Shown here: piece after piece, positions 1-64,000 of the stretch | Layout: every line of letters starts with the position of its first letter | Position numbering within the stretch: the stretch's first letter is position 1 | Origin: Bryobacterales bacterium | GTDB lineage: Bacteria > Acidobacteriota > Terriglobia > Bryobacterales > UBA6623 | DNA length: 64,000 nt | Direction: 5' to 3' | NCBI GenBank assembly: GCA_028819255.1 | Contig: JAPPMB010000037.1 | Location: 1 to 64,000, forward strand | Notes under the pieces: generated by a model | The model's database searches: none | What the model was told of the DNA's origin: nothing | What the model saw: the letters and a program-made list of their open reading frames with translations, nothing else | Position numbers and translations under genes: made by a program

Positions 1-125
1 GCCGGATGCGGAGCGATCCCAAGGGACCGCTGCTGATCCGGGTGACGGATCCCACTCCGCTGCAGAAGCGAGCCACGGAACTGTGGCGCGCGTTCCCAGT
101 GAACAACACTCCGAATCCGGCCTAA
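1..125 (+). CDS. C-terminal end of an unidentified protein (cut by window edge)
   Basis: A reading frame open from the window edge (codons in phase with base 3) ends at a TAA at 123-125. About 40 residues are visible, ending in the motif FPVNNTPNPA. No domain can be recognised in so short a fragment, and the start lies outside the window. The frame has good third-position GC and no competing longer frame, so it is probably the tail of a real gene. It reads in the same direction as the glycoside-hydrolase-like gene that follows 76 bases later. Confidence 0.4.
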   Translation, partial: RMRSDPKGPLLIRVTDPTPLQKRATELWRAFPVNNTPNPA

Positions 126-201
126 ACGCCTTTGTAATCAAATACTTCCGACTTGGCCCCTAGGGGGAACTTCGGCCTAAGGCGGCAGTCAGGAAGAGTG
201 G

Positions 202-1422
202 ATGCGCGACGGCATCCGCAAGATGCGCGAACTGGGTTTCAACTCCGTCTGGTCCGGACCCTACAGCTTGGAGCGCATCCGCTTCGGCAACATTGACGCC
301 GACCTAGCGGACGACGTCTACCGCGAAGCCGAGATTCCCTACGCGGTCCAGGTTCCACTGATCGAGCATCAGGTCGAACTGAAGCCCGGGGAGAAGCATC
401 CCGATGTCTTCGGCCCCGAGTATCGGCAGTATGTCAGCGAGGAGGTCGTCAAACGGGTCGCACCGCATCACGACAATCCGTGGATCCTCGGCTACTACTA
501 CGGCTACGGGTCATTCATGCGTGAAGACCTGTGGATCAACGAAACCCTTTCCTACGAACCTGGAGGCCCAGGCCGCGACCGGCTGCTCGACGTTCTCGAG
601 CAGCTCTATCGCGGCGACGTCGGGAAGCTGAACACCGTTTACGGAACGAGGTCCGCCTCTTTCTCAGATCTGCGGAAGAACGGGTCGCTGACCTACCCGC
701 GATGGATCTCAGCAGTCAAGGCTGGCGCACCGGTCCCCGGGCGGTCTGGTTCAGAAGACATGCTACAGGATGCGGAGGCGCTGCCGGGCGAAATCGTTGA
801 GCAGCTCCACAAAGTCGCACACGCTGAGATCCGCAAGCATGACCCGAATCACATGGTGATGGGGTCCTACTTCAAGCACACGACCTATACGAACGGGATC
901 TGGAACCGAATCGCACCCTACATCGACGCCCTCGGCCCCCAGGACCTCAGTGACGTGAACCCCATCAAGCCCAGTGTTGAGGCGACGGGATTGCCCGCGA
1001 TGCTGAGCGATCAGGAATCCGGAAACGTCTGTCCACTTGCTCTGCAGGGCAGGACGGGCGCCCCCGGCGCCGTTCCGGATCACGAGGATCGCCGAGTCCT
1101 GTACGATCTGCTGGCTGGCCGCATCGCTCGCGACCCGGATTTCATCGGCGTGTCTTTCTGCGCCGTGCTCTACGACCAGTCGCACTGGCGGCGGGCCCAC
1201 GACCGTGGCCAGCCAGGATTCTTCAACATCGACGGCGAGCCCAATCCGAGCCTTGTCGGAACCGTCCGCAACGCGAACCGCCGGATCCTTGACTCGGTTC
1301 GCGAACCCCTCGACGAACCGTCGATCGCCGAGCTTCACCGGTCCTACAACGAGACGAAGGCCGCATACCGCCGTATCATGCAACAGAGATTGGCGTTGCT
1401 GAAGAAGGGGGCGGGCGAGTAA
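202..1422 (+). CDS. GH50/agarase-like glycoside hydrolase, N-terminally truncated and probably inactive
   Basis: The 406-residue product matches the C-terminal (beta/alpha)8-barrel part of beta-agarase-like (GH50-type) enzymes. An early KMRELGFNSVW strand corresponds to the family's 'RxWGFNT' strand, and the end QPGFFNIDGEPNPSLV...ANRRI corresponds to the closing 'D..Y.P.LV.A.R.ANRRI' segment. The ATG has an AGGAAG sequence 6 bases upstream. The family's N-terminal half is missing. The seven codons before the ATG (GGSQEEW) still look like family sequence, but a TAA at 178-180 blocks the frame. Where active members carry 'GYFTDNE', this protein has GYYYGYGSF, and the expected nucleophile segment reads LSDQES with Asp in place of Glu. 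I infer a decayed or non-catalytic relative. The family assignment is from memory of motifs and is moderate; loss of activity is inference. Confidence 0.55.
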   Translation: MRDGIRKMRELGFNSVWSGPYSLERIRFGNIDADLADDVYREAEIPYAVQVPLIEHQVELKPGEKHPDVFGPEYRQYVSEEVVKRVAPHHDNPWILGYYYGYGSFMREDLWINETLSYEPGGPGRDRLLDVLEQLYRGDVGKLNTVYGTRSASFSDLRKNGSLTYPRWISAVKAGAPVPGRSGSEDMLQDAEALPGEIVEQLHKVAHAEIRKHDPNHMVMGSYFKHTTYTNGIWNRIAPYIDALGPQDLSDVNPIKPSVEATGLPAMLSDQESGNVCPLALQGRTGAPGAVPDHEDRRVLYDLLAGRIARDPDFIGVSFCAVLYDQSHWRRAHDRGQPGFFNIDGEPNPSLVGTVRNANRRILDSVREPLDEPSIAELHRSYNETKAAYRRIMQQRLALLKKGAGE

Positions 1423-1710
1423 CGCAGGAAAACGTCGGCCTACCCAGAGCCGCGGACGCGGAAGTCGGCCGCCGCATGGACGACTGGCACTGATCTCCCG
1501 GCCTCATTCGGTGCCGTCGAGTCTGGGTCGGGTGCCAATGCGTGCCGCTGGGCCTCACGGACGGGAGCTTTGTTCCGGAGCCAAGAACCCGGAGCCCGGT
1601 GGTCCGGCCCATTCTTCGGGAACAAGACTGTAGTATGTGGGTGGCGCAAGCTCAGCGGCATTGCAGAGCCGAGACAGCGCCCGCCCACCAAACCCTCTGA
1701 GGCAGCAGTC

Positions 1711-4194
1711 GTGTGGTCCGCAACTCAGCGAACGAGACGCAGCTGTCCGGGCGGTTGGCCGTTCCGGGTGGCTTTGCTCGCCGTGCTTCTGGCTCCCCTG
1801 GCTCTGGCAGGCGCCGGCCTAGACATCAATTTCACCCGCGACATCCGGCCAATTCTCGCGGAACGATGCTTACAATGCCATGGGCCGGACGAGGAGGCCC
1901 GGGCAAGCGGACTTCGGCTCGATGAGTACGCCGGGGCAGCTGAAGAGCGGGGAGGCAGAAGGGCGATCGTCCCTGGCGCTCCGGCGGCGAGCGAGCTGAT
2001 GGCACGGATCAGGACGGACGATCCGGCCCGCAGGATGCCCCTCGGCGGCGATCCCCTGTCGGAAGGGCAGATCCAGCTCCTTGAAGAGTGGATCTCCTCG
2101 GGCGCGAAGTACGAGCGCCACTGGGCATACGAGAAACCCAAACGCCCCCAGCCGCCCCCCGTTTCTGACGCAGGATGGGCGCGCAACCCGATAGACCGCT
2201 TCGTGCTGAGCAAGCTCGACGCAACGGGACTCAAGCCTTCCGGCGCAGCCGAGCCCGCCGTGCTGATGAGGCGCCTGTATCTCGACTTGATCGGGATTCC
2301 GCCGTCGCCGGAGCAGATCGACGACTTCCTGACGCACCCGACGGACGAGGCGTATCTGGCAAAGGTGGAGGAACTGCTCGAATCGCCGCAGTACGGCGAG
2401 CACTGGGCGCGGCCCTGGCTCGACCTCGCCCGCTACGCGGACTCCAACGGGTACCAGCATGACGATCCGCGCGAGATCTGGCCGTACCGGGACTGGGTCG
2501 TTCGGGCGTTCAACGACGACATGCCGTTTGACCGGTTCACGGTTGAGCAATTGGCGGGGGATCTTCTCGAAGCGCCTTCGCTGGACCAGCTGGTTGCGAC
2601 GGGCTTTAACCGCAACTCGCCGATGAACGGGTCAGGCGGATCGAAAATCGACGAGGTTCGCAACGCCATGCTCGTCGACCGGGTCAACACGACCGCGACG
2701 GTCTGGCTGGGGACCACGCTTGGCTGCGCGCAGTGCCACACGCACAAGTACGACCCTTTCACGATCGAGGAATACTATCGCTTCTACGCATACTTCGACC
2801 GTGGCGTGGACGAAACGGTGCTGCACGGCGGCGGCAATACGCGCAAGTACTACGTCGGCGCAAAGGTGGAGCTGCCCGTTCCTAAGGGGCGGAGGTCGCG
2901 ATACGCCGCCGTCAAGGCACAGCACGAGTACGTGAAGATGTTGATCAATCAGGCGGAGTTCGCGGCGGTCGCGGACCTGCCGACGTGGGTGGAGCGGCAG
3001 GCGACCAACCGCGACCTGCATCCGAACGCCGTCAGGGCTCTAGCGAAGCCGATGGAAGAGCGCACGGAATCGGACAACAACGCGATTCGGAACGCCTTCC
3101 TTGAGACGCGACCCGAGGTTGCGGAACCGAGAAAGGAGCTGGAGAAGCTTGCCAGGCGAATGAAGGCTCTGGCGCCGCCGACAACACTGATCATGGCCGA
3201 CAAGCCCGGCCCCGTCCAGAGCTTCGTGCTCGAGCGCGGCCAGATCGGCACCCACGGCAAGGCGGTCGAGCCCGGTACGCCCGCGGCGCTGCACACGCTC
3301 GACCCGGATCTGCCGCGCAGTCGTCTGGGACTGGCGCAGTGGATCACCTCGCCCGAAAATCCGCTAACGGCCCGGGTGACCGTCAATCGCATTTGGGCGG
3401 AGGTCTTCGGTCGCGGGATCGTCGCTTCGGTCGAGGACTTCGGCCGGCAGGTCGAGACCCCAACCCATCCGGAGCTGCTGGATTGGCTTGCAGTGGAGTT
3501 CGTCGACGGAGGCTGGTCGATCAAGAACATCGTTCGCCTGATCGTGACGACGGCGACCTATCGTCAGAGTTCGCGCGGATCCCCCGCAGTGCTGGAGCGG
3601 GACCCGGACAACACGCTTCTGGCGGTGGGGCCGCGTTTCCGCCTGCCGGCTGAAGCGATTCGGGATGCGGTGCTGGCGGCAAGCGGATTGCTGTCGCTCA
3701 AGATGGGCGGCCCCCCGGTCCACCCGCCGCAGCCCGACGGGCTCTGGAAGGAGATCAGCACCGCAACGGACCCCGACTACCCAACATCGGAGGGGGAGGA
3801 CAGGCACCGTCGCGGGATTTACACGGTCCGTCGCCGAGGAGCGCCGTACCCCAGCTTCACTACGTTCGACGCTTCCACCCGACAGGACTGCGTTGCCATG
3901 CGGGCCCGCACCAACTCGCCGCTCCAGGCCCTGACGCTGCTCAACGACCCGGTCTACGTCGAGGCCGCCGACGCCCTGGCGAAGCTCGTCATGGACCGGA
4001 CGGCGGCGTCCGACAGGGATCGACTCGCCTACGCCTTCCGGCGTGCAGTGACTCGGGCGCCCAGCGCGGCCGAGCTTCGGGAGCTCGCCCGTCTGCTTGA
4101 CCAGTTCCGCGAAACATCGGACCATGAGGCCGAAGCCTGGGTCTCACTGGCGCGGGTTCTGCTGAATCTGGACGAAACCATTACAAAGGGCTGA
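1711..4194 (+). CDS. Exported haem-motif protein with PSCyt1, DUF1549 and DUF1553 domains
   Basis: The 827-residue product has three parts. An N-terminal export signal (basic RTRR, then a hydrophobic run) leads into a cytochrome-like PSCyt1 segment with CLQCH at residues 53-57. DUF1549 follows (PIDRFVLSKL, then the RRLYLDLIGIPPSP signature near 175-200), with a second haem-type motif CAQCH at 339-343. DUF1553 is C-terminal (RVTVNRIWAEVFGRGIV). This architecture is known from Planctomycetes, Verrucomicrobia and some Acidobacteria, nearly always beside DUF1501; the reaction is unknown, though c-type haem attachment is likely. I chose GTG 1711 (GAGGC 8 bases upstream) because it places the signal peptide at the N-terminus; the frame opens further back to a TTG at 1570. 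The stop overlaps the next ATG by one base, so the two genes are translationally coupled. Confidence 0.85.
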   Translation: MWSATQRTRRSCPGGWPFRVALLAVLLAPLALAGAGLDINFTRDIRPILAERCLQCHGPDEEARASGLRLDEYAGAAEERGGRRAIVPGAPAASELMARIRTDDPARRMPLGGDPLSEGQIQLLEEWISSGAKYERHWAYEKPKRPQPPPVSDAGWARNPIDRFVLSKLDATGLKPSGAAEPAVLMRRLYLDLIGIPPSPEQIDDFLTHPTDEAYLAKVEELLESPQYGEHWARPWLDLARYADSNGYQHDDPREIWPYRDWVVRAFNDDMPFDRFTVEQLAGDLLEAPSLDQLVATGFNRNSPMNGSGGSKIDEVRNAMLVDRVNTTATVWLGTTLGCAQCHTHKYDPFTIEEYYRFYAYFDRGVDETVLHGGGNTRKYYVGAKVELPVPKGRRSRYAAVKAQHEYVKMLINQAEFAAVADLPTWVERQATNRDLHPNAVRALAKPMEERTESDNNAIRNAFLETRPEVAEPRKELEKLARRMKALAPPTTLIMADKPGPVQSFVLERGQIGTHGKAVEPGTPAALHTLDPDLPRSRLGLAQWITSPENPLTARVTVNRIWAEVFGRGIVASVEDFGRQVETPTHPELLDWLAVEFVDGGWSIKNIVRLIVTTATYRQSSRGSPAVLERDPDNTLLAVGPRFRLPAEAIRDAVLAASGLLSLKMGGPPVHPPQPDGLWKEISTATDPDYPTSEGEDRHRRGIYTVRRRGAPYPSFTTFDASTRQDCVAMRARTNSPLQALTLLNDPVYVEAADALAKLVMDRTAASDRDRLAYAFRRAVTRAPSAAELRELARLLDQFRETSDHEAEAWVSLARVLLNLDETITKG

Positions 4195-5588
4195 TGGGAC
4201 TGGAGCTTCACCGTCGAGCGTTTCTGCGGGCCGGCGCCGCCGGTCTTGGCTCGATCGCCCTGCAGTCGCTGCTCGCGGCCGACGACAGCGCGGCGGCTGC
4301 GCCGCACTTCGCACCCAGGGCAAGGCACGTCATCCTCCTGCACATGCTCGGCGGTCCGTCGCAGGTCGATCTGCTCGACCCCAAACCCGCGCTCGCGCAG
4401 TTCGAGGGCAAGCCGATGCCCGACAGCATCCTGAAGGGCAAGCAGTTCGCCTTTGTGCCCAACGGCGCTGGGGCTCTGGCCTCGCCGTACAAGTTCGCGA
4501 AGCACGGCGAGTCCGGGGCCTGGTTCTCCGAGCTCACGCCTCATTTGGCAGAGCGTGCGGATGATCTGACCGTCGTCCGCTCGATGCAGACCGACGAATT
4601 CAACCATGGCGCCGGCGAGCTCTTCCTCCACACCGGCTTCGGTCGCCTGGGAAGGCCCACGTTTGGGTCGTGGGTCTCCTACGGCCTAGGCTCGCTCAGC
4701 GACAGCCTTCCCACCTACGTCGTAATGGCGAACGGACCCAACGCGTGCGGCAACAGCGCCTGGGGAAACGGCTTCCTGGCCAGCGTCCATCAGGGCGTCA
4801 AGTTCCGCTCCGGGGAGGAGCCGGTCCACTACCTTTCCAACCCGGGCGGGGTTGACCGGGACCGCCAAGGGCTGGTGATCGGCGGGGTGTCCGCTCTCAA
4901 CCGACTGGCTCTCGAGCGCTACGAGGATCCCGAGATCGCCACCCGGATCGCACAGTACGAGATGGCGTTCCAGCTGCAGGCGTCAGGCCCCGAGCTGATG
5001 CGGATCGAGAACGAGCCCCAGCATGTGCTCGAAGCCTACGGCGCGGAGCCGGGCGGAGCCAGCTACGCCAACATGTGCCTGCTCGCCCGGAGAATGGTCG
5101 AGCGAGGCGTGCGGTTCGTGCAGATCATGCTGCGCGGATGGGACCACCACACCGGCATCTACCTGCCAGGCGCACTGCCCCGCTCCTGCCGCATCATGGA
5201 CCGCCCGACTGGCGCCCTGATCGATGACTTGAAGCAACGCGGCTTGCTCGACGACACCCTGATCATCTGGACAGGGGAGTTCGGCCGCACGCCGATGGTC
5301 CAGGCCATTTCCCCGCAGGGGTTCACGCAAGATCCGGGGCGGGATCACCATAAGGACGGGTTCTCGCTGATCCTGGCCGGCGGCGGCATCCGGCAGGGAC
5401 TGACGTACGGAGCCACCGACGACTTCGGATTCCAACCCACGGAGAACCCCGTGCATGTTCACGACCTTCACGCGACCGCCCTCCATTTGCTCGGCGTTGA
5501 CCACACCAAGCTGACGTTCAAGCACCAGGGACGAGACTTCCGGCTCACCGACGTCCACGGACGGGTCGTCGAGGAGCTGCTTGCATAG
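4194..5588 (+). CDS. DUF1501 protein with Tat signal
   Basis: The 464-residue DUF1501 protein belongs to a family with an alkaline-phosphatase/sulfatase-like fold and no established substrate. A twin-arginine-type signal (HRRAFLRAGAAG, residues 6-17) precedes a hydrophobic stretch, so it is probably exported folded. Family landmarks visible are HMLGGPSQVDLLDPKP, the FNHGAGELFLHTG segment, WDHHTGIY and the C-terminal IIWTGEFGRTP followed by GRDHH, which would supply His/Asp metal ligands. It starts in the TGATG overlap with the haem-motif gene upstream and is followed 12 bases later by the DUF1080 gene, so the three form one operon. It is very likely the functional partner of the DUF1549/DUF1553 protein, as in other genomes. 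Confidence 0.88.
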   Translation: MGLELHRRAFLRAGAAGLGSIALQSLLAADDSAAAAPHFAPRARHVILLHMLGGPSQVDLLDPKPALAQFEGKPMPDSILKGKQFAFVPNGAGALASPYKFAKHGESGAWFSELTPHLAERADDLTVVRSMQTDEFNHGAGELFLHTGFGRLGRPTFGSWVSYGLGSLSDSLPTYVVMANGPNACGNSAWGNGFLASVHQGVKFRSGEEPVHYLSNPGGVDRDRQGLVIGGVSALNRLALERYEDPEIATRIAQYEMAFQLQASGPELMRIENEPQHVLEAYGAEPGGASYANMCLLARRMVERGVRFVQIMLRGWDHHTGIYLPGALPRSCRIMDRPTGALIDDLKQRGLLDDTLIIWTGEFGRTPMVQAISPQGFTQDPGRDHHKDGFSLILAGGGIRQGLTYGATDDFGFQPTENPVHVHDLHATALHLLGVDHTKLTFKHQGRDFRLTDVHGRVVEELLA

Positions 5589-5600
5589 GACCTCATTAGC

Positions 5601-6506
5601 ATGAAGCAGAACCATGCCCTGACGCGAAGGGGCTTTCTCGCGAGCTCCGCCTGTGCCCTGCCCTTGGGAATCGCCTCCGCCCAGACCGCGTGGCGGCCCC
5701 TGTTCGACGGCGAGACACTGGACGGCTGGCGCGCGATCCATCGGCTGCCCGTGGCCAGGAATCCGGGCGGGCCGTCTCCGACGAAGGACTCCCCGCGATA
5801 CCGAAAGGCCCTTCGGAGCAAGGGCGACTGGAAAGTCGTCGATGGAGCCATCACGGGCGGCCAGGAACCACCAGGGTCCGGCGTCGGGGGCTACCTGATC
5901 ACCGATGAGAAGTTTGCCGATTTCGAACTCAGCCTCGGGGCGAATCCCGACTGGGGGGTCGACACCGGGTTGATGATTCGCGCGACGGCCATCGGAAGCC
6001 AGGGCTTCCAGCTCCTCGTGGATCACCGCGAGGGCGGCAACATTGGCTCCTTCTACGGCAACGGCATCGGCGGTTTCAACACCCGGAGGTTCGGGCTCAA
6101 GGCGAAGAGGGATGCGAGGCGCAGGGTCGTCGGCATGACGCCGGTCGCCTACCGAGATCTGAGTCCTCCACCGATATCGGACAAGAGCGAGGCGATCTGG
6201 TCGGCCGGTTCCGAGGCGTTTCTGGAAACTTGGCGTTTCGGTGAGTGGAACGAGATCCGCGTCCGATGCGAAGGGCGCCTGCCCGTGCTCACGACATGGA
6301 TCAACGGCGAGAAAATGGCGTCGGTCGACACGGCGAGCATGAATGCGGACGGCTACGATGCCGAAGCCGTGGCGAAGCTCCTCGGCGGGTCCGGCCACAT
6401 TGCGCTGGAAGTCCACAGCAGCGGGCAAGGCGATCGACTGGGGGACGATCGCTGGCTACCGGGCAGCGTCTGTCGCTGGCGGCGGATCCGCATCAGGGAA
6501 CTCTGA
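5601..6506 (+). CDS. DUF1080 (3-keto-disaccharide hydrolase-type) exported protein
   Basis: The 301-residue product opens with a Tat-type signal (LTRRGFLASSACALPLG) and continues with the family's typical LFDGETLDGWR, a short insert, and WKVVDGAITG. DUF1080 has a concanavalin-like jelly-roll fold; some members cleave 3-keto-glycosides made by periplasmic oxidation of sugars. Other family features are LITDEKFADFELSL, TGLMIRA and an EWNEIRVRCEG strand. The gene lies 12 bases after the DUF1501 gene and is the last of this operon before a 317-base gap. The context (sulfatase, GH50-like and Gfo/Idh-type genes in the same window) fits extracytoplasmic glycan processing. The fold assignment is firm; the exact substrate is unknown. 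Confidence 0.85.
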   Translation: MKQNHALTRRGFLASSACALPLGIASAQTAWRPLFDGETLDGWRAIHRLPVARNPGGPSPTKDSPRYRKALRSKGDWKVVDGAITGGQEPPGSGVGGYLITDEKFADFELSLGANPDWGVDTGLMIRATAIGSQGFQLLVDHREGGNIGSFYGNGIGGFNTRRFGLKAKRDARRRVVGMTPVAYRDLSPPPISDKSEAIWSAGSEAFLETWRFGEWNEIRVRCEGRLPVLTTWINGEKMASVDTASMNADGYDAEAVAKLLGGSGHIALEVHSSGQGDRLGDDRWLPGSVCRWRRIRIREL

Positions 6507-6823
6507 GATCTACCTGCCGTGCGCCTGTTCTCTCCGAGCCGCTGCAGAGGTATTGAGTATGCGCGCGATGATCGCGCTTCCGCCGGACACGGGAGAGAGC
6601 GGGCGCGCGGGAGCCCGGAACCGTCCGGCGGCAGCGTGTGCAAGCCCTGCACCGAGAGCCTTTCCGGAGCCCGCCTGACCAAGGACGCCTTGGCCTCGGC
6701 CGTGCCTGGACCGCCTCGCGCTCGCGGCGCCCGACTGGGAGCGGCCTGCCAGTCTGCGCCTCAGAATCCCCTCCACGTGACACCCCGGAATGCACCGGAA
6801 CGCAAGCATATACTCGTACGAAC
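6507..6823 (+). other. Non-coding gap with a 15-bp palindrome
   Basis: No convincing gene. Bases 6563-6577 form a perfect palindrome (GCGCGAT, one central base, ATCGCGC). There is no T-run, so it is not a classical terminator; it could stabilise the mRNA end of the upstream operon. The 3' end of the gap carries the promoter of the sulfatase gene. Confidence 0.35.
6809..6814 (+). promoter_or_regulatory. Candidate -10 box (TATACT) of the sulfatase gene
   Basis: TATACT ends 9 bases before the ATG at 6824, so transcription would begin within a few bases of the start codon. No good -35 hexamer is seen 16-18 bases upstream, and no ribosome-binding site lies before the ATG. Both fit a leaderless or nearly leaderless mRNA. 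Confidence 0.4.
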
Positions 6824-8347
6824 ATGAGCGGTCTTCGACGCGCCCTTGTTCCCTGCCTGCTGACTGCCTGCCTTCTGGCGGCGCCCATGCTGGCAGATCA
6901 GCCGAACATCCTCTTCCTGATGTCGGACGACCATGCCGCACATGCCCTCGGGGCCTACGGCGGGAGGCTGAAGGTTCTCGATCCGACACCGGCTCTTGAC
7001 AGGCTGGCTGGGGAGGGCATGCTCTTCGAGAACGCGTTCTGCACGAATTCGATCTGCACGCCCAGCCGGGCCACTCTGCTTACAGGCCAGTTCAGCCACG
7101 TGAATGGCGTCACGACACTGTCCGGCCATCTGGAGGGCGACCGGCAGTACGTCGCAAACCTCGTCCGGGACGCCGGCTACCAGACGGCGATGGTCGGGAA
7201 ATGGCATCTCAAGCGGCAGCCGGCGTTCGACTACTACTGCGTGCTTCCCGGCCAGGGATCGTACTTCAACCCGGTCATGCGGGAGTCGGGAGGGCGGTGG
7301 CCCGATCACGTTCGGCGCTTTTCCGCATACGACTCGGTCCATTCCACGGACGCCATCGTGAAGGCGTCGATCGACTGGCTCAAGCAGCGGGACAGGGAGC
7401 GTCCGTTCTTCCTGATGACCCACTTCAAGGCTCCGCACGACAACTTCGAGAACGCCGAGCGATACGACTTCCTCTTCGACGACATCGCGATACCGGAGCC
7501 CGAGAGCCTGTGGCGGGTGCCCAATCACGGCTCCGAGGCCACGCGGGGTGCGGGCACCTCCGTCGGCCGGCGCAACACTCGCAGGAACATGGGGCACCAC
7601 ATGTTCGTGGATCCGGGCCTCGCGGCGGAGGCGTACAAGCGAACGGCGTACCAGCGCTACCTGAAGAAGTACCTGAGAACCGTCCGCGGCGTCGACGACG
7701 GAGTGGCGCAGCTGCTCGAGCACCTCCGCCGTGACGGCGAACTGGACAAGACGGTGGTCATCTACACCTCGGACCAGGGCTTCATGCTCGGGGAGCATGA
7801 CTACATCGACAAGCGCTGGATGTACGAGGAATCGATGAGGATCCCGCTGCTCGTGCGGCATCCGGAGCTGGTGGGGGCCGGCTCGCGTTCGGAAGCGATC
7901 GTCAACAACACGGATTTCGCACCGACTCTCCTCGCGCTTGCCGGGATGAAGGCGCCACCGTTCATGCAGGGCCGGAGCCTGGTTCCGCTGCTCGAGGGCG
8001 AAGTGCCCGATGACTGGCGCACCGCAACCTACTATCGGTACTGGATGAACTACGCCCATCACGATGTGCCGGCGCACTTCGGCGTGCGCACCGGGGACTT
8101 CAAGCTGATCTTTTTCTACGGCCTGCCGCTGGACGCACCGGGTGCGAAAACGGCTGACACGCAGCCCGGCTGGGAGCTGTACGATTTGCGCGTGGACCCC
8201 GGGGAATCGCGCAACGTCTACGGGGATGCCGCCTACGCGGACGTCGCGAACGAGCTGAAGACAGAACTGCGACGGCTCAAGGACGAGACCGGAGACACGG
8301 ACGAAAAGTTCCCGGAGCTCATGGAAGTCCTGAGGAAACACTGGTGA
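6824..8347 (+). CDS. Exported type I (formylglycine-dependent) sulfatase
   Basis: The 507-residue sulfatase has a signal peptide (hydrophobic LTACLLAAP) and then the opening strand NILFLMSDDHAAHALG, whose paired Asp residues bind the metal. The maturation motif CTPSRATLLTG starts with Cys78, the residue converted to formylglycine by an FGE enzyme not in this window. GKWHLKR and the late TSDQGFMLGEHD segment supply further active-site residues. The C-terminal WELYDLRVDPGES is the usual closing motif. It would hydrolyse sulfate esters from an organic substrate, probably a glycan, outside the cytoplasm. I chose ATG 6824 because it begins the signal peptide and follows a -10 box; the frame stays open to 6638 but that part is not family-like. 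Confidence 0.92.
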   Translation: MSGLRRALVPCLLTACLLAAPMLADQPNILFLMSDDHAAHALGAYGGRLKVLDPTPALDRLAGEGMLFENAFCTNSICTPSRATLLTGQFSHVNGVTTLSGHLEGDRQYVANLVRDAGYQTAMVGKWHLKRQPAFDYYCVLPGQGSYFNPVMRESGGRWPDHVRRFSAYDSVHSTDAIVKASIDWLKQRDRERPFFLMTHFKAPHDNFENAERYDFLFDDIAIPEPESLWRVPNHGSEATRGAGTSVGRRNTRRNMGHHMFVDPGLAAEAYKRTAYQRYLKKYLRTVRGVDDGVAQLLEHLRRDGELDKTVVIYTSDQGFMLGEHDYIDKRWMYEESMRIPLLVRHPELVGAGSRSEAIVNNTDFAPTLLALAGMKAPPFMQGRSLVPLLEGEVPDDWRTATYYRYWMNYAHHDVPAHFGVRTGDFKLIFFYGLPLDAPGAKTADTQPGWELYDLRVDPGESRNVYGDAAYADVANELKTELRRLKDETGDTDEKFPELMEVLRKHW

Positions 8348-8541
8348 GCGGGGCTTCGGCAAGCTCCCGGACGAACGAGTCTGCCGGGGCGGTCTTTGCC
8401 GGCTCGCGTGGGCCGGCCGGACCAAGGGGCCACTCGGCTGATGGCGGCTCGGCGTGCCGGATCACGGTCGTTCCTCCATGCGAGGCGGACGGTGTGGGGG
8501 CCTCCTACACCGTGTCGAATCGCTCACGGACTTCCGATTGC

Positions 8542-8573
8542 TACAATGAGACCTCTGAGCCCACGCTAGGAGG
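8542..8573 (+). promoter_or_regulatory. -10 box and Shine-Dalgarno of the A-type Fe-S carrier gene
   Basis: TACAAT at 8542-8547 is a good -10 hexamer without a clear -35 partner. AGGAGG at 8568-8573 is a consensus ribosome-binding site 9 bases before the ATG at 8583, unlike many genes in this window, which lack one. Confidence 0.45.
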
Positions 8574-8582
8574 ACACCAATC

Positions 8583-8906
8583 ATGATCCAGATGACCGAG
8601 ACGGCTGTTTCCAAAGTGAACGAGATCCTGGGCCAGCAGAGCCCCAAGCCCAAGGGCCTGCGCCTGTCCGTCGTTGGTGGCGGCTGCTCCGGGTTTCAGT
8701 ACTCGATGGCATTCGAGAACAACCAGCTGCCGCTCGACAAGGTCTACAACTATGACGGCCTGCAGATATTCGTTGATCAGGCCAGCTTGCTGTACCTCGA
8801 CAACTGCCGCGTCGACTATGTGGAGACCATGGAGGGGGCGGGGTTCAAGTTCGACAACCCCAATGTGACCTCGACCTGCGGCTGCGGCAGCTCCTTCAAC
8901 GCATAG
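8583..8906 (+). CDS. A-type iron-sulfur carrier protein (IscA/ErpA/SufA family)
   Basis: The 107-residue HesB/IscA-family protein delivers assembled Fe-S clusters to apoproteins in the cytoplasm. The three ligand cysteines are present at the canonical positions C35 (GGGCSGFQY), C99 and C101 (TCGCGSSF), matching E. coli IscA numbering exactly; an extra C75 lies between. The length is standard. A consensus AGGAGG sits 9 bases before the ATG. It is monocistronic here, separate from the suf operon at 44931-51855, and so is likely the general carrier (ErpA-like) serving that system. Sequence alone does not separate IscA, ErpA and SufA. Confidence 0.93.
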   Translation: MIQMTETAVSKVNEILGQQSPKPKGLRLSVVGGGCSGFQYSMAFENNQLPLDKVYNYDGLQIFVDQASLLYLDNCRVDYVETMEGAGFKFDNPNVTSTCGCGSSFNA

Positions 8907-9006
8907 CGCGGGCCGTGCCTCGCGCCGGTCGGTGCGAGAGGGACCGCCTTCGGGCACCGGGAATTCGGCCTCCGCCTCGCGGGGTGCCGATCCCTGAGAC
9001 TGTCAC

Positions 9007-9576
9007 GTGCCATCACGGTCGGGCTGGGAGGCCAAGTACCGGCGGGAAGAAGTTGCAGCTGCGCCGGCGCCGGATCCGTTCCTGGTCGATTCGCGGAAGC
9101 ATCTCCCCGCCGACGGCGAACGCCGCGCCGCCGATATCGCATGCGGAGGGGGGCGCCACGCTCTCCTCATGGCAGCCTGGGGGCTGCGGACCACGGCAAT
9201 CGACTACTCGGCCGCGGCGCTCCGGCTGTGTAGGCAGCGGGCCAGGCGCAAGAGTCTCGAGCTGGAGACGCGGATCATGGACCTGGAGGCACCCGACGTC
9301 GACCTGGGCGCCAGCCGGTTCGACGTCGTAGCGGTGTTCAACTTCCTGCACCGCCCGCTGGTTCCGGTGCTCAAGCGGAGCGTGAGGCCGGGGGGCATCG
9401 TCGTCTACAAGACATACACTCGTAAGCAGTTGCGGTTCGGCGCGGGTCCGAGAAATCCGCGATTTCTGCTTGACGAAGGCGAGCTTGCCGAACTGTTCTC
9501 CGAGTTTCACTGCCTTCAGTACCGCGAATCATGCGAGCACGAAGCCACTGCGGCGCTTGTCGCGCAACGGCCCTGA
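9007..9576 (+). CDS. Class I SAM-dependent methyltransferase (TehB/UbiE-like)
   Basis: The 189-residue protein has a Rossmann methyltransferase fold. Motif I is DIACGGGRHALLMA (SAM-binding glycine loop), followed by the acidic strand end TTAIDYSAAAL, then MDLEAPD and FDVVAVFNFLHRPL (motif IV region), and RPGGIVVYKTYTR. The substrate cannot be read from sequence; closest in style are TehB-like small-molecule methyltransferases. The start is GTG 9007, since no in-frame ATG precedes motif I, and it lacks a strong ribosome-binding site. The last 46 bases overlap the start of the next gene in another frame, which suggests translational coupling. Confidence 0.78.
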   Translation: MPSRSGWEAKYRREEVAAAPAPDPFLVDSRKHLPADGERRAADIACGGGRHALLMAAWGLRTTAIDYSAAALRLCRQRARRKSLELETRIMDLEAPDVDLGASRFDVVAVFNFLHRPLVPVLKRSVRPGGIVVYKTYTRKQLRFGAGPRNPRFLLDEGELAELFSEFHCLQYRESCEHEATAALVAQRP

Positions 9577-11438
9577 TCGCCGCCGTCCTCGGGACACTGG
9601 CGACAACCGGCCTCGGCCAGCCTGCACCCGGCCAGCAGTCCGCTGCGAGCGTCATCCTGCCCACCGGACAGCGGATCACCCCGGCCGGAACCCAGGTGGC
9701 CGCGGACAGCCTGCCCATGTCCGCCGCCCTGTCTCCTGACGGGAGCTACCTGGCCGTACTCCACGCCGGGTTCGAGACGCCCTCGGTGTCCGCGATCGAG
9801 ATCTCGTCAGGAAAGGTCGTGGGCCGAGTCGAACTGAAGGATGCATGGCTCGGCCTCGCCTTCAGTCCGGCCGGTGACAGAATCTACGTCGGCGGAGGCG
9901 CGCGGTCCAGCGTCTGGCAACTGTCGCTTGCCGAGGGAGAGCTGCGGATCGATCGGGAGTTCCCCCTCTCAGGCGACTGTGCGGGAACGTGCAACTCCCT
10001 TGTCGGCGACGTGCTGCTGCATTCGGATGGCCGGACGCTCTTCGCCCTGGACGTGCTCCGGGACATGGTGCTGATCGTCAACGCCCAGTCGGGCCTGGTG
10101 CTCGGGGAGTTCAAGACCGGCTCGGCACCATACCGGGCTCGGCTGGCGCCGGGAGGCGGACATCTCTTCGTCAGCCACTGGGGCGAGGCCTCGCTGGGCC
10201 TCTACAGGCTCTCCGACCGCAGGCTTGTGGAGCGGATCCCGGTCGGCGAGCACCCGACGGACATTGCGGTCGTGCCGGGAACCGTCGAGGTGCCGGGCAG
10301 CGGCTTCGATGGAGACGACGAGCGCTCCTACCAGGCCCGGCTCTTCACGGTGTGCTCCCACGCCGACAACCTCTGGACCTTCGGAATCGCGAGCCCGGAG
10401 AAGCTGGAACTGCTCGATGCCCGCAGCGTGGCGCCCCTGCCGGGCTCGCCCCTGGGCTCGATGCCGACCGCACTGGGCCTGAGCGCGGACGGGACCACCC
10501 TGTACGTCACCAATTCCGGGAACAACATCATCCTCGTCAACAGCATCGATGAGGCGCTTCCCGAGCCGGCAGGGGCGATACCGACCGCCTGGTTTCCGAC
10601 GGCGGCCGTCGGGTTGCGCGACGGCGGCCTGGCCTACCTCAACGGCAAGGGGGACTCCCGGATTCCCGGGCTCGTCTCGCTGCTGCCTGCACTCAATTCC
10701 GACCAGCTCGCATTCCTCAGTGCTGCCGCCGTCGCCAACCTGCCGGGAGGGGGCGCCGGGGCCCCGCGGAGTGCGGCGGACACGTACCATGTGGGACTCG
10801 TCCTGACGGAGGCCCACTCCGAGGCAGGTCGGGCCTTCGAGGGAGCCGTGCCGCTGCCGGGGTTCGTCCCGCCGGCCCGCGGGCGTCTCGGGCAGATCGC
10901 CTGGCTGACCGGCGGCATGGAGACGGACTTCTTCGCAAAGCTCGGACCCGCTGTGTCCGCGGGGCGCCTGACAGAGAGAATGCTTGCCTCGGCGGGAAGA
11001 GCGGCGCGCCCCGCAGCCGGAACACTGTGGTCGAACGCCGCCGACGCATCCATCCACGTCGAGACCTACGGCATAGGAGGCGGGCGGCCGATCGAGGCGC
11101 TTCTGGCCAAGCTCGAAGCGAAAGCCCCTCCAGGCCGCCTGACCGTGCTCCGGCTCCACGGGACTGCGGCCGAGCAGGCCGAGTCGCTGACGAGACTGGG
11201 GGCGATCTGGAGTCGCCACCCCGCCTACCGGTCGACCGCCGTGTTTGTCGTGGCGATGGGTGACCAGCCGGGCGCTTTCGCGACCGGCGGGGCTGTCACC
11301 GGCGAGCCCGAGGTCCGAGGGTTCGTTTCCGCCCCAATGATCCTCCATACCGTCGAATGGCTTCTGGGCATGCGTCCGATGACGCAGTTCGACAACGCCG
11401 CCCCCGTTCTGCTCGAGCTGTTCGCCGGCGACCAGTGA
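9531..11438 (+). CDS. Exported YncE-like beta-propeller fused to a degenerate phosphoesterase domain
   Basis: The 635-residue product has an N-terminal signal peptide (hydrophobic ALIAAVLGTLATTG, with GQ near the expected cleavage). About 350 residues of YVTN/YncE-type propeller blades follow (LSPDGSYLAVLH, FSPAGDRIYVGGG, LSADGTTLYVTNSG). The C-terminal 200 residues align in outline with the alkaline-phosphatase/phosphoesterase domain of 'YncE plus phosphoesterase' proteins, ending in the landmark ILHTVEWLLGMRPMTQFD. The family's metal-binding Asp/His motifs are not visible, however; the region where a nucleophile would sit is Gly/Ala-rich. I infer a binding or structural role rather than catalysis. 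The start ATG lies inside the methyltransferase gene. The ileS gene follows 56 bases downstream. Confidence 0.75.
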   Translation: MRARSHCGACRATALIAAVLGTLATTGLGQPAPGQQSAASVILPTGQRITPAGTQVAADSLPMSAALSPDGSYLAVLHAGFETPSVSAIEISSGKVVGRVELKDAWLGLAFSPAGDRIYVGGGARSSVWQLSLAEGELRIDREFPLSGDCAGTCNSLVGDVLLHSDGRTLFALDVLRDMVLIVNAQSGLVLGEFKTGSAPYRARLAPGGGHLFVSHWGEASLGLYRLSDRRLVERIPVGEHPTDIAVVPGTVEVPGSGFDGDDERSYQARLFTVCSHADNLWTFGIASPEKLELLDARSVAPLPGSPLGSMPTALGLSADGTTLYVTNSGNNIILVNSIDEALPEPAGAIPTAWFPTAAVGLRDGGLAYLNGKGDSRIPGLVSLLPALNSDQLAFLSAAAVANLPGGGAGAPRSAADTYHVGLVLTEAHSEAGRAFEGAVPLPGFVPPARGRLGQIAWLTGGMETDFFAKLGPAVSAGRLTERMLASAGRAARPAAGTLWSNAADASIHVETYGIGGGRPIEALLAKLEAKAPPGRLTVLRLHGTAAEQAESLTRLGAIWSRHPAYRSTAVFVVAMGDQPGAFATGGAVTGEPEVRGFVSAPMILHTVEWLLGMRPMTQFDNAAPVLLELFAGDQ

Positions 11439-11494
11439 CGCGGTTGCGGTCCGGGGCAGTGCGAGACACTAGGAAGAGCGACCCGCCACCTCCG

Positions 11495-14400
11495 ATGCAC
11501 AAGCCCCGATTCCAGCGCGCGAAGCCAATCGTCGACTTCCCCGCGACCGAGCACGAGGTCGGCCGCTTCTGGGAGGAGCATCGAATCTTCGACAAGAGCC
11601 TGTCGCTGCGCGAAGGCGCGGAGCGGTTCATCTTCAACGAGGGCCCCCCCACCGCGAACGGCCTTCCCCACAACGGCCACGTGCTGACCCGCGTCTTCAA
11701 GGACGTGTTCCTCCGGTACCGCACGATGGCCGGCCGGTACGTTCCGCGCAAGGCGGGCTGGGACACGCACGGGCTGCCCGTCGAGGTCGAGGTCGAAAAG
11801 GAGCTCGGCATCCACGGCAAGCAGGCCATCGAGGACTACGGCGTCGAGCGATTCATTCGCAAGTGCATGGACTCGGTTTTCCGCTACACGGAGGAGTGGG
11901 AGAAGATGACGCGCAGGGTCGGCTTCTGGGTTGACCTGTCAGACGCGTACGTCACCTATCACAAGTCCTACGTCGAGAGCGTCTGGTGGGCGCTCGCGCA
12001 GCTGTTTCGGCAGGGCCTCCTCTATCGGGGCCACAAGATCGTCTGGTGGTGGCCCCAGGGGGGCACCGCGCTGTCCGCCGGAGAGGTCGGGCTCGGATAC
12101 AGGTCGGTCGAGGACCCCTCGGTGTACGTGGCCTGCCCACTGGCGGGCGATCCGGACGTCGCGCTGCTCGTCTGGACGACGACTCCATGGACGCTGCCGG
12201 CGAACCAGTACGTGGCGGTGCGTCCCGACTTCGACTATGTCCAGGTCCGGGCCGGCGGAAGGTCGCTGATTCTGGCGGCCGCCCTGCGCGGCACGATTGC
12301 GAAGAAGATTGGCGAGAGGCTGCCCGTCGAGAAGGAGATCCCGGGTTCTGCCTTGCTGGGACAGCGGTACCTTCCTCCGTTCCACCACTTCCGCGACGAA
12401 TTCTGGGACTCGGACGGCGAACTGCGCACCGGAGGCCGTGAGCCCTACCTGTGGAAAGTGCTGGCCGCGGATTTCGTGACGCTGGACACCGGGACCGGCC
12501 TGGTGCACCAGGCTCCCGCGTTCGGCGAGGTCGACTACGACCTGCACCGGCAGGTTGCGGACCTCTACCGGGAACTGGCGGAGGTTCCCCTGCTTTGCCC
12601 GGTCAGGCCCGACGGCACGTTCGACGATGCCGTCACCGAAGTCGCGGGCGAGTGGGTCAAGGACGCGGACCGGAAACTGATCTGGATGCTGCGGGAAAGC
12701 GGCGCCCTCGTTCACAGGGAGAACCACCGGCACGACTACCCGTTCTGCTGGCGCGCGGACAACGACCCGCTGATCCAGTACGCCCGCCCCGCGTGGTTCG
12801 TTCGGACAACCGCCCGCAACCGCGAGGTGCTCGCCAACAACGACGCCATCAACTGGCTGCCAGAGCACATCGGACCCGGGCGATTCGGCGACTTCCTGCG
12901 CAACAACATCGACTGGGCCCTCTCCAGAGAGCGCTACTGGGGCACGCCGCTCAACGTCTGGATCAACGACGCGACCGGCAATCTGGCGATGCCGTCGTCC
13001 TGCGGCGAGATTCTGCAGAAGAATCCGTCCGCGTTCGACCACTTCAGACGGGCCAAGGAGGCCGACGCCTCGCTTTCGGACCACCTGATGGTCCACAAGC
13101 CGTGGATCGACGAGGTGACCTGGACCGAACCCGGGGAACCCGGCGTGTACAGGCGGGTGCCGGAAGTCATCGACTGCTGGTTCGACTCGGGGTGCATGCC
13201 GTTCGCCCAGTACGGCTACCCGCATCAGGGGCGGGACGAATTCGAGTCCCGGTTCCCGGCGGACTACATCACCGAGGCCATCGACCAGACCCGGGGCTGG
13301 TTCTACTCCCAGCTGATGGTCTCGACGCTGGTGTTCGATGCGGCGTGCGCCCGGGAGCTCGGAATCCCGGCGCCCCCGTATCCGCATCCGTTCCGGAACT
13401 GCATCGTCCTGGGGCATGTCGCAGACCCCACTGGAAAGAAGGAGTCCAAGTCCCTCGGCAACTACACCCCGCCGGAGGTAATATTCGATCTGGTCTCCCA
13501 GGACTTCGCCGTGCGGAGCGGTCCGGACGGCGCCGGCTCCGTGCAGCCCGGCGAGGCCGCGATGGCAAGGCAGGACCTGCAGGCTCTCGACCTGCAGCCG
13601 GGCGACCGGCTCAAGGTCTCGGTTCCGGGCAACGGCGACCGGGCGCTCCGCCTGAGCGTCCGTCCGGACAGGCGGCTGCCCCGCAGGACGGTGCTGCTCT
13701 CGGAGCGGGACATGGAAGCGGTGGGGGCCCTGCCCGCCCGGGGCGGTGCGGAGGTCAGCCCCATCGACGTTCCGAGGCTGCCCGCGGGCGAGCGGGTCAG
13801 CCTCGAGGTGCCGTCCCCCGCCCCCGGCGCCGACGCGTTTCGGTGGTTCTTTCTTGCGGGCAACCCGCCGTGGTCGCCCACGAGGCACTCGCTTGCCAAC
13901 GTGCGGACCATCCAGAAGGAATTCCCGCTCAAGTTTCGAAACGTCTACTCGTTCTTCACCATCTACGCCGACATCGACGACTTCGACCCTTCCACGACAC
14001 CGGGCAGGCCCTTTTCCGCGAGAGGGCTGCTCGACCGCTGGATCCTGTCCGAACTGGATCTGCTCGCCGGACGGGTGCGCGCCTCCATGGACGCGTTCCT
14101 CGCCTATGAGGCTGCGGGCGAGCTCACCCGCTTCGTTGAGGGCCTCTCGAACTGGTACCTGCGGCGCAGCCGCGGGCGGTTCTGGAAGAGTGAGATTGAC
14201 GCGGACAAGACGGATGCCTACGCCACGCTGTACGAGTGCCTTGTCAGCGTGGCAAAGCTGAGCGCGTCGTTCACGCCGTTCATGGCGGAGGAGATCTACC
14301 AGAACGTGGTCCGGGGCGCGGGGATGCCGGGGCCCGAGAGCGTCCATCTGTGCGACCTGCCCCGGAGCAACGGCCGGGAGGACACTTCCCTGTCGGAGGA

Positions 14401-15130
14401 GATGGAGGCGGTCCGCCGGATCGTCTCGCTCGGGCTCCGCGTGCGGACGGAGCACCAGCTCAAGGTCCGCCAGCCGCTCAGCCGCGCGGAAGTCGTGATC
14501 GCCGATCCGGCGCTGCGGGAGCGGGTGGCTCCGTATGCCGGTCTGATCGCCGACGAGCTGAACGTGCGCGAGGTTCGCTTCGTCGAGGGCGACCAGGCCC
14601 ACGTCAACTATTCCGTGAAGCCGAACTTCCGGAGGCTCGGCCCGCGGCTCGGCAAGAAGATGAGGAAGGTGAAGAAGGTGTTCGCGGAGCTGGATGCCGC
14701 GGCCCTGCGTGCGAGCCTGCTGGACAGCGGAAGCGCCGAGATCGACTTCGACGGCGAGAGGCTGAGGCTCGACAGCGACGACGTGCAGGTCAGCGTCGGG
14801 GCGGAAGAGCATTTCGCCGCGGCTGGCGACTCGGCGACGGTCGTGGTCCTGAGCACCGAGCTGAACGACGAGCTGCGCGACGAGGGCTTCTACAGGGAAC
14901 TGCTGCACCGGGTCCAGAACCTGCGCAAGGAAGCCGACATCGAGTACACGCGCCGCATCGAGCTCTCATTGGCAGGATCCGAGCGCGCGGCCCGGATCGT
15001 CGGCAGGAACCGCGACCATCTCATGGCCGAGACTCTGTGCACAAAGCTCCGTGCCGGCGAGGGAAGCGGCATCGAGCGGGCGTTCGAGATCGACGGCGAG
15101 CGGATTCGGATCTTCCTGGAGACTGTCTGA
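11495..15130 (+). CDS. ileS: Isoleucyl-tRNA synthetase, type 2, with a ~110-residue insert
   Basis: The 1211-residue enzyme charges tRNA-Ile with isoleucine in the cytoplasm. The class I signature appears as HNGH (residues 59-62) within ANGLPHNGH and as KESKS (649-653) in place of KMSKS. The ANGLPHxGH context and overall length mark the type-2, eukaryote-like form, which is typically mupirocin-tolerant. The editing domain ([11 protein letters not shown]) and the C-terminal anticodon-binding region are present. Residues 668-777 (13496-13825) are an insert between VIFDLV and GADAFRWFF, where most IleRS are continuous; it reads as a small beta-rich domain ([22 protein letters not shown]). ATG 11495 gives the family N-terminus; an upstream in-frame start at 11357 lies inside the previous gene. 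Confidence 0.96.
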
Positions 15131-15185
15131 GACCGGTACGGCAGGACGTTCCCCCGCCGGTCCCGAATCGCGGCAAGGAGAGAAC

Positions 15186-16229
15186 ATGGCCAGCCCTCTG
15201 ATCGGTCTCGATCTCGACGAGCTGACCGAACTGGCACAGTCGATGGGCGAGCCGCGATACCGCGGCAGGCAGATCTACCAGGGCCTCTATCGCGAGCGCC
15301 GTGCTGGCCCGGAAGAGATTCACACGCTGCCGCGGAGCTTGCGGCGGAAGCTCGAGCGAGATCACGGCGGCGGGCTGCCCGAGCCCGTCGAGCGTGTGGA
15401 ATCCCAAGACGGGACCGTGCGCTACCTGCTGGGCATGAGCGACGGACGCAGCGTGGAGTCGGTCTTCATTCCGGAGGAGTCCCGCGACACGCTGTGCATT
15501 TCCACCCAGGTCGGCTGCCCTGTCGACTGCAAGTTCTGCCTGACCGCCCTGATGGGCCTGGAGCGGAACCTCGATGCGGGCGAAATCGTCGCGCAGGTGA
15601 TCGCAATCTCGCGGGACCAGGCGCTGGACGCCACCAAGCGCCCCCTCAACGTCGTGATGATGGGAATGGGCGAGCCCCTGCTCAACCTGCGCGCCGTAAT
15701 GAAGGCGACCAGCCTGCTGGCCAGCCCAGACGGCATCGCGATTCCCCAGCGCAGAATCACGGTCTCGACCTCGGGCATTGTGCACAAGATCGCGGAGCAT
15801 GGCCGGCATTCGGTGCGCGGCAAGCTGGCGGTGTCCCTCAACGCGTCGAACGAGGAGCAGCGCATCCGGCTTATGCCGATCACGTCGAGGCACAGGCTGG
15901 GCGCGCTGATCGAGGCGTGTCGGGAGTATCCGCTCAGACCGTGGGAGCGGCTGACCTTCGAATACGTCCTCCTTCGAGGGGTGAACGACAGCGACCGCGA
16001 CGCACGGGGAGTCCTGCGGCTTCTTTCCGGCATCAAGTGCAGCGTCAACCTGATCGCGCTCAACCCCGGTCCGGGAATTCCCTTCGAGACACCGGATCCT
16101 GCACGGGTCGGCGCGTTTCGCTCCATCGTGCAGCGCGGGATTCCATGCTTCGTCCGCAAGCCGCGGGGACGCGATATCTTTGCCGCGTGCGGCCAGCTCA
16201 AGCGGACGACCTCGGCCGATTTCCAGTAG
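15186..16229 (+). CDS. rlmN: 23S rRNA (adenine2503-C2)/tRNA A37 methyltransferase RlmN
   Basis: The 347-residue radical-SAM enzyme methylates C2 of A2503 in 23S rRNA and, in many bacteria, A37 of some tRNAs. The 4Fe-4S/SAM motif is CPVDCKFC (C111, C115, C118), after the family's TLCISTQVG strand. The C-terminal AACGQL carries the cysteine that is transiently methylated. GMGEPLLN is the SAM-binding glycine motif. ATG 15186 is preceded by AAGGAG (15176-15181), five bases away, which settles the start. It follows ileS by 55 bases on the same strand, so the two translation genes are probably co-transcribed. It depends on the Fe-S assembly system encoded elsewhere in the window. Confidence 0.96.
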
Positions 16230-16631
16230 ACGCGCATCCGGCCGCTGCTTCCGTCGCCAGGATGGGGGGCAGGCTCGAATCCCGCGATCTTGACCAAATT
16301 GGCTGCGTCGTCGCCGACGGAGTTCGCACCGAATGCTCCATGCACCCGCTCCCGGCTTCCATGTCTGGCGGGACCGGGAAACCGACGACGTCCGGAATTG
16401 ATCAGGTTCTGACGACTGCGGGTCCGGGTTCCCGAAGCCAACCCCCGATACCGAACTGGTCCGCATCTCCACGACCGCGGATGCCGGTCTTTGCGGCGAG
16501 ATTCCGCACGAAGTCCGACCATTCCGAGCCACTTCCGGGGCGGCGATTAAGCCCCTTTCAAGCCTTGACGGAAGCTGGAACGGACGGTAGCCTAGATGCA
16601 GGCTCTCAAGCCTATCAGGGAGGATTGTGGC
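16230..16631 (+). other. Non-coding gap upstream of the second DUF1501 module
   Basis: This 402-base gap has no supported gene on either strand. It separates the ileS-rlmN pair from the exported four-gene module. The only features I can support are the promoter at 16565-16593 and a GGGAGG ribosome-binding site at 16618-16623, eight bases before the ATG at 16632. Confidence 0.4.
16565..16593 (+). promoter_or_regulatory. Candidate sigma-70-type promoter of the DUF1501/DUF1549/WD40/PPC operon
   Basis: TTGACG (16565-16570) and TAGCCT (16588-16593) are separated by exactly 17 bases. The -35 matches consensus at 5 of 6 positions; the -10 is weaker. Transcription would start near 16600, about 30 bases before the DUF1501 start, leaving room for the GGGAGG at 16618-16623. 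Confidence 0.4.
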
Positions 16632-18011
16632 ATGTTTCGCCTAGACGCCGACAAGACTGTTGAGTTCTGCGATGGGTTGCGCCGTCGCGACTTCCTTCAC
16701 GCAGGCTCCCTGAGTCTTCTCGGGCTCGGCATGCCCGAGTTCCTCCAGATGCGGGCCGAGGGCGCCGTCAGAGACACGGGCAAGGACATCAACGTCATCA
16801 TGCTCATGCTGGTGGGCGGGCCCTCCCATCTCGATACGTTCGACATGAAGCCGGAGGCCCCGATCGAAATCCGAGGGCCGCACAGTCCCATCAAGACGAA
16901 CGTTCCCGGGATCGAGATCAGCGAGATCTTCCCGCGCATGGCCCGGCACGCCGACAAGTACGCGCTGCTGCGGGGCTGCTACCACAACGCCGCCGCCGTC
17001 CACGCGATGGGGCATCAGCTGTTCCAGACAGGCCGCCTCTCGCTGGGCGGCATGGAGCATCCTCACATCGGCTCGGTGCTGGGATACCTCAAGGGGGCCA
17101 ACGGGGATCTGCCCTCCCATGTTCTGCTGCCCAAGATCATCGGGCCGACGGGCGGCAACTTCAAGCCGGGTCAGGGTGCGGGCTATCTGGGCAAGCGCCA
17201 CGACCCCTTCGTGCTCAACGCCGACCCTTCGGTGGCGGACTTCGAAGTGCCCGACATGCTGCCGCCGGACTACCTGCCTGCGCTGCGGGTCGACCGGCGC
17301 AGGGACTGGCGGGCGATGCTCGACAGGACGGTCAGCAAGTTCGAGACATCGCAGGACGCGCGGCTCCTGGACTCGACGTTCCATCAGGCCTACACCCTGA
17401 TGACCTCGGAGACGGCCCGCGAGGCGTTCGATCTCCAGGGCGAGAGCGAAGAGACGCGCGACCGGTACGGACGCAACCGCTTCGGGCAGAGCTGCCTGCT
17501 TGCCCGACGGCTGGTGGAAGCCGGAGTGCGCTTCGTGACCGTCAACATGTTCGAGACCGTCTTTGACGAGATCACGTGGGACATTCACGGATCCCCGCCG
17601 TTCAGTCCCATCAGCGGGTACCGGGATCTGGTGGGACCGATGTTCGACAACGCGTTCACGTCCCTGATCGAGGATCTGACCGACCGACGCATGCTGGACT
17701 CGACGATGATCTTCGCCTTGGGCGAGTTCGGACGGACTCCCGTCATCAACCCCGCCGGGGGACGTGACCACTGGCCGCAGGCATGGTCGATCGTCGGCGC
17801 GGGCGGCGGAATCCAAGGCGGGCAGGTGATCGGTTCCACGGACAAGATCGGCGGCGCGCCGAAGGACCGCCCGGTCCATCCGTCCGAGATCGTGGCCACG
17901 ATCTACCACCAGCTCGGCATCGGCCTCGAAACCGAACTGCCCGCCGCGAACGGCAGGCCGTTGCCCATCGTCGACCGGGGCGTGGAGCCGGTCCACGAGC
18001 TGTTCGCGTAG
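16632..18011 (+). CDS. DUF1501 protein with Tat signal (second copy)
   Basis: The 459-residue DUF1501 protein is a distant paralogue of the one at 4194-5588. The Tat-type motif RRRDFLHAGSLSLLG precedes the family core: MLVGGPSHLDTFDMKP, GCYHNAAAVHAMGHQL, RFVTVNMFET, and the late FALGEFGRTPVIN followed by GRDHW. These His/Asp positions fit the alkaline-phosphatase-like fold, but no substrate is established for the family. ATG 16632 has GGGAGG eight bases upstream; an earlier in-frame ATG at 16596 lacks one. It is the first gene of a four-gene operon, with its haem-motif partner starting 12 bases after the stop. In this module DUF1501 comes before the DUF1549/DUF1553 gene, the reverse of the first module. 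Confidence 0.87.
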   Translation: MFRLDADKTVEFCDGLRRRDFLHAGSLSLLGLGMPEFLQMRAEGAVRDTGKDINVIMLMLVGGPSHLDTFDMKPEAPIEIRGPHSPIKTNVPGIEISEIFPRMARHADKYALLRGCYHNAAAVHAMGHQLFQTGRLSLGGMEHPHIGSVLGYLKGANGDLPSHVLLPKIIGPTGGNFKPGQGAGYLGKRHDPFVLNADPSVADFEVPDMLPPDYLPALRVDRRRDWRAMLDRTVSKFETSQDARLLDSTFHQAYTLMTSETAREAFDLQGESEETRDRYGRNRFGQSCLLARRLVEAGVRFVTVNMFETVFDEITWDIHGSPPFSPISGYRDLVGPMFDNAFTSLIEDLTDRRMLDSTMIFALGEFGRTPVINPAGGRDHWPQAWSIVGAGGGIQGGQVIGSTDKIGGAPKDRPVHPSEIVATIYHQLGIGLETELPAANGRPLPIVDRGVEPVHELFA

Positions 18012-18023
18012 GATTCGGACTCA

Positions 18024-20546
18024 GTGGCTGGTCGCAGCGTTGGGAAGGTGATGACAGGCTCTAGTGGAAGTGCGCGCGGGTTCTCGCTGGGGGCTTCTCG
18101 CCTGCCGGCGGCCTTGGCGGTCGCTTGCTGGACTGTCCTCGGCCTCTCGGCGGCCGAACTCTCGATCCTTCCCACGACGGTCCGGCTCCACAGCCCTCAC
18201 GCGCGCCAGCAGTTGCTTGCCCAGGTGGCATCCGACGGCGTGCAGAGGGACAGGACAGGGGACGCGGTCTGGATTTCTGACAATCCCGAGGTCGCGTCGG
18301 TCGACGCCGGCGGAGTGGTGAGGCCGGTCTCGGACGGCCTCGCCGTGATCCGCGCGAAGGCTGATGGGCTGGAAGCGGCCCTGGAGCTCAGCGTCACAGG
18401 CTCCGGAGACAAGTTCTCGTGGGGCTTCCGGCGGCACGTGATCCCGGTGCTGACGAAGAAGGGCTGCAATTCCGGGGCGTGCCACGGGGCCTTGGCGGGC
18501 AAGAACGGCCTGAAGCTCACCTTGCGCGGCTACGACCCTGCGGCCGACTACGACTCCCTGACCCGCGAAGCCACCGCCCGACGGGTTTCCCTAGCCGATC
18601 CGGCCTCGAGCCTCTTTCTGCTGAAGCCGACCATGACCATTCCCCATGGAGGCGGCAAGCGCATCGCTGTCGATTCCCTGGAGTACCAGGTCCTGTCCGA
18701 GTGGATTGCCTCGGGGGCGTCTGGTCTGCGGGAGGATGATCCGACCGTCGTCGGGCTGGAAGTCTCTCCCAGAGAGGCCACGCTGGAGCCTGGCTCCAGC
18801 CAGCGGCTCGTGGTGCAGGCGAAGTACTCCGACGGCAGCCTGGCGGACATCAGCCGCTGGGCCAGATACAGCTCCACGGATGCCGGGGTTGCGGAAGTCA
18901 GCGATGAAGGCGTCGTGACGATGGTGGGGAGAGGGGAAGCGGCCATCACGGTGGCGTACGAGACGAGTGTCCTCTACGCCCGTCTCACTGTCCCCTACGA
19001 AAACGAGATCAGCGAGGAGGACTTCAGCCGGCTGACGGTTCGGAACTACATCGACGAGCTGGTGCTCGACAAGCTGCGCAAGCTGCGGATCGCGCCCTCC
19101 GCCCCCGCGGACGACTCCGCTTTCCTCCGGCGAGCCTACCTCGACGCCATCGGCGTCCTCCCCAATGCCGGGGAGGTCGAGGACTTCCTTGCCGACACCT
19201 CGCCCGACAAGCGCCGAGACCTGGTCGACAGTCTGCTCGACCGTCCGGAGTACGCCGACTACTGGGCCTACAAGTGGTCCGATCTGCTTCTCGTCTCCAC
19301 GAACAGCGACCACCTGAACCGAACGGCACTCTGGGACTTCTACAACTGGGTCCGGGACGGCGTGGCCCGGAACAAGTCGTGGGACCGGTTCGTGCAGGAC
19401 ATCTTCGCCTCGAGCGGCAGCAGTCGCGAGAACGGGGCGCTGAACTACTTCGTCCTCCACAAGGACACGATCGAGCTTGCGGAGAACACTACGCAGGCCT
19501 TCATGGGACTGACCCTGACCTGCGCGCGCTGCCACAATCATCCGCTCGAGAAGTGGACCCAAGTCCAGTACTATCGCTTCGCGAACCTGTTCGCCCGCAT
19601 CGGCATCAAGACCGGGGACGAGCCCGGAGATTCCGTCATCTTCACGAAGGCCTTCGGGGACGTTCCCCACCCCCGGACCGGCCGTCCGCTGCCGCCCACC
19701 CCGCTCGAGGGCCGGGAGCTGGCGCTGGATTCGCTCGACGATCGAAAGCTGCACCTGGCGAGATGGCTGACGAGCGAGGACAATCCCTACTTCGCGCGCA
19801 ACATCGTCAGCCGCATCTGGGCCGGCTTCTTCGCACGCGGCCTGGTGGAGCCGCCGGACGACCTGCGCGCCACGAATCCCGCGTCGAACGAGGAGCTGTT
19901 CGATGCGCTGGCGAAGGACTTCGTGGACAGCGGCTACAACGTGAAGCACCTGATCCGGCGCATCATGAACTCGGGAACATACCAGCTGTCGTCCACTCCG
20001 AACGCCGCGAACCAGCGGGACGACAGGTACTACTCGAAGTACCAAGTCAAGCGCCTTCCCGCGGAGGTCATTCTGGACGCGATGTCGTCGATCACCGGGC
20101 GCGAGTCGGGTTTCGACGGCTATCCGGAGGGAATCCGCGCGATTCAGCTTCCAGACGTGCAGGTGGAGTCGCAGTTCCTCGAGTCGTTCGGAAGACCGCC
20201 GCGGCTGGTGTGCGACTTCGAGGAGCGCTCCGACGATCCCAGCGTATCGCAGGCCCTGCACGTGATCAACGGCGAGACGCTGAACGGAAAGCTCCGCGCG
20301 GATGGGAACAACATCGCTTCCATGCTGAAGCTGGGCCTGTCCGATCGCAGGATTCTCGATCACCTGTTTCTCTCGGCATTCAGCCGGTTTCCGACCGAGT
20401 CCGAGCAAGAGACGATGCTGGGCGAGCTCAGGGAGGCGCGGGCAGGCCAGGGCTCCGGCCGCAGTCGGCAGCTTGCGAGACGGGAGGCGGTGGAAGATTT
20501 GACGTGGGCGCTGCTGACGACGAGAGAATTCCTGTTCAATCACTAG
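18024..20546 (+). CDS. Exported DUF1549/DUF1553 haem-motif protein with Big2-like domains
   Basis: The 840-residue product has a signal peptide followed by an Ig-like Big2 domain (about 45-125, ending in GLAVIRAKADGLEAALELSVTG). A cytochrome-like segment with the unusual spacing CNSGACH comes next, then a second Big2 domain (about 240-325, VSDEGVVTMVGRGEAAITV). DUF1549 follows (LRRAYLDAIGVLPNAGEVEDF) with a standard CARCH haem motif, and then DUF1553 (RNIVSRIWAGFFARGLVEPPDD). It resembles the protein at 1711-4194 but adds the Big2 domains, which often bind surfaces or carbohydrate. The start is GTG 18024, with AGGA about 10 bases upstream; an ATG at 18051 is in frame but has its GAAGG too close. 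It sits between DUF1501 and the cytochrome-WD40 gene. Confidence 0.86.
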   Translation: MAGRSVGKVMTGSSGSARGFSLGASRLPAALAVACWTVLGLSAAELSILPTTVRLHSPHARQQLLAQVASDGVQRDRTGDAVWISDNPEVASVDAGGVVRPVSDGLAVIRAKADGLEAALELSVTGSGDKFSWGFRRHVIPVLTKKGCNSGACHGALAGKNGLKLTLRGYDPAADYDSLTREATARRVSLADPASSLFLLKPTMTIPHGGGKRIAVDSLEYQVLSEWIASGASGLREDDPTVVGLEVSPREATLEPGSSQRLVVQAKYSDGSLADISRWARYSSTDAGVAEVSDEGVVTMVGRGEAAITVAYETSVLYARLTVPYENEISEEDFSRLTVRNYIDELVLDKLRKLRIAPSAPADDSAFLRRAYLDAIGVLPNAGEVEDFLADTSPDKRRDLVDSLLDRPEYADYWAYKWSDLLLVSTNSDHLNRTALWDFYNWVRDGVARNKSWDRFVQDIFASSGSSRENGALNYFVLHKDTIELAENTTQAFMGLTLTCARCHNHPLEKWTQVQYYRFANLFARIGIKTGDEPGDSVIFTKAFGDVPHPRTGRPLPPTPLEGRELALDSLDDRKLHLARWLTSEDNPYFARNIVSRIWAGFFARGLVEPPDDLRATNPASNEELFDALAKDFVDSGYNVKHLIRRIMNSGTYQLSSTPNAANQRDDRYYSKYQVKRLPAEVILDAMSSITGRESGFDGYPEGIRAIQLPDVQVESQFLESFGRPPRLVCDFEERSDDPSVSQALHVINGETLNGKLRADGNNIASMLKLGLSDRRILDHLFLSAFSRFPTESEQETMLGELREARAGQGSGRSRQLARREAVEDLTWALLTTREFLFNH

Positions 20547-20590
20547 AAGGCCGCGTTCCGGACCCTGGTGAGGGAGGGAGGCAACTGCAG

Positions 20591-21994
20591 TTGACGGCGA
20601 GCTGCCAGGCACTGGCGGAATCGGGGCCTGCCGTTCCCCGGAGCATCGGGCGAACGGGTGTTCGCGCGGTCCTGCTCACTGCCGCCCTGCTGACGGAATC
20701 CCTGCTTCCGGCCGCGGAACCGCGCGCGCCTTCCTATGGAGCGGATGTCGCCCCGATCCTCCAGCGGAACTGCGTAGCATGCCACTCCGCCAACACCAGG
20801 ATGGGCGGGCTGGTGCTCGAGACCTTCGCCGAACTCGAGAGCGGCGGACAGCGAGGTCCCGCTATCGTCCCCGGGAGCCCCGAGCAAAGCCCGCTCTACC
20901 TCATGGTTGCCGGCGAGATGGAACCGAGGATGCCGTTCTCAGCCGGCCCTCTGCCGCGCGGCGAGGTCGACATTCTGAAGCGCTGGATCGCGGGAGGTGC
21001 GCCAGGTCCCGGTGCGGCCGAGATGCCGCTCGTCACCGAGCGGGGACACCTGCCCAGAATCGAGCCTCTTGTCGAACCCGGGCCGCAGGTCTTTTCGGTT
21101 GCCTACCACCCGGACGGGGACCTGCTTGCCGCCGGCCGCCACGGGGGCGTCGCTCTCACCGACGCCGGCACGGGAACGACGACCGCCCTTCTGGACGGAC
21201 TCGCCGACATCGCCCGAGCGGTCGCATTCTCGCTGGACGGACGCCTGGTGGCCGCCGGCGGAGGTCATGCGCAGCAGGGCGGGCAGATCAAGGTCTGGCA
21301 ACTGCCGGAGCGCCGTCAGCTCGTCACGATCGAAGGGCACAACGACACGGTCCAGGCCCTCGCATTCTCGCCCGACGGCAAGACGCTGGCGACCGCAAGC
21401 TACGACAAGGACATCAAGCTCTGGGACGTTGCCACCGGCCGCGAACTGCGCACTCTCCGGGACCACATCGACGCCGTCTACGCGCTTGCGTACACGCCGG
21501 ACGGCAGCCGCCTGCTTTCGGGGTCGGCGGACCGTTCGGTCAAGATCTGGAATCCCGAGACCGGAGAGCGCCTCTACACGCTGGGGGACCCGATCGACGG
21601 CATCAACTCCATTGCCGTCCATCCTTCCGGCAAACGAGTGGCGGCGGGCGGATATGACCGGACGATTCGCGTCTGGAAGCTGGGAGAGGACGGCGGCGAA
21701 CTGCTGAATGTGCTCATCGCCCACCAGTCGACGATCCTGCGCATCGCCTACTCTCCCGGCGGAGAGAAGATCGTCACCGCCGCCGCGGACCGGACCATCA
21801 AGGTCTTTGACGCCGAGACACTGGAAGAACTGGCAAGTCTGGACGGCCAGTCCGACTGGGTGATGTCACTGGCCTTCTCCCCTGACGGCCGGCACTTCGC
21901 GGCCGGCCGATTCGACGGGTCGCTCAGCGTTTACGAGAGCGACAGCTACCGCGACCGACTGGGCGTCGCAGAATCCACGAGGAATTCGCCATGA
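20591..21994 (+). CDS. Exported c-type cytochrome-WD40 fusion protein
   Basis: The 467-residue product opens with a hydrophobic export signal (VLLTAALLTESLLPA) and a planctomycete-type cytochrome segment with CVACH followed by MGGLVLETFAELESGG. About seven WD40 blades then form a propeller (GQIKVWQLPERR, DKDIKLWDVATGREL, DRSVKIWNPETGERL, DRTIRVWKLG, DRTIKVFDAETLEEL). The start is TTG 20591, chosen because a GGAGGC lies just upstream; the frame is open far beyond, but only as antiparallel shadow of the DUF1549 gene. A haem-motif domain plus propeller suggests an electron-carrying or scaffolding partner for the DUF1549/DUF1553 protein. The stop overlaps the next ATG (ATGA), so the last two genes are coupled. 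Confidence 0.83.
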   Translation: MTASCQALAESGPAVPRSIGRTGVRAVLLTAALLTESLLPAAEPRAPSYGADVAPILQRNCVACHSANTRMGGLVLETFAELESGGQRGPAIVPGSPEQSPLYLMVAGEMEPRMPFSAGPLPRGEVDILKRWIAGGAPGPGAAEMPLVTERGHLPRIEPLVEPGPQVFSVAYHPDGDLLAAGRHGGVALTDAGTGTTTALLDGLADIARAVAFSLDGRLVAAGGGHAQQGGQIKVWQLPERRQLVTIEGHNDTVQALAFSPDGKTLATASYDKDIKLWDVATGRELRTLRDHIDAVYALAYTPDGSRLLSGSADRSVKIWNPETGERLYTLGDPIDGINSIAVHPSGKRVAAGGYDRTIRVWKLGEDGGELLNVLIAHQSTILRIAYSPGGEKIVTAAADRTIKVFDAETLEELASLDGQSDWVMSLAFSPDGRHFAAGRFDGSLSVYESDSYRDRLGVAESTRNSP

Positions 21995-24429
21995 AAACCC
22001 TTCTCACCTTCGCATCCATCCTCTTGCTGACAGCCGGCGCGGGCGAGGCCGACGCGGCTGCCGATCATCCGACCGGCAACCGCACGACTCCACCGACAAT
22101 CGAGCGGATTGAGCCTCGGGGCCTGGAGCAGGGCGCGACCCGGGAGCTGACCGTGGAAGGGTACAACCTGCGCGGCGCCTCGGCCGTGCGATTCGGCGAC
22201 GAGTCCGTGCGCGGGCGCGTTGTGCAGGTCACAAGAGCGATCGATGTTCCGGAAGAGCCGAGACTCGGGGCGGCGGGCCTGGTCTCCACAGTGGATCTCG
22301 GGCCGCAGCCTCTCCGCTATCGAGTCCAGGTCGAGGTCTCTGTCGACGCGCAGGCCGACGTCGGGCCAGTGTCCTTCCGTCTTGCCACGGACTTCGGCAT
22401 CACGCCGGCGGGCAAGATCCTGGTCGAGCCCGACTACAAGGTTTCCTCTGAGGGCGGCTCGGGCCACTCCGGCGACAGCGATGCGGATCATCCCCGAAGC
22501 GCTTCCCTGCCGGCGATCCTGACAGGGGTGATCTCCCAGCCGGGCGACGCGGACTATTTCTCCATCGCGGTCGAGGCAGGGCAGCAACTTGTCTTCGAGG
22601 AGGGCGGCATGACGATCGGCTCGAAGATCCGGCCGATCATCGATCTCCTCCGTCCCGATCATGCGCCTGTCCGGCTCGGCGGGCAGGAGCGAGGTCGAGC
22701 CGCCCGCGCCTTCGCGCACCGGTTCGAGGAGGCCGGGAACTATCTTGTCCGCGTGAGCGACTACCAAAAGGACGGCGGAAAAGACCATTTCTACAGGATC
22801 AAGGTCGGCGACTTCCCTGTGGTCGAGTCGGCCTACCCACTCGGCGTGCGACGCGGAGAGACGGCGACGGTGGCTCTCCACGGACTCAACCTGGGCGACG
22901 GCAAGTTCTCGATCCGGGGCGAGCCCTCGTGGATGGACGACGACAGGGTCATGCTGCGTCCGGACACGGAGAAGGGCCGCGCCTTCAATTCCGTCAAGCT
23001 GGCACTGGGCGATCATCCGGAGGTCGAGGCGTCCGGCAACAACACGGCGGTCGGAACCGCCCAGCCGGTAACGGCTCCCGTGACCATCAACGGACGGCTG
23101 AGGGCCGACTCCCACTACTTCCGGTTTGGAGCGAAGAAGGATGAGCTGATTCTCGTTGACGTCACGGCATCGCAGGTGGGATCGAGGCTGGATTCCGTGA
23201 TCGATGTCCTGAGGTCCGACGGCAGCCCGATCGAGCTGGCGACGCTTCGAGCGGTGGCTGTGACGCACACCGATCTTTTCGACCACACTTCCGAGCAGGC
23301 GGAGATCCGTCTGCAGCTCTCCAACGACTTCGACGCGGGCGACTACCTGCTGCTCGGCAGCGAGGTCATGCTGGTGACCCGCATGCCCCGGCAGCCGGAC
23401 GAGGGCATCGCCCTGGAGTCGTTCCCCCCGATCATTCCCGGCCGACCGTCCGGCGGCACCATCCGACAGGCCTCGTTCGGCACGAGCCCACAGGCGCATG
23501 CCAAGGGCACTCCCATGTACAAAGTCCAGGTCCATCCGCCCGGGGCGCAGTTTCCGCCGAACGGCCTGCCCATGGTTCGTCTCTACCACCACAACGACGA
23601 CGGTCGCGTCCCGCACGGAAAGGACTCGTTGCTGGAATTCCGAGCGCCGGCCGACGGCGAGTACCTCGTCCGGCTTCGTGACGTCCATGGACGCAGCGGC
23701 AAGGACTTCACCTACCGGCTGGCCCTGCGTCCCCCCCGCCCGGACTTCCGGCTGGCGGCCGATCCGAGCACTCCGAACATCCCTCGGGGCGAACGTGTTC
23801 CAGTGCGGGTGACAGCCTTCCGGGAAGACGGATTTGACGGAGAGATTCGAGTTTCCGTGAACGACCTGCCGCCTGGGGTTCGTGCCGGCGAGACAATCAT
23901 CCCTCCCGGCCAGATGGTGGCCACCCTGATGCTGGAGGCCGACACCGACGCCGCGATCGGCAATGCTAACCCCCTTCGAATCGTCGGTTCCGCCACCATT
24001 GGCGACGAAAGCGTCTCTAGGCGCGCCAACGCCGCCGACACACTCCAGCTCGTGTCCGTCACAGCACCGGCAGACATCGTCATCACAACGGATACTCGCG
24101 AGGTCGTGCTCGAGCCCGGCCAGGACGCCAGGATCACGGTCTCGGTGCAGCGCAAGAACGGATTCGGCGGGCGGGTCCCCGTCGAGGTCCTCAACCTGCC
24201 TCCCCACACGGACACTCCCGAGGTCGGCCTGAACCGCATCATGATCACTGAAGAGAAGGAGTCGCGAACCTTCTCGATTCGGGCGTTGCCGGGGGCCAGG
24301 CCGATCGAGCAGCTGATCTACGTCGCCGGCATCGTCGAGACCCGGTCGCCACAGCCGACCGCCTTCACGGCCGAGCCGATCGTCCTGAGGATCGTTCCAA
24401 AGCCCGGCGGCTCCGCGGGTGGCGAGTAG
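21991..24429 (+). CDS. Exported PPC-repeat protein with N-terminal IPT/TIG-like domain
   Basis: The 812-residue product carries a signal peptide (MKTLLTFASILLLTAGAG) followed by an IPT/TIG-like domain (IERIEPRGLEQGATRELTVEG). Several bacterial pre-peptidase C-terminal (PPC) type beta-sandwich units follow; their signatures are GDADYFSIAVEAGQQLVFE, DSHYFRFGAKKDELILVDV and GEYLVRLRDVHGRSG. The C-terminal 150 residues look like two more Ig-like sandwiches. There is no enzyme motif. Such multi-domain PPC proteins commonly accompany DUF1549/DUF1553-DUF1501 genes and probably serve as surface-binding or matrix components. It begins in a four-base ATGA overlap with the cytochrome-WD40 gene and ends the operon. 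Confidence 0.8.
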   Translation: MKTLLTFASILLLTAGAGEADAAADHPTGNRTTPPTIERIEPRGLEQGATRELTVEGYNLRGASAVRFGDESVRGRVVQVTRAIDVPEEPRLGAAGLVSTVDLGPQPLRYRVQVEVSVDAQADVGPVSFRLATDFGITPAGKILVEPDYKVSSEGGSGHSGDSDADHPRSASLPAILTGVISQPGDADYFSIAVEAGQQLVFEEGGMTIGSKIRPIIDLLRPDHAPVRLGGQERGRAARAFAHRFEEAGNYLVRVSDYQKDGGKDHFYRIKVGDFPVVESAYPLGVRRGETATVALHGLNLGDGKFSIRGEPSWMDDDRVMLRPDTEKGRAFNSVKLALGDHPEVEASGNNTAVGTAQPVTAPVTINGRLRADSHYFRFGAKKDELILVDVTASQVGSRLDSVIDVLRSDGSPIELATLRAVAVTHTDLFDHTSEQAEIRLQLSNDFDAGDYLLLGSEVMLVTRMPRQPDEGIALESFPPIIPGRPSGGTIRQASFGTSPQAHAKGTPMYKVQVHPPGAQFPPNGLPMVRLYHHNDDGRVPHGKDSLLEFRAPADGEYLVRLRDVHGRSGKDFTYRLALRPPRPDFRLAADPSTPNIPRGERVPVRVTAFREDGFDGEIRVSVNDLPPGVRAGETIIPPGQMVATLMLEADTDAAIGNANPLRIVGSATIGDESVSRRANAADTLQLVSVTAPADIVITTDTREVVLEPGQDARITVSVQRKNGFGGRVPVEVLNLPPHTDTPEVGLNRIMITEEKESRTFSIRALPGARPIEQLIYVAGIVETRSPQPTAFTAEPIVLRIVPKPGGSAGGE

Positions 24430-24530
24430 AGGGTTCGAGGCCAGCACGCTTCAGGCAGCGATTAGGGTCCCCACGGGCTTCGTCCGCGAGCGCTGCCGCT
24501 GGCGAGGATGCTGACGGCAATCTTTCCCGA

Positions 24531-24559
24531 TTCGCAGCGAGTCAGGCGGTCCGTATAAT
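24531..24559 (+). promoter_or_regulatory. Promoter giving a likely leaderless mRNA for the MetE-type gene
   Basis: A perfect TATAAT at 24554-24559 is paired with TTCGCA (24531-24536, 4 of 6 consensus) at 17-base spacing. Only six bases separate the -10 box from the ATG at 24566, so transcription should begin at or next to the start codon. There is no ribosome-binding site. Confidence 0.55.
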
Positions 24560-24565
24560 CGCGCT

Positions 24566-25561
24566 ATGGGCATCCTGACCACCGTTGTGGGGAGCTACCC
24601 GATCCCCATTTGGCTCTACGGCGACAGTTCCAAGGGCACCCTCAGGGACGCAGTGTCGGTGGTCCTGCACACGCAGGAGCTGGCAGGCATCGATGTCGTC
24701 GCCGACGGGGAGCTGAACCGATTCGACCCCTCGCACCCCGAGACCAATGGAATGATCGACTACTTTGTCAGCCAGTTCTCCGGCGTCCGCACGAGGTATT
24801 CGGTCAGCGACATGGACGCATTCAGAAAGGACGCTGGCATGGCCTTCCGCACCGCGCCGGCGGGCGTGGTCACTGAGGCGATCGGCGAGGGCACGCTCAA
24901 CCTGCCCGCTGACTACGAGTTCGTGCGGAACCTCACGAGCCGGACACTGAAGTTCACATGCACCGGGCCGCACATGCTGTGCAAGACCCTCACCGACCGC
25001 TTCTATGGCAGCCGCGAGGACCTGTGCATGGCGATCGCCGGGGTGCTGCGGAACCAGCTTGAGCGGATTCCGGCAGCAGTCGTCCAGCTGGACGAGGCCA
25101 ATATCACCGGAAATCCCGACGAGGCGGAGTGGGCGGCGGCCGCGATGAACCACGTGCTGGAGGGAGTGTCGGGTACGAAGGGTGTCCATCTGTGCTTCGG
25201 CAACTACGGCGGACAGCAGATTCAGTCGGGTGTCTGGAAGGACCTTCTGCCGTACCTCAATGCCGTCGAGGCCGACTTCTTCCTGCTGGAGTTCGCCCGT
25301 CGCGGATATGGCGAAATCCACCACCTCGGAGACCTGAATCCGCGAGCGGGAATCGGGCTGAGCGTGATCGACATCAAGGACAACGAAGTCGAGAGCCCGG
25401 ACCTGATCGCCTCTCGGATTGAGCAGGCCGCGAAGACGCTGGGCGAAGAGCGCATCCGATTTGTCAATCCGGACTGTGGTCTATGGATGCTTTCCCGAAG
25501 CGTCGCTGACCGCAAGATGCGCGCTCTCGTGGCTGGCCGCGATCTGTACGAAGGGTCGTGA
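24566..25561 (+). CDS. Stand-alone MetE C-terminal-type methyltransferase (methionine synthase II family)
   Basis: The 331-residue protein matches only the catalytic (C-terminal) barrel of cobalamin-independent methionine synthase. Visible landmarks are TTVVGSYPIP at the N-terminus, VVADGELNR, VQLDEANIT, the zinc ligands of GVHLCFGNYGG (His and Cys), LLEFARRG (Glu) and NPDCGLW (final Cys), so the thiol-activating zinc site is complete. The N-terminal half of full MetE, which binds polyglutamyl-folate, is absent. Such short 'core-MetE' proteins may use another methyl donor such as methylcobalamin. The substrate could be homocysteine or another thiol, as some relatives act on non-methionine compounds. 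It is a single gene with its own leaderless-type promoter. Confidence 0.82.
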   Translation: MGILTTVVGSYPIPIWLYGDSSKGTLRDAVSVVLHTQELAGIDVVADGELNRFDPSHPETNGMIDYFVSQFSGVRTRYSVSDMDAFRKDAGMAFRTAPAGVVTEAIGEGTLNLPADYEFVRNLTSRTLKFTCTGPHMLCKTLTDRFYGSREDLCMAIAGVLRNQLERIPAAVVQLDEANITGNPDEAEWAAAAMNHVLEGVSGTKGVHLCFGNYGGQQIQSGVWKDLLPYLNAVEADFFLLEFARRGYGEIHHLGDLNPRAGIGLSVIDIKDNEVESPDLIASRIEQAAKTLGEERIRFVNPDCGLWMLSRSVADRKMRALVAGRDLYEGS

Positions 25562-25759
25562 TGCACCATTGAGAGTGGGGTGGGGCGGATCTCCCGGGCA
25601 CTACAGAATCCCCGGTCCACGCGAGTCTCCTTGCCCACCCGAAGCGAGCACAGAGCCGAGAACTGAGAGCCCGACTGCAGACCGCACCAATGACCGTCGG
25701 AGGGCCTCAGCCTTCGCCGACTGGAGTCGGATACGATGGGGTCTCGGAGATGGCCACCG

Positions 25760-26497
25760 GTGGCAGATCCTAGGCAGGCACCGCGCAAGGCCGTGGTCCT
25801 GGCCGCGGGCCGCGGAACCCGAATGAAGTCGTTGACGGACGACTGCCCGAAACCGATGCTGCCTCTGGCAGGACGCCCGATGCTCGCTCATCAGATGGAT
25901 CGGTTCGCGTCCGCCGGGATCGAGCGCGTCTGCATCGTCGTCGGGTACCGGGCGGAAATGATCCGCCAGTACTTCCGCGAGCACCCTCCGGCCGGTGTCG
26001 AGATCGATTACGCTCTCCAGCCCGTCCCCAACGGAACCGGCAGCGCAGCCTTGCTGACACGGGAGTTCGTGTCGGAAAGCCCCTTTCTTCTGACCTTTGG
26101 CGACATCCTCGTCGATCCCCAGGCGTACGAGAAGCTGTACGAACTGTCCCCTGGCTCCGAGATCGTCCTCGCTCTTGCCACGATCGACGATCCGTACCGG
26201 GGAGGAGCAGTCTACGTTGAAGGCGAACGCGTGGTGAGAATCGTCGAGAAACCCCCGAAGGGAACGTCGACGACAAACTTCGTGAGCGCCGGGATCTACC
26301 TGTTTCGACCGGAGATCTTCAACAGGCTCTCGGAACTGACGCCGTCGGTTCGGGGTGAGTACGACCTGACGGATGCGATCCACGCCACAGTCCGTGCAGG
26401 CAAGATCGTTCGCTACTTTGAGGTGCCCGGGTTCTGGCGTGACATCGGGCGGCCGGAAGACCTCGGGCCTGCCACCGAATTCGTAAGGAAATCATGA
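25760..26497 (+). CDS. Sugar-1-phosphate nucleotidyltransferase
   Basis: The 245-residue nucleotidyltransferase makes an NDP-sugar from a sugar 1-phosphate and an NTP. The signature is VVLAAGRGTRM followed by the lysine-proline of CPKPMLPLAGRP. FLLTFGDILVD holds the metal-binding Asp, and IVEKPPKG and FWRDIGRPEDL are further family motifs. I prefer GTG 25760, with CGGAGA nine bases upstream; the in-frame ATG at 25736 overlaps a TACGAT -10-like element and adds eight non-conserved residues. Sequence does not decide between mannose, glucose or N-acetylglucosamine 1-phosphate. The stop overlaps the next ATG (ATGA), coupling it to the phosphohexomutase that would supply its substrate. Confidence 0.85.
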   Translation: MADPRQAPRKAVVLAAGRGTRMKSLTDDCPKPMLPLAGRPMLAHQMDRFASAGIERVCIVVGYRAEMIRQYFREHPPAGVEIDYALQPVPNGTGSAALLTREFVSESPFLLTFGDILVDPQAYEKLYELSPGSEIVLALATIDDPYRGGAVYVEGERVVRIVEKPPKGTSTTNFVSAGIYLFRPEIFNRLSELTPSVRGEYDLTDAIHATVRAGKIVRYFEVPGFWRDIGRPEDLGPATEFVRKS

Positions 26498-28722
26498 GTG
26501 CGCACTCGTCCCACTTGCTCTCGGCGGCTCGCCGAGGCATCGGATCCGTCGATCTGCCTCCAGAGATGAAGGACTCCGCCTGCGCCAGTCTCGAGGCGTG
26601 GCTGGCCGAAAACAAGTTTGCCGGGCTGGTGTCGCCTGACGACTACAGACCGATCCTCGAATGGATGGTCGAAGCCCAGGAATTCGACCTGCTGGCGGAC
26701 AGCTTTTACCAGACGATTCCTTTCGGCACCGGAGGGCGGCGAGGACCAGTCGGCATCGGACCGAACCGAATCAATCCCTACACGATCGCCTCGTCCGTCC
26801 AAGGCCACATCGAGTACCTGTGGAGGCGTTTCCCTAGAGCCAGCAGCCTAAAGGTCGTCATCGCCTACGATGTCCGCCGATTCCACAATCTCAGGAGGAT
26901 CTACCCGCCCGGGGTCCCGAACCCGCTGCTGGGACTGAGCTCTCAGGACCTGGCTCGCATCGCGGCTTCGGTATACGCCGCTGCCGGCGTTACGGTCGTC
27001 ACTTTGCCCGCGTCGAGCGGCGACTACATTTCCACGCCGGAACTGTCGTTCCTGATCCGGAGGCTGATAGCCCACGGCGGCGTCAATGTCAGCGCCTCCC
27101 ACAACCATCCTGACGACAACGGGAGCAAGTTCTACAACAGCGAGGGAGGCCAGGAGATCCCCCCCGACGACGAGGAACTCGCAGCGATCGTGGAACAGGT
27201 CCGCGAGATCCGCGTCGCAGGCGAGAGAGAAGTCTCGGCGTCCGGGCTGGTCGTCGATGTCCCTGCCGAGGCAAGGCAGGCGTTCATCGACATGAATCTG
27301 AGGCTGCCCGTCACCAAGGGGGCCGCCACGGGCAAGTTCGCGTTCACCAGCCTGCATGGTGCCGGAATCAACACTGTGGGCCGGTGCCTGGAAGAAATGG
27401 GCTATCGGCGGGAAAGCCGGCTGTTCTACGTCGAGGAGCAGTGCGAGTACCGCAGCGACTTCCGGCACGTGACGTTCCGAAGCCCCAACCCGGAGGTCCC
27501 GGAGACGCTGGCGATGGGCATCGAGCTGGCGCAAGAGACCGGTGCTGACCTGCTGCTCGCAACCGACCCGGACGCTGACCGGCTGGGCGGTGCCGCGCGC
27601 GACGGCGACACCTTCGCGTTCCTGACGGGCAACGAGCTCGCATGCATGCTGACCCGATACCGCCTGGAGTCGCTGGACGCGGCCGGGCGGCTGCCGGAAC
27701 AGCCACTGGGAATCAAGACCGAGGTGACCACCGACCTGGTCCGCAAGCTGATCGAGTCAAGAAACGGAGTGGTGGTCGGCGACCTGCTGGTGGGCTTCAA
27801 GTACATTGCCGCAGTGCTTGGCTCCCTGGAGAGGACCGGAGAATTCGGGGACGTTTCCGCAACCCTGGACGACTTCATTGTTGCCGCCGAGGAGAGCCAC
27901 GGCTTCATGCTGACCCCGGAGGTTCGCGACAAGGACGCCGCCGGTGCGGCCGTCATCCTGGCGGAACTGACATCGGAAGTGCGCAAGCGAGGCATGTCGG
28001 TCTACGACTATCTCGTCGAGACCTACAAGAGCTACGGCTACCACAGCAACACCGTCCGCTCTACCGTCATGAGCGGAGCCACCGGGTCCGCGAACATCCG
28101 TAAGATCCAAGCACTGCTGCGAAGGGATCCTCCCAAGGCGATCGGCGGGCGGAAGGTCCTTGGAGTCAACGACTACTGGGACGAGTCCCGTCACGGTCCG
28201 TTTCTCTCGGCCACGGACAGGAGCGCAAGAAACCTGATCAGCTTCTCGATCGAGGGTGGGATCAAGGCAACAATCCGGCCTTCGGGGACCGAACCGAAGA
28301 ACAAGGTCTACCTCGAACTCGCCGCCGCTCCACTGGGCTCCGATGCGACGCGCTTGGAATTCGACGCACATCGGCGAGACGTGGATCGTGAGGTCAAGCA
28401 GTTCTCGAACTGCTTCCTGTCGCAGATGCTCTCACTGATCGGCACCAGCGTGCCGGACTACGCGTTCGAGATCTCAGACCTTGTGGCGCTGCCCCACAAG
28501 GTCGATTTCTGCGACAGGTTCCTGCCCGAATTCGAACGGCGGGCAGAGTCGGTGCTCGCCGGCGAGACCGACGACGGCGCGGTCGGCTCATGGGTGGACG
28601 AGACACTGGAGCCGTACGGACCGGACGCAAGGGCCCTGGTGCGCCACGCGTTCGATGCCTACGCCTCCGCAGGCCGGGATCCCGAGAGACTGGAAGTGCA
28701 GAGGCGGATCTTCTCGGGATAG
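26494..28722 (+). CDS. Phosphohexomutase (phosphoglucomutase/phosphomannomutase family), long form
   Basis: The 742-residue alpha-D-phosphohexomutase interconverts hexose 6- and 1-phosphates. All four active-site loops are visible: the phosphoserine loop in NVSASHNHPDDNGSK, the metal loop ATDPDADRLGG, the sugar-binding loop AAEESHGFM and the phosphate loop IRPSGTEPKNK. The family is usually 450-580 residues; here there is an N-terminal helical extension of about 60 residues and a C-terminal tail of about 120 residues after the phosphate loop (from roughly 630) with no recognised domain. It overlaps the nucleotidyltransferase by four bases, so the pair forms a two-step activated-sugar pathway. 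It is the last gene before tRNA-Ser and the accessory stretch. Confidence 0.9.
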   Translation: MSAHSSHLLSAARRGIGSVDLPPEMKDSACASLEAWLAENKFAGLVSPDDYRPILEWMVEAQEFDLLADSFYQTIPFGTGGRRGPVGIGPNRINPYTIASSVQGHIEYLWRRFPRASSLKVVIAYDVRRFHNLRRIYPPGVPNPLLGLSSQDLARIAASVYAAAGVTVVTLPASSGDYISTPELSFLIRRLIAHGGVNVSASHNHPDDNGSKFYNSEGGQEIPPDDEELAAIVEQVREIRVAGEREVSASGLVVDVPAEARQAFIDMNLRLPVTKGAATGKFAFTSLHGAGINTVGRCLEEMGYRRESRLFYVEEQCEYRSDFRHVTFRSPNPEVPETLAMGIELAQETGADLLLATDPDADRLGGAARDGDTFAFLTGNELACMLTRYRLESLDAAGRLPEQPLGIKTEVTTDLVRKLIESRNGVVVGDLLVGFKYIAAVLGSLERTGEFGDVSATLDDFIVAAEESHGFMLTPEVRDKDAAGAAVILAELTSEVRKRGMSVYDYLVETYKSYGYHSNTVRSTVMSGATGSANIRKIQALLRRDPPKAIGGRKVLGVNDYWDESRHGPFLSATDRSARNLISFSIEGGIKATIRPSGTEPKNKVYLELAAAPLGSDATRLEFDAHRRDVDREVKQFSNCFLSQMLSLIGTSVPDYAFEISDLVALPHKVDFCDRFLPEFERRAESVLAGETDDGAVGSWVDETLEPYGPDARALVRHAFDAYASAGRDPERLEVQRRIFSG

Positions 28723-28845
28723 GCAGGTGTTCCTGGGCCATGGAGCGGAGTGCGGTCCTGACACCTGTTGGTCGTGGCTGCTTCGCCCGTTCTCCTAGCC
28801 TACAATGAAGGTGGCTGACGCTCGCCAAGAAAGCCGTGCGCTCGC

Positions 28846-28935
28846 GGAGAGGTGGCCGAGCGGCTTAAGGCGCACGCTTGGAAAGCGTGTTTAGGGGAAA
28901 CTCTAACGAGGGTTCGAATCCCTCCCTCTCCGCCA
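28846..28935 (+). tRNA. tRNA-Ser(GGA)
   Basis: A complete class II tRNA of 90 bases. The acceptor stem GGAGAGG pairs with CCTCTCC, followed by G73 and an encoded CCA (28933-28935). The anticodon stem CACGC/GCGTG encloses loop TTGGAAA with anticodon GGA at 28880-28882, reading UCC and UCU. The long variable arm expected of tRNA-Ser is present, and the T-loop carries GGTTCGAATCC. A TACAAT at 28801-28806 is a plausible -10 box. Confidence 0.97.
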
Positions 28936-29987
28936 GACCGCCAGCAGAAGTGTAGCTATTTCAACTATTTGTGAGCGAGAGGTACCGGTACGTCCCACCG
29001 TTGGGCCCATAGGGGTGAAGGTTTTCTTCCAGATCCTGCGACTTCAGAACTTGACGTCGAGGAATCTGAAGCGACGACGTTCCTGTCGGCGGTGTTGCTC
29101 GTAGAGTCCTTGGCCCGCATTGTTGAGGGGGGCTCATCTGGGAGAGTGGAACTCCGGTCTTTCACGAGCGCCAACGGGAAAGCCTCGGCGAACACGGTGG
29201 GCGCAGCCTTGACCGTCCACAAGAGCGTGGGCCTGAAGGTCCGCCTCCACTTGCTTCGGCTCCGACGGTCGCCGCGACCGTCGCCCGCGGGCACTAGAAG
29301 ACTGAGGTCGGCGCAGCGACTCGGCGAGATCTCCCCAAGTCGCGTCCACGGCAAGTGACCAGCCGCTCGCTCGGGACGGGGAGCTGAATCTCCTCGACTT
29401 CGCGTTGATCACCACCGAGCGGCCGTGCGTTGCGCTTGTGGTCCTGGAGCGGGCATCTGGACTGCCGGGTCGGTTCCGAGCTCGGATGTTTCCCGGTATC
29501 CGAGGGGAGATGGTCGGGAAGGCGATGTTCCGGCGGTTGCTGAAGATCAATTACAGCCCGCACGGGTCCCAGAATTTCGTTCCGGTCGTGGCGCTCCGAC
29601 GAGGGCGTCGACGGGGCGCTGGCGAAGCAGGCCCTGGCTCACGTGGTCGGCGGTCAGGTTGAGCAGTGCTGCGCTCGCAACGACGTGCTGGTGTGTCGGC
29701 GGGGAGGTCATGGAGGCGTGGGGCGCGTTCCTGATCGGGTAGCGGACAGCCCAGATTCGGCACGGCACCGGCAGCGCTCATACGTCTGAGAGTCTGTCGG
29801 CTGCCCCGCGTCGGCCGCCAGTTCCGGTCACCGCGGTCCGTCTGGCCCGTGAGCCTTCCAGCAGGGATCAACTGACGTGGGCGTCCAGCCGGAGCATTGA
29901 ACGGGCACGGCGGGCTGCTAGCGACTGGTGCGCCCAACCGTGACAGTGATGGATCGAACTGCGAATGCCAGGCGCGGGGTGAGACGC
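28936..29987 (+). other. 1-kb low-coding stretch after tRNA-Ser
   Basis: I find no gene I can support. Short frames on both strands (for example about 29011-29358 and 29390-29662 on the plus strand) have coding-like composition but no recognisable domain, no clear ribosome-binding sites and mutual overlap; they may be remnants of decayed genes. No transposase, integrase or copy of the tRNA 3' end was found. Together with the toxin-antitoxin genes that follow, this looks like an old accessory insertion beside a tRNA. Confidence 0.4.
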
Positions 29988-30236
29988 CTAGAGCGGGTCG
30001 GCTTCGGTCTTCGTCCGCCTCGGATCGGTGCGCTGCAGTTCGGAGTCCCTGATCTGGGCGAGCTTCATCAGGTGGCGCTGAAGGCCTCGCTTCAGTGTGC
30101 CCCGATGGACAGGGACTGAGACACGTAACGCGATTCCAGTCTTGACGAAAATGTGATGGTTGCCGCGGATTCGCTTCAACTGCGATCCACGCGATTCGAG
30201 CAGCAACCAGAACCGCTTGCCGGTGAGGGCCTTCAC
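29988..30236 (-). CDS. hicA: HicA-type toxin (mRNA interferase, YcfA/HicA family)
   Basis: The 82-residue HicA-family protein is a small double-stranded-RNA-binding-fold toxin that cleaves mRNA. Family landmarks are the LTGKRFWLLLESRGSQ helix, the catalytic-histidine strand IRGNHHIFVK and VSVPVHRGTLKRGLQRHLMK. The family usually shows GSHH where this protein has GNHH; the catalytic His is retained. The C-terminus after LAQIRDSEL carries about 15 extra polar residues. The ATG lies in a four-base overlap with the end of the antitoxin gene upstream, so the pair is co-translated in the order antitoxin-toxin. Confidence 0.85.
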   Translation of the reverse strand: MKALTGKRFWLLLESRGSQLKRIRGNHHIFVKTGIALRVSVPVHRGTLKRGLQRHLMKLAQIRDSELQRTDPRRTKTEADPL

Positions 30237-30436
30237 ACGGCGATTTCAATCACCCGGCCCCTGTCCGAAACGGGGACTTCGGCGATTTCCACGGCGAGGC
30301 AGCCCTCGACCGCTTCGTAGAGATTGTTGAGCAGCTCCTCGAAGGAGTCTCCCTGGGTGGCGCACTCCGGGATCGACGGTACTTCCGCCCAGTAGCCACC
30401 CTCTTCCGCCTCATGAATCACGACTTGTATCTTCAT
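30233..30436 (-). CDS. hicB: HicB-type antitoxin
   Basis: The 67-residue HicB-family antitoxin has the partial RNase H-like fold strand pattern KIQVVIHEAEEGGYWAEVP, then IPECATQGDSFEELLNNLYEAVEGCL and a closing strand GRVIEIAV. No DNA-binding domain follows the core, so this is a short HicB. I chose the ATG at 30436; an in-frame start 13 codons earlier adds sequence unlike the family. It precedes and overlaps the toxin gene. Autoregulation is usual for such pairs, and the palindrome at 30561-30596 lies 125 bases upstream, though a link is unproven. Confidence 0.85.
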   Translation of the reverse strand: MKIQVVIHEAEEGGYWAEVPSIPECATQGDSFEELLNNLYEAVEGCLAVEIAEVPVSDRGRVIEIAV

Positions 30437-31004
30437 CGCCTTGGTTCCCGCACTTCGTTGTAACGTAGCATTCACTGCCGTGCTGGAAGACCAAGACTAG
30501 CAAGGGCGGTCGCCGAAGCCGGCTGGAGTGGGAAGTCAGCAGACCCACGCGCTACGCTCGCTTCCCTCGCTCCGCCCGGCGGGCTAGCGAGGGAGGGTCG
30601 GCGGTGGTCCGAGATCGAACGGCCTTCAACCATCTGGCGAGCGGGCTATCGTCGCGTTCGGGGGAATTGGACCGGCTTCCGAACTTGAGCGTTTCGAGCC
30701 GAAACGACGGGCAGTCCAGCGAAGTCGACACCGGTGCGGCCACTCCTCCTGGCGTCAGGAACATCGAGGTCAAGCACGGGAATTCCGTGTGGGCCAAGCT
30801 TCAACGGCAGAAGGAGGAACGCGAGAACGGGAAAGTCACTAATATGGCGCAGAGAATCCGAATAACCACAATCTGCTCGATGCCGGCTCTGTGCGTGCGC
30901 TCATCCCACCCTGGGCGGGCATCGCCATGTCCCGGTCTCAGCGGGACCGCCACGAACTCCGGGAAGGCGCACGGCCGCCGCGCCGCCCTGAGCCCGAGAA
31001 CCGG
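30437..31004 (-). other. Gap between the TonB receptor and hicBA
   Basis: No supported gene. The stretch contains the large palindrome described separately at 30561-30596. Short overlapping frames on both strands have no recognisable domains. Both flanking genes run leftwards, so it holds the 3' end of the receptor transcript and the promoter region of hicBA. Confidence 0.35.
30561..30596. repeat. 36-bp hairpin-forming palindrome
   Basis: CTTCCCTCGCT (30561-30571) pairs with AGCGAGGGAGG (30586-30596), with one G-T pair in an otherwise complete 11-bp stem. A second, inner palindrome CCGCC-C-GGCGG (30572-30582) lies inside it. There is no T-run on either side. It could be a Rho-independent-like processing hairpin for the receptor mRNA, a protein-binding site, or a REP-like element; no second copy was noticed in the window. 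Confidence 0.55.
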
Positions 31005-33863
31005 CTAGAAGCGCACGGAAAGGCGTGCGTAGTAGAAGCCGCCGTTGAACCCGAATGGCGCCGCTCTGCGCGACAACACAAAGACTCCAGGGGATTCGAT
31101 GATGACCCTGCCGCTCGAATCCTCGAGCCGCCCGTTTCGCGTCTGGCCCACATGGTTCTGGTCCGGAACGGTGTTCAGGAGGTTCTGGGCGCCGACTGTC
31201 AGTTCGGTGTGCTTGAAGACCCTGAATCCCACATGCACGTCGGTGACCACCTTGCCGCAGAACTGCTGGCGCGACCCGCCGATCGGACTCTCGGAGAAGC
31301 CCGACGCTCCGCATGGCCTCTCACCGAGACTTCCGCCTTCCTGCACCCAGTAGCTGCCGAAGTAGCGCAGCGCGCCGCCGACCTTGAACGGACCGAGGCT
31401 GTAGTCCGCCATGCCCTGGACGCGGGTGTTGGGCTGCCATTCGGTGAGGATTGAGCGATCCTGACCGCCGAAGATCGTGTCCTCGAGGCCCGCCAGCAGC
31501 GTCGGGGCGTCGACTCCGCCGACCAGTTCCGTGTTCACAAGCATGCCGGAAACGCCAAAGTCGAGTACGGACCCGTTTCGCCAGGTGTGCAGGCTGCTGA
31601 AGGAAAACTCGAGTCCCGAGGTGACTGTCTCCGCAGCGTTGGTGAAGAATTGAGCAGCCGTGGCGTTGACGGCATCCAGGCCTGCGATTGCTTCCGGGAC
31701 TCCCGCGAGCTTGGAGGCGGTGAAGGAGCCGCTGATCACGATGCGGTCCTGCACGCTGACCCGGAATGCGTCGACCGTCAGTGAGGTCGTCGGGCTGATG
31801 CGGGCGACGGCGCCGCCGCTGAAGTTGACGGACCGCTCCTGCTTGAGGTCCGGGATGCCCAGGGCCTTGGCGACCGAGCTGTTGTTGGGGTAGGTTCCGC
31901 GCTCCTGGGAGACGGTTTCGCCCGCCGCGTTCGTCACGAACTGAGTGCTCACGTTCGTGAAGTGAAGCTGGTGCAGCGAGGGCGCCCGGAAGCCTGTGTT
32001 GACGCTTCCCCGCAGGGCGAACACCGGGTTGAAGTCGTAGCGAACCGACAGCTTCCCGGTGAGCGAGGCGCCGAAGTCGCTGTAGCGCTCCAGGCGGCCG
32101 GCCATTCCGACCTTGAGTCCGCTCTCGAACGCGAATTCGACATCCCCGTAGGCTCCGATGTTCGTCCGGCCCTCGTTGACGTTCCTCTGGAAGCCCGGGA
32201 AGACCTGGATGCCCGCAGGCGCCGAGACGCACATGGACTTGTCCTCGACTTTCGGATCGTCCTTGCAGTTCAAGTACGAGAACGGCTCTCCGGCCCGGAT
32301 GCCGTATCGGTCCCGGCGGAACTCGGTGCCGAATGCGAAGTTTGTGGTCCGGCCGTCGCCTTCGAACTCGCGCGAGACGTCGAAGTTGAACGCGGTCTGA
32401 TCGAACCTCGGGCCCCCGGAGTCGGCCTGTCTTGGGCTGGCGATTCCATAGGTGGCGTTATTGGAATTCGTGATCAGAAAGTCGAATGTGTTGCGCCCGT
32501 GGCTCATGCTCAGGTCCAGATTCCAGCCTGTGACTGATGTGTAGTCGATTCCGGTCACGAACGACAGGTCGGAGACCTCGGTGTTGATCTCCGGGAGGAA
32601 TCCGTCGGGATAGAATTCCAAGACGGTGTTGCTGACGTTGGCGCGGCGATAGAAGCCGGTGCTCTGGTTGTCTCGGTGCGTCCAGCCGCCGAATGTGTAG
32701 AAGCTGGCCCGCTTGCCGAGCGGAACCCCGGCGTTGTAGTACATGCTGTACTGCTCGCTGTCTGCATCGCCGGTCCGGAAGTTCTTTCGATTGAAGCCGT
32801 ACTCGCGCGGGTCGAAGCATCTTCCGGGCGTCCCCGCGCCCGGGTTCCCGCTGCCCACGCCGATTGCGTAGGGCGCATCAAGCGCGCAGTCCACCAATGG
32901 GTACTGAGTCCTCGCGCTCCAGCCCGCTCGATTAGTGCGGTCACGGTCGCGGGACTCGAAGGTGAGGTTGAGGAACCCGCCGCTGTCCGACCCCCATCCC
33001 CCGTGCATGCTGTGCATCAGTGCGTCGCCGTCGCCTGCATAGGTCTGTCCCCAGGCGGTGTCCATCGTGAAGCCGGGGCTGTCCTTGAGCACGACGTTGA
33101 TCACGCCGGCGATCGCGTCGGATCCGTACTGGGCCGCCGCGCCGTCACGAAGCACCTCGATGCGCTCGACAGCCGCGATCGGAATGGCGTTCATGTCGGT
33201 GCCGGCGGTGCCTCGGCCAACCGAGGTGTTGACGTGGAGCAGCGCGCTGTTGTGCCGTCGTTTGCCGTTGACCAGCACCAGCGTCTGGTCAGGGCCAAGA
33301 CCCCGAAGAGTCGCGGGGCGGAGCGCATCCGTTCCGTCACTGATCGTCGAACTGGAGAAGTTGAACGAGGGCGCTTGCATCTGCAGTGCGCGACCTGTCT
33401 CCAGCTGCCCCGTGCTCCGCAGCCGCTCGCCCAGCACCAGTTCGACCGGAACCGAGGACTCGAGCGGCTGCACGCCTGTGGAGCGCGTGCCGACGTTGGC
33501 TTCCACGTCAATCACCTCGCTCACAACTTGCAGCTGGAGCTTGATGGTGACCGATCCCTCGGATTCCGTCACTTCCCGTACGGCGGCAGCAAAGTCGGGT
33601 GCGATCACGACGACCGAATGCGGGCCGTCACCGAGGCCGGAAAAAATGGCGACGCCGCTGTCGTCGGTGGGCACCTCCACATCCCCGATCGCCACGGTTG
33701 CATTGGTGACGGCATCTGAGAACGGATCGACGACGGTGACACTCAGGGTCTGGCCGGAGACCAGAGGGGCGCACAGCAGTCCCGCGAGACATGCTTTCGC
33801 CAGGACGAACAGACCGGCTCGCCGAAACTTGAGCTGGACCTCTTGGAAGGGTTGATTCCGCAT
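31005..33863 (-). CDS. TonB-dependent outer-membrane receptor with N-terminal carboxypeptidase-regulatory-like domain
   Basis: The 952-residue TonB-dependent receptor has a signal peptide (hydrophobic LFVLAKACLAGLLCAPL) and a carboxypeptidase-regulatory-like Ig domain (about 40-110). The plug domain carries ATLRGLGPDQTLVLVNGKRRHN and VERIEVLRDGAAAQYGSDAIAGVINV. The beta-barrel ends in an aromatic C-terminus (YYARLSVRF) as required for BAM insertion. A strong AAGGAG lies five bases before the ATG. The ligand is unknown. The regulatory-like domain is typical of the large Acidobacteriota/Bacteroidota receptors. No substrate-binding partner or TonB gene is adjacent; its neighbours are toxin-antitoxin genes. 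Confidence 0.92.
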   Translation of the reverse strand: MRNQPFQEVQLKFRRAGLFVLAKACLAGLLCAPLVSGQTLSVTVVDPFSDAVTNATVAIGDVEVPTDDSGVAIFSGLGDGPHSVVVIAPDFAAAVREVTESEGSVTIKLQLQVVSEVIDVEANVGTRSTGVQPLESSVPVELVLGERLRSTGQLETGRALQMQAPSFNFSSSTISDGTDALRPATLRGLGPDQTLVLVNGKRRHNSALLHVNTSVGRGTAGTDMNAIPIAAVERIEVLRDGAAAQYGSDAIAGVINVVLKDSPGFTMDTAWGQTYAGDGDALMHSMHGGWGSDSGGFLNLTFESRDRDRTNRAGWSARTQYPLVDCALDAPYAIGVGSGNPGAGTPGRCFDPREYGFNRKNFRTGDADSEQYSMYYNAGVPLGKRASFYTFGGWTHRDNQSTGFYRRANVSNTVLEFYPDGFLPEINTEVSDLSFVTGIDYTSVTGWNLDLSMSHGRNTFDFLITNSNNATYGIASPRQADSGGPRFDQTAFNFDVSREFEGDGRTTNFAFGTEFRRDRYGIRAGEPFSYLNCKDDPKVEDKSMCVSAPAGIQVFPGFQRNVNEGRTNIGAYGDVEFAFESGLKVGMAGRLERYSDFGASLTGKLSVRYDFNPVFALRGSVNTGFRAPSLHQLHFTNVSTQFVTNAAGETVSQERGTYPNNSSVAKALGIPDLKQERSVNFSGGAVARISPTTSLTVDAFRVSVQDRIVISGSFTASKLAGVPEAIAGLDAVNATAAQFFTNAAETVTSGLEFSFSSLHTWRNGSVLDFGVSGMLVNTELVGGVDAPTLLAGLEDTIFGGQDRSILTEWQPNTRVQGMADYSLGPFKVGGALRYFGSYWVQEGGSLGERPCGASGFSESPIGGSRQQFCGKVVTDVHVGFRVFKHTELTVGAQNLLNTVPDQNHVGQTRNGRLEDSSGRVIIESPGVFVLSRRAAPFGFNGGFYYARLSVRF

Positions 33864-34601
33864 GGTGGCTCCTTGCCTCCCAGCGCGGGCTCAATGGCTG
33901 TCTGGGCGCGGATCGATCCTGATGCGATCCAAGGGGAAACTGGTGAGCGCCCGAACCGCTTGCCGCCGACCCTCAGCCCGACGCGCTTCGGAGACTAGGT
34001 CAAACATTTTCTCATGGTTTTGGAGAAAGTTCCGACGTTTCCCCGGGAGCGTGGTGCAAGTTTGCACAGATTGTGTAGGGGCCAAGTCTCGAAACCGCAG
34101 CCGATCTGACCGACCCGGCCTCCGCGACCGGAATGCGGAACGCGTCGCGCACTTCGCTGACAGCAGGTGCTCTTTCCGCGAGAGAGCCTGGCACTCCCTT
34201 CGTGTGCCCGTGAGATCGTCAAACCGACTGGACCGCGAACCTCAAAGACGGCCGCGCGGGCCTGTCCTGCGGGTGAGGTCGGGGGTACTGGCGTTCCGCG
34301 CCTCCCGTCCCGGAAGGACGGTCCCACGAGGATCGGCCGAACCATCAGTCAGAGGAGCGGGTTCCGCACGTTGGAAAGGGTGGTGTGGCGAGGCGCCGCC
34401 TGGGAAAGAGCGACAGAGGGCGGCACTGCGTTGGGCTGACACAGAATTGAATACCGAATGGCATGGTGCCGTGGGGTCCGGGCATCGCACCCTTGGACCT
34501 CTCGGAAACCGGGACGCCAACGGTCGCTAATTGACGTTTCCTGGGGGACCGGTTTGGGAGCCCATAGCACCGAGGTGGATACGGGTGACACCCTTCGCCG
34601 G
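33864..34601 (+). other. Non-coding stretch between the TonB receptor and the broken vapC
   Basis: No gene can be supported. It holds the receptor's ribosome-binding site (AAGGAG on the minus strand) and, around 34000-34030, a less GC-rich patch that may include its promoter. Longer frames across 33862-34530 are arginine-rich, lack domains and look like shadow translation of non-coding DNA. Confidence 0.35.
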
Positions 34602-34969
34602 TCATTCCGTATCGACGCGCAACAGCGTGTGTCGAGCAAGCGCATCGGAGTCGCAGTGCAGAACCGGCAGGTCGGCCCGGATGCCTTGGGATCCGATGAG
34701 ACGGTCGATGAGAACGCGAACGGTTTCGCCCCGACAGCGGCGCTGCCGCCTGGCCGAAGTCACCGGGCTGCATGGGAACGAGCGTGGCCCGCGCGAGGAG
34801 TCGTCGAATGTTCGCGCCTGCGCTGCTCGTCCCGGGCTCCAGCCAGCAGTTCCATACGAACCACATCGCACGTCGCGAGGTCGCCGCTGAGCGGCTCTCC
34901 GACTCAAGGGCAGACCGGAGATCCCGTGTTGCGGAGATACGCGACCCAGGCGGACGCGTCAACGGGCAT
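34602..34969 (-). pseudogene. vapC: vapC toxin pseudogene (PIN-domain ribonuclease, several frameshifts)
   Basis: Reading leftwards from an ATG at 34969, pieces of a VapC PIN-domain toxin appear in turn in different frames. They are MPVDASAWVAYLRNTGSPVC (family 'VDTSVWI.YLR'), then GDLATCDVVRMELLAGARDE, then RRLLARATLVPMQPGDF, then the closing IRADLPVLHCDSDALARHT. Their order and spacing match a normal VapC of about 125 residues, so at least three indels have broken one gene; no full-length product is possible. The usual first catalytic Asp is still present. The start overlaps the end of vapB by 11 bases, as in an intact vapBC operon. Confidence 0.72.
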
Positions 34970-35180
34970 CTTTGCGCCCCCGCATCTCATCGAGGTTGCC
35001 TTCCCAGCCGGCTCCGCGCATCCGGCGAGCTTCCTCGAGGCTGAGCGGCTCCGATGCGAGCGACCGAAGCGCGAAATTGACGGCTTCCCGCTTGGTCGCC
35101 AAGCGGTAGCACCTCGTGGCCTCCGCGCGGGCCTCGCCGTCAATGTCCACGTTCGTGCGTGTCCATACACCAAGAATACG
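34959..35180 (-). CDS. vapB: VapB-type antitoxin, partner gene broken
   Basis: The 73-residue VapB-family antitoxin has an N-terminal strand and ribbon-helix-helix-like segment (TRTNVDIDGEARAEA, then LATKREAVNFALRSL). The C-terminal toxin-wrapping tail is WEGNLDEMRG, a very typical ending for VapB antitoxins. I chose ATG 35180, which places the 'RTNxDID' strand near the N-terminus. The frame is intact while the overlapping vapC is frameshifted, so this antitoxin is probably an orphan, kept for crosstalk or simply not yet decayed. Confidence 0.72.
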   Translation of the reverse strand, partial: RILGVWTRTNVDIDGEARAEATRCYRLATKREAVNFALRSLASEPLSLEEARRMRGAGWEGNLDEMRGRKDAR

Positions 35181-35678
35181 CATGGGGAAGATCTGCGGAT
35201 CCCTGGTCGGCAACAGGGCAGCAAAACGCCGACGACTTGCTTGCCGCGCTCCTCCCGGTCACTGCGGGTCACGACACGCATGTCGCCTGTGGCGTGATCG
35301 ACCAGCGTCGCGGCCTCCTGGTGTTCTCCCTTGCGGGCCGGCCGGTGCGCCGCGCGCGGACACACCAGGGGATGGGTCCGGCGCAGGATCGCGCGACCCA
35401 ACAAGGCCGGGCTGGTCCGTTCTTCCACCCGCTGCAACGGGATATCCGAGGGTGTCGCACCTCGCCGATCGCACTCGTCCCAGCGGCAATCCAGAGCCTG
35501 TCGCTCGGCTTGTCTCCAGGTCTTGCAGCACGCTTCCGAATCCCCGACCGCGATCTCGCCCGCCAGTGAACCGGGAAGGGCCCTCAGGAATGAAGTTGCA
35601 GTTGAGCGCCGCCAAACGGCCCCGAACGCCTTCCCTTGAGTGCTCCGGCCCGCCGTCCGCCGGACAGGCTGCGGCTGG
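35181..35678 (+). other. 498-base stretch without a supported gene
   Basis: Open frames exist on both strands (for example 35159-35569 plus and 35259-35615 minus) but overlap one another and show no domain or convincing start. The vapB promoter should lie at the left end and the 3' end of the heavy-metal-binding-domain gene at the right. Confidence 0.3.
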
Positions 35679-36662
35679 TCACTGAGGCAAGCCCTTCACC
35701 TCGATGGTGAAAGGCACCGTGCTGACCTTCTTCCGGCGCTGCACCTGCGCCCATACCCTGTACATGCCCGGTTCCGGGAAAATCACGTTCATCTGGATCA
35801 GCTTCCCGCCGTCGGCAATGCTCGGGTGGCCGTGAATCATCGTTACGAGGTCGTCCTTGACCGCCAGCATGTGCGCCCACGCGCCGAGGAACTTCTGCAG
35901 CCCGCGGGCCGTGTTCAATTCGAAGAACAGGAGCGTCAGGAAGCCCGCCATCGGTTCGGCGGGCTCAGTGCGGATGGAGACCGTGACGTTTCTGCCTCGC
36001 TTGGGCGTACGGTCCGACTGGAGATCCGGCCGAAGGTTCTCGACGGGCTGTTCAAACCCGCGCGTCGTCAGGGTCATGGGAAACATTTGCGGGGTCCCGC
36101 CCACGGGATAGAAGTCGCCCATGAGACGGTACGTGCCCGGCCGTTCGAACATGGCATCGATGCGGAACAGCCCGTCCTCGCCAAGTTCGGGGTGCTCGTG
36201 CCGGAAGACTTCGAGATCGTGGCTTACCCAGAACAGGTGCATCAGTTTTTCGTGCACCATCTCGAAATCCGTCTGACGTTCGCCGGTGCCGGGCCGGAGC
36301 ACCTCGAACTCCAGCCTGACCCGCTCCCCCGGACTGACGGCTCGCGGCTCCGTGCGCAGCAAAATGGGGTACTCCTGTGGAGGGGGAAGCCCGAGGACGA
36401 GCTTCATGCCACACCGGGAGCAGACCGTCGGTGTCTCCGAGCGGATGTCGGGATCCATGGGGCAGACGAAGGGCAGCGGCCCGAAGGGAGACGCCTCTTG
36501 CGCGGGGCCAAGAGTGCTGGTCTGCCCGGCCGACGGGACCGGAAGGTTCAGCAGTGCCGTGGCCGCGGCCCAGACGCAGACACGAGCCCACAAAGCCCGG
36601 CTGGCCACCGGCGAAGGGTCGCATCGCAGTCCGCCGGACCTGGCCGCTCGATCTCCGCCCAT
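35679..36662 (-). CDS. Exported protein with heavy-metal-binding domain
   Basis: The 327-residue product has a signal-type N-terminus (hydrophobic VCVWAAATALLNLPV) and then a heavy-metal-binding domain of the YHS/HMBD type: FVCPMDPDIRSETP with VCSRCGMKL. This motif also occurs in copper efflux proteins such as CusB-like periplasmic subunits and copper ATPases. The remaining 220 residues are beta-rich (LMHLFWVSHDLEVFRHEHPELG, YRLMGDFYPVGGTP) with several Met/His pairs. They resemble the two-domain proteins that follow HMBD in Acidobacteria; no enzyme motif is visible. I chose ATG 36662, 8 bases after a TATAAG -10 box; a TTG two codons earlier would fall almost inside the promoter. Copper or other metal handling in the periplasm is the likely role. 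Confidence 0.72.
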   Translation of the reverse strand: MGGDRAARSGGLRCDPSPVASRALWARVCVWAAATALLNLPVPSAGQTSTLGPAQEASPFGPLPFVCPMDPDIRSETPTVCSRCGMKLVLGLPPPQEYPILLRTEPRAVSPGERVRLEFEVLRPGTGERQTDFEMVHEKLMHLFWVSHDLEVFRHEHPELGEDGLFRIDAMFERPGTYRLMGDFYPVGGTPQMFPMTLTTRGFEQPVENLRPDLQSDRTPKRGRNVTVSIRTEPAEPMAGFLTLLFFELNTARGLQKFLGAWAHMLAVKDDLVTMIHGHPSIADGGKLIQMNVIFPEPGMYRVWAQVQRRKKVSTVPFTIEVKGLPQ

Positions 36663-37067
36663 GCCCAAATCTTATAGCCTCGGTCCGGCCTTGGCCCATG
36701 CTTGTCCGCCGATGGGCCGGCCGGCGAGCAATCGTGGAGCCCTAGCGCTTCAAACATCTCCCGTGTTCGCGTCCAAAGGTGGAGCGGAGCCGGCATCAAG
36801 CCGTTGCTGCTCTTGTCAGGCGCCGTGGAGCGGCGATTCGACCCCTCCACGCTTCCGGATCTGACGCTTCAACACCACGAGAATCTTGCTTCCGGCAGCG
36901 ACCCCGTCCATGCAGGAATTCACGAAGTGAAGTCGGAGTAGCCGAATCTCGAATCTGGCATCGACTGGTCGAGGTCTTGCGGAAAGGGGTGGCCACGATG
37001 GGCTGCAGGACCGGCTTCCCATCGCATGGTCATGACTGTGCTCCTGCCGCCGTCAACAGGCGGGCGG
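36663..37067 (-). other. Gap between accA and the HMBD gene, with a -10 box
   Basis: No gene is supported in this 405-base stretch. On the minus strand, TATAAG (36676 down to 36671) lies 8 bases before the ATG at 36662 and is the likely -10 box; no -35 was recognised. Short frames on both strands lack domains. Confidence 0.4.
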
Positions 37068-37961
37068 TCAGGACCCATCAACATTCTTGAAGAAGCCGCC
37101 CATCGTTCGAAACTTCTCGTACCGATCCTGGACGAGCTGCTCCGGCGACATTCCACTCAGGTCGTCCAGATTGCGTGCCAGGGCGTCACCAAGGAGCCGC
37201 GCGGCCTGATCCACGTCATTCTGCGCTCCGCCGGGCGGCTCAGGCACGATCTCGTCGACGAGTCCGAGCTTCTCGAGATCCTTGGCAGTGAGCTTCAATG
37301 CCTCCGCAGCCAACTCGGCCTTTCCGGAATCGCGCCACACGATCGCAGCGCAACTCTCGGGGGAGATGACGCTGTAGACAGAGTTCTCGAGCATCAGCAC
37401 ACGGTTCCCCACGCCCAGCGCCAAGGCTCCGCCGCTGCCGCCCTCACCGATGCATGCGGCAACGAAGGGCACTTTGAGCATCGCCATCTCATAGAGATTG
37501 CGTGCGATCGCCTCGGCCTGGCCTCGCTCCTCCGCGTCCATCCCCGGATACGCACCGGGCGTATCGAGCAGCGTCACGATCGGCCTGCCGAACTTCTCGG
37601 CCAGCTTCATGGCGCGCAGCGCCTTGCGATAGCCCTCCGGCCTGGGCATGCCGAAGTTCCGGTGCAGCTTCTGACGGGTCTTCCGTCCCTTCTCCTGCCC
37701 GATCACCATCACAGGTGCACCGCGAAGCAGTCCGAATCCGGAGACAATGGCGGGATCGTCGCCGAAGGCACGGTCGCCGTGGATCTCCCGAAAGCGGTCA
37801 ATGATCCGCTCCAGATAGTCAGTGGCATGCGGCCGCTGGGGGTGTCGCGCCAGCTGGACAACATCCCAGGACCTCGAGGTCTCCCGAGACCCCGGCTGCC
37901 GCGGCTGCCCTGCGTCGGGCTCGCTGTCCGGAGCCTGCCCGTCTCGGTCTTCCGTGACCAT
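37068..37961 (-). CDS. accA: Acetyl-CoA carboxylase carboxyltransferase subunit alpha
   Basis: The 297-residue AccA is one half of the carboxyltransferase that moves the carboxyl group from biotin to acetyl-CoA in fatty-acid synthesis. Crotonase-fold landmarks are present: [58 protein letters not shown], and the oxyanion-forming [12 protein letters not shown], then [11 protein letters not shown]. It is slightly shorter than the E. coli protein because the N-terminal helical arm is reduced to a proline/glutamine-rich stretch. TACAAT on the minus strand ends 9 bases before the ATG, so the transcript has almost no leader. accD is not in the window. Confidence 0.95.
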
Positions 37962-37970
37962 GAACTCACA

Positions 37971-37976
37971 ATTGTA
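37971..37976 (-). promoter_or_regulatory. Candidate -10 box (TACAAT) of accA
   Basis: On the minus strand TACAAT ends nine bases before the accA ATG (37961). No clear -35 hexamer is seen at 16-18 bases, and there is no ribosome-binding site before the start. A short or absent leader is inferred. Confidence 0.4.
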
Positions 37977-38097
37977 GTCATCCGCACGGCAGAACGTTCC
38001 TCGCAGGCAAGACGTATTTCCCAGCAGTGCATCCGATGGCTGGCATGGATCCGAGTTGGGGCACCAACCCCCGTGCGTCTTGCATAGACTGAGAGTC

Positions 38098-39603
38098 GTG
38101 TTGTTCCAAGTGATTCTCGTCGCGGGCCTTCTGGCGGCCGTCGGCGGCCCCCTGTACGGTCAGGCCGAAGACCAGCTGGTCAACGACATCCGGATGTTCA
38201 CCGTCCTGGCGGCAATCAACGTCGGGGGATACGACGAGGGCCTGAACGCCGAGGCAGTCAGCCCAGTGCGGAAGGCGGTGCGCGAGGACCTGGCCAGCAT
38301 CGACTCCGGCATGCGCGCGCGTCTCCGGACGTACTACGAGCAAAGGAAGCACCCCGACCCCGAAGTCGACCTCTCGCAGTACATCTCTTTCGCCTTGATG
38401 TGCGGCGAACCTCCCTTCTTCGACCTCAAGGCCGAGGTCCCCACCGACTTGCCGCTGGACGTACGTCCGATCCGGGGGCTGTCGGGACTTCTGCGGGAAT
38501 TCTATGAGGTTGCGGACATCGAGCAGCTGTGGCAGCGATACCGACCCGCGTACGAGCAGGAGATGATGCGCTACCAGGAGGCGCTTCTCGAGGCGGTCTT
38601 CGAGATCAACGGATACCTGCGCATGCCCGCGGCCAGCCCCGAGACCCGCGGCTTCCGGGTCTACTTCGATCTGCTCGCCGCACCCGGCAGCATCAACATG
38701 CGCGCCTACGGCGGCGACGTGAAAGTCGTGATCCACTCGTCCACTGACCTGAGGATCGAGGAGGTCCGCGCCGCGTACCTGCTGCATCAGCTCGACCGGC
38801 TCTCCATCCGCTACGGCGAGGCTGTCGCTAGAAAAGAGAATCTCTCAAGATTCGCCATGTTCGCGCCCGCGCTCGACAACGCGTACAAGACGAACTTCCA
38901 GCTCCTCGTGACCAAGTCGCTGGCGCACGCGATTCAGACCCGCATGCGGTACGAGCCGGAAGACCGCAGGCGCCAACGCATCGGCGAGCATCTCCGCCAG
39001 GGATTCATTCTGACCCCGTACTTTTACGAGAAGCTGGGCGAGTACGAAAAGCAACCCCAGGCGCTCCGTCGCTACTACGAGACGATGGTCGGCGACATCA
39101 ACGTGCGCCACGAGGCGGAGCGCATCCAGAGCGTCAAGTTCGCGGAGCGCCCGGCCACCAGCCGGCCGGCGCCCCGGAGGGCGGCGCGGCCGAAGGTTTC
39201 CGAGGAGGAGAGCCTGCTGTCGCAGGCCGAGGGCCTGCTCCAGCTGAGTGAGCTGGACCGCGCCCGCAGGGTGTACGAGCAGGTTCTGTCAGGCGGAGGC
39301 CCGGGGCGGGGCCAGGCCAGCTACGGGCTCGGCCGGATCGCGCTCGACGAAGCGGATCCCGACCTGGCTCTGGAGCACTTCGCCAACGCCGCAGAGCAGT
39401 CCGGCGATGCCCGCATCCGGGCGATGGCGCACGTCTACATGGGCCGGATCCAGGACATTCTGGGTTACCGCGACCTTGCGGTCGCGCATTACCGGAGCGC
39501 GCTGGAGACGGGCGACACCTCACCGGTCGTCCGAGGGTTCGCCGAGGAGGGGCTCGACCGACCGTTCACCGGCATGGAGGATGAGGGCGAAGAAGAGCCC
39601 TGA
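38098..39603 (+). CDS. Exported TPR-repeat protein of unknown function
   Basis: The 501-residue product begins with a signal peptide ([15 protein letters not shown], cleavage near GQAED). A helical domain of about 300 residues without a recognised family follows; segments such as [21 protein letters not shown] and [17 protein letters not shown] are conserved-looking but unassigned. A charged linker and about three tetratricopeptide repeats ([39 protein letters not shown]) end in an acidic tail. I chose GTG 38098 because it starts the signal peptide and follows TAGACT (38085-38090) by seven bases; an upstream TTG at 38056 precedes that box. It is divergent from accA and followed by grpE 93 bases later. 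A periplasmic scaffold role is plausible but unproven. Confidence 0.72.
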
Positions 39604-39696
39604 TTCCGCAGCCGGCGGATTCGATTCGCGGTCCCCGACAGGGGGCTCAAGGCCCTTTGCTAGGATGGGATTTGGACGGTCCGCGTCGTCCCGAAA

Positions 39697-40365
39697 ATGT
39701 CGAATTCCCCTGGAGCTGAGATTGAAATGCCAGTTGCCGAGCCCGCCCCGGCGGCTACTGCCGAGGTAGCGGCGGAACGCGATGTCGACGGAGACCATGC
39801 GGTTGCCGGAGAGCCGGCGGCCGCGGAGGCGGCCGAGTCCCCGCCCCCTGTCCAGGGCGGGGAGCCTGAGGCCGAGGTCGAGCCGGAGGCCGCCACCGAC
39901 GCCGTGGTGGAAGAGCTGCGCTCCGAACTGGAGAACGCCCGGCTGGAAAGCGTGGAGATGCTGGACAAACTCAAGCGCGCGCAGGCCGAGTTCGAGAACA
40001 TTCGCCGGCGGCTGCAGCGCGAGAAGGACGACGCGATCCGCTACGCAGCGTCGGGCACCATCGAGAAGCTGCTTCCGATCGTCGACGACTTCGAGAGGGC
40101 GATCGACGCTGAAGGGGTGACCCCGGAGGTCAGGAAGGGGCTGGAGCTCATTCACCGCCGCATCTTCGAGGTCTTCTCGCGCGCCGGGCTCAAGGAGGTC
40201 AGCCAGCATCAGACGTTCGATCCGAACCTGCACTATGCGGTCGACCGGGCGCCGGCGACCGACGAGCAGGCGGACTACCAGATTCTGGCCGTCTATCAGA
40301 AGGGCTACTTCTTCAAGGACCGCCTCGTGAGGGCTTCAATGGTCAAGGTCGCCGTCAAGGAGTAG
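39697..40365 (+). CDS. grpE: GrpE nucleotide-exchange factor
   Basis: The 222-residue GrpE promotes ADP release from DnaK. A long acidic Ala/Glu/Pro-rich N-terminal arm (about 65 residues) is followed by the dimerising coiled coil (LENARLESVEMLDKLKRAQAEFEN) and the conserved LLPIVDDFERAID. The beta-wing contains FDPNLHYAVDR and ends in GYFFKDRLVRASMVKVA. It is somewhat longer than average because of the N-terminal arm. It precedes dnaJ by 33 bases; dnaK is not in the window. No CIRCE element was seen upstream, so HrcA control is not evident. Confidence 0.95.
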   Translation: MSNSPGAEIEMPVAEPAPAATAEVAAERDVDGDHAVAGEPAAAEAAESPPPVQGGEPEAEVEPEAATDAVVEELRSELENARLESVEMLDKLKRAQAEFENIRRRLQREKDDAIRYAASGTIEKLLPIVDDFERAIDAEGVTPEVRKGLELIHRRIFEVFSRAGLKEVSQHQTFDPNLHYAVDRAPATDEQADYQILAVYQKGYFFKDRLVRASMVKVAVKE

Positions 40366-40398
40366 GCTCCACTCGATGGGGCCAAGCGGGTCGGCAAG

Positions 40399-41493
40399 GT
40401 GGAGAAACGGGACTATTACGAGGTGCTGGGCGTCGGCCGGGAGGCCGATGCGGCGGCATTCAAGCGGGCTTACCGCAAGCTTGCCCTGAAGTACCACCCG
40501 GACCGAAATCCGGGCTCCAAGGAAGCCGAGGACAAGTTCAAGGAAGCGTCCGAGGCCTACAGCATTCTGAGCGACCCCGAGAAGCGCCGCACCTACGACC
40601 AGTTCGGGCATGCCGGCCTGTCCGGCAACGGGGGCTTCAACGCGAGCGACTTTCCGGACATCTTCGGCGACCTCTTCGGCGACCTCTTCGGTTCGGGGCA
40701 GCGCGGGCGCCAAGGTCGGCGGCGCGGCGAGGATCTGCAGTACCAGCTGGACCTAGACTTCGAGGAAGCGGTCTTCGGCTGCTCGAAGGAACTGAGGATT
40801 CCCCGGATCGACCGGTGCGACGAGTGCGAAGGCTCCGGCTGCGAGCCCGGCACCACAAAGGTCCGGTGCCGACCCTGCGGGGGACGTGGGCAGATTCATG
40901 TCCAGCAGGGCTTTTTCGCGATGAGCCGCACATGTTCGCAGTGCAGAGGCACCGGCCAGATCATCGCGCATCCCTGCACGGCGTGCCGCGGGGAAGGCCT
41001 CCGCCAGGTCCAGCGCAAGCGCAGGGTCGATATTCCTGCAGGGGTCGACGAGGGAAATCGCATGCGTCTGGCCGGGGAAGGCAACGTGGGGCCGAACGGC
41101 GGCCCTCGCGGCGACGTGTACGTTCTGGTCCATGTCCGCGAGCACGACGTCTTCGAGCGCGACCAGTCAGACCTGCACTGCACCGTACAAATCAATGTGG
41201 CTCAGGCGGCCCTCGGCGGCAGGGTGCGCATTCCCACGCTGGGAGGCGACCGGGTCCATTCCGTCAGACCGGGCACGCAGCCTGGCGCGCGGCTGCGACT
41301 GCGCGGCGAGGGGATTCCTAGGCTGCGAGGCGGACGTCGGGGAGACCTTTATGCCCATATCGAAGTCGAGATCCCCAAGAAGCTGAACAGGGACCAGCGC
41401 GCGCTCTTCGAGCGGCTCGGCAAGGCGCTTGACGGCGAATCGAGGTCCTCCGACGGTTCGCTCTTCGGAAAGTTCCGCCACGGCCGCAAATAA
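40399..41493 (+). CDS. dnaJ: Chaperone DnaJ
   Basis: The 364-residue type I DnaJ has a J domain at residues 1-70 with the HPD tripeptide (KYHPDRNPG) that stimulates DnaK ATPase. A Gly/Phe-rich linker follows ([12 protein letters not shown]). The zinc-finger domain has all four CxxCxGxG repeats: [24 protein letters not shown] and CTACRGEG. The C-terminal substrate-binding domains include [18 protein letters not shown] and [13 protein letters not shown]. The start is GTG 40399. It forms an operon with grpE. Confidence 0.96.
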
Positions 41494-41526
41494 CCGGTCG
41501 CGGATCCGATCGGTTAATATCAGGTC

Positions 41527-43731
41527 GTGCTCCGCTCGCGGCTCCCAGTTATCGCCGCGCTTCTCGTAACACTGGCGGGCACGCTTTCGGCGGAGGTGCA
41601 GGAAGAGCGCCTGATTCACCAGGTGGAGCAGCTGATCGCCGGCCAGCGCGGGATCCGGATTTACGACTGGGTCGGCTTCTCGGTCAGGGGCAACACGGTC
41701 ACGCTCGAAGGCCTGGTCTCTCGGCCGAGCCTCAAGGACAGCATCGAGCGGTCGGTTGGCGCACTGGAGGCCGTCGAGGCTGTCCGCAACGAAATCGAGG
41801 TCCTGCCCAGCAGCGGCGACGATGTCGGGATCCGCATCAACGCGTACTGGCGCATCTACGGACATCCTGAAATCCGGCGCTATCTGCAGCGGGACGAGAG
41901 CTTCCGGCCACGCCTGCGCAGGGGGGCCCGGGACAGGCAGCGCGTCCTGCTCAGGCCCATTCACATCGTGGTCAAGGACGGGCATCTGGTGCTGGAAGGC
42001 GAACTCGAGCAACAGCGCGAGAAGCGCGTGGCCGAGGAGCAGGCAAACGCCGTTCTGGGTGTGCTGTCGGTCGACAACAACATCGTTGTCACCGGAGCGG
42101 ACACCGAGGAATTCGAGCCGATCGACTTTGAGCGCGACCCGTGGTGGACGGATTCGGAATCCGTGACGGAGCCGGTCCTGCGTGTCGAGAACCCGGCCGG
42201 CGGAGTCCGCGTGCAGGTCCAGAACACCGGGCGTGTCCGCGTGCGCCGCAAGAGCCGGAGCCGGGCGGTCCGTCCGGGCGACACCAAGACGACGCGACTC
42301 GGGCGGAAGATGAGGATCCGTGCGGAGCCGACGGACGGGGCGACCATCGACCTCGAGATCGACCTGCCGTATGGGCACCGCCTCGAGGTCGAGACCGTCG
42401 ACGGCCCGATCTCGCTGCAGGGACTGGTGCGGCAGGCGCAGCTGGTGACCGCGATCGGCAGGGTGGAACTCGAGATCCCCTGGCGGAGCGTCCGGCTGGA
42501 GGTCCACGCGGACCAGCAGCCCGCCACCGTGAGGATCCCAGGTGACCTCAGGGAGTCCCTGCAGACCTCGCGTCAGGAACCTGACGGCGGCATCTGGACA
42601 CTCCAGGATCTGAGGGACCCCAGAGACAGGCTGTATGGCACGATCCGGCTGGACGCGAGGCACCCGGACGCCCTTGTCCTGCGGGACAGCTCGATCCCGG
42701 AGGACTCGCCCGTGCGCATGCACTGGCAGGCACCTGAGGCGCTGGGGACGATGCTCAGGCGACCGTTCCGGATGCGCCTGACGACACCGGGGGAGCCGGG
42801 CGCCGAGGCAGGCTCCGACGAGGTCGAGGCGGCTGGCGAGGTGGCCAGATTCAATTCGGAGGTCCGGCTGGTCCAGCTTTCCGCCTCGGTGGTCGACGGG
42901 CAGAACCGCCCTGTGGACGGACTCGGCCATGGCGACTTCGAGGTGACAGAGGACGGCGTGGTGCAGGAGATCGGGATCGTGCAGGACAGCGAGGCTGAGT
43001 TCAACCTTGTGCTCCTGCTGGACTGCAGCACCAGCACCCTGATCGACCGGAAGGCGGTTCTGGAAGCCGCGCGCCAGTTTGTTCTGGCGGCAAGACCCTC
43101 CGACCGCGTCGGCATCTATGTCCTTTCTGACGCATACCTCCACGTCGTCAGCCCTCTGACGGCGGACCGCGATTCGCTGCTTCGCACGATCAACCTGATT
43201 CCGCGGCTTTCCGGCGGCACGCCGCTGTACGACGCGATCACGCTCTCCTACGCCCAGGAGCTGGCTCGCCGGCGATGGGAACGCAACGCGCTGATCGTCA
43301 TCAGCGACGGCATGGACAACGATCTGCTTCCGCGCTGGAGCCGATCGATTCCGTCGGACGTCTCCTTCGAGGATCTGCTGCGGGCCGCCGCCGAGATCAA
43401 CAGCGCGATCTATCCGATCTTCCTCGAGCCTGACGAGCCGGGCGTGCGCACCGAGCGGCGATGGCGCGAGCGCCTGAAGCGCTCGACCGACCAAGCAAGA
43501 CAGCGAATGCGCCGGCTTGCCGAGGCCACGGGAGGGCGGATGTTCCGGGCCGAGTCCATTCGCGACCTGGACGCGGTCTACGGTCAGGTGGCCGAGGAAC
43601 TGCGCAGCATCTACACCCTCGGATACTACCCGTCCAACCAGGAATTCGACGGAGCTTGGCGCAGGATCCGTGTCAGCGTCACCGGCGCCGACGCATACGT
43701 CCGGACAAGGCCCGGCTACTACGGGTGGTAG
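41527..43731 (+). CDS. Exported protein with BON domains and a VWFA-related domain
   Basis: The 734-residue product has a signal peptide (IAALLVTLAGTLSA) and two BON-type units: about 25-95 (IYDWVGFSVRGNTVTLEG) and about 100-190 (IHIVVKDGHLVLEGEL). A central beta-rich region with alternating polar strands (210-400) follows. The C-terminal VWA domain (about 455-734) is of the 'VWFA-related Acidobacterial' type, introduced by VRLVQLSASVVDGQNRPVDGL. Its metal-ion site reads LLLDCSTST (DxSxS) with the later SDGMDN. BON domains bind membranes or phospholipid; VWA mediates protein interaction. GTG 41527 follows TAATAT (41515-41520) by only six bases, another leaderless-type start. The closing YTLGYYPSN...PGYYGW is typical of this VWA subfamily. 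Confidence 0.82.
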   Translation: MLRSRLPVIAALLVTLAGTLSAEVQEERLIHQVEQLIAGQRGIRIYDWVGFSVRGNTVTLEGLVSRPSLKDSIERSVGALEAVEAVRNEIEVLPSSGDDVGIRINAYWRIYGHPEIRRYLQRDESFRPRLRRGARDRQRVLLRPIHIVVKDGHLVLEGELEQQREKRVAEEQANAVLGVLSVDNNIVVTGADTEEFEPIDFERDPWWTDSESVTEPVLRVENPAGGVRVQVQNTGRVRVRRKSRSRAVRPGDTKTTRLGRKMRIRAEPTDGATIDLEIDLPYGHRLEVETVDGPISLQGLVRQAQLVTAIGRVELEIPWRSVRLEVHADQQPATVRIPGDLRESLQTSRQEPDGGIWTLQDLRDPRDRLYGTIRLDARHPDALVLRDSSIPEDSPVRMHWQAPEALGTMLRRPFRMRLTTPGEPGAEAGSDEVEAAGEVARFNSEVRLVQLSASVVDGQNRPVDGLGHGDFEVTEDGVVQEIGIVQDSEAEFNLVLLLDCSTSTLIDRKAVLEAARQFVLAARPSDRVGIYVLSDAYLHVVSPLTADRDSLLRTINLIPRLSGGTPLYDAITLSYAQELARRRWERNALIVISDGMDNDLLPRWSRSIPSDVSFEDLLRAAAEINSAIYPIFLEPDEPGVRTERRWRERLKRSTDQARQRMRRLAEATGGRMFRAESIRDLDAVYGQVAEELRSIYTLGYYPSNQEFDGAWRRIRVSVTGADAYVRTRPGYYGW

Positions 43732-44089
43732 GTCCCTTCAACCCGAGTCGCTCGAACGCTGTTCCCGAGGAAGCGGCAGGCGGCAGTCAGAATCCGCAGC
43801 CGGAGTCCCATGACGTGGTCGGGCGCGCCGGCAGATTGGCCATGCAGAATCGCACCACAGACCCGGAACCCCAATGCAGGCGTTCCCTTGCCGCAGAACC
43901 GCAAGTTCCGGCGCCCCGGACCATAGGTCGTTCCATTTCAGGCGCCCGAGCCGGTCCAGCGGCGGCAGTCTCAGGGATTCGCCGGCCCCCGCATCCCCGG
44001 AGACAGGCCGGTCCGCTCCGCGTAGCGGTTTCGCGGCATTTCCGGGGTCGAAGGAATCCTGCTGTGACACGAAGCGGGCATATCATTGA

Positions 44090-44122
44090 TTCCCGCTCGT
44101 TCCGAACGTTTCGGATCGGGAA
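44090..44122. repeat. Hairpin at the left edge of the AT-rich island
   Basis: TTCCCG (44090-44095) pairs with CGGGAA (44117-44122), and TCCGAA (44101-44106) with TTCGGA (44110-44115) around a CGT loop. No T-run follows, so it is not a standard terminator. It could be an RNA-processing or protein-binding structure. Confidence 0.45.
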
Positions 44123-44225
44123 TTCGACGAAGCTTCGGTGACGAATACCGAAGCCCTCAAGCCGCTGATTTATCAGAAATCATGTCGAAGATTGGCATCC
44201 TGGTGGAGATCTTGGAGGGAAGTAT

Positions 44226-44309
44226 ATGTACTCCATGATGGATATATATCGCCAATACACTGGGCTACATTCAGGTCAGAATGAAGCGAATGTCATGGGC
44301 CGTATCTGA
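44226..44309 (+). CDS. Possible 27-residue peptide in the AT-rich island
   Basis: ATG 44226 is preceded by GGAGGG (44214-44219) at six-base spacing, one of the better ribosome-binding sites in the window. The frame runs 27 codons to TGA (44307-44309). The peptide (starts MYSMMDIYRQYTG) has no recognised family or membrane segment. It may be chance; support is the ribosome-binding site alone. Confidence 0.2.
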   Translation: MYSMMDIYRQYTGLHSGQNEANVMGRI

Positions 44310-44524
44310 CCTTGAATTAGTGTTCAATATTACAGATCATTCGATTGTAAGGATGGAGGACTAGGATAGAATTTTCACACATAAATATCGTCCCATGTTC
44401 CACAATAATATGAATTGTTTCGAAAATTCCTCCATGAGAATCGCAACAAATATGTGACGCCTCCTCTCGTGCAGGATGAGAAATCCTCACGGCGGCGCTG
44501 TGGACCGGCGGCCGGCTGCGGGAC

Positions 44525-44857
44525 GTGGATCAGCGGCTGGCATGGCTCGGGGAGCGGTTGGCGCGGCTCGAAGGTCTGATCAAGAGTCCGGGACCGTTTC
44601 GCCCGGCAGATACGCGAGCAGCCGCGTCGACGGGTGCCAGACAGAATCTAGCGGCGCCGCTGGGGCTCGTAGAACTCCATCTGTGTCCGTTTTGCCCCAG
44701 CGCGTTCGAGGAGTTCCACCCGGACCGGATGGCCGGGCCGGGAGCCTCGCCGGGCCGCGCCCGTCGGGATCCGCTCCAGTCGGGCTGCCGGCGTCCGTAC
44801 GGGAATGAGGGCTCCGCCGGATGCTGCGAAGCAGGCTGCGGACGAGCCTCCGAGTAA
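44525..44857 (+). CDS. Hypothetical small protein upstream of the suf operon
   Basis: The frame of 110 residues opens with a heptad-like segment VDQRLAWLGERLARLEGLIK, which looks like a short coiled coil. A CPFC pair and many Pro/Gly/Arg residues follow, with a cysteine-rich end (CCEAGC). GTG 44525 has no convincing ribosome-binding site. A second frame overlaps it at 44476-44808. No family is recognised. It ends just before the suf promoter, so it is not part of that operon. It may be a degenerate remnant. Confidence 0.25.
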   Translation: MDQRLAWLGERLARLEGLIKSPGPFRPADTRAAASTGARQNLAAPLGLVELHLCPFCPSAFEEFHPDRMAGPGASPGRARRDPLQSGCRRPYGNEGSAGCCEAGCGRASE

Positions 44858-44859
44858 TG

Positions 44860-44881
44860 TATACTAATCAGTACAGATTAG
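44860..44881 (+). promoter_or_regulatory. suf promoter -10 box overlapped by an 18-bp palindromic operator
   Basis: TATACT (44860-44865) is a good -10 hexamer 65 bases upstream of sufB. Overlapping it, CTAATCAGTACAGATTAG (44864-44881) is an inverted repeat: CTAATC and GATTAG match perfectly around a nearly symmetric AGTACA. A repressor bound there would block the promoter. The Rrf2-family regulator encoded in the same operon is the obvious candidate, by analogy with IscR and SufR; this pairing is inference. Confidence 0.6.
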
Positions 44882-44930
44882 GCACCACCGTCCGGTGGCA
44901 CCGGCTTAGCCCGCCTTCTCTTTCCACACC

Positions 44931-46379
44931 ATGAGCAGTGCAGTCGACCACCTCGAAGGCCTCACGAGCCAGGACTACAAGTACGGCTTCGTCACCGAAA
45001 TCGACCAGGAGACACTGCCTCCGGGCCTGACCGAAGACACCGTTCGATTCATTTCCGCCAAGAAGGCGGAGCCGGACTGGCTGCTCGAGTGGCGCCTGAA
45101 GGCGTTCCGCCACTGGCGGGGCATGGACGAGCCGACCTGGCCCAACGTCAAGTATCCTCCCATCGACTACCAGGCGATCTCCTACTATGCCGCGCCCAAG
45201 AGCGCCGACGACCGTCCCAAGAGTCTCGACGAGGTTGATCCCGAACTGCTCGCCACCTACGAGAAGCTCGGCATTCCCCTCGAGGAGCGCGCCGCGCTGG
45301 CCGGCGTGGCCGTCGACGCCGTCTTCGACAGCGTCTCGGTGGCCACGACGTTCCGCGAGAAGCTGGCCGAAGCCGGCGTGATCTTCATGTCGATCTCCGA
45401 GGCGGTGCGCGAGCACCCCGGGCTCGTCCGCCAGTACCTAGGATCCGTGGTGCCCCCCTCGGACAATTTCTTTGCCGCGCTCAACTCGGCGGTCTTCTCG
45501 GACGGGTCCTTCGTGTTCATCCCCAAGGGCGTCACCTGCCCGATGGAACTCTCAACGTACTTCCGCATCAACGCGATGAACACGGGACAGTTCGAACGCA
45601 CCCTGATCGTGGCCGAGGAGGCCAGCCACGTCAGCTACCTTGAGGGCTGCACCGCGCCGATGCGGGACGAGAACCAGCTGCATGCCGCAGTGGTCGAGCT
45701 CGTCGCGCTGGACGACGCGCGCATTAAGTACTCCACCGTCCAGAACTGGTACCCCGGAGACAAGGACGGCAACGGCGGCATCTACAACTTTGTGACGAAG
45801 CGGGGGGCCTGCCGGGGACGCAACTCGAAGATCTCCTGGACCCAGGTGGAGACGGGCTCCGCCATCACCTGGAAATACCCCAGCTGCATTCTGCTCGGCG
45901 ACAATTCGGTCGGGGAGTTCTACTCCGTCGCGGTCACCAACAACCACCAGCAGGCCGACACGGGCACGAAGATGATCCACGTCGGCAGGAACACGACCTC
46001 GACCATCGTCTCAAAGGGCATTTCCGCCGGCGTCTCGAACAACTCCTACCGGGGCCTGGTGAAGATCCTGCCCAAGGCCGAGGGCGCGCGGAACTTCTCG
46101 CAGTGTGACTCGATGCTGATGGGCGACCGCTGTGGCGCGCACACCTTTCCCTACCTGGAGGTGCGCAACAAGTCGGCGCAGGTGGAGCACGAGGCGACGA
46201 CCTCCAAGATCGGCGAGGACCAGATCTTCTATCTCAACCAGCGCGGGATCGAGACCGAGGACGCGGTGTCGATGATCGTCAACGGTTTCTGCAAGGAAGT
46301 CTTCCGCGAGCTGCCGATGGAGTTCGCCGTTGAGGCGCAGAAGCTGCTGGGAGTGAGTCTCGAGGGAAGCGTCGGCTAG
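44931..46379 (+). CDS. sufB: Fe-S cluster assembly scaffold SufB
   Basis: The 482-residue SufB is the scaffold on which Fe-S clusters are built with SufC and SufD. Its beta-helix core contains the key cysteines in [19 protein letters not shown], matching E. coli C405 and C414 contexts, and [21 protein letters not shown]. The N-terminal part has [15 protein letters not shown] and [16 protein letters not shown]. The length is standard. It is the first gene of sufB-sufC-sufD-sufS-sufT-rrf2-mrp; its promoter carries a palindrome likely bound by the operon's own regulator. No ribosome-binding site is obvious before the ATG. Confidence 0.97.
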
Positions 46380-46410
46380 AGCGCGGCGCACGGGAACTGC
46401 GGGAACGATC

Positions 46411-47181
46411 ATGCTGCACGTACGAAACCTGCACGCGGGAGTGGATGGCCAGGAGATCCTTCGGGGCGTGAACCTCGATGTGGAGCTCGGAAGCGTCCAC
46501 GCCATCATGGGCCCGAACGGCTCGGGCAAGAGCACGCTCGCGTCGGTGCTGGCCGGGCGGGACGGCTACGAGGTCACCGCCGGTTCGGTGACATACGCCA
46601 CCCAGGACCTGCTTGAGATGGATCCCGAGATCCGCGCGCGCAACGGGATCTTCCTCGCATTCCAGTACCCGGTGGAAATCCCGGGCGTGACGATGATGTA
46701 CTTCATGCGCGAGGCGGTGAACGCCGTCTACCGGCACCGCGGGCAAGAGGAGCTTTCGGCGGGCGACTTCCTGCGGCTGGCGAGAGCCAAGATCGGCCCG
46801 CTCGGCATCAGCCCCGACATGCTCAAGAGGGCCGTCAACGCGGGGTTTTCGGGCGGCGAGAAGAAGCGCAGCGAGATCTTCCAGATGAGCATGCTGGAGC
46901 CGACCCTGAGCATCCTTGACGAGACCGACTCCGGGCTGGACATTGACGCGCTCAAGGTGGTCTCCAGAGGAGTCAACTCCCTGCGGAGCCCCGCGCGCTC
47001 GTTTCTGGTGATCACGCACTACCAGCGTCTGCTCAACTACATCGTGCCTGACCACGTCCACGTGCTCTCCCAGGGCCGGATCGTTCGTTCCGGCGACAGG
47101 TCCCTGGCTCTCGAGCTTGAGAAGCACGGGTACGGCTGGATCGAGGAGCGCGCCGCCGAGAGGGTGGCGCTGGGAGCCTAG
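46411..47181 (+). CDS. sufC: Fe-S cluster assembly ATPase SufC
   Basis: The 256-residue SufC is an ABC-type ATPase that drives conformational change in the SufBC2D complex in the cytoplasm. The Walker A motif is GPNGSGKST, the Q-loop lies in FLAFQYPVEIPGV, and the ABC signature is FSGGEKKRSE. Walker B and its catalytic Glu lie in LSILDETDSGLDIDAL, and the H-loop in VITHYQRLL. It begins 31 bases after sufB and is followed two bases after its stop by the sufD GTG, so these genes are closely coupled. Confidence 0.97.
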   Translation: MLHVRNLHAGVDGQEILRGVNLDVELGSVHAIMGPNGSGKSTLASVLAGRDGYEVTAGSVTYATQDLLEMDPEIRARNGIFLAFQYPVEIPGVTMMYFMREAVNAVYRHRGQEELSAGDFLRLARAKIGPLGISPDMLKRAVNAGFSGGEKKRSEIFQMSMLEPTLSILDETDSGLDIDALKVVSRGVNSLRSPARSFLVITHYQRLLNYIVPDHVHVLSQGRIVRSGDRSLALELEKHGYGWIEERAAERVALGA

Positions 47182-47183
47182 CC

Positions 47184-48473
47184 GTGCCGGCAGCGACTGA
47201 GAGACGCAGCCTCTACCTTGAGCGCTTCACCGATGCCCTCCGCCGGGCGGACGGCGAACCAGGCTGGATGCGGCGGCGGCGGGAGCGCGCCATGGAGCGC
47301 TTCCTCACCCTCGGAGTGCCGACCCGCCGGGACGAGGAGTACAAGTACACGAACCTGACGGCCCTCAGGGACGCCAGGCTGTTGCTGGGCCCCGCGCGGA
47401 GCGGCGGCCTTCCCATCGACGCTCCGCACATCCCGGCGGGGCAGAGAGCCGTCGTGTTCGCGGGGGAGCCCGGTCAGGTCACTGTTCGGGGCGAACCCCC
47501 CCGGGGGGTCCGGGTGCGTCGCCTCAGCAAGGTGCTCAGGACCGATCCGCCCGGCCTGGAGACCCACCTTGCGGCCACCGCCCAGTTCAAGGACCATCCT
47601 CTCTGCGCCCTGAACACGGCGCTCTTCGCCGACGGCGTCGTGATCGAGTCGGAGCCTGGCGTGATCGCCGAAGAGCCCGTGCATGTCTCGTTCGGCGACG
47701 GTCTGGGCGCACGGCATCCGCGGGTGCTGATTCTGGCCCGGCGCAACTCGTCCGTCCGGGTCGTGGAGAGGCACTCGGGCGCAGGAGCCTTCTGGCGGAA
47801 CGCCGTCACCGAGATCGTGGCCGAACCGAACGCCCGTGTCGACCATTTCCGGGCGCAGCTCGATTCCCTAGACGCCTACCACACCGGCGTTGTGCAGGCG
47901 AGCCAGGAGCGGGACAGCTACGTCAGCTCCTTCTCGCTGAGCTTCGGCGCCGCGCTCGCCCGCAACGACATCGGCACCCGCCTCGTCGGGTCCGGGTGCG
48001 AATGCTCCCTGGACGGGCTGTTCGCGGTGCGGGGCAGCCAGCACGTCGACCACCACACGGCCATCGACCACGCAATGCCGCACTGCAACTCCCACCAGCT
48101 CTACAAGGGCGTGCTCGACGACCGGGCGCGAGGCGTGTTCAACGGCAAGATCTTCGTACGCCGGGACGCGCAGAAGACCGACGCGGTCCAGAGCAACAAG
48201 AACCTCCTGCTGTCCGACGAAGCCGAGGTCAACACCAAGCCGCAGCTGGAGATCGACGCGAACGATGTCCGCTGCACGCACGGGGCGACCATCGGGCAGC
48301 TGGACGCTACGGCGGCGTTCTACCTCCGCTCGCGCGGCATCAGCGCTGCGCACGCGCGCAACATCCTCACCTACGCGTTCGCCGCGGACGCGCTGGAACG
48401 GATCCGGGACGCTTCGCTGAAGGAGCACTTCGAGAGTGTGTTGCTCTCGCGCTTCGCCCGGGAGGAGCACTGA
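47184..48473 (+). CDS. sufD: Fe-S cluster assembly protein SufD
   Basis: The 429-residue SufD pairs with SufB in the scaffold. The N-terminal helical part has TRRDEEYKYTNLTAL. The beta-helix core ends in FNGKIFVRRDAQKTDAVQSN, LLLSDEAEVNTKPQLEI and CTHGATIGQLD, which contains the conserved His used at the SufB-SufD interface. The start is GTG 47184, two bases after the sufC stop, with GGGAG upstream. The length is normal. sufS starts 25 bases after its stop. Confidence 0.95.
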   Translation: MPAATERRSLYLERFTDALRRADGEPGWMRRRRERAMERFLTLGVPTRRDEEYKYTNLTALRDARLLLGPARSGGLPIDAPHIPAGQRAVVFAGEPGQVTVRGEPPRGVRVRRLSKVLRTDPPGLETHLAATAQFKDHPLCALNTALFADGVVIESEPGVIAEEPVHVSFGDGLGARHPRVLILARRNSSVRVVERHSGAGAFWRNAVTEIVAEPNARVDHFRAQLDSLDAYHTGVVQASQERDSYVSSFSLSFGAALARNDIGTRLVGSGCECSLDGLFAVRGSQHVDHHTAIDHAMPHCNSHQLYKGVLDDRARGVFNGKIFVRRDAQKTDAVQSNKNLLLSDEAEVNTKPQLEIDANDVRCTHGATIGQLDATAAFYLRSRGISAAHARNILTYAFAADALERIRDASLKEHFESVLLSRFAREEH

Positions 48474-48498
48474 TGCGGCGGCCACGGGACGCCCGACA

Positions 48499-49746
48499 AT
48501 GACGGCGACGGCTGCGGCTACCCTGCCGGCGCTCGATGCGCAGGCCCTGCGCGCGGACTTTCCCGCCCTCCAGCAGACCGTGCACGGCCGCCCGCTCGTC
48601 TACCTCGACAGCGCGGCGTCCTCGCAGACCCCGAGAAGGGTTCTCGACGCGCTGCTCGGCTACTACGAGAACGACCGTTCCAACGTGCATCGCGGAGTGC
48701 ACGAGCTCAGCCAGCGCGCCACCGACAAGTACGAATCGGCCCGCATCCGCCTGCAGCGGTTCCTCAACGCCTCCGGACCCGAGGAGATTGTCTGGACGCG
48801 CGGGACGACGGAGAGCATCAACCTTGTCGCGGCGACCTGGGGCCGGGCCAACGTCCGGGCGGGAGACGACGTCATCATCTCCGCGATGGAGCACCACTCG
48901 AACATCGTCCCCTGGCAGGTGCTCTGCCAGGAGAAGGGGGCGAACCTCCGGATCATCCCGATGAGCCATGCCGGCGAACTGCGCCTTTCCGAGCTGGACC
49001 GCCTGCTTTCGGGCCGTCCGCGCATCGTGGCGGTCACGCAGGTGTCGAACGCGCTCGGCACGGTCAACCCGGTCCGGGAGATCGCCGAGCGGGCGCATGC
49101 CGCCGGCGCGGTCTGCCTCGTCGACGGCGCCCAGGCAGCACCCCATCTGCAGGTTGATGTCAGGGCGCTCGGCTGTGACTTCTTCGCTCTGTCGGGACAC
49201 AAGATGTGCGGCCCGACCGGCATCGGCGCCCTGTACGCCCGGCGGGCGCTGCTCGAGGAGATGCCGCCGTACCAGACCGGCGGCGACATGATCTCGTCCG
49301 TCCGCTTCGAGAAGACCGTCTACAACGAGCTTCCCTACCGCTTCGAGGCCGGGACGCCCATGATCGCCGGCGCGATCGCCATGGGCGCCGCAGTCGACTA
49401 CCTGGAGAATGTCGGCATGGAGCGGATCGCCGCGCACGAGGCTGACCTGCTGCACCACGGCACGGAGAGACTGTGCGCAATCCGGGGCCTGCGGCTGATA
49501 GGCACGGCTCGCGACAAGGCCAGCGTGCTCTCCTTCGAGGTCGAGGGCGCCCACCCGGCCGACCTCGGGACCCTCCTAGACCGGCAGGGGATCGCCCTGC
49601 GCGTGGGCCACCACTGCGCCGAGCCGGTCATGCGATTCTACGGCGTGGCTGCGACGACGCGCGCGTCCCTTGCGTTCTACAACACGCGGTCCGACCTCGA
49701 CGCCCTGGGAGCCGCGATCGAGACCGCGAAGGAGATCCTGGCCTGA
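48499..49746 (+). CDS. sufS: Cysteine desulfurase SufS
   Basis: The 415-residue PLP enzyme (group II, SufS/CsdA type) removes sulfur from cysteine as a persulfide for cluster building. The PLP lysine lies in LSGHKMCGPTGIGALY, and the persulfide-forming cysteine in RVGHHCAEPVMRFY. VYLDSAASSQTPR, NVHRGVHELSQRAT and AMEHHSNIVPWQ are further family motifs. ATG 48499 gives the usual N-terminus; upstream codons in frame lie at the end of sufD. The stop and the sufT ATG share one base (TGATG). No SufE or SufU partner gene is seen in the operon. Confidence 0.96.
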   Translation: MTATAAATLPALDAQALRADFPALQQTVHGRPLVYLDSAASSQTPRRVLDALLGYYENDRSNVHRGVHELSQRATDKYESARIRLQRFLNASGPEEIVWTRGTTESINLVAATWGRANVRAGDDVIISAMEHHSNIVPWQVLCQEKGANLRIIPMSHAGELRLSELDRLLSGRPRIVAVTQVSNALGTVNPVREIAERAHAAGAVCLVDGAQAAPHLQVDVRALGCDFFALSGHKMCGPTGIGALYARRALLEEMPPYQTGGDMISSVRFEKTVYNELPYRFEAGTPMIAGAIAMGAAVDYLENVGMERIAAHEADLLHHGTERLCAIRGLRLIGTARDKASVLSFEVEGAHPADLGTLLDRQGIALRVGHHCAEPVMRFYGVAATTRASLAFYNTRSDLDALGAAIETAKEILA

Positions 49747-50276
49747 TGAGCTTGCTGACCCTCGGACTGAACGACAGGCCCAAGGCCGCGGAGACCGCCG
49801 ACACCGCCAAGGCCGGCGACAGGACGAAAGCACCGTCCTCGGGCATGAACACCTCGGCCCTCGGGAAGGCGCCGACCTACAGCGACTTCGTACCGAGCAT
49901 GCACTCGAACATGACGATGACCTCGCCGCTACCGCCCGTGGAGCCGGAATACGCCCCGGACGCGACGTTGGAGGAGAAGGTCGTCGCGGTGCTCAAGACG
50001 TGCTTCGACCCTGAAATCCCTGTCGACATCTACCAGCTCGGCCTGATCTACAAGGTGACCGCTCCGCGTTCGGCGGAGCAGCCGGACATGGTCAAGGTCC
50101 TGATGACCCTCACGGCGCCGAACTGCCCGGCCGCCCAGACGCTTCCAGCGGAAGCCAAGTACAAGATCGAGCGGCTCGCGGAGGTCCGGGACGCCGAGAT
50201 CGAGATCACGTTCGACCCGCCCTGGACGCCGGAGAAGATGAGCGAGGAGGCCAGGCTCGTCCTGAACCTGATCTGA
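49746..50276 (+). CDS. sufT: SufT-like Fe-S maturation protein (DUF59/MIP18 domain) with long N-terminal arm
   Basis: The 176-residue product has a DUF59/MIP18 domain of about 100 residues (LEEKVVAVLKTCFDPEIPVDIYQ, LTAPNCPAAQTLPAE, ITFDPPWTPEKMSEEARL). SufT proteins help mature certain Fe-S proteins in the cytoplasm. The Cys in NCPAAQ is conserved in the family. The first 75 residues are Ala/Lys/Met-rich and look disordered, longer than in typical SufT. Translation is coupled to sufS by the shared TGATG. The Rrf2 gene starts nine bases after its stop. Confidence 0.88.
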   Translation: MSLLTLGLNDRPKAAETADTAKAGDRTKAPSSGMNTSALGKAPTYSDFVPSMHSNMTMTSPLPPVEPEYAPDATLEEKVVAVLKTCFDPEIPVDIYQLGLIYKVTAPRSAEQPDMVKVLMTLTAPNCPAAQTLPAEAKYKIERLAEVRDAEIEITFDPPWTPEKMSEEARLVLNLI

Positions 50277-50285
50277 GGAAATGAC

Positions 50286-50783
50286 ATGCAACTGAGCTCG
50301 CAGGAAGAATTCGGACTGCGCTGCCTGATGCGCCTGGCCCAGGCGGGGCCCGGCGAACTCCAGAGCGTTCACGAGATCTCGCAGGCGGAGGGCATTTCGA
50401 TGCCGCACGCGGCCAAGCTGATGCGGATCCTTCGGGAGGGCGGACTGGTGGCAAGCGAGCGCGGACAGGCCGGCGGGTACCACCTGACCCGGTCCGCGGA
50501 GACCATCAGCGTCAAGGAAGCCATCCAGGTGCTGGGAGGCGAATTCTACGGCACGGAGTTCTGCGGCCGGTTTTCGGGACACGAGGACTCGTGCACGCGC
50601 TCGACGGACTGCTCGATCCGCTCGCTGTGGAGAGCGGTCCAGGGGGTCGTGGACCAGCTGCTGAGCCGGACGAGCCTGAGCGACCTGATGTGCAGGGAGC
50701 ACGAGATGGACCGGTTCGTCGGCGAACTGGTGGTGCTGGCAGGGGTCATGGGCCCTGCGCCGGCGGGAGCGAATCATGGCTGA
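50286..50783 (+). CDS. Rrf2-family transcriptional regulator (SufR/IscR-like)
   Basis: The 165-residue Rrf2-family winged-helix regulator begins MQLSSQEEFGLRCLMRLAQ. The recognition-helix region is SMPHAAKLMRILREGGLV and the wing RGQAGGYHLTR. Three cysteines likely bind an Fe-S cluster: FCGRFSGHEDSC and DC, spaced C-x9-C-x5-C, instead of the C-x5-C-x5-C of IscR. It therefore probably senses cluster status and represses the operon through the palindrome at 44864-44881. GAGGAA immediately precedes the start. The last eight bases overlap mrp. Confidence 0.9.
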   Translation: MQLSSQEEFGLRCLMRLAQAGPGELQSVHEISQAEGISMPHAAKLMRILREGGLVASERGQAGGYHLTRSAETISVKEAIQVLGGEFYGTEFCGRFSGHEDSCTRSTDCSIRSLWRAVQGVVDQLLSRTSLSDLMCREHEMDRFVGELVVLAGVMGPAPAGANHG

Positions 50784-51855
50784 TCTGGAACGGATTCAAG
50801 CGGCCCTGCGCTTCGTGATCCATCCCGCCTACGGAAGGAGCATCGTCGACCTGGGCCTCGTGCAGGACCTCGCCGCGGACGAGGGGCTCGTGCGGTTCAA
50901 GCTCCAGAACACCGTCCCCCGCTCCGGCCGCGCAGAGTCCGTACTTCGGGCGGCCGTCGAGGCGGCGCAGGCAGCCGCGCCGGACGCGCGGGTGGAGGCC
51001 GACCTCACGGCCAGCGCGAGAGCGAACCCCGCCGGAGCGTCCGGCAAGGGCTCGATCGAGGGCGTCTCCAACATCATTCCGGTCGCGTCCGGCAAGGGCG
51101 GCGTCGGGAAGTCCACGGTCTCGGCCAATCTGGCGCTCGCCCTTGCCGCAACGGGCGCCAAGGTGGGTCTCATGGACGCGGACGTCTACGGTCCGAGCAT
51201 CCCCCACATCATGGGAGCGCGGGAGGGCCCCAGGCACGGCGGCCGCGGCATCATCCCCGTGGAGACCCACGGAATCCCGATCATCTCGACGGGGTTCTTC
51301 GTCCGCAAGGACCAGGCCGTCGTCTGGCGGGGACCGATGCTGGCCAAGATGGTCGAGCAACTCACCAACCAAGTGGAATGGGGCCTGCTCGACTACCTGG
51401 TGATCGACCTGCCTCCGGGCACCGGAGATGTGCAGCTGAGCCTCTGCCAGCGCCTGGCGCTCACGGGAGCGGTTGTCGTGACGACGCCCCAGCCCATGGC
51501 GGTCAACGTGGCGGAGAAGGCGATCATCATGTTCCAGCAGCTCAAGACCCCCATCCTGGGAGTGGTCGAGAACATGAGCTACTTCGAGTCAAGGGCGACG
51601 GGCGAACGGGAGTACATCTTCGGATCGGGCGGGGCCGACCGGATCGCCCAGCAGTGGAGCATTCCGGTGCTGGGACGGGTGCCTCTCGCGACGACCGTGC
51701 GGGAGACCTCCGACGAGGGGACGCCGATCGTCCTCGCGGAACCGGACGCGCCGGCGTCGAGGGCGTTTCTCGAAGTCGGCAAGCAGCTCGCCGCCGAGGT
51801 GGCCATGCACAATCTCAAGGCCGAGGGCGAGAGCATGGTCAAGATCACCTTCTGA
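50776..51855 (+). CDS. Mrp/ApbC-type Fe-S carrier ATPase with N-terminal DUF59
   Basis: The 359-residue P-loop protein has an N-terminal DUF59/MIP18 domain (about 1-90) followed by a Mrp/NBP35 ATPase. The deviant Walker A is ASGKGGVGKST; LMDADVYGPSIPH and VIDLPPGTGDVQL follow. Mrp proteins bind a bridging 4Fe-4S cluster at a CxxC near the end and pass it to targets. Here the equivalent site reads NMSYFESRATGE...FGSGG, with no CxxC, as in some other bacterial Mrp proteins. Cluster binding, if any, must use other residues. GGGAG precedes the ATG, which lies inside the Rrf2 gene end. It is the last gene of the operon. Confidence 0.92.
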   Translation: MADLERIQAALRFVIHPAYGRSIVDLGLVQDLAADEGLVRFKLQNTVPRSGRAESVLRAAVEAAQAAAPDARVEADLTASARANPAGASGKGSIEGVSNIIPVASGKGGVGKSTVSANLALALAATGAKVGLMDADVYGPSIPHIMGAREGPRHGGRGIIPVETHGIPIISTGFFVRKDQAVVWRGPMLAKMVEQLTNQVEWGLLDYLVIDLPPGTGDVQLSLCQRLALTGAVVVTTPQPMAVNVAEKAIIMFQQLKTPILGVVENMSYFESRATGEREYIFGSGGADRIAQQWSIPVLGRVPLATTVRETSDEGTPIVLAEPDAPASRAFLEVGKQLAAEVAMHNLKAEGESMVKITF

Positions 51856-51873
51856 CCGGGGCGGGCGGCCAGC

Positions 51874-52602
51874 TCAGAGGTTGTTCGCTCCGGTGTCGGC
51901 AACCAGCTGCGAGGCCCGCAGCAAGCCGTCCACGGTGCCGGCGTCCGTCCACCAGCCGTCCAGGACATCCCACCTCATGGTGCCTTCGCGGATGTACTGG
52001 TTGTTGACGTCGGTGATCTCGAGTTCCCCACGGTCGGAACGCTCCAGCCGGTCGATCTTCTCAAAGACGGTCTCGTCGAACATGTAGATGCCCGTCACCG
52101 CGTAGCTGGACGCGGGTACGGCCGGCTTCTCCTCGATCTCCCCGATCTCCGGGCCCGAGAACGTCGGCACTCCATAGCGGCCGGGATCCGGCACCTGCTT
52201 GAGTAGAATCCGCGCACCGCGGTCCTGGCGAGCGAACGCCCTGACGGCCGAGACCACGTTGCCCTGGATGATGTTGTCGCCGAGGATGACGCACAGCTTT
52301 CCGCCCCTCGAAAAGTGACGCGTCAGGCCGAGAGCCTCCGCGATGCCGCCCTCGCCTTCCTGGTAGGTGTAGTCAAGGTGCTTCAGGCCGAATTCGCGGC
52401 CGTTGCCGAGCAGACGGAGAAAGTCGCCCGCATCCCTCCCGCCCGTGACGATCATGATGTCCTCGATCCCCGCATTGACCAGAGTCCGGATCGGGTAGTA
52501 GATCATCGGCTTGTCGTAGACGGGAAGCAGGTGCTTGTTGATGATCCGGGTGATCGGATCCAACCGAGTCCCCAGGCCGCCCGCCAGGACTACGCCGCGC
52601 AC
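51874..52602 (-). CDS. Glucose-1-phosphate thymidylyltransferase-like nucleotidyltransferase
   Basis: The 242-residue protein has the RmlA-type nucleotidyltransferase fold. The signature is GVVLAGGLGTRLDPIT with NKHLLPVYDKPMIYYP; ILGDNIIQG holds the metal-binding Asp, and GEIEEKPAVP, YMFD and WWTDAGTVDGLL are further family motifs. It would make dTDP-glucose or a related NDP-sugar for surface polysaccharide. It is shorter than full RmlA (about 290 residues), lacking the C-terminal helical end, as in many archaeal and short bacterial members. The start is GTG 52602 with GGAGG close upstream. It is convergent with the suf operon: only 18 bases separate the two stops. No rmlBCD genes are nearby. 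Confidence 0.85.
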   Translation of the reverse strand: MRGVVLAGGLGTRLDPITRIINKHLLPVYDKPMIYYPIRTLVNAGIEDIMIVTGGRDAGDFLRLLGNGREFGLKHLDYTYQEGEGGIAEALGLTRHFSRGGKLCVILGDNIIQGNVVSAVRAFARQDRGARILLKQVPDPGRYGVPTFSGPEIGEIEEKPAVPASSYAVTGIYMFDETVFEKIDRLERSDRGELEITDVNNQYIREGTMRWDVLDGWWTDAGTVDGLLRASQLVADTGANNL

Positions 52603-52716
52603 GAGCCTCCGACCGTCCGCGGGGGGGCGGCTGCAACGCGGCAGGGGGCGGCGCCCTCAAGCTGGCCAACCGCTGTTCCGGACGGCCTGTCAGGCGCTCT
52701 TCTCACTGACACGGAC

Positions 52717-54075
52717 CTATTCGACAGTCTTGCGCAGAACACGCATCTCGAAGAACTCGTGGATCTGTCCGCGGATCATTCCAACCGATCCAAGCACCGC
52801 GATCAGGTTCGGAATCGCCATGACCGCGTTGAGCGTGTCGGAGATCCTCCAGACCACCTCCAGCCCGCCAATCGCTCCGACGAGCACCGCGACGGTCCAG
52901 ATCACACGATACGGCTTGACGCCGCGAAGACCGAACAGATAGGCGATGCCCGTCTCGCCATAGTAAGCCCAACCGATGATCGTCGAGAATCCGAACAGTG
53001 TCACTGCGACCGCGACCAGTTGGCCGCCCCACTCGCCCTCGAGGCCGACGCTGAACGCCATGGCCGTCAACTCGGCGCCGGTCTGGCCCGACTCCCACAC
53101 GCCGGTCGTCAGAACGATGGCCGCCGTGAGCATGCACACGACCAGCGTGTCAACGAAGACACCGAAGATGCCGTATACGGCCTGTCGCGCGGGATGGTCC
53201 GTCACGGCGGCCGCATGGACGATGGGTGCGCTGCCAAGGCCGGCCTCGCTCGAGAAGAGGCCCCTGGCGACGCCGGTCCGGGCTGCCGCCCGCGCGCTCG
53301 CGCCGAGGAATCCTCCCAGGGCCGCGTGCCCGTTGAAAGCCGAATCGATCACGAGCGCGATCACGGACGGAAGCTCGGCGAGGCGCGGAACGATTACGAT
53401 CAGTGCGCAGGACATGTAGAGCACGCACATGACGGGAGCGAGGATCGAAGTCACCTCGGCGATTCGCCGGATGCCTCCGATGATCACGAGCGCCGTGAGG
53501 GCCGCCAGAATCAGTCCGCTGATCGACGGCGCGATGCCCCACATGGCGTGAACGGCGTTGGCGACCGTGTTCGCCTGCGTCATGTTGCCGATGCCGAAGG
53601 CCGCCAGCGAGCAGGCCACCGCGAATACGACGCCTAGCCACTGCGCGCCGAATCTCTTGGAGAGGATGTACATGGCACCGCCGCGCAGATCGCCCTGCTC
53701 GTCGCGGTGCCGGTACTCGAGTGCCACAGCGATCTCGGAGTACTTCGTCGCCATCCCCACTAGGCCGGTCATGAACATCCAGAAGACCGCTCCCGGACCG
53801 CCGGTCGCGATCGCAATCGAGACGCCCGCGATGTTGCCCACGCCCACAGTGGCGGACATGGATGTCGCGAGCGCCTGGAACGGAGTAACGGAACCCCGGG
53901 CCTGCGGATGGCGTCGCCCGATCAGGACCTGCCGAATCGCAAAGAAGAACTTGCCGAACTGGATGCCGCGCGTGGCTATCGTCAGGAAGATCCCGCTACC
54001 GATCAGCACGACCATCATCGGTGTGCCCCAGACGATCGAATTGACGGTACTATTGAGTTCAAGAAGCCAGTTCAT
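52717..54075 (-). CDS. AGCS-family sodium:amino-acid symporter
   Basis: The 452-residue inner-membrane transporter belongs to the alanine/glycine:cation symporter family. It opens with MNWLLELNSTVNSIVWG, followed by family segments IQFGKFFFAIRQ, SATVGVGNIAGVSIAIATGGPGA, ATKYSEIAVALEYR and GLFSSEAGLGSAPI. About eleven hydrophobic segments are visible. I chose ATG 54075, because the earlier in-frame ATG at 54096 overlaps TACAAT, the likely -10 box (54100 down to 54095). The gene is divergent from larA, 66 bases apart. The substrate is probably a small neutral amino acid; the neighbour raises the possibility of a hydroxy-acid link, but that is speculation. Confidence 0.92.
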   Translation of the reverse strand: MNWLLELNSTVNSIVWGTPMMVVLIGSGIFLTIATRGIQFGKFFFAIRQVLIGRRHPQARGSVTPFQALATSMSATVGVGNIAGVSIAIATGGPGAVFWMFMTGLVGMATKYSEIAVALEYRHRDEQGDLRGGAMYILSKRFGAQWLGVVFAVACSLAAFGIGNMTQANTVANAVHAMWGIAPSISGLILAALTALVIIGGIRRIAEVTSILAPVMCVLYMSCALIVIVPRLAELPSVIALVIDSAFNGHAALGGFLGASARAAARTGVARGLFSSEAGLGSAPIVHAAAVTDHPARQAVYGIFGVFVDTLVVCMLTAAIVLTTGVWESGQTGAELTAMAFSVGLEGEWGGQLVAVAVTLFGFSTIIGWAYYGETGIAYLFGLRGVKPYRVIWTVAVLVGAIGGLEVVWRISDTLNAVMAIPNLIAVLGSVGMIRGQIHEFFEMRVLRKTVE

Positions 54076-54141
54076 GGCACTTGGCTTAAGGACCATTGTA
54101 TGTTGCCGGCCCGACAGGGGAGCGGGCACAAGGGAGAGCCG

Positions 54142-55440
54142 ATGGAAGTGCAGCTAGCTTTCGACCGTGACGGGGCGTCGGTGCTATTGCCGGACGGCCT
54201 TGACACCCAGATCCTGCGGCCCAGATTCGCTGCGGGGCTGCCGGACGAGAACAGGGCGCTCGAGGAAGCGATCACCAACCCGATAGGGTGCCCGAGCCTG
54301 CGGGAGCTGGCGCGCGGCAAACGGAGCGCAGCGATCGCGGTTTGCGACATCACGCGGCCTGCCCCGAACAAGGTCGTGCTTCCGCACGTGATCCGGGCTC
54401 TGGAAGCGGGCGGCGTGCCGGCCCATGCCATCGCGATCCTCATCGCGACCGGTCTGCACCGGGAGGCAACGGCCGACGAGCTGGACGAGATCCTGGGAGC
54501 GGAAATTCTCGCACGGCATCCGGTCAGTTCGCATCGGGCCCGAGAGATCGACGAGCAGACTTTCCTGGGCGAGACTTCCGGGGGAACCCAGGCGTTTGTG
54601 GACGAGCGGTTCGTGGAGGCCGACCTCCACATCACGCTCGGCTTCATCGAGCCGCACCTGATGGCGGGATTCTCCGGCGGGCGCAAGCTGATCTCCATCG
54701 GACTGGCGGGGGAGCGCACGATCAAGCGCCTGCACAGCCCGCTCTACATGCGCGATGCGGACGCGACGGAGGGCTCGTTCCCCGACAATCCCCTGCACCG
54801 CGAACTGCTGGAGATCGCGGCGATGGCGGGGCATGACTTCATGGTGGACGTGGCGCTCACGGACACACGCTCCATCGCCGCCGTGTTCGCGGGCGAGCCC
54901 GTCGCGACCCACGCCCAAGGTGTGGCATTCGTCCGTCAATCGACACTGGCCAGAGTCGAAGAGCCGGCTGACGCCGTCATCACGACATCGGGCGGCTACC
55001 CGCTGGACCTGACGTTCTACCAGGCCGTGAAGGGCCTGACCGCCGCCGCGCACGTCGTGCGGGACGGGGGCGAGATCCTGCTGGCAGCTGCATGCAAGGA
55101 GGGACTGGGGGGGCCGGAGTTCAGCGCCCTGGTGAGGTCGGCGGGCGATTCCTCGGCATTGCTCGACGCCCTGACGAATCGCGCGGTCCAGGTAGACCAA
55201 TGGCAGGCCGAGAAACTGGCGATGGTCGCCGACCGGGCGCAGCTCTCGTTCTGCGTGCCCGGGCTCTCGGAGGACGACCGGTCGAAGCTCTGGGGCCCGG
55301 CGCACGCCGACCCGCAGGAAGCCGTGGACGGCATCGTGGGCCGCCTCGGCAGCGGGGCCAGGCTCGTGGTCATCCCGGAGGGGCCGTACGTGTTCTCCCA
55401 GCTTGCACCGTCGGCCGATGCAGGCCTGGGTGCTCGCTGA
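54142..55440 (+). CDS. LarA-family nickel-pincer-dependent racemase/epimerase
   Basis: The 432-residue LarA-family enzyme (DUF2088) catalyses hydride-transfer racemisation or epimerisation of 2-hydroxy acids with a nickel-pincer nucleotide. Catalytic residues match Lactiplantibacillus LarA with a constant two-residue offset: H106 (TGLHREAT; H108), H172 (IEPHLMAGF; H174), K182 (SGGRKLIS; K184, the cofactor-bonded lysine) and H198 (KRLHSP; H200). DITRP lies near residue 70. An AGGGAG six bases before ATG 54142 sets the start; frame upstream lies inside the divergent symporter region. The cofactor-building LarB, LarC and LarE are not in the window. LarA homologues have diverse substrates, so lactate is only one option. 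Confidence 0.9.
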   Translation: MEVQLAFDRDGASVLLPDGLDTQILRPRFAAGLPDENRALEEAITNPIGCPSLRELARGKRSAAIAVCDITRPAPNKVVLPHVIRALEAGGVPAHAIAILIATGLHREATADELDEILGAEILARHPVSSHRAREIDEQTFLGETSGGTQAFVDERFVEADLHITLGFIEPHLMAGFSGGRKLISIGLAGERTIKRLHSPLYMRDADATEGSFPDNPLHRELLEIAAMAGHDFMVDVALTDTRSIAAVFAGEPVATHAQGVAFVRQSTLARVEEPADAVITTSGGYPLDLTFYQAVKGLTAAAHVVRDGGEILLAAACKEGLGGPEFSALVRSAGDSSALLDALTNRAVQVDQWQAEKLAMVADRAQLSFCVPGLSEDDRSKLWGPAHADPQEAVDGIVGRLGSGARLVVIPEGPYVFSQLAPSADAGLGAR

Positions 55441-55706
55441 TCGCGCGGTGCGGCCACGCGGGCATCGCGGCTGTTAGGCCACCAACTCACGAGACCAGCA
55501 CAAGAAGCCCGCCGTCAGACGCTTCAGCCCCGAATGGGAGAAACCCTCCGGGGTGACTGGCGCAGCATACGATCGTCGCCGGCTGGAGCGGCGAACCTGC
55601 CCCAGCTGAGGGTGTCGGGTGTGTCCGTGACCGGCGGTCGGACTTTCGGGAAGGTGCTCGCGGCTGCGTTTCCGATCCCATCCGGGATAATCGGGGTTCT
55701 GAATTC

Positions 55707-56855
55707 ATGGTCGACCCTCAATCCACCCGGCTGGCGGAGCCTCTGCAGGACAGCGATCGATTCTCAGCCCGCCGTGTCGGACGCTACTTCCTCGTCGAAT
55801 TGAAATCACCCCACAACGTCTTGAGCACGTCAGGTCACCGCGGTGGCGAGCAGCAGGAGATCGACTTCCTGGTCAACCACCAGAGCTGCGAGGCTCGTGG
55901 AGACACCGAGCGGTCGGCACGGATCGCGGGCATGGGCCCCGACCGCTATCACAGCGAGGTTTGTGCCGAACTCGGGATCGACCCGGATCGTACGGCCTTG
56001 ATGGGCACCGCCGCGAGCATGGCGTGCGTAGCCCATCGCTCAGTCGAATTCGGGGACCTGCGGGCAGACGCCTTCGTATCGGCGGGAGTCAAGGGGAATG
56101 CCACCACAGCGGGCGATCCGGCCCGGTGGGTCGAAACGGATGAAGGATGGGCCAGAGCGTCCCCTCATGAGGGGACCATCAACATCATCCTCGTCCTCAG
56201 CTTTCCGCTCTCCCCACCCGCCCGGGCCAGGGCCGTCGTGACGATGACCGAAGCGAAATCGGCGGCCTTGGCCGACCTCGCCGTTCCAAGCCTCTACTCC
56301 ACATCCATAGCCACTGGCACCGGTACCGACCAGTTCTGCCTCGCCCATCCCCGAGACGGCAACCGCAAGCCCAAGGAATCGACGAGTCCCCACGTGAAGG
56401 CCGGCGAAGTCATCGGCGTTGCCGTCCGAGAGGCCGTCAAGGAGGCGCTGCGTTGGCAGAACGGGCTCGAGGCCTCGTATACTCGCAGCTTCTTCCACGC
56501 ACTGGGCCGGTTCGGGCTGACCGAGGAGTTCCTGATGGACTCGTTGCGAGATCTGCTTTCGGATCGTGAGTTTGCGCTCCTTGCGGACAATGTCAATGCG
56601 GTCTTCTACGAGCCCGGCGTCGGGGCGGCGGCTCACGCGCTGGCCACGGTGCTGGACCGTGTTCGGTGCGGCACGCTGCCGGAGGCAGCCGTTGGCGGGC
56701 CCCTGCGCCAGCAGGCCGCCTGTCTGGCGTGCTCCGTGGCGTCGCGGCCCCAGGACTGGGGCGCCCTCTATGCGTCTCTGCAGCAGAAGGGCGACGCTCC
56801 CCTGGAACTTGTCCCGCACGCCGTGGCCTTGGGCTGGAAGGCGAAGTGGGCCTGA
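55707..56855 (+). CDS. cbiZ: Adenosylcobinamide amidohydrolase CbiZ
   Basis: The 382-residue CbiZ cleaves the aminopropanol side chain from adenosylcobinamide, giving adenosylcobyric acid so that imported incomplete or foreign corrinoids can be rebuilt. Family landmarks are HNVLSTSGHRGGEQQEIDF, LMGTAASM, VSAGVKGNATTAGDPA, GTINIILVLS, VVTMTEAKSAAL and IATGTGTDQFC. The first 35 residues and a C-terminal 120-residue region extend the core. ATG 55707 follows a GATAAT (55686-55691) by 15 bases. It overlaps the start of cbiB by ten bases. Some CbiZ also act on pseudo-B12. Confidence 0.92.
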   Translation: MVDPQSTRLAEPLQDSDRFSARRVGRYFLVELKSPHNVLSTSGHRGGEQQEIDFLVNHQSCEARGDTERSARIAGMGPDRYHSEVCAELGIDPDRTALMGTAASMACVAHRSVEFGDLRADAFVSAGVKGNATTAGDPARWVETDEGWARASPHEGTINIILVLSFPLSPPARARAVVTMTEAKSAALADLAVPSLYSTSIATGTGTDQFCLAHPRDGNRKPKESTSPHVKAGEVIGVAVREAVKEALRWQNGLEASYTRSFFHALGRFGLTEEFLMDSLRDLLSDREFALLADNVNAVFYEPGVGAAAHALATVLDRVRCGTLPEAAVGGPLRQQAACLACSVASRPQDWGALYASLQQKGDAPLELVPHAVALGWKAKWA

Positions 56856-57853
56856 CGATCCCGCCTCCGGTCGGCGGCCTGCTGGTTGCGGCCGCCGTCC
56901 TGGATTTCGCAATCGGGGATCCCTTCTTTCGCTGGCATCCCGTGCGGTTGATCGGACGCTCGGTCTCAACCCTCGAATCCTCGCTGCGGAGAGCGGGGGC
57001 GGACGGGCGCATCGGAGGATGTGCGCTGGTGGCTTTGGTCGGAAGCCTGTGGAGTGGGGGAGTCTGGGCGCTGCAGGTAGCGATTGACGCGGCTCACCCA
57101 ATCGCGGGTGCGGGATTCCACCTTGTTTGCGTCTATTTCTTCCTCGCCCTCGGCGATCTCCTCAGGCACTGCGACAAGGTCGACCTCTCCGGAAACGATC
57201 TCGCGGCCGCACGGCAGGCCACTGGGAAACTCGTGGGCCGAGACACAGACCGCATGGACGCGGCGGCTTGCCGGCGGGCCGCTGTCGAGAGCCTGGCGGA
57301 GAATCTCGTCGACGGCTTCATTGCGCCAGTCTTCTGGTACGCCCTTGCCGGCCTGCCGGGCCTTGCGCTCTTCAAGGCCGTCAGCACGATGGACTCGATG
57401 GTCGGATTCAGGAATGAACGCTACCGCCTCTTCGGCTGGTGCGCAGCCCGATCGGACGACTTGCTGGCTCTTGTTCCGGCCCGACTGGGCTGGCTGCTGA
57501 TCACGCTCTCGGCCTTGGTCGTTCCGAAGGCCGCAGGCAGGAAAGCGTGCCGTGTCGCCTGGAGTCAGCACGGCGTGGTGCCGGGCCCGAACCCGGGATG
57601 GAGCGAGTGTGCGATGGCGGGCGCGATCCGGCGCAGGCTTGTGGGTCCCATCTGGCTGGCCGGAGACCTGGTTACGGAGACCTGGGTGGGAGATCCGGCA
57701 GATCCGCCGGCCGAGACATCCGCCGACTACAGGCTCGCAAGGCGGGTCGCGCTCTTGGCGGCCGCGATGGCCGTTCTCCTCGCGACCATCGGGTTGCTGG
57801 GCAGCGGATCCTTCGTGGAGTCGCAGGTTTGGCCTGTCGGCGATCTGGCCTGA
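56846..57853 (+). CDS. cbiB: Adenosylcobinamide-phosphate synthase CbiB/CobD
   Basis: The 335-residue membrane protein attaches an aminopropanol (phosphate) arm to adenosylcobyric acid, re-forming adenosylcobinamide (phosphate). Family motifs: LDFAIGDPFFRWHPVRLIG, RRAAVESLAENLVDGFIAPVF, STMDSMVGFRNERY and SDDLLALVPARL. About four membrane segments are visible. GTG 56846 lies in the last codons of cbiZ and gives the usual N-terminus; the upstream frame is shadow of cbiZ. CbiZ takes the arm off and CbiB adds a new one, so the adjacent pair makes a complete salvage or remodelling step. cobU, cobS and cobT are not in the window. Confidence 0.93.
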   Translation: MGLTIPPPVGGLLVAAAVLDFAIGDPFFRWHPVRLIGRSVSTLESSLRRAGADGRIGGCALVALVGSLWSGGVWALQVAIDAAHPIAGAGFHLVCVYFFLALGDLLRHCDKVDLSGNDLAAARQATGKLVGRDTDRMDAAACRRAAVESLAENLVDGFIAPVFWYALAGLPGLALFKAVSTMDSMVGFRNERYRLFGWCAARSDDLLALVPARLGWLLITLSALVVPKAAGRKACRVAWSQHGVVPGPNPGWSECAMAGAIRRRLVGPIWLAGDLVTETWVGDPADPPAETSADYRLARRVALLAAAMAVLLATIGLLGSGSFVESQVWPVGDLA

Positions 57854-57925
57854 TGATTCCCGGTGGACGCCGGCACGCATGGTCCGACGGGAGGACCGGT
57901 CCAACGTGGTAGGATGGTAGTTGCT

Positions 57926-58098
57926 CTGAGGTGCCCGCAAGGGCGTAATAGGGAAGTCCGGTGCAAATCCGGCACGGTCCCGCCACTGTGAGCGGCAAGT
58001 CGCACCGACATGCCAGTGAGGTGCCCACCTCGCGAAGGCCGGTGTGACGAAGGCGTTGCAATAGCGCCTGAAGCCGTGAGTCAGGAGACCTGCCTCGG
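57926..58098 (+). promoter_or_regulatory. Cobalamin riboswitch
   Basis: A canonical adenosylcobalamin-type aptamer. P1 pairs CTGAGG (57926-57931) with CCTCGG (58093-58098). The core holds AATAGGGAAGTCCGGTG, CAAATCCGGCACGGTCCC and the conserved GCCACTG, and the B12 box reads AGTCAGGAGACCTGCC (58079-58094). It lies 73 bases after cbiB and about 200 bases before the TonB receptor start, so it controls that receptor. There is no terminator T-run, so control is more likely at translation. Confidence 0.93.
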
Positions 58099-58304
58099 CG
58101 CATTTTGTTACGCACTACTCCGCGAGGAACGGATGAGCGGCCTCGATTGCAGCTATGGCGGCCTGCCAGACGGGAGCCGGAACGGCTTCCGGTCTGACGG
58201 TTCGGCTACACACCGGGTGAGTCCCATTCGATTCTTGGAAGAGGCTCGACCCAAGGTGTAGTGCGCAGCATCCAATGGCCCGCGTCGACGGGCAAGGAGG
58301 CAGC

Positions 58305-60896
58305 GTGACCAAGCAATCCAAGTCCTGCGGGGGCCAGCGGCCAACCGCGGGGAAGCGTTCTTCATCCCAGACAGGAATCGTTCGACCTGTCGATCGGCAT
58401 TCCGGGCGGCTTGAGACCCGACGAAGGGCAGGCTCCCCGCCGATCCGGCCGGAGACCAGGCGAGGACTCACCCTCGCGAGTCGCCCCCCTGTTGCCGTGT
58501 CTGCGATTCCGCTCGTGCTGATCACGGCCGTCTTCGCTGTGCAGCTGCAGGCAGGCAGCCTGAGCGGACGAGTCCTCGACCCTCATGGTGCCGCCGTTGC
58601 AAGCGTCCGCTTACGCCTGTTTGACCGCAGCGGAGGGCCGGTCCGTCATGCCGTGAGCCGTGAAGACGGAAGCTACCTGTTCCAGAACGTCCTTCCGAAC
58701 GAGTACCTGTTGGAGGGCGAGACACCGGACGCTGCGCTGGCGGGCTCCAGCGCCCTCTCCATCCATGGCGACGCCAGATTCGACCTGAGCCTTGCGGTCT
58801 CGGCTACCACGGTGGAGGTCTTCGTGACCGCCTCAAGCACGCCGGTTCCCGACGACGAGGTGGCCAAGGCCCTCGACGCCGTCGACGACGAGGAGACCGC
58901 CCTTCGAAACGAGTTTTCGCTGGCGGAAGCCATACGCACTATGCCTGGCGTTCGCGTCCAGCAGCTGCGGGGCCCAGGGAGCTTCGTGACCCTCCAGACG
59001 CGCGGTCTGCGGAGCTACGACACGGCCCTGCTTGTCGACGGCATGCGGTTCCGGGATGCCGCGGCCCCTCAGGGCGACGCCACGCTCTTCTATCAGGACA
59101 TGTCGCTCGTCGACACGGACCGGGTGGAGTTCCTTCGCGGCAGCGGCTCGTCGCTCTACGGCTCCCACGCGATCGGCGGCGTGATCAACGTGAGGTCCCA
59201 CCATGGCGGCGGTCGGCCACATGGCGAGATTCGCGCCGAGGGCGGCGGCCTTGGAATGCTTCGCGGAAACGCCAGGGCTGGCGGCGGTCTCGCGGAGGAG
59301 CGGTTTCAGTACAGCGCCGGGCTGTCCCACCTGAACGTTACGCGAGGCTACCGCGGAGCAAGCCCTTTCCGAAACTCCAGCGCCCAGGGCTGGGTGCGGC
59401 ACTCGTTGAGACCAGACCTGTCCCTGAGCGGCCGGATCTGGTGGGCCGACTCCTTCCGCAGCCTGGTCGAAAACCCGGCCTTCCCCGGCTCGGTCCTCGC
59501 CAATTTTCCGAGCACGGGTACGGTGCGGGCGGTAGCATTGCCTGTCTCCCAGTTGTCACTCCTGGAGCGCGGCGAGCCCTACAGCGCCGGTGCAGCGACT
59601 TTCGTTCCGGACCAGCTTGACCCTGACAACCGCAATTCGTCGGGGTTTCGCGCTGCGGCGTTCATGCTGCGCCACGATGTGTCCCCCGGCAGCGCCTACC
59701 AGCTCTCCTACCAGTCCGTCGGAACGCAACGGAGATACCAGGACGGACCCGGCGGGCCCGGGCTCTACGACCCGGACGTCAGCAATGACGCCCGCTACAA
59801 GGGGGAGACGCATACGGTCCTCCTTCGCACGGATCACCGGATCGGCAAGGTGCATCTGGCGAGCTTCGGATACGAGTTCGAGCACGAATCCTATTGGAAC
59901 TTCAACACCGACGAGAGTCCCTCGCCAGCCGAGAGCACTACGGAAATCTATCAGGGAAGCCATGCCGTCTTTGCACAGGACCAACTCAGCCTGCTGGACG
60001 GCAACCTGCGCATCAACCTGTCCGGACGGGCGCAGAGATTCGTTCTGGGCTCGCCCCGGTTCTCCGGCACAGACGGGCCCTATGCAGGCAGCCGCGCCGA
60101 TTCCCCCCAAACCTCGTACGCCGCCGATGCCGCGGTCGCGTACTTCGTCCGATCCAGCGGCACGAAACTGCGTTCGCACATCGGAAACGCGTTTCGGGCC
60201 CCGTCACTGTACGAACGCTTCGGCGGATCCTTCTCCTCCTATGCCGGCAGCTTCACCTACTGGGGCGATCCCCGACTGGCTGCGGAACGCTCGCTGAACA
60301 CCGATTTCGGCATCGATCAGTGGCTTTTCGATTCGTCGGTTCGGCTGAGCGGAACGTACTTCTTCACCAACCTCGTCGAGACGGTCATTTTCGACTTCGT
60401 GAACTTCCCGGCCAACGACGCATTCGGTCGATTCGGCGGATACCGCAACGCGGGCGGCGGCATCGCGCGGGGCCTCGAGCTAAGCACCCAGGTCGCGCCA
60501 TCGTCGGGTACGAGTCTCCGCGCCTCGTACACCTATGCGAACTCGGATTCGCGCACGCCCACGATCGGGACGGACTTCTTCCAGATTCCCGGTCTGTCGG
60601 CACACGTCTACTCCGCTACAGCCTCGCAATGGATCGGCCAGCGCATCAATGTCACTTTCGACATGTTCGCTGCGAGCGACTATATCCTCTCGCCATATGG
60701 AGCACAGGGCAGGAAGCTGCTGTTCGGCGGACCGGTCAAGGCGGACATCGTCTTCCGTTACGACCTGCCTCTGGAAGGAAGCAAGCGGATGGAGTTCTAC
60801 GGCAAGGTCGAGAACGCATTCAACCACGACTACTATGAAGACGGTTTCGCCAGTCCGGGGGCCTGGATGATCGGCGGAATCCGGTTCAGGTACTAG
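58305..60896 (+). CDS. TonB-dependent corrinoid receptor (BtuB-like) under riboswitch control
   Basis: The 863-residue TonB-dependent receptor has a long basic N-terminal leader (about 65 residues) before the hydrophobic signal (AIPLVLITAVFAVQLQAG). A carboxypeptidase-regulatory-like domain follows (LSGRVLDPHGAAVASVRLRL). The plug carries LQTRGLRSYDTALLVDGMRF and VEFLRGSGSSLYGSHAIGG, and the barrel ends in MIGGIRFRY with a terminal aromatic. The upstream cobalamin riboswitch and the cbiZ-cbiB pair identify the ligand as a corrinoid, by context. GTG 58305 is preceded by AAGGAGG (58294-58300); an ATG at 58275 lacks one. The long leader before the signal is odd and could mean a later true start. 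Confidence 0.88.
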   Translation: MTKQSKSCGGQRPTAGKRSSSQTGIVRPVDRHSGRLETRRRAGSPPIRPETRRGLTLASRPPVAVSAIPLVLITAVFAVQLQAGSLSGRVLDPHGAAVASVRLRLFDRSGGPVRHAVSREDGSYLFQNVLPNEYLLEGETPDAALAGSSALSIHGDARFDLSLAVSATTVEVFVTASSTPVPDDEVAKALDAVDDEETALRNEFSLAEAIRTMPGVRVQQLRGPGSFVTLQTRGLRSYDTALLVDGMRFRDAAAPQGDATLFYQDMSLVDTDRVEFLRGSGSSLYGSHAIGGVINVRSHHGGGRPHGEIRAEGGGLGMLRGNARAGGGLAEERFQYSAGLSHLNVTRGYRGASPFRNSSAQGWVRHSLRPDLSLSGRIWWADSFRSLVENPAFPGSVLANFPSTGTVRAVALPVSQLSLLERGEPYSAGAATFVPDQLDPDNRNSSGFRAAAFMLRHDVSPGSAYQLSYQSVGTQRRYQDGPGGPGLYDPDVSNDARYKGETHTVLLRTDHRIGKVHLASFGYEFEHESYWNFNTDESPSPAESTTEIYQGSHAVFAQDQLSLLDGNLRINLSGRAQRFVLGSPRFSGTDGPYAGSRADSPQTSYAADAAVAYFVRSSGTKLRSHIGNAFRAPSLYERFGGSFSSYAGSFTYWGDPRLAAERSLNTDFGIDQWLFDSSVRLSGTYFFTNLVETVIFDFVNFPANDAFGRFGGYRNAGGGIARGLELSTQVAPSSGTSLRASYTYANSDSRTPTIGTDFFQIPGLSAHVYSATASQWIGQRINVTFDMFAASDYILSPYGAQGRKLLFGGPVKADIVFRYDLPLEGSKRMEFYGKVENAFNHDYYEDGFASPGAWMIGGIRFRY

Positions 60897-61009
60897 CAAC
60901 GCCGTGGGGCATGGCCGCGCAGGGGCTCTCTCGATGACCAAGCCCGATGGGCGTCACCCGTGATGGAGCGCACTGCCGGCCACCCTCCAAGGCTTCTCGA
61001 GTCGACCGA

Positions 61010-61385
61010 ATGAATTCCGCGTCGCGATTCGTTCTCGTCGCGCAGGCAGCGACCTGTCTGGTGCTCCTCGCCGGGGTCATCCGGTTCGTTCGGGGGCGCT
61101 TCCGTGGGGGGCCCACAGGAACTGGAAGATCCGAGCGTTCAGGCCGGTGACGCGTTCCCTCGTTTCGCCCTTGACGTCCGCGGTGACTCCCTAGGGCCCG
61201 AGCGCCCTCGCGGACGGCTTGCCTCGCAGGCCCTACCGAACGGGTTCCCGTTCGCCATCGCCGCCGCGGACCGAACCGTTGTCGCGAGCGAGTTTGCCAA
61301 GGATCCACGCTACGCCTTCCTGGCCGGTGTGGAGAGAAGCTCGGACTTCGCCGCCACGGTGGGTCCGGAGTCGATTGTGCTCTGA
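61010..61385 (+). pseudogene. Frameshifted membrane-anchored thioredoxin-like (TlpA/MauD-type) remnant
   Basis: Two frames join across a run of six G (61106-61111). The first, from ATG 61010, reads as a membrane anchor (FVLVAQAATCLVLLAGVIRF). The second continues PSVQAGDAFPRFALDVRGD, the start of a TlpA/MauD-like thioredoxin domain ('VGDPFPDFEL'), and ends with GFPFAIAAADRTVVASEF. The CxxC redox core is absent, so a deletion has also occurred. A homopolymer sequencing error could explain the shift but not the missing core. The family call is tentative. Confidence 0.35.
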
Positions 61386-61528
61386 AGGCCTGATGTACAG
61401 CAACCGCAGCGAAGTCGGTCATGGGCTCAAAGCCCCCTACTGCGCATTGTGTCCGGGCCTCGCGGTCAGGCTCCAGGTGCGCCGGGAATCACAGCGAAAC
61501 AACTGGGTCGCGAAGGAATGGAGGGTGT

Positions 61529-61604
61529 TGGTGGACGACATGGGACTTGAACCCACAACCTCCGCATTGCGAACGCGGCGCTCTCCCGATTGAGCTAGTC
61601 GCCC
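61529..61604 (-). tRNA. tRNA-Ala(CGC)
   Basis: A complete 76-base tRNA on the minus strand. The acceptor GGGCGAC pairs with GTCGTCC and includes the G3:U70 wobble that identifies alanine tRNAs. The anticodon stem CCGCG/TGCGG encloses loop TTCGCAA with anticodon CGC, reading GCG. Discriminator A73 and an encoded CCA are present. A TATATT at 61622-61617 on the minus strand is a likely -10 box. Confidence 0.96.
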
Positions 61605-61775
61605 AGTCCCATTCGCAATATAGCATTGGAGCCTCCGTCAGTGCCCGGAAGGCGCTGATTCCGGCCCGCGCCCGCGCTCCGGCCAATATGGTACGGTGAC
61701 GTTGCGCGACGATCCCCGGGGTCGGGTTCCAAGCGGACTCCGAGGCGAATCCCGGCAAGGTGGAAAGTGTCCGGC

Positions 61776-63053
61776 ATGAAACGAAGAACCTTTTTCGGCG
61801 CGGCGGCCGCAGCAGGTCTGGCTGCCAGCCAGTCCACCCCCGTTGCCGCAAGCGACAAGGTCAACATCGGAATGATTGGCGTCGGAGGCCGGGGCCGGGG
61901 CTTGCTGGGCACATTCAGCAGCCTGCCCGATGTCAATGTCGCCTACCTCTGCGACGCCGACCAGGCGTCGCTGGAGCGCGCCTCCCGGGTCCTCAAGCGA
62001 GCGGGCAGGGCTGTGCCGCAGACAACGAGCGACATGCGTAGGCTCTTCGATTCCAAGGACGTCGATGCCGTAGTTGTGGCAACCCCGGACCACTGGCACG
62101 CTCCGGCAACGATCCTGGCCTGCGACGCCGGGAAGGACGTCTATGTGGAGAAGCCGGCCTCCCACAACATTCGGGAGGGGCGGCTGATGGTCGACGCCGC
62201 CCGGCGGAACCAGCGAATCGTGCAGGTCGGCACGCAGTCCCGCAGCCGGCCTTCGAGCCGCAAGGCGATCGAGATCTCGCGGTCCGGGGATCTGGGCGAG
62301 ATCCTCATGGCCAAGGCCTGGGACGTCCAGCTCCGAGATGACATCGGGCACAAGCCCAACACCCCGGTCCCCAACGGCGTCGACTACGACACCTGGCTGG
62401 GCCCCGCCCCGTGGATTCCGTTCAACGAGAACCGCTTCCACTACAAGTGGCACTGGCACTGGCACTTCGGCACGGGCGACGCCGGCAACGACGGCGCCCA
62501 CCAGATCGACATCGCGCGCTGGGCGCTGGGAACGGACTTCCCGACGACGGCGAGCGGCATGGGCGGCAAGGTCTTCTTCAAGGACGACCAGCAGACGCCG
62601 GACACGATGAACGCGACGTTCCAGTACGCCAACGGGAAGGCACTGATCTGGGAGATGCGAATCTGGAACCCCTACGGGATGGACGGCCAGGAGAACGGCG
62701 TTGCCGTCTACGGCACCGACGCCTCGATCCAGATCGGCCGCTGGGACCGCCGCTGGGGCTACAAGCTGTTCGACGGCAAGGGCAATCTAGTGGAGCACAA
62801 CGACGCCGATGACGAAGCCGACGACCACATGCGGAATTTCGTCGACTGCATCCGCACCAGAGAGCTCCCCAATGCCGACATCTCGATCGGGCACATCTCC
62901 GCAATCCACTGTCATCTGGCAAACATCATCACGCGAACCGGCCGGAACCTAGCGTTCGACCAGGAAACCGAGTCCATCGTTGGCGACCCGCATGCGAACC
63001 TATACGTGAAGCGGGCCTATCGATCCCACTGGAGCACGCCAAGGGGCGTGTGA
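61776..63053 (+). CDS. Gfo/Idh/MocA-family oxidoreductase with Tat-like signal
   Basis: The 425-residue NAD(P)-binding oxidoreductase carries a Tat-like signal (MKRRTFFGAAAAAGLAAS), so it may be exported with its cofactor bound. The Rossmann motif is VNIGMIGVGGRGRGLLG; family motifs VVATPDHWHAPATILA and DVYVEKPASHNIREG (the EKP lysine) follow. The C-terminal domain has HWHFGTGDAGNDGAHQIDIARWALG and HISAIHCHLANI. This subfamily is abundant in Planctomycetes and Acidobacteria, and some members oxidise glycosides to 3-keto forms, the type of substrate proposed for DUF1080 hydrolases. I chose ATG 61776, with GGAAAG eight bases upstream, over GTG 61767. Confidence 0.9.
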   Translation: MKRRTFFGAAAAAGLAASQSTPVAASDKVNIGMIGVGGRGRGLLGTFSSLPDVNVAYLCDADQASLERASRVLKRAGRAVPQTTSDMRRLFDSKDVDAVVVATPDHWHAPATILACDAGKDVYVEKPASHNIREGRLMVDAARRNQRIVQVGTQSRSRPSSRKAIEISRSGDLGEILMAKAWDVQLRDDIGHKPNTPVPNGVDYDTWLGPAPWIPFNENRFHYKWHWHWHFGTGDAGNDGAHQIDIARWALGTDFPTTASGMGGKVFFKDDQQTPDTMNATFQYANGKALIWEMRIWNPYGMDGQENGVAVYGTDASIQIGRWDRRWGYKLFDGKGNLVEHNDADDEADDHMRNFVDCIRTRELPNADISIGHISAIHCHLANIITRTGRNLAFDQETESIVGDPHANLYVKRAYRSHWSTPRGV

Positions 63054-63250
63054 CGCGATTTCCGAACGAGCATGTCGTCCGACCCCGATCCGGACCCCGA
63101 CAGTAGGCAGGCGCGGAACTTCCGAAGCGGACACCTGCGCCGCCGAGGAGACGGCGAATCGCCCTGTCCGGCGGGCCCTGCAGACATCGGAGCGTCGACA
63201 GCCCCGCTTCCGCAGGCGAGCCCGCGAGTTCCTGCGAGAAAGGGCCGGCC

Positions 63251-64000
63251 ATGACGCTGCTGGTTCTCGTCGGCGCTTTGACAGTGCTGGTTTCGGGCGT
63301 TTGCTCGCTGTTCGAGGCGACGCTGTTCTCGACCCGGATTGGCGTGCTCGAAGCCGAGAGGTCGGGAGGCAAGCGTCCCGCACGGGCCAGCCGCTTCGTG
63401 GAAATGAAGTCGGAGATCGCTCGGCCGACCTCGGCGATCCTCGTGCTGAACACCGTGGCCAACACGGCGGGCGCGACGGTCTGCGGGATGCTGGCGACGA
63501 CCGTCCTGGGCGCGCAGTGGGTGCTGCCGTTCTCGATCCTTCTGACCGTCCTGATCCTCTTTCTCGGCGAAATCCTCCCGAAGACGTTCGGCGCCACCCA
63601 TTGGCGACGGATCTGGCACTGGATCGTGTGGCCGCTGACCGTCATGCAGAGAGGACTCGGCCCCCTGATCTGGGTCACGCAGCGGTTTGCCAACCTGTTC
63701 TCTTCCGGCCATGTCGGCCCGGTCGTGACGGAGGACGAGATCAGGGCAAGCATCGAACTGGGCGGGAAGGCGGGCGAGCTTTCTCCGTCCGAAATGCAGC
63801 TACTCAAGGCGGTGTTCCGCTTTGACGACATCCTGACCCGGCAGGTCATGGTCCCTCGGCGCGACGTTGTGTTCCTAGACGCCAGCTGGCCCCTCGAGAA
63901 GGGCTTCGACGTCGCCAGGCAGTCGCGGCACACCCGGTTTCCGCTTTGCGAGGGCTCGCTGGACTCGGTCGTGGGACTGGTCCATATCAAGGATCTGGTC
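63251..64000 (+). CDS. CNNM/CBS-domain membrane protein (CorC/HlyC-like), cut by window end
   Basis: The first 250 residues of a DUF21/CNNM protein. Three or four membrane segments (TLLVLVGALTVLVSGVCSL; WVLPFSILLTVLILFL) carry the family motifs FSTRIGVLE, LNTVANTAGATVCG and LGEILPKTFGA. VTEDEIRASIELGGKAGELSPSE and VFRFDDILTRQVMVPRRDV lead into the start of a CBS pair (TRFPLCEGSLDSVVGLVHIKDLV). Members are implicated in magnesium or sodium handling. The C-terminal part lies beyond the window. It starts 197 bases after the oxidoreductase. Confidence 0.92.
   Translation, partial: MTLLVLVGALTVLVSGVCSLFEATLFSTRIGVLEAERSGGKRPARASRFVEMKSEIARPTSAILVLNTVANTAGATVCGMLATTVLGAQWVLPFSILLTVLILFLGEILPKTFGATHWRRIWHWIVWPLTVMQRGLGPLIWVTQRFANLFSSGHVGPVVTEDEIRASIELGGKAGELSPSEMQLLKAVFRFDDILTRQVMVPRRDVVFLDASWPLEKGFDVARQSRHTRFPLCEGSLDSVVGLVHIKDLV

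Follow-up and report, generated by a model that had tools for sequence, protein, structure and literature searches.

Type-2 isoleucyl-tRNA synthetases (IleRS2), the variability of their motifs and the occurrence of inserted domains in synthetases are already known. Inserted domains are regarded as the means by which tRNA synthetases were assembled (PMC10810186). In LeuRS, the leucine-specific domain precedes the KMSKS motif, has a presumed zinc-ribbon origin and lies near the tRNA D-loop base, and its main function is called unclear (PMC6588880). The KMSKS loop binds the phosphates of ATP (PMC7955072). For IleRS, PMC10485003 describes the x of the HxGH motif as hydrophobic in its 379 IleRS, and the HxGH motif and KMSKS loop of IleRS2 as displaced towards each other.

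Here we analysed the ileS gene in a window of 64,000 nucleotides, the whole stretch of DNA under study, from a Bryobacterales bacterium. What appears to be new is a predicted double-psi beta-barrel (DPBB) domain at this site of IleRS, accompanied by a paired change in the signature motifs. No description of the insert was found in the open-licence papers searched.

The ileS gene and its insert

The gene encodes an enzyme of 1211 residues without internal stops when read from the ATG at 11495; a second in-frame ATG lies upstream at 11357, and the frame is open there too. The product scored 762.2 bits against the TIGR00392 ileS model (cut-off, 621.4), identifying it as an IleRS, and contained the Pfam domains tRNA-synt_1, Anticodon_1 (residues 847–996) and DUF5915. 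Its alignment score was 783.4 bits with the IleRS2 of Priestia megaterium versus 258.5 with the IleRS1 of the same species, and both domains expected of IleRS2 were detected, namely, the Anticodon_1 domain and a match to 1wk8_A, which we take to be the CP1 editing domain. The enzyme departs from the canonical pattern of a hydrophobic x in HxGH together with KMSKS, reading HNGH and KESKS. Since IleRS2 motifs are known to vary, we treated the enzyme, on its sequence, as a variant within IleRS2 and not as one outside it. Two resistance classes were considered and rejected: the scores for MupA and MupB were 744.6 and 714.7 bits (NCBIfam exception cut-offs, 1900), and the G/AxHH motif of the hyper-resistant IleRS2 is replaced by HNGH.

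The source genome (6.7 Mb, 98% complete) contained one IleRS. No second IleRS was found in it, the remaining matches being pieces at 27–30% identity that were taken for related synthetases (Val, Leu, Met). Upstream of ileS, ARAGORN called a 91-base tRNA-Asp at 9888–9978, inside an open 635-residue ORF (9531–11438); this is probably a false call.

Table 1. Features of the ileS gene, with positions in the window
Feature	Residues	Position	Strand	Evidence or remark
ileS, type-2 isoleucyl-tRNA synthetase, 1211 aa		11495..15130	+	translation, ORF list, TIGR00392
Class I signature motif 1, HNGH	59–62	11669..11680	+	Asn60 insert-clade-specific in rows compared
Region matching IleRS editing domain	200–416	12092..12742	+	match to 1wk8_A
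Class I signature motif 2, KESKS	649–653	13439..13453	+	Glu650 replaces Met/Leu
Inserted domain, predicted double-psi beta-barrel	668–777	13496..13825	+	translation, AlphaFold2, structure searches
Arg730–Arg731	730–731	13682..13687	+	invariant in 95/95 aligned distinct long-form rows (of 97)
GADAFRW, ordinary IleRS chain restarts	778–784	13826..13846	+	Phe782 in 1/21 insert-less rows
Trp793	793	13871..13873	+	fixed in carrier rows compared; 1/21 insert-less rows
Gln807	807	13913..13915	+	fixed in carrier rows compared; 0/21 insert-less rows
DUF5915 C-terminal region of IleRS	1017–1210	14543..15124	+	PF19302, E 1.1e-48

The insert starts with SQDFAV, after which the ordinary chain resumes at GADAFRW. 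Among solved structures, P. megaterium IleRS2 (8c8v) was the closest in sequence, and its HMMER alignment split into two blocks, residues 19–661 and 778–1180, with residues 662–777 of the query facing six residues of the P. megaterium enzyme. The spacing from the KxSKxxxN element to GADA was 11 residues in all 22 insert-less rows and 121 in the window, that is, 110 more. The first-pass annotation had proposed a 110-residue, beta-rich, in-frame insert next to the catalytic loop, following a KMSKS-like motif. Translation placed the insert at the same positions to the residue, and it indeed adjoins the loop, lying between the KESKS element and GADAFRW. The motif reads KESKS, with a Glu that is common to the whole carrier clade, and AlphaFold2 models the insert with six strands and three short helices. 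The possible objections raised were an artefact of assembly or annotation and absence from close relatives; the insert was kept in frame in 17/17 genomes of the same family (10 of the same genus, 7 of the same family), and an artefact was therefore rejected.

Residues 614–630 (13334–13384), just before KESKS, are also longer in most carriers. The spacing from DQTRGW to KxSK was 45–50 residues in 54 of the 65 carrier rows used in the trees and 36 in the other 11; the insert-less rows showed 32 or 36 (16 measured of 21). There may thus be another small insertion here, packed close to the barrel.

Predicted fold of the insert

An AlphaFold2 model of the long-form insert, based on 78 rows, reached a pLDDT of 84.6 and a pTM of 0.79. 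Its strands and helices span residues 667–772 (13493–13810) in the order b-b-a-b, b-b-a-a-b, and identical elements were obtained for the insert in a model of 1117 residues of the enzyme (pLDDT, 82.2; pTM, 0.71). In that longer model, confidence was low at both signature motifs (mean of 55 at residues 51–60; below 50 at 641–645 and 647–656), so that the position of the barrel relative to the active site is uncertain. Foldseek against the PDB returned as best match the native DPBB of a VCP-like ATPase (7dg9, E 1.7e-5), followed by a designed DPBB and then many p97 N-domains. Alignment to the p97 N-domain 5epp_A with VIA-align gave a Z of 14.1 and an rmsd of 1.9 over 87 residues; identity to the matched VCP/p97 barrels was 10–20%. 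As the model of the long form matches solved DPBBs across the entire domain, the insert is predicted to be a double-psi beta-barrel.

Sequence supported the DPBB fold only weakly. The first-pass annotation had suggested an HMM search of the insert as a check. Some members of the insert family touched CDC48_N (PF02359) or Molydop_binding (PF01568), both of which are presumably DPBB families, but the insert of the window matched neither: CDC48_N gave no match up to E 10, nor in a scan to E 1, and Molydop_binding none in the profile scan. Among the 78 members, 9 matched CDC48_N at E up to 1 (best, 0.0036) and 26 matched Molydop_binding at E up to 1 (best, 9.2e-5), with two members scoring 14.9 and 14.5 bits against the Molydop_binding gathering cut-off of 26.8. 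These matches were intermixed with unrelated weak families. Comparison by hhalign with nine acidobacterial CDC48_N domains gave a probability of 5.5% over 25 columns for the long form, and of 15.9% over 40 columns for the short form described below. Pfam scans of single members (19 long, 1 short) returned weak matches to mixed families, most of them probably due to chance. Given strong structural and weak profile matches, we regard the insert as a predicted DPBB that falls outside CDC48_N by sequence, membership of that family being rejected on the Pfam scans and hhalign. Two other candidates were also set aside, namely, a MazE/AbrB-like swapped hairpin (E 0.066, under the cut-off) and SmpB (hmmsearch E 0.18, judged to be chance).

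Distribution, ancestry and the signature motifs

Within the same order but outside the family, the insert was found in 1 of 23 genomes (G023). For the other 22, the best matches listed were pieces at 31–41% identity, and the insert was absent from the three same-order IleRS that were aligned (L025, L026 and L032). Two genomes of the order contained longer IleRS-like ORFs of another kind (G031:C27 and G025:C89; 1134 and 1177 aa); the former genome had a second IleRS-like match on C12, and the latter had no other among the matches listed. In an even draw of 396 genomes across the phylum, the insert profile matched the source genome only.

A scan of named genomes yielded 220 relatives; the 80 best were retained, and 77 of these carried the insert. 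The best 80 of 220 comprised Bryobacterales, other Acidobacteria and Myxococcota (Myxococcus xanthus, Sorangium, Polyangium, Nannocystis and others). Some metagenome-assembled genomes labelled Proteobacteria or Deltaproteobacteria were also present in this set, together with one record labelled Comamonas. The latter (L082, Comamonas sp. KCTC 72670) encodes a Myxococcus-like insert-bearing IleRS and is perhaps a mislabelled or mixed assembly. The first-pass belief that similar long IleRS occur in some Planctomycetes and Acidobacteria held for Acidobacteria (Bryobacterales); no Planctomycete appeared among the best 80 of 220 loci, and most of the named carriers found were Myxococcota. The insert profile was detected in 67 of 195 genomes assigned to the M. 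xanthus phylum and in 32 of 235 genomes drawn from the Sorangium phylum, three of them weakly, the phyla being as delimited in the taxonomy of the genome collection.

In 18 of 21 carrier genomes, a second IleRS-like match was missing (next best below 76 bits; in two, the gene was split over contigs), and the remaining three, all myxobacteria and including M. xanthus, had a second IleRS at 34–36% identity. A stand-alone copy of the insert domain was not found in the source genome, where the profile detected the ileS copy only, and the M. xanthus insert gave no match among 72,556 plasmids. Three insert-bearing ORFs (L065, L072 and L209) open far upstream (1679, 1653 and 1670 aa); these extensions are probably high-GC open frames and not real N-terminal domains.

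For comparison of the carriers, the segment preceding the insert was searched in 103 genomes of the Sorangium phylum, and further and earlier loci were added. After removal of 21 duplicates from 156 rows, 97 long-form, 16 short-form and 22 insert-less IleRS remained as distinct rows; 10 rows in which the motif pattern was not found were skipped, including the second IleRS of M. xanthus, L233. The long form was defined by more than 105 residues between the motif and GADA together with the presence of Arg730–Arg731 (RR). Because no row above 105 residues lacked RR, its invariance was not produced by this definition. The net added length was 103–123 residues in the long form (111 in 43 of 97) and 80–90 in the short form, and the two forms were homologous by hhalign (96% probability, E 4.9e-9, 84 aligned columns).

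Trees were built with the insert removed, from 87 rows under LG and from 86 rows under LG+C20, the latter with L236 dropped, as it also was from the column-by-column comparison. All 65 carrier rows lay on one side of a branch in the LG tree (support 99), and in the C20 tree the insert-less rows lay on one side (support 99). The long form and the short form each formed a group (support 100 in both cases), no insert-less row fell inside the carrier group in either tree, and the three states (long, short and absent) needed two changes, the minimum possible. The five insert-less rows nearest to the carriers read KLSKR or KLSKH, and GADAVRW or GADAMRW. The trees infer no root; the reading of the insert as a gain and not a loss is based on its absence from both the insert-less groups and the IleRS2 of P. 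megaterium. The Bryobacterales rows formed one group (support 100) among four basal long-form lineages, the other three consisting mostly of Myxococcota by record title or of genomes of the M. xanthus and Sorangium phyla. This basal placement, together with the near absence of the insert from other Acidobacteriota, suggests lateral transfer of ileS, and we infer its direction to have been into Bryobacterales.

We then asked which columns follow the insert, requiring the same residue in more than 93% of 49 long-form and more than 90% of 16 short-form tree rows, and tolerating it in no more than 1 of 21 insert-less rows. With the insert excluded from the columns compared, five positions passed, namely, Asn60, Glu650, Phe782, Trp793 and Gln807, each fixed in every carrier tree row with a letter there. 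Two of the five are the x of HxGH (Asn60) and the x of KxSKS (Glu650). The Glu of KxSK was present in 113/113 distinct carriers versus 0/22 insert-less IleRS, and the Asn of HxGH in 107/107 readable carriers versus 0/21 readable insert-less rows (19 HxGH, two GIHH). The scan of named genomes had used the peptide patterns KESKS[KL]GN and PGADAFRW, which biases its sampling of motifs. As KESKS was one of the search patterns, the Glu was recounted on loci found otherwise: KESK was present in 51/51 distinct carriers not found via the KESKS pattern, and in 40/40 further loci (39 distinct) found via the insert profile alone, short loci in which the HxGH Asn was unreadable. Since all carriers form one group, the association of insert and motifs counts as a single event and may be coincidence. 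Three insert-bearing IleRS (L079, L089 and L103) read HNGS in place of HNGH, having lost the last His, and no other IleRS-like match was found in the two of their genomes searched (L079 in G442, L089 in G445). The GIHH of two insert-less IleRS2 is of the published mupirocin hyper-resistance motif type.

Possible roles of the barrel and comparison with known systems

We compared the insert with its flanks, taken as 200 residues before and through the motif and 220 residues after the insert. Mean identity over 93 distinct long-form rows (4278 pairs) was 70% before, 46% in and 62% after the insert. The median dN/dS over 117 close pairs of distinct rows was 0.174 before, 0.269 in and 0.267 after the insert, with no value above 1; in 100 of the 117 pairs, the insert exceeded the preceding part. 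These values supersede an earlier run that included duplicate genomes (178 pairs; core, 0.118; insert, 0.276; after, 0.161). The insert is under purifying selection that is weaker than in the preceding catalytic part and similar to that in the following part. Besides RR, Asp699 was conserved in 94 of 95 aligned long-form rows. In the short form, RR itself is absent, and an invariant Lys (16/16) stands opposite its first Arg. The median net charge was −2 in both forms (95 long-form and 16 short-form rows), and the content of Lys, Arg and His was approximately 15% in both.

The first-pass annotation had assigned no function to the insert, suggesting that it may affect tRNA binding or drug tolerance; the candidate roles are narrowed by the predicted double-psi barrel fold, the restriction to a single clade and the coupling to the motifs. 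We favour, somewhat short of an even chance, a reading in which the barrel is a lineage-specific module that acts with the altered HNGH and KESKS motifs on the KMSKS loop. An ancestral type-2 IleRS would have acquired a DPBB domain, probably in a single event within Myxococcota or close to them, at the junction of the segment bearing KMSKS and the helix that follows it (GADAxRW); the domain would then have been retained in a long form and a short form. The whole gene was most likely passed to the ancestor of some Bryobacterales, and would serve in the source genome as the sole IleRS found. The barrel would be located on the mobile, KMSKS side of the active site, where it and the altered motifs would jointly govern the closure of the KMSKS loop over ATP and the tRNA 3' end. 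It would be a structural and allosteric module and not a new catalytic site, comparable in its working to the leucine-specific domain of LeuRS without belonging to that family. Buttressing or timing of KMSKS closure is ranked as most likely because of the position of the insert, its constraint and the motif coupling. Tolerated insertions are expected to be less conserved than their flanks, as this one is, and the absence of the long-form invariant RR from the short form likewise counts against a role in KMSKS closure.

In class I enzymes, the segment after KMSKS faces tRNA. The barrel might accordingly be a tRNA-contact module near the acceptor or D arm of tRNA-Ile, aiding docking or the switch between synthesis and editing, and the invariance of RR in the long form is consistent with this. 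However, the net charge and basic content given above are unlike those of a large RNA surface, and the short form keeps only one basic residue at the RR site. An extensive tRNA-binding surface gains no support from an insert that is not rich in basic residues, and we place tRNA contact second, as a serious but minority possibility. Ranked third, and unlikely in our judgement, is a tolerated structural insertion that contributes to stability only, with the motif changes as unrelated fixed differences of the branch. Such an origin fits the position of all carriers on one side of one branch, the existence of two size classes and the finding that the insert is the least conserved stretch examined. 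Against it stand a level of purifying selection approximately equal to that of the part after the insert, the invariant polar residues in the insert, the lack of insert-less rows within the carrier group in either tree, and the location of two of the five clade-fixed positions in the catalytic signatures.

Docking of a partner protein, in the manner in which the p97 N-domain receives cofactors, comes last in the ranking and seems very improbable: the closest solved folds are VCP-type barrels and many of the matched p97 N-domain entries are partner-bound, but the fold by itself shows no function and the hhalign comparison of either form with CDC48_N was weak. The branch may instead have adapted to IleRS inhibitors such as mupirocin via the Asn and Glu changes, with or without the barrel, an explanation that overlaps with KMSKS closure. 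In IleRS2, the tail of mupirocin is forced into the cleft that separates HxGH from KMSKS, and sensitivity is altered by changes to the motifs in this region (PMC10485003). Asn60 and Glu650 are located in these two motifs. Inhibitor adaptation nevertheless appears improbable, as the G/AxHH hyper-resistance motif was present in none of 107 readable carriers (HNGH, with HNGS in three). If drug tolerance does differ, the clade-wide Asn and Glu changes would explain it no less plausibly than the insert. A broader proposal is that the carriers are a distinct IleRS branch that acquired a DPBB in KMSKS control and re-tuned both motifs, with Asn60 and Glu650 possibly in contact when the loop closes, altering the handling of ATP, the adenylate and the tRNA 3' end and possibly inhibitor sensitivity; we consider this possible, though rather doubtful.

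The locus represents a one-branch insertion beside KMSKS with long, short and absent states in near relatives and with changes in both signatures, and its carriers include cultivable bacteria, for example, Myxococcus xanthus. A functional link between the barrel and the motif changes, if there is one, would make the branch a natural experiment on HIGH–KMSKS coupling, and IleRS inhibitors could then behave differently in carrier bacteria.

Among known systems, the IleRS2 of P. megaterium (8c8u/8c8v) is alignable on both sides of the insert at 783 bits, belongs to the same type-2 class and is the best structural match of the long model (Z 38.6, 836 residues aligned, rmsd 9.8). Unlike the enzyme of the window, it is without an insert after KMSKS and has the motifs HVGH and KMSKS in place of HNGH and KESKS. 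The G/AxHH enzymes, which are hyper-resistant to mupirocin, resemble the carriers in being IleRS2 with an altered class I signature motif, but they swap positions 1 and 3 of HxGH (PMC10485003), whereas here position 2 of each motif is changed. The predicted fold of the insert is that of the N-domain DPBB of p97/VCP/CDC48 and of archaeal VCP-like ATPases (5epp and 7dg9); in contrast to these, the insert lies inside a tRNA synthetase, falls under the Pfam cut-off for CDC48_N and shares only the low identity noted above. The leucine-specific domain of bacterial LeuRS is likewise an extra variable domain beside KMSKS in a class Ia synthetase. It lies on the N-terminal side of KMSKS in LeuRS, whereas in IleRS the insert follows the KMSKS element on the C-terminal side and is predicted to be a DPBB; on the grounds of this position, identification of the insert as a leucine-specific domain was rejected.

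Follow-up and report, generated by a model that had tools for sequence, protein, structure and literature searches.

A conserved 24-bp dyad in the suf promoter of a Bryobacterales bacterium, a probable operator of the operon's own Rrf2-family regulator

The suf operon of the Bryobacterales bacterium analysed in this work is preceded by a 24-bp dyad composed of two 9-bp arms separated by 6 bp. It is probably the operator of the Rrf2-family regulator encoded in the same operon, the Fe-S-loaded dimer of which would cover the promoter and repress suf. The dyad lies over the promoter, is conserved ahead of sufB among relatives and accompanies, at the head of suf operons, those Rrf2 proteins whose three cysteines are spaced as C-x9-C-x5-C.

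The window, by which we mean the whole 64-kb stretch of DNA analysed, is part of a genome of 6.7 Mb. The genes are arranged in the order sufBCDST-rrf2-apbC on the 3′ side of the operator-like site, and 51 bp separate the end of the dyad from sufB (Table 1). The putative -10 hexamer that overlaps the left arm of the dyad was not called by a simple promoter scan. A few bases 3′ of the operator lies a stem-loop, the stem of which (CCAC...GTGG) is retained in most members of the genus, with the loop and some of the pairs altered.

Table 1 Features of the suf locus and its promoter region in the window
Feature	Position	Strand	Basis and remarks
Putative operator dyad, 24 bp, AATGTATAC-TAATCA-GTACAGATT (9-6-9)	44856..44879	+	conserved before sufB; profile E = 0.0006 in the window
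Left half-site AATGTATAC	44856..44864	+	-10 region in the window; AATCTTGAC / -35 box in most relatives
Right half-site GTACAGATT	44871..44879	+	best conserved arm
Putative -10 hexamer TATACT	44860..44865	+	sequence
18-bp palindrome CTAATCAGTACAGATTAG (CTAATC-AGTACA-GATTAG)	44864..44881	.	left arm in the variable spacer of the dyad
Stem-loop CCACC-GTCC-GGTGG	44885..44898	+	5′ end of the presumed suf leader RNA; retained within the genus
sufB	44931..46379	+	NCBIfam SufB, 919.7 bits
sufC	46411..47181	+	NCBIfam SufC
sufD	47184..48473	+	NCBIfam SufD
sufS, cysteine desulfurase	48436..49746	+	NCBIfam SufS; true start possibly further in
sufT-like, SUF-associated protein	49758..50276	+	NCBIfam SUF_assoc / SufT, under the curated cut-off
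rrf2, Rrf2-family regulator (C93-x9-C103-x5-C109, Glu8, Arg12); probable operator ligand	50286..50783	+	NCBIfam rrf2_super above cut-off, alignments, predicted fold
apbC/mrp, Fe-S carrier ATPase; final gene in the operon	50776..51855	+	

A different figure in the same promoter, the 18-bp palindrome, had been proposed in the first-pass annotation as the target of the Rrf2 regulator and placed at 44860-44881. Its letters are present, but the true span begins at 44864, the start at 44860 taking in the TATA of the -10 box. The overlap with the -10-like TATACT box ahead of the operon had been seen correctly. This overlap, and the occurrence of CTAATC-N6-GATTAG as a single mismatch-free copy in the 6.7-Mb genome, would speak for the palindrome as read being the operator. 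However, it has 8 of 9 pairs matched, a quality reached or exceeded by 13 18-mers in the 64-kb window, which also holds 32 perfect 6-N6-6 inverted repeats; a pattern search of 60 relatives, including ten from the same genus, did not detect CTAATC-N6-GATTAG. When the near relatives were aligned, the arms of the palindrome paired at 1 to 5 of 6 positions and those of the overlapping 24-bp dyad at 7 or 8 of 9, the two centres (44872/44873 and 44867/44868, respectively) being 5 bp apart. Since the left arm of the palindrome falls in the freely varying spacer of the dyad, the palindrome is, judged by sequence comparison, a chance figure on top of the real 24-bp site. We rejected it as a candidate operator, a role that is now scarcely credible, and its assignment as the Rrf2 target had to be abandoned with its absence from the related suf promoters.

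Comparison of promoters supports the 24-bp dyad as an operator-like element that has been conserved in the suf promoter. The promoters of 22 relatives from the genus, family and order were read, and nearly all of them carry the dyad upstream of sufB, the family consensus being AATCTNKAC-N6-GTAYAGATT; L027 is exceptional in that AATCTTGACT alone was recognized, with no distinct right arm. The copy in the window matches at only 7 of 9 pairs. Members of the genus have the form AATGTATAC-N6-GTAYAGATT over the presumed -10, and elsewhere in the family and order the form is mostly AATCTTGAC-N6-GTAYAGATT, in which TTGAC serves both as left arm and as -35 box. Several relatives possess two dyads 43 bp apart, and the arms of the downstream second copy are perfect in L021 (AATCTGTAC-N6-GTACAGATT) and near-perfect in L020 (AATCTATAC-N6-GTACAGATT); because these downstream copies are free of promoter double duty, AATCTRTAC may be regarded as the ideal half-site. 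A sequence-only profile built from 30 sites picked out the window copy as the one good match in the genome, and neither this profile nor a pattern search allowing up to three mismatches gave a second strong site in the genome that would point to a larger regulon. The exact 22-mer was not found in viral contigs.

The occurrence of the dyad was then compared with the type of Rrf2 protein encoded in the operon. Among 80 named loci found via the regulator, those containing a sufB start have the dyad upstream of sufB, and related rrf2 genes without sufB have no site of comparable strength. The profile used for the test was trained on sites of the window's order only, and the set outside the training comprised the remaining named loci together with genomes sampled across the phylum at one or a few per family, 60 being fetched for the test. 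The dyad stands at the head of 33 of the 37 suf operons with a C-x9-C-x5-C Rrf2 and of 0 of the 34 whose Rrf2 has another spacing (Fisher p = 4.6e-16, a value that overstates independence, since the two operator types split almost completely into two clades of the Rrf2 tree and few evolutionary changes underlie the association). The place marked in the first-pass annotation thus retains its standing as a probable target of the operon's Rrf2 protein, a site that goes with the C-x9-C-x5-C subfamily. Four C-x9-C-x5-C operons fell under the profile threshold, and two of these (L204 and L222) have N6 dyads with other arms. The site tracks the head of the operon, being located before sufB when rrf2 is distal and before rrf2 when rrf2 comes first; an example of the latter arrangement is L209, in which the site is perfectly symmetrical (AATCTTGAC-TTTTTT-GTCAAGATT).

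When the spacer length was left free in the scan, N6 was obtained in 12/12 strong dyads of the C-x9-C-x5-C class and N7 in 14.5/17 of the other Rrf2 class, the latter of the type AAACAGGAC-N7-GTCCTGTTT; most suf operons with the other Rrf2 proteins have a GGAC-N7-GTCC dyad of 25 bp. In the phylum to which L135, an Ignavibacteriaceae genome, belongs, 345 genomes were searched blindly with the pattern; of the 14 sites returned, 10 lay immediately upstream of sufB, and a C-x9-C-x5-C Rrf2 was encoded in all nine newly fetched operons with a site at sufB, as well as in L135. The dyad also precedes sufB in one Latescibacterota and one Gemmatimonadota genome.

The regulator belongs to the Rrf2 family (TIGR00738, 97.3 bits with a cut-off of 73.3). 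Its nearest named sequence relatives belong to genomes of Bryobacterales and other Acidobacteriota, which makes an acidobacterial origin of the window very probable. Its solved relatives by sequence include the Fe-S Rrf2 regulators IscR, RsrR and NsrR, and its predicted winged-helix fold matches the PDB Rrf2 proteins CymR, IscR, RsrR and NsrR (Foldseek), with a model confidence that is moderate to low around the cysteines (block pLDDT 54-59). It scores below the curated cut-offs of the NCBIfam equivalogs IscR (62.7 bits, 207.55 needed) and NsrR (48 bits, 182 needed). The same holds for TIGR02944, the Xanthomonas-type SUF regulator (74 bits, 110.65 needed), which is the best specific NCBIfam model and likewise neighbours suf genes. 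The cysteines C93, C103 and C109 are present as the first-pass annotation had read them, but their spacing, described there as unusual, is not unique, since RisR of M. xanthus has C92/C102/C108 (PMC9973013); the cysteines of Caulobacter IscR are C95/C105/C112 (PMC11475020). Glu7, Glu8, Arg12, Lys44, Gly98 and the three cysteines are invariant in 54/54 members of the class.

NsrR of S. coelicolor uses Asp8 of the opposite subunit, a residue linked to Arg12, as the fourth ligand of its cluster (PMC5411485). Glu8 and Arg12 of the window protein occupy the matching positions, an arrangement that points to carboxylate ligation of a [4Fe-4S] cluster; by this analogy the regulator probably carries [4Fe-4S] held by Cys93, Cys103, Cys109 and Glu8 of the partner subunit. 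NsrR also has three cysteines, and its holo-protein binds a dyad, but it is an NO sensor with C93/C99/C105 (x5, x5) and a 23-bp operator with a 7-bp centre (PMC9338935, PMC5411485).

E. coli IscR resembles the present regulator in the Rrf2 fold, the three cysteines, the autoregulation of an Fe-S operon, predicted in the present case, and a site that covers the promoter. It differs in having C92/C98/C104 (x5, x5) plus His107 and a [2Fe-2S] cluster, and its recognition residues Ser40/Glu43/Gln44 correspond to Pro40/Ala43/Lys44 in the window protein. The IscR type 1 consensus is ATASYYGACTRWWWYAGTCRRSTAT, a 25-bp N7 dyad, to which the 24-bp N6 dyad described here does not conform. RisR of M. xanthus is assigned to the Rrf2 subgroup IS6, which includes Acidobacteria; it binds an Fe-S cluster, probably [4Fe-4S] by spectrum, and in the holo-form occupies the -35/-10 region and thereby represses both isc and suf, its published site being the imperfect palindrome T(t/g)GAC-N7-GTCC(t/a) (PMC9973013). 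Common to both systems are the C-x9-C-x5-C spacing, the control of isc/suf, which is predicted for the present regulator, an imperfect palindrome over -35/-10, the conserved Arg59 and GxxGGxxL wing, and the lack of conservation of the E. coli IscR residues Ser40/Glu43/Gln44. RisR controls isc too, whereas the genome studied here has one site, at suf. Given the 7-bp spacer and the GTCC of the RisR site, the operator predicted here would be related to that of RisR and not the same: the spacer of 6 bp in all 12 strong dyads makes it 1 bp shorter between the arms, and the right arm is GTAYAGATT. The earlier suggestion of a distinct Rrf2 operator unlike IscR type 1 agrees with this computational comparison, in which the dyad differs from the published IscR and RisR sites. 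Searches of the open-access literature with the half-site motif returned only unrelated papers, an earlier description elsewhere being possible, and those for an IscR/Rrf2 regulon of Acidobacteria returned nothing relevant.

From RisR, IscR and NsrR we infer the binding, the cluster type and the direction of control. When clusters are plentiful, the holo-dimer would occupy the 24-bp dyad (half-site AATCTRTAC, 6-bp spacer) and hide a core promoter hexamer, the -10 here and the -35 in most relatives, which would keep sufBCDST-rrf2-apbC repressed. Under iron limitation or oxidative stress the cluster would be lost and the protein would leave the DNA, so that the suf operon and its regulator would be induced together. 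The opposite direction of control would apply if the dyad were an activator site, at which apo- or holo-Rrf2 turns suf on in the manner of apo-IscR acting on the suf promoter of E. coli. The E. coli protein activates suf through a type 2 site (PMC12594620), and in the window no good -35 hexamer is present 17 bp upstream of the putative -10. Activation is nevertheless unlikely, given that the dyad is placed on the -35 or -10 hexamer itself, which is a position for repression, and that RisR, a tested protein of the same cysteine spacing, represses as the holo-form (PMC9973013).

Repression by the operon's own Rrf2 has also to be set against the possibility that the dyad is bound by some other regulator co-occurring with suf, e.g. 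of the Fur type or a second Rrf2, and that the suf-borne Rrf2 acts elsewhere. Three loci (L178, L191 and L214) have the site and no Rrf2 in the stretch fetched, and in the phylum of L135 two of the sites are followed by a sigma factor gene, the few kb fetched there containing no Rrf2. We regard such a regulator as improbable in view of the pairing of the site with the Rrf2 subtype (33/37 against 0/34) and of the way the site moves with gene order; moreover, the only other clear Rrf2 of the genome is devoid of the three cysteines and lies before an apparent cysteine synthase gene. Conservation of the core promoter alone (-35 TTGAC, -10 TATACT), with no operator, would account for the coincidence of the left half with a promoter hexamer (-35 in most relatives, -10 in this genus), yet a promoter needs neither the right arm GTAYAGATT at a fixed 6 bp nor a dyad, and suf promoters with other Rrf2 types have no such dyad. 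A plain core promoter, to which we attach very little probability, was rejected because the right arm is fixed and because tandem second copies occur in L020 and L021, where no -35 is needed.

On a wider scale, the balance tilts slightly towards the C-x9-C-x5-C clade associated with sufBCDS, which ranges over Acidobacteriota, Ignavibacteria and their relatives, Gemmatimonadota and Latescibacterota, having a distinct class of Rrf2 operator, an even-centred 24-bp 9-N6-9 dyad as against the odd-centred 25-bp GGAC-N7-GTCC dyad of the other suf-borne Rrf2 proteins in the phylum. The cysteine loop, four residues longer here than in NsrR or IscR and containing the invariant Gly98, may set a different spacing of the recognition helices. 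The analysis provides a predicted operator/regulator pair for Fe-S cluster assembly in phyla for which no tested pair was found in the literature searched, and a sharp, checkable rule by which the cysteine spacing of a suf-borne Rrf2 predicts which dyad the promoter carries, 24-bp N6 or 25-bp N7. With a difference of a single base pair between the two classes, the readout of half-site spacing by Rrf2 dimers becomes directly testable.

Several further observations concern related regulators and sites. The second Rrf2 gene of the genome (L160, 1492-1923; G000:C77), without the three cysteines, is positioned before the apparent cysteine synthase gene as that of a CymR-like regulator might be. Members of the order without sufBCD (L053-L063) keep a close orthologue of the regulator (about 48-59% identical) with the same cysteines outside suf operons, and several of them share a different conserved upstream stretch, CATCTTGACGTACAATG. 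At twelve loci (L167, L168, L170, L181, L183, L186, L187, L189, L190, L193, L197 and L224) rrf2 is the first gene, encodes a protein with C-x6/7/10-C-x5-C and is preceded by a dyad close to AAATAGGAC-N7-GTCCTATTT, similar to the GGAC-N7-GTCC core published for RisR. In L074 a second C-x9-C-x5-C Rrf2 gene (817-1350) is found with iscS, divergent from sufB and with an N6 dyad between them, and the same genome has a further C-x9-C-x5-C rrf2 downstream in the same suf operon (L173). Sites are also met before other genes: in one genus of the phylum (L077, L078 and L165, sites at about 1501, 1501 and 598, respectively) an N6 dyad, e.g. AATCTTTACTTTTTTGTATAGATT, precedes a small rubredoxin-like gene, and in two genomes (L241/L252 and L242/L253) AATCTTGAC-N6-GTAYAGATT lies before the RNA polymerase sigma factor gene already mentioned.
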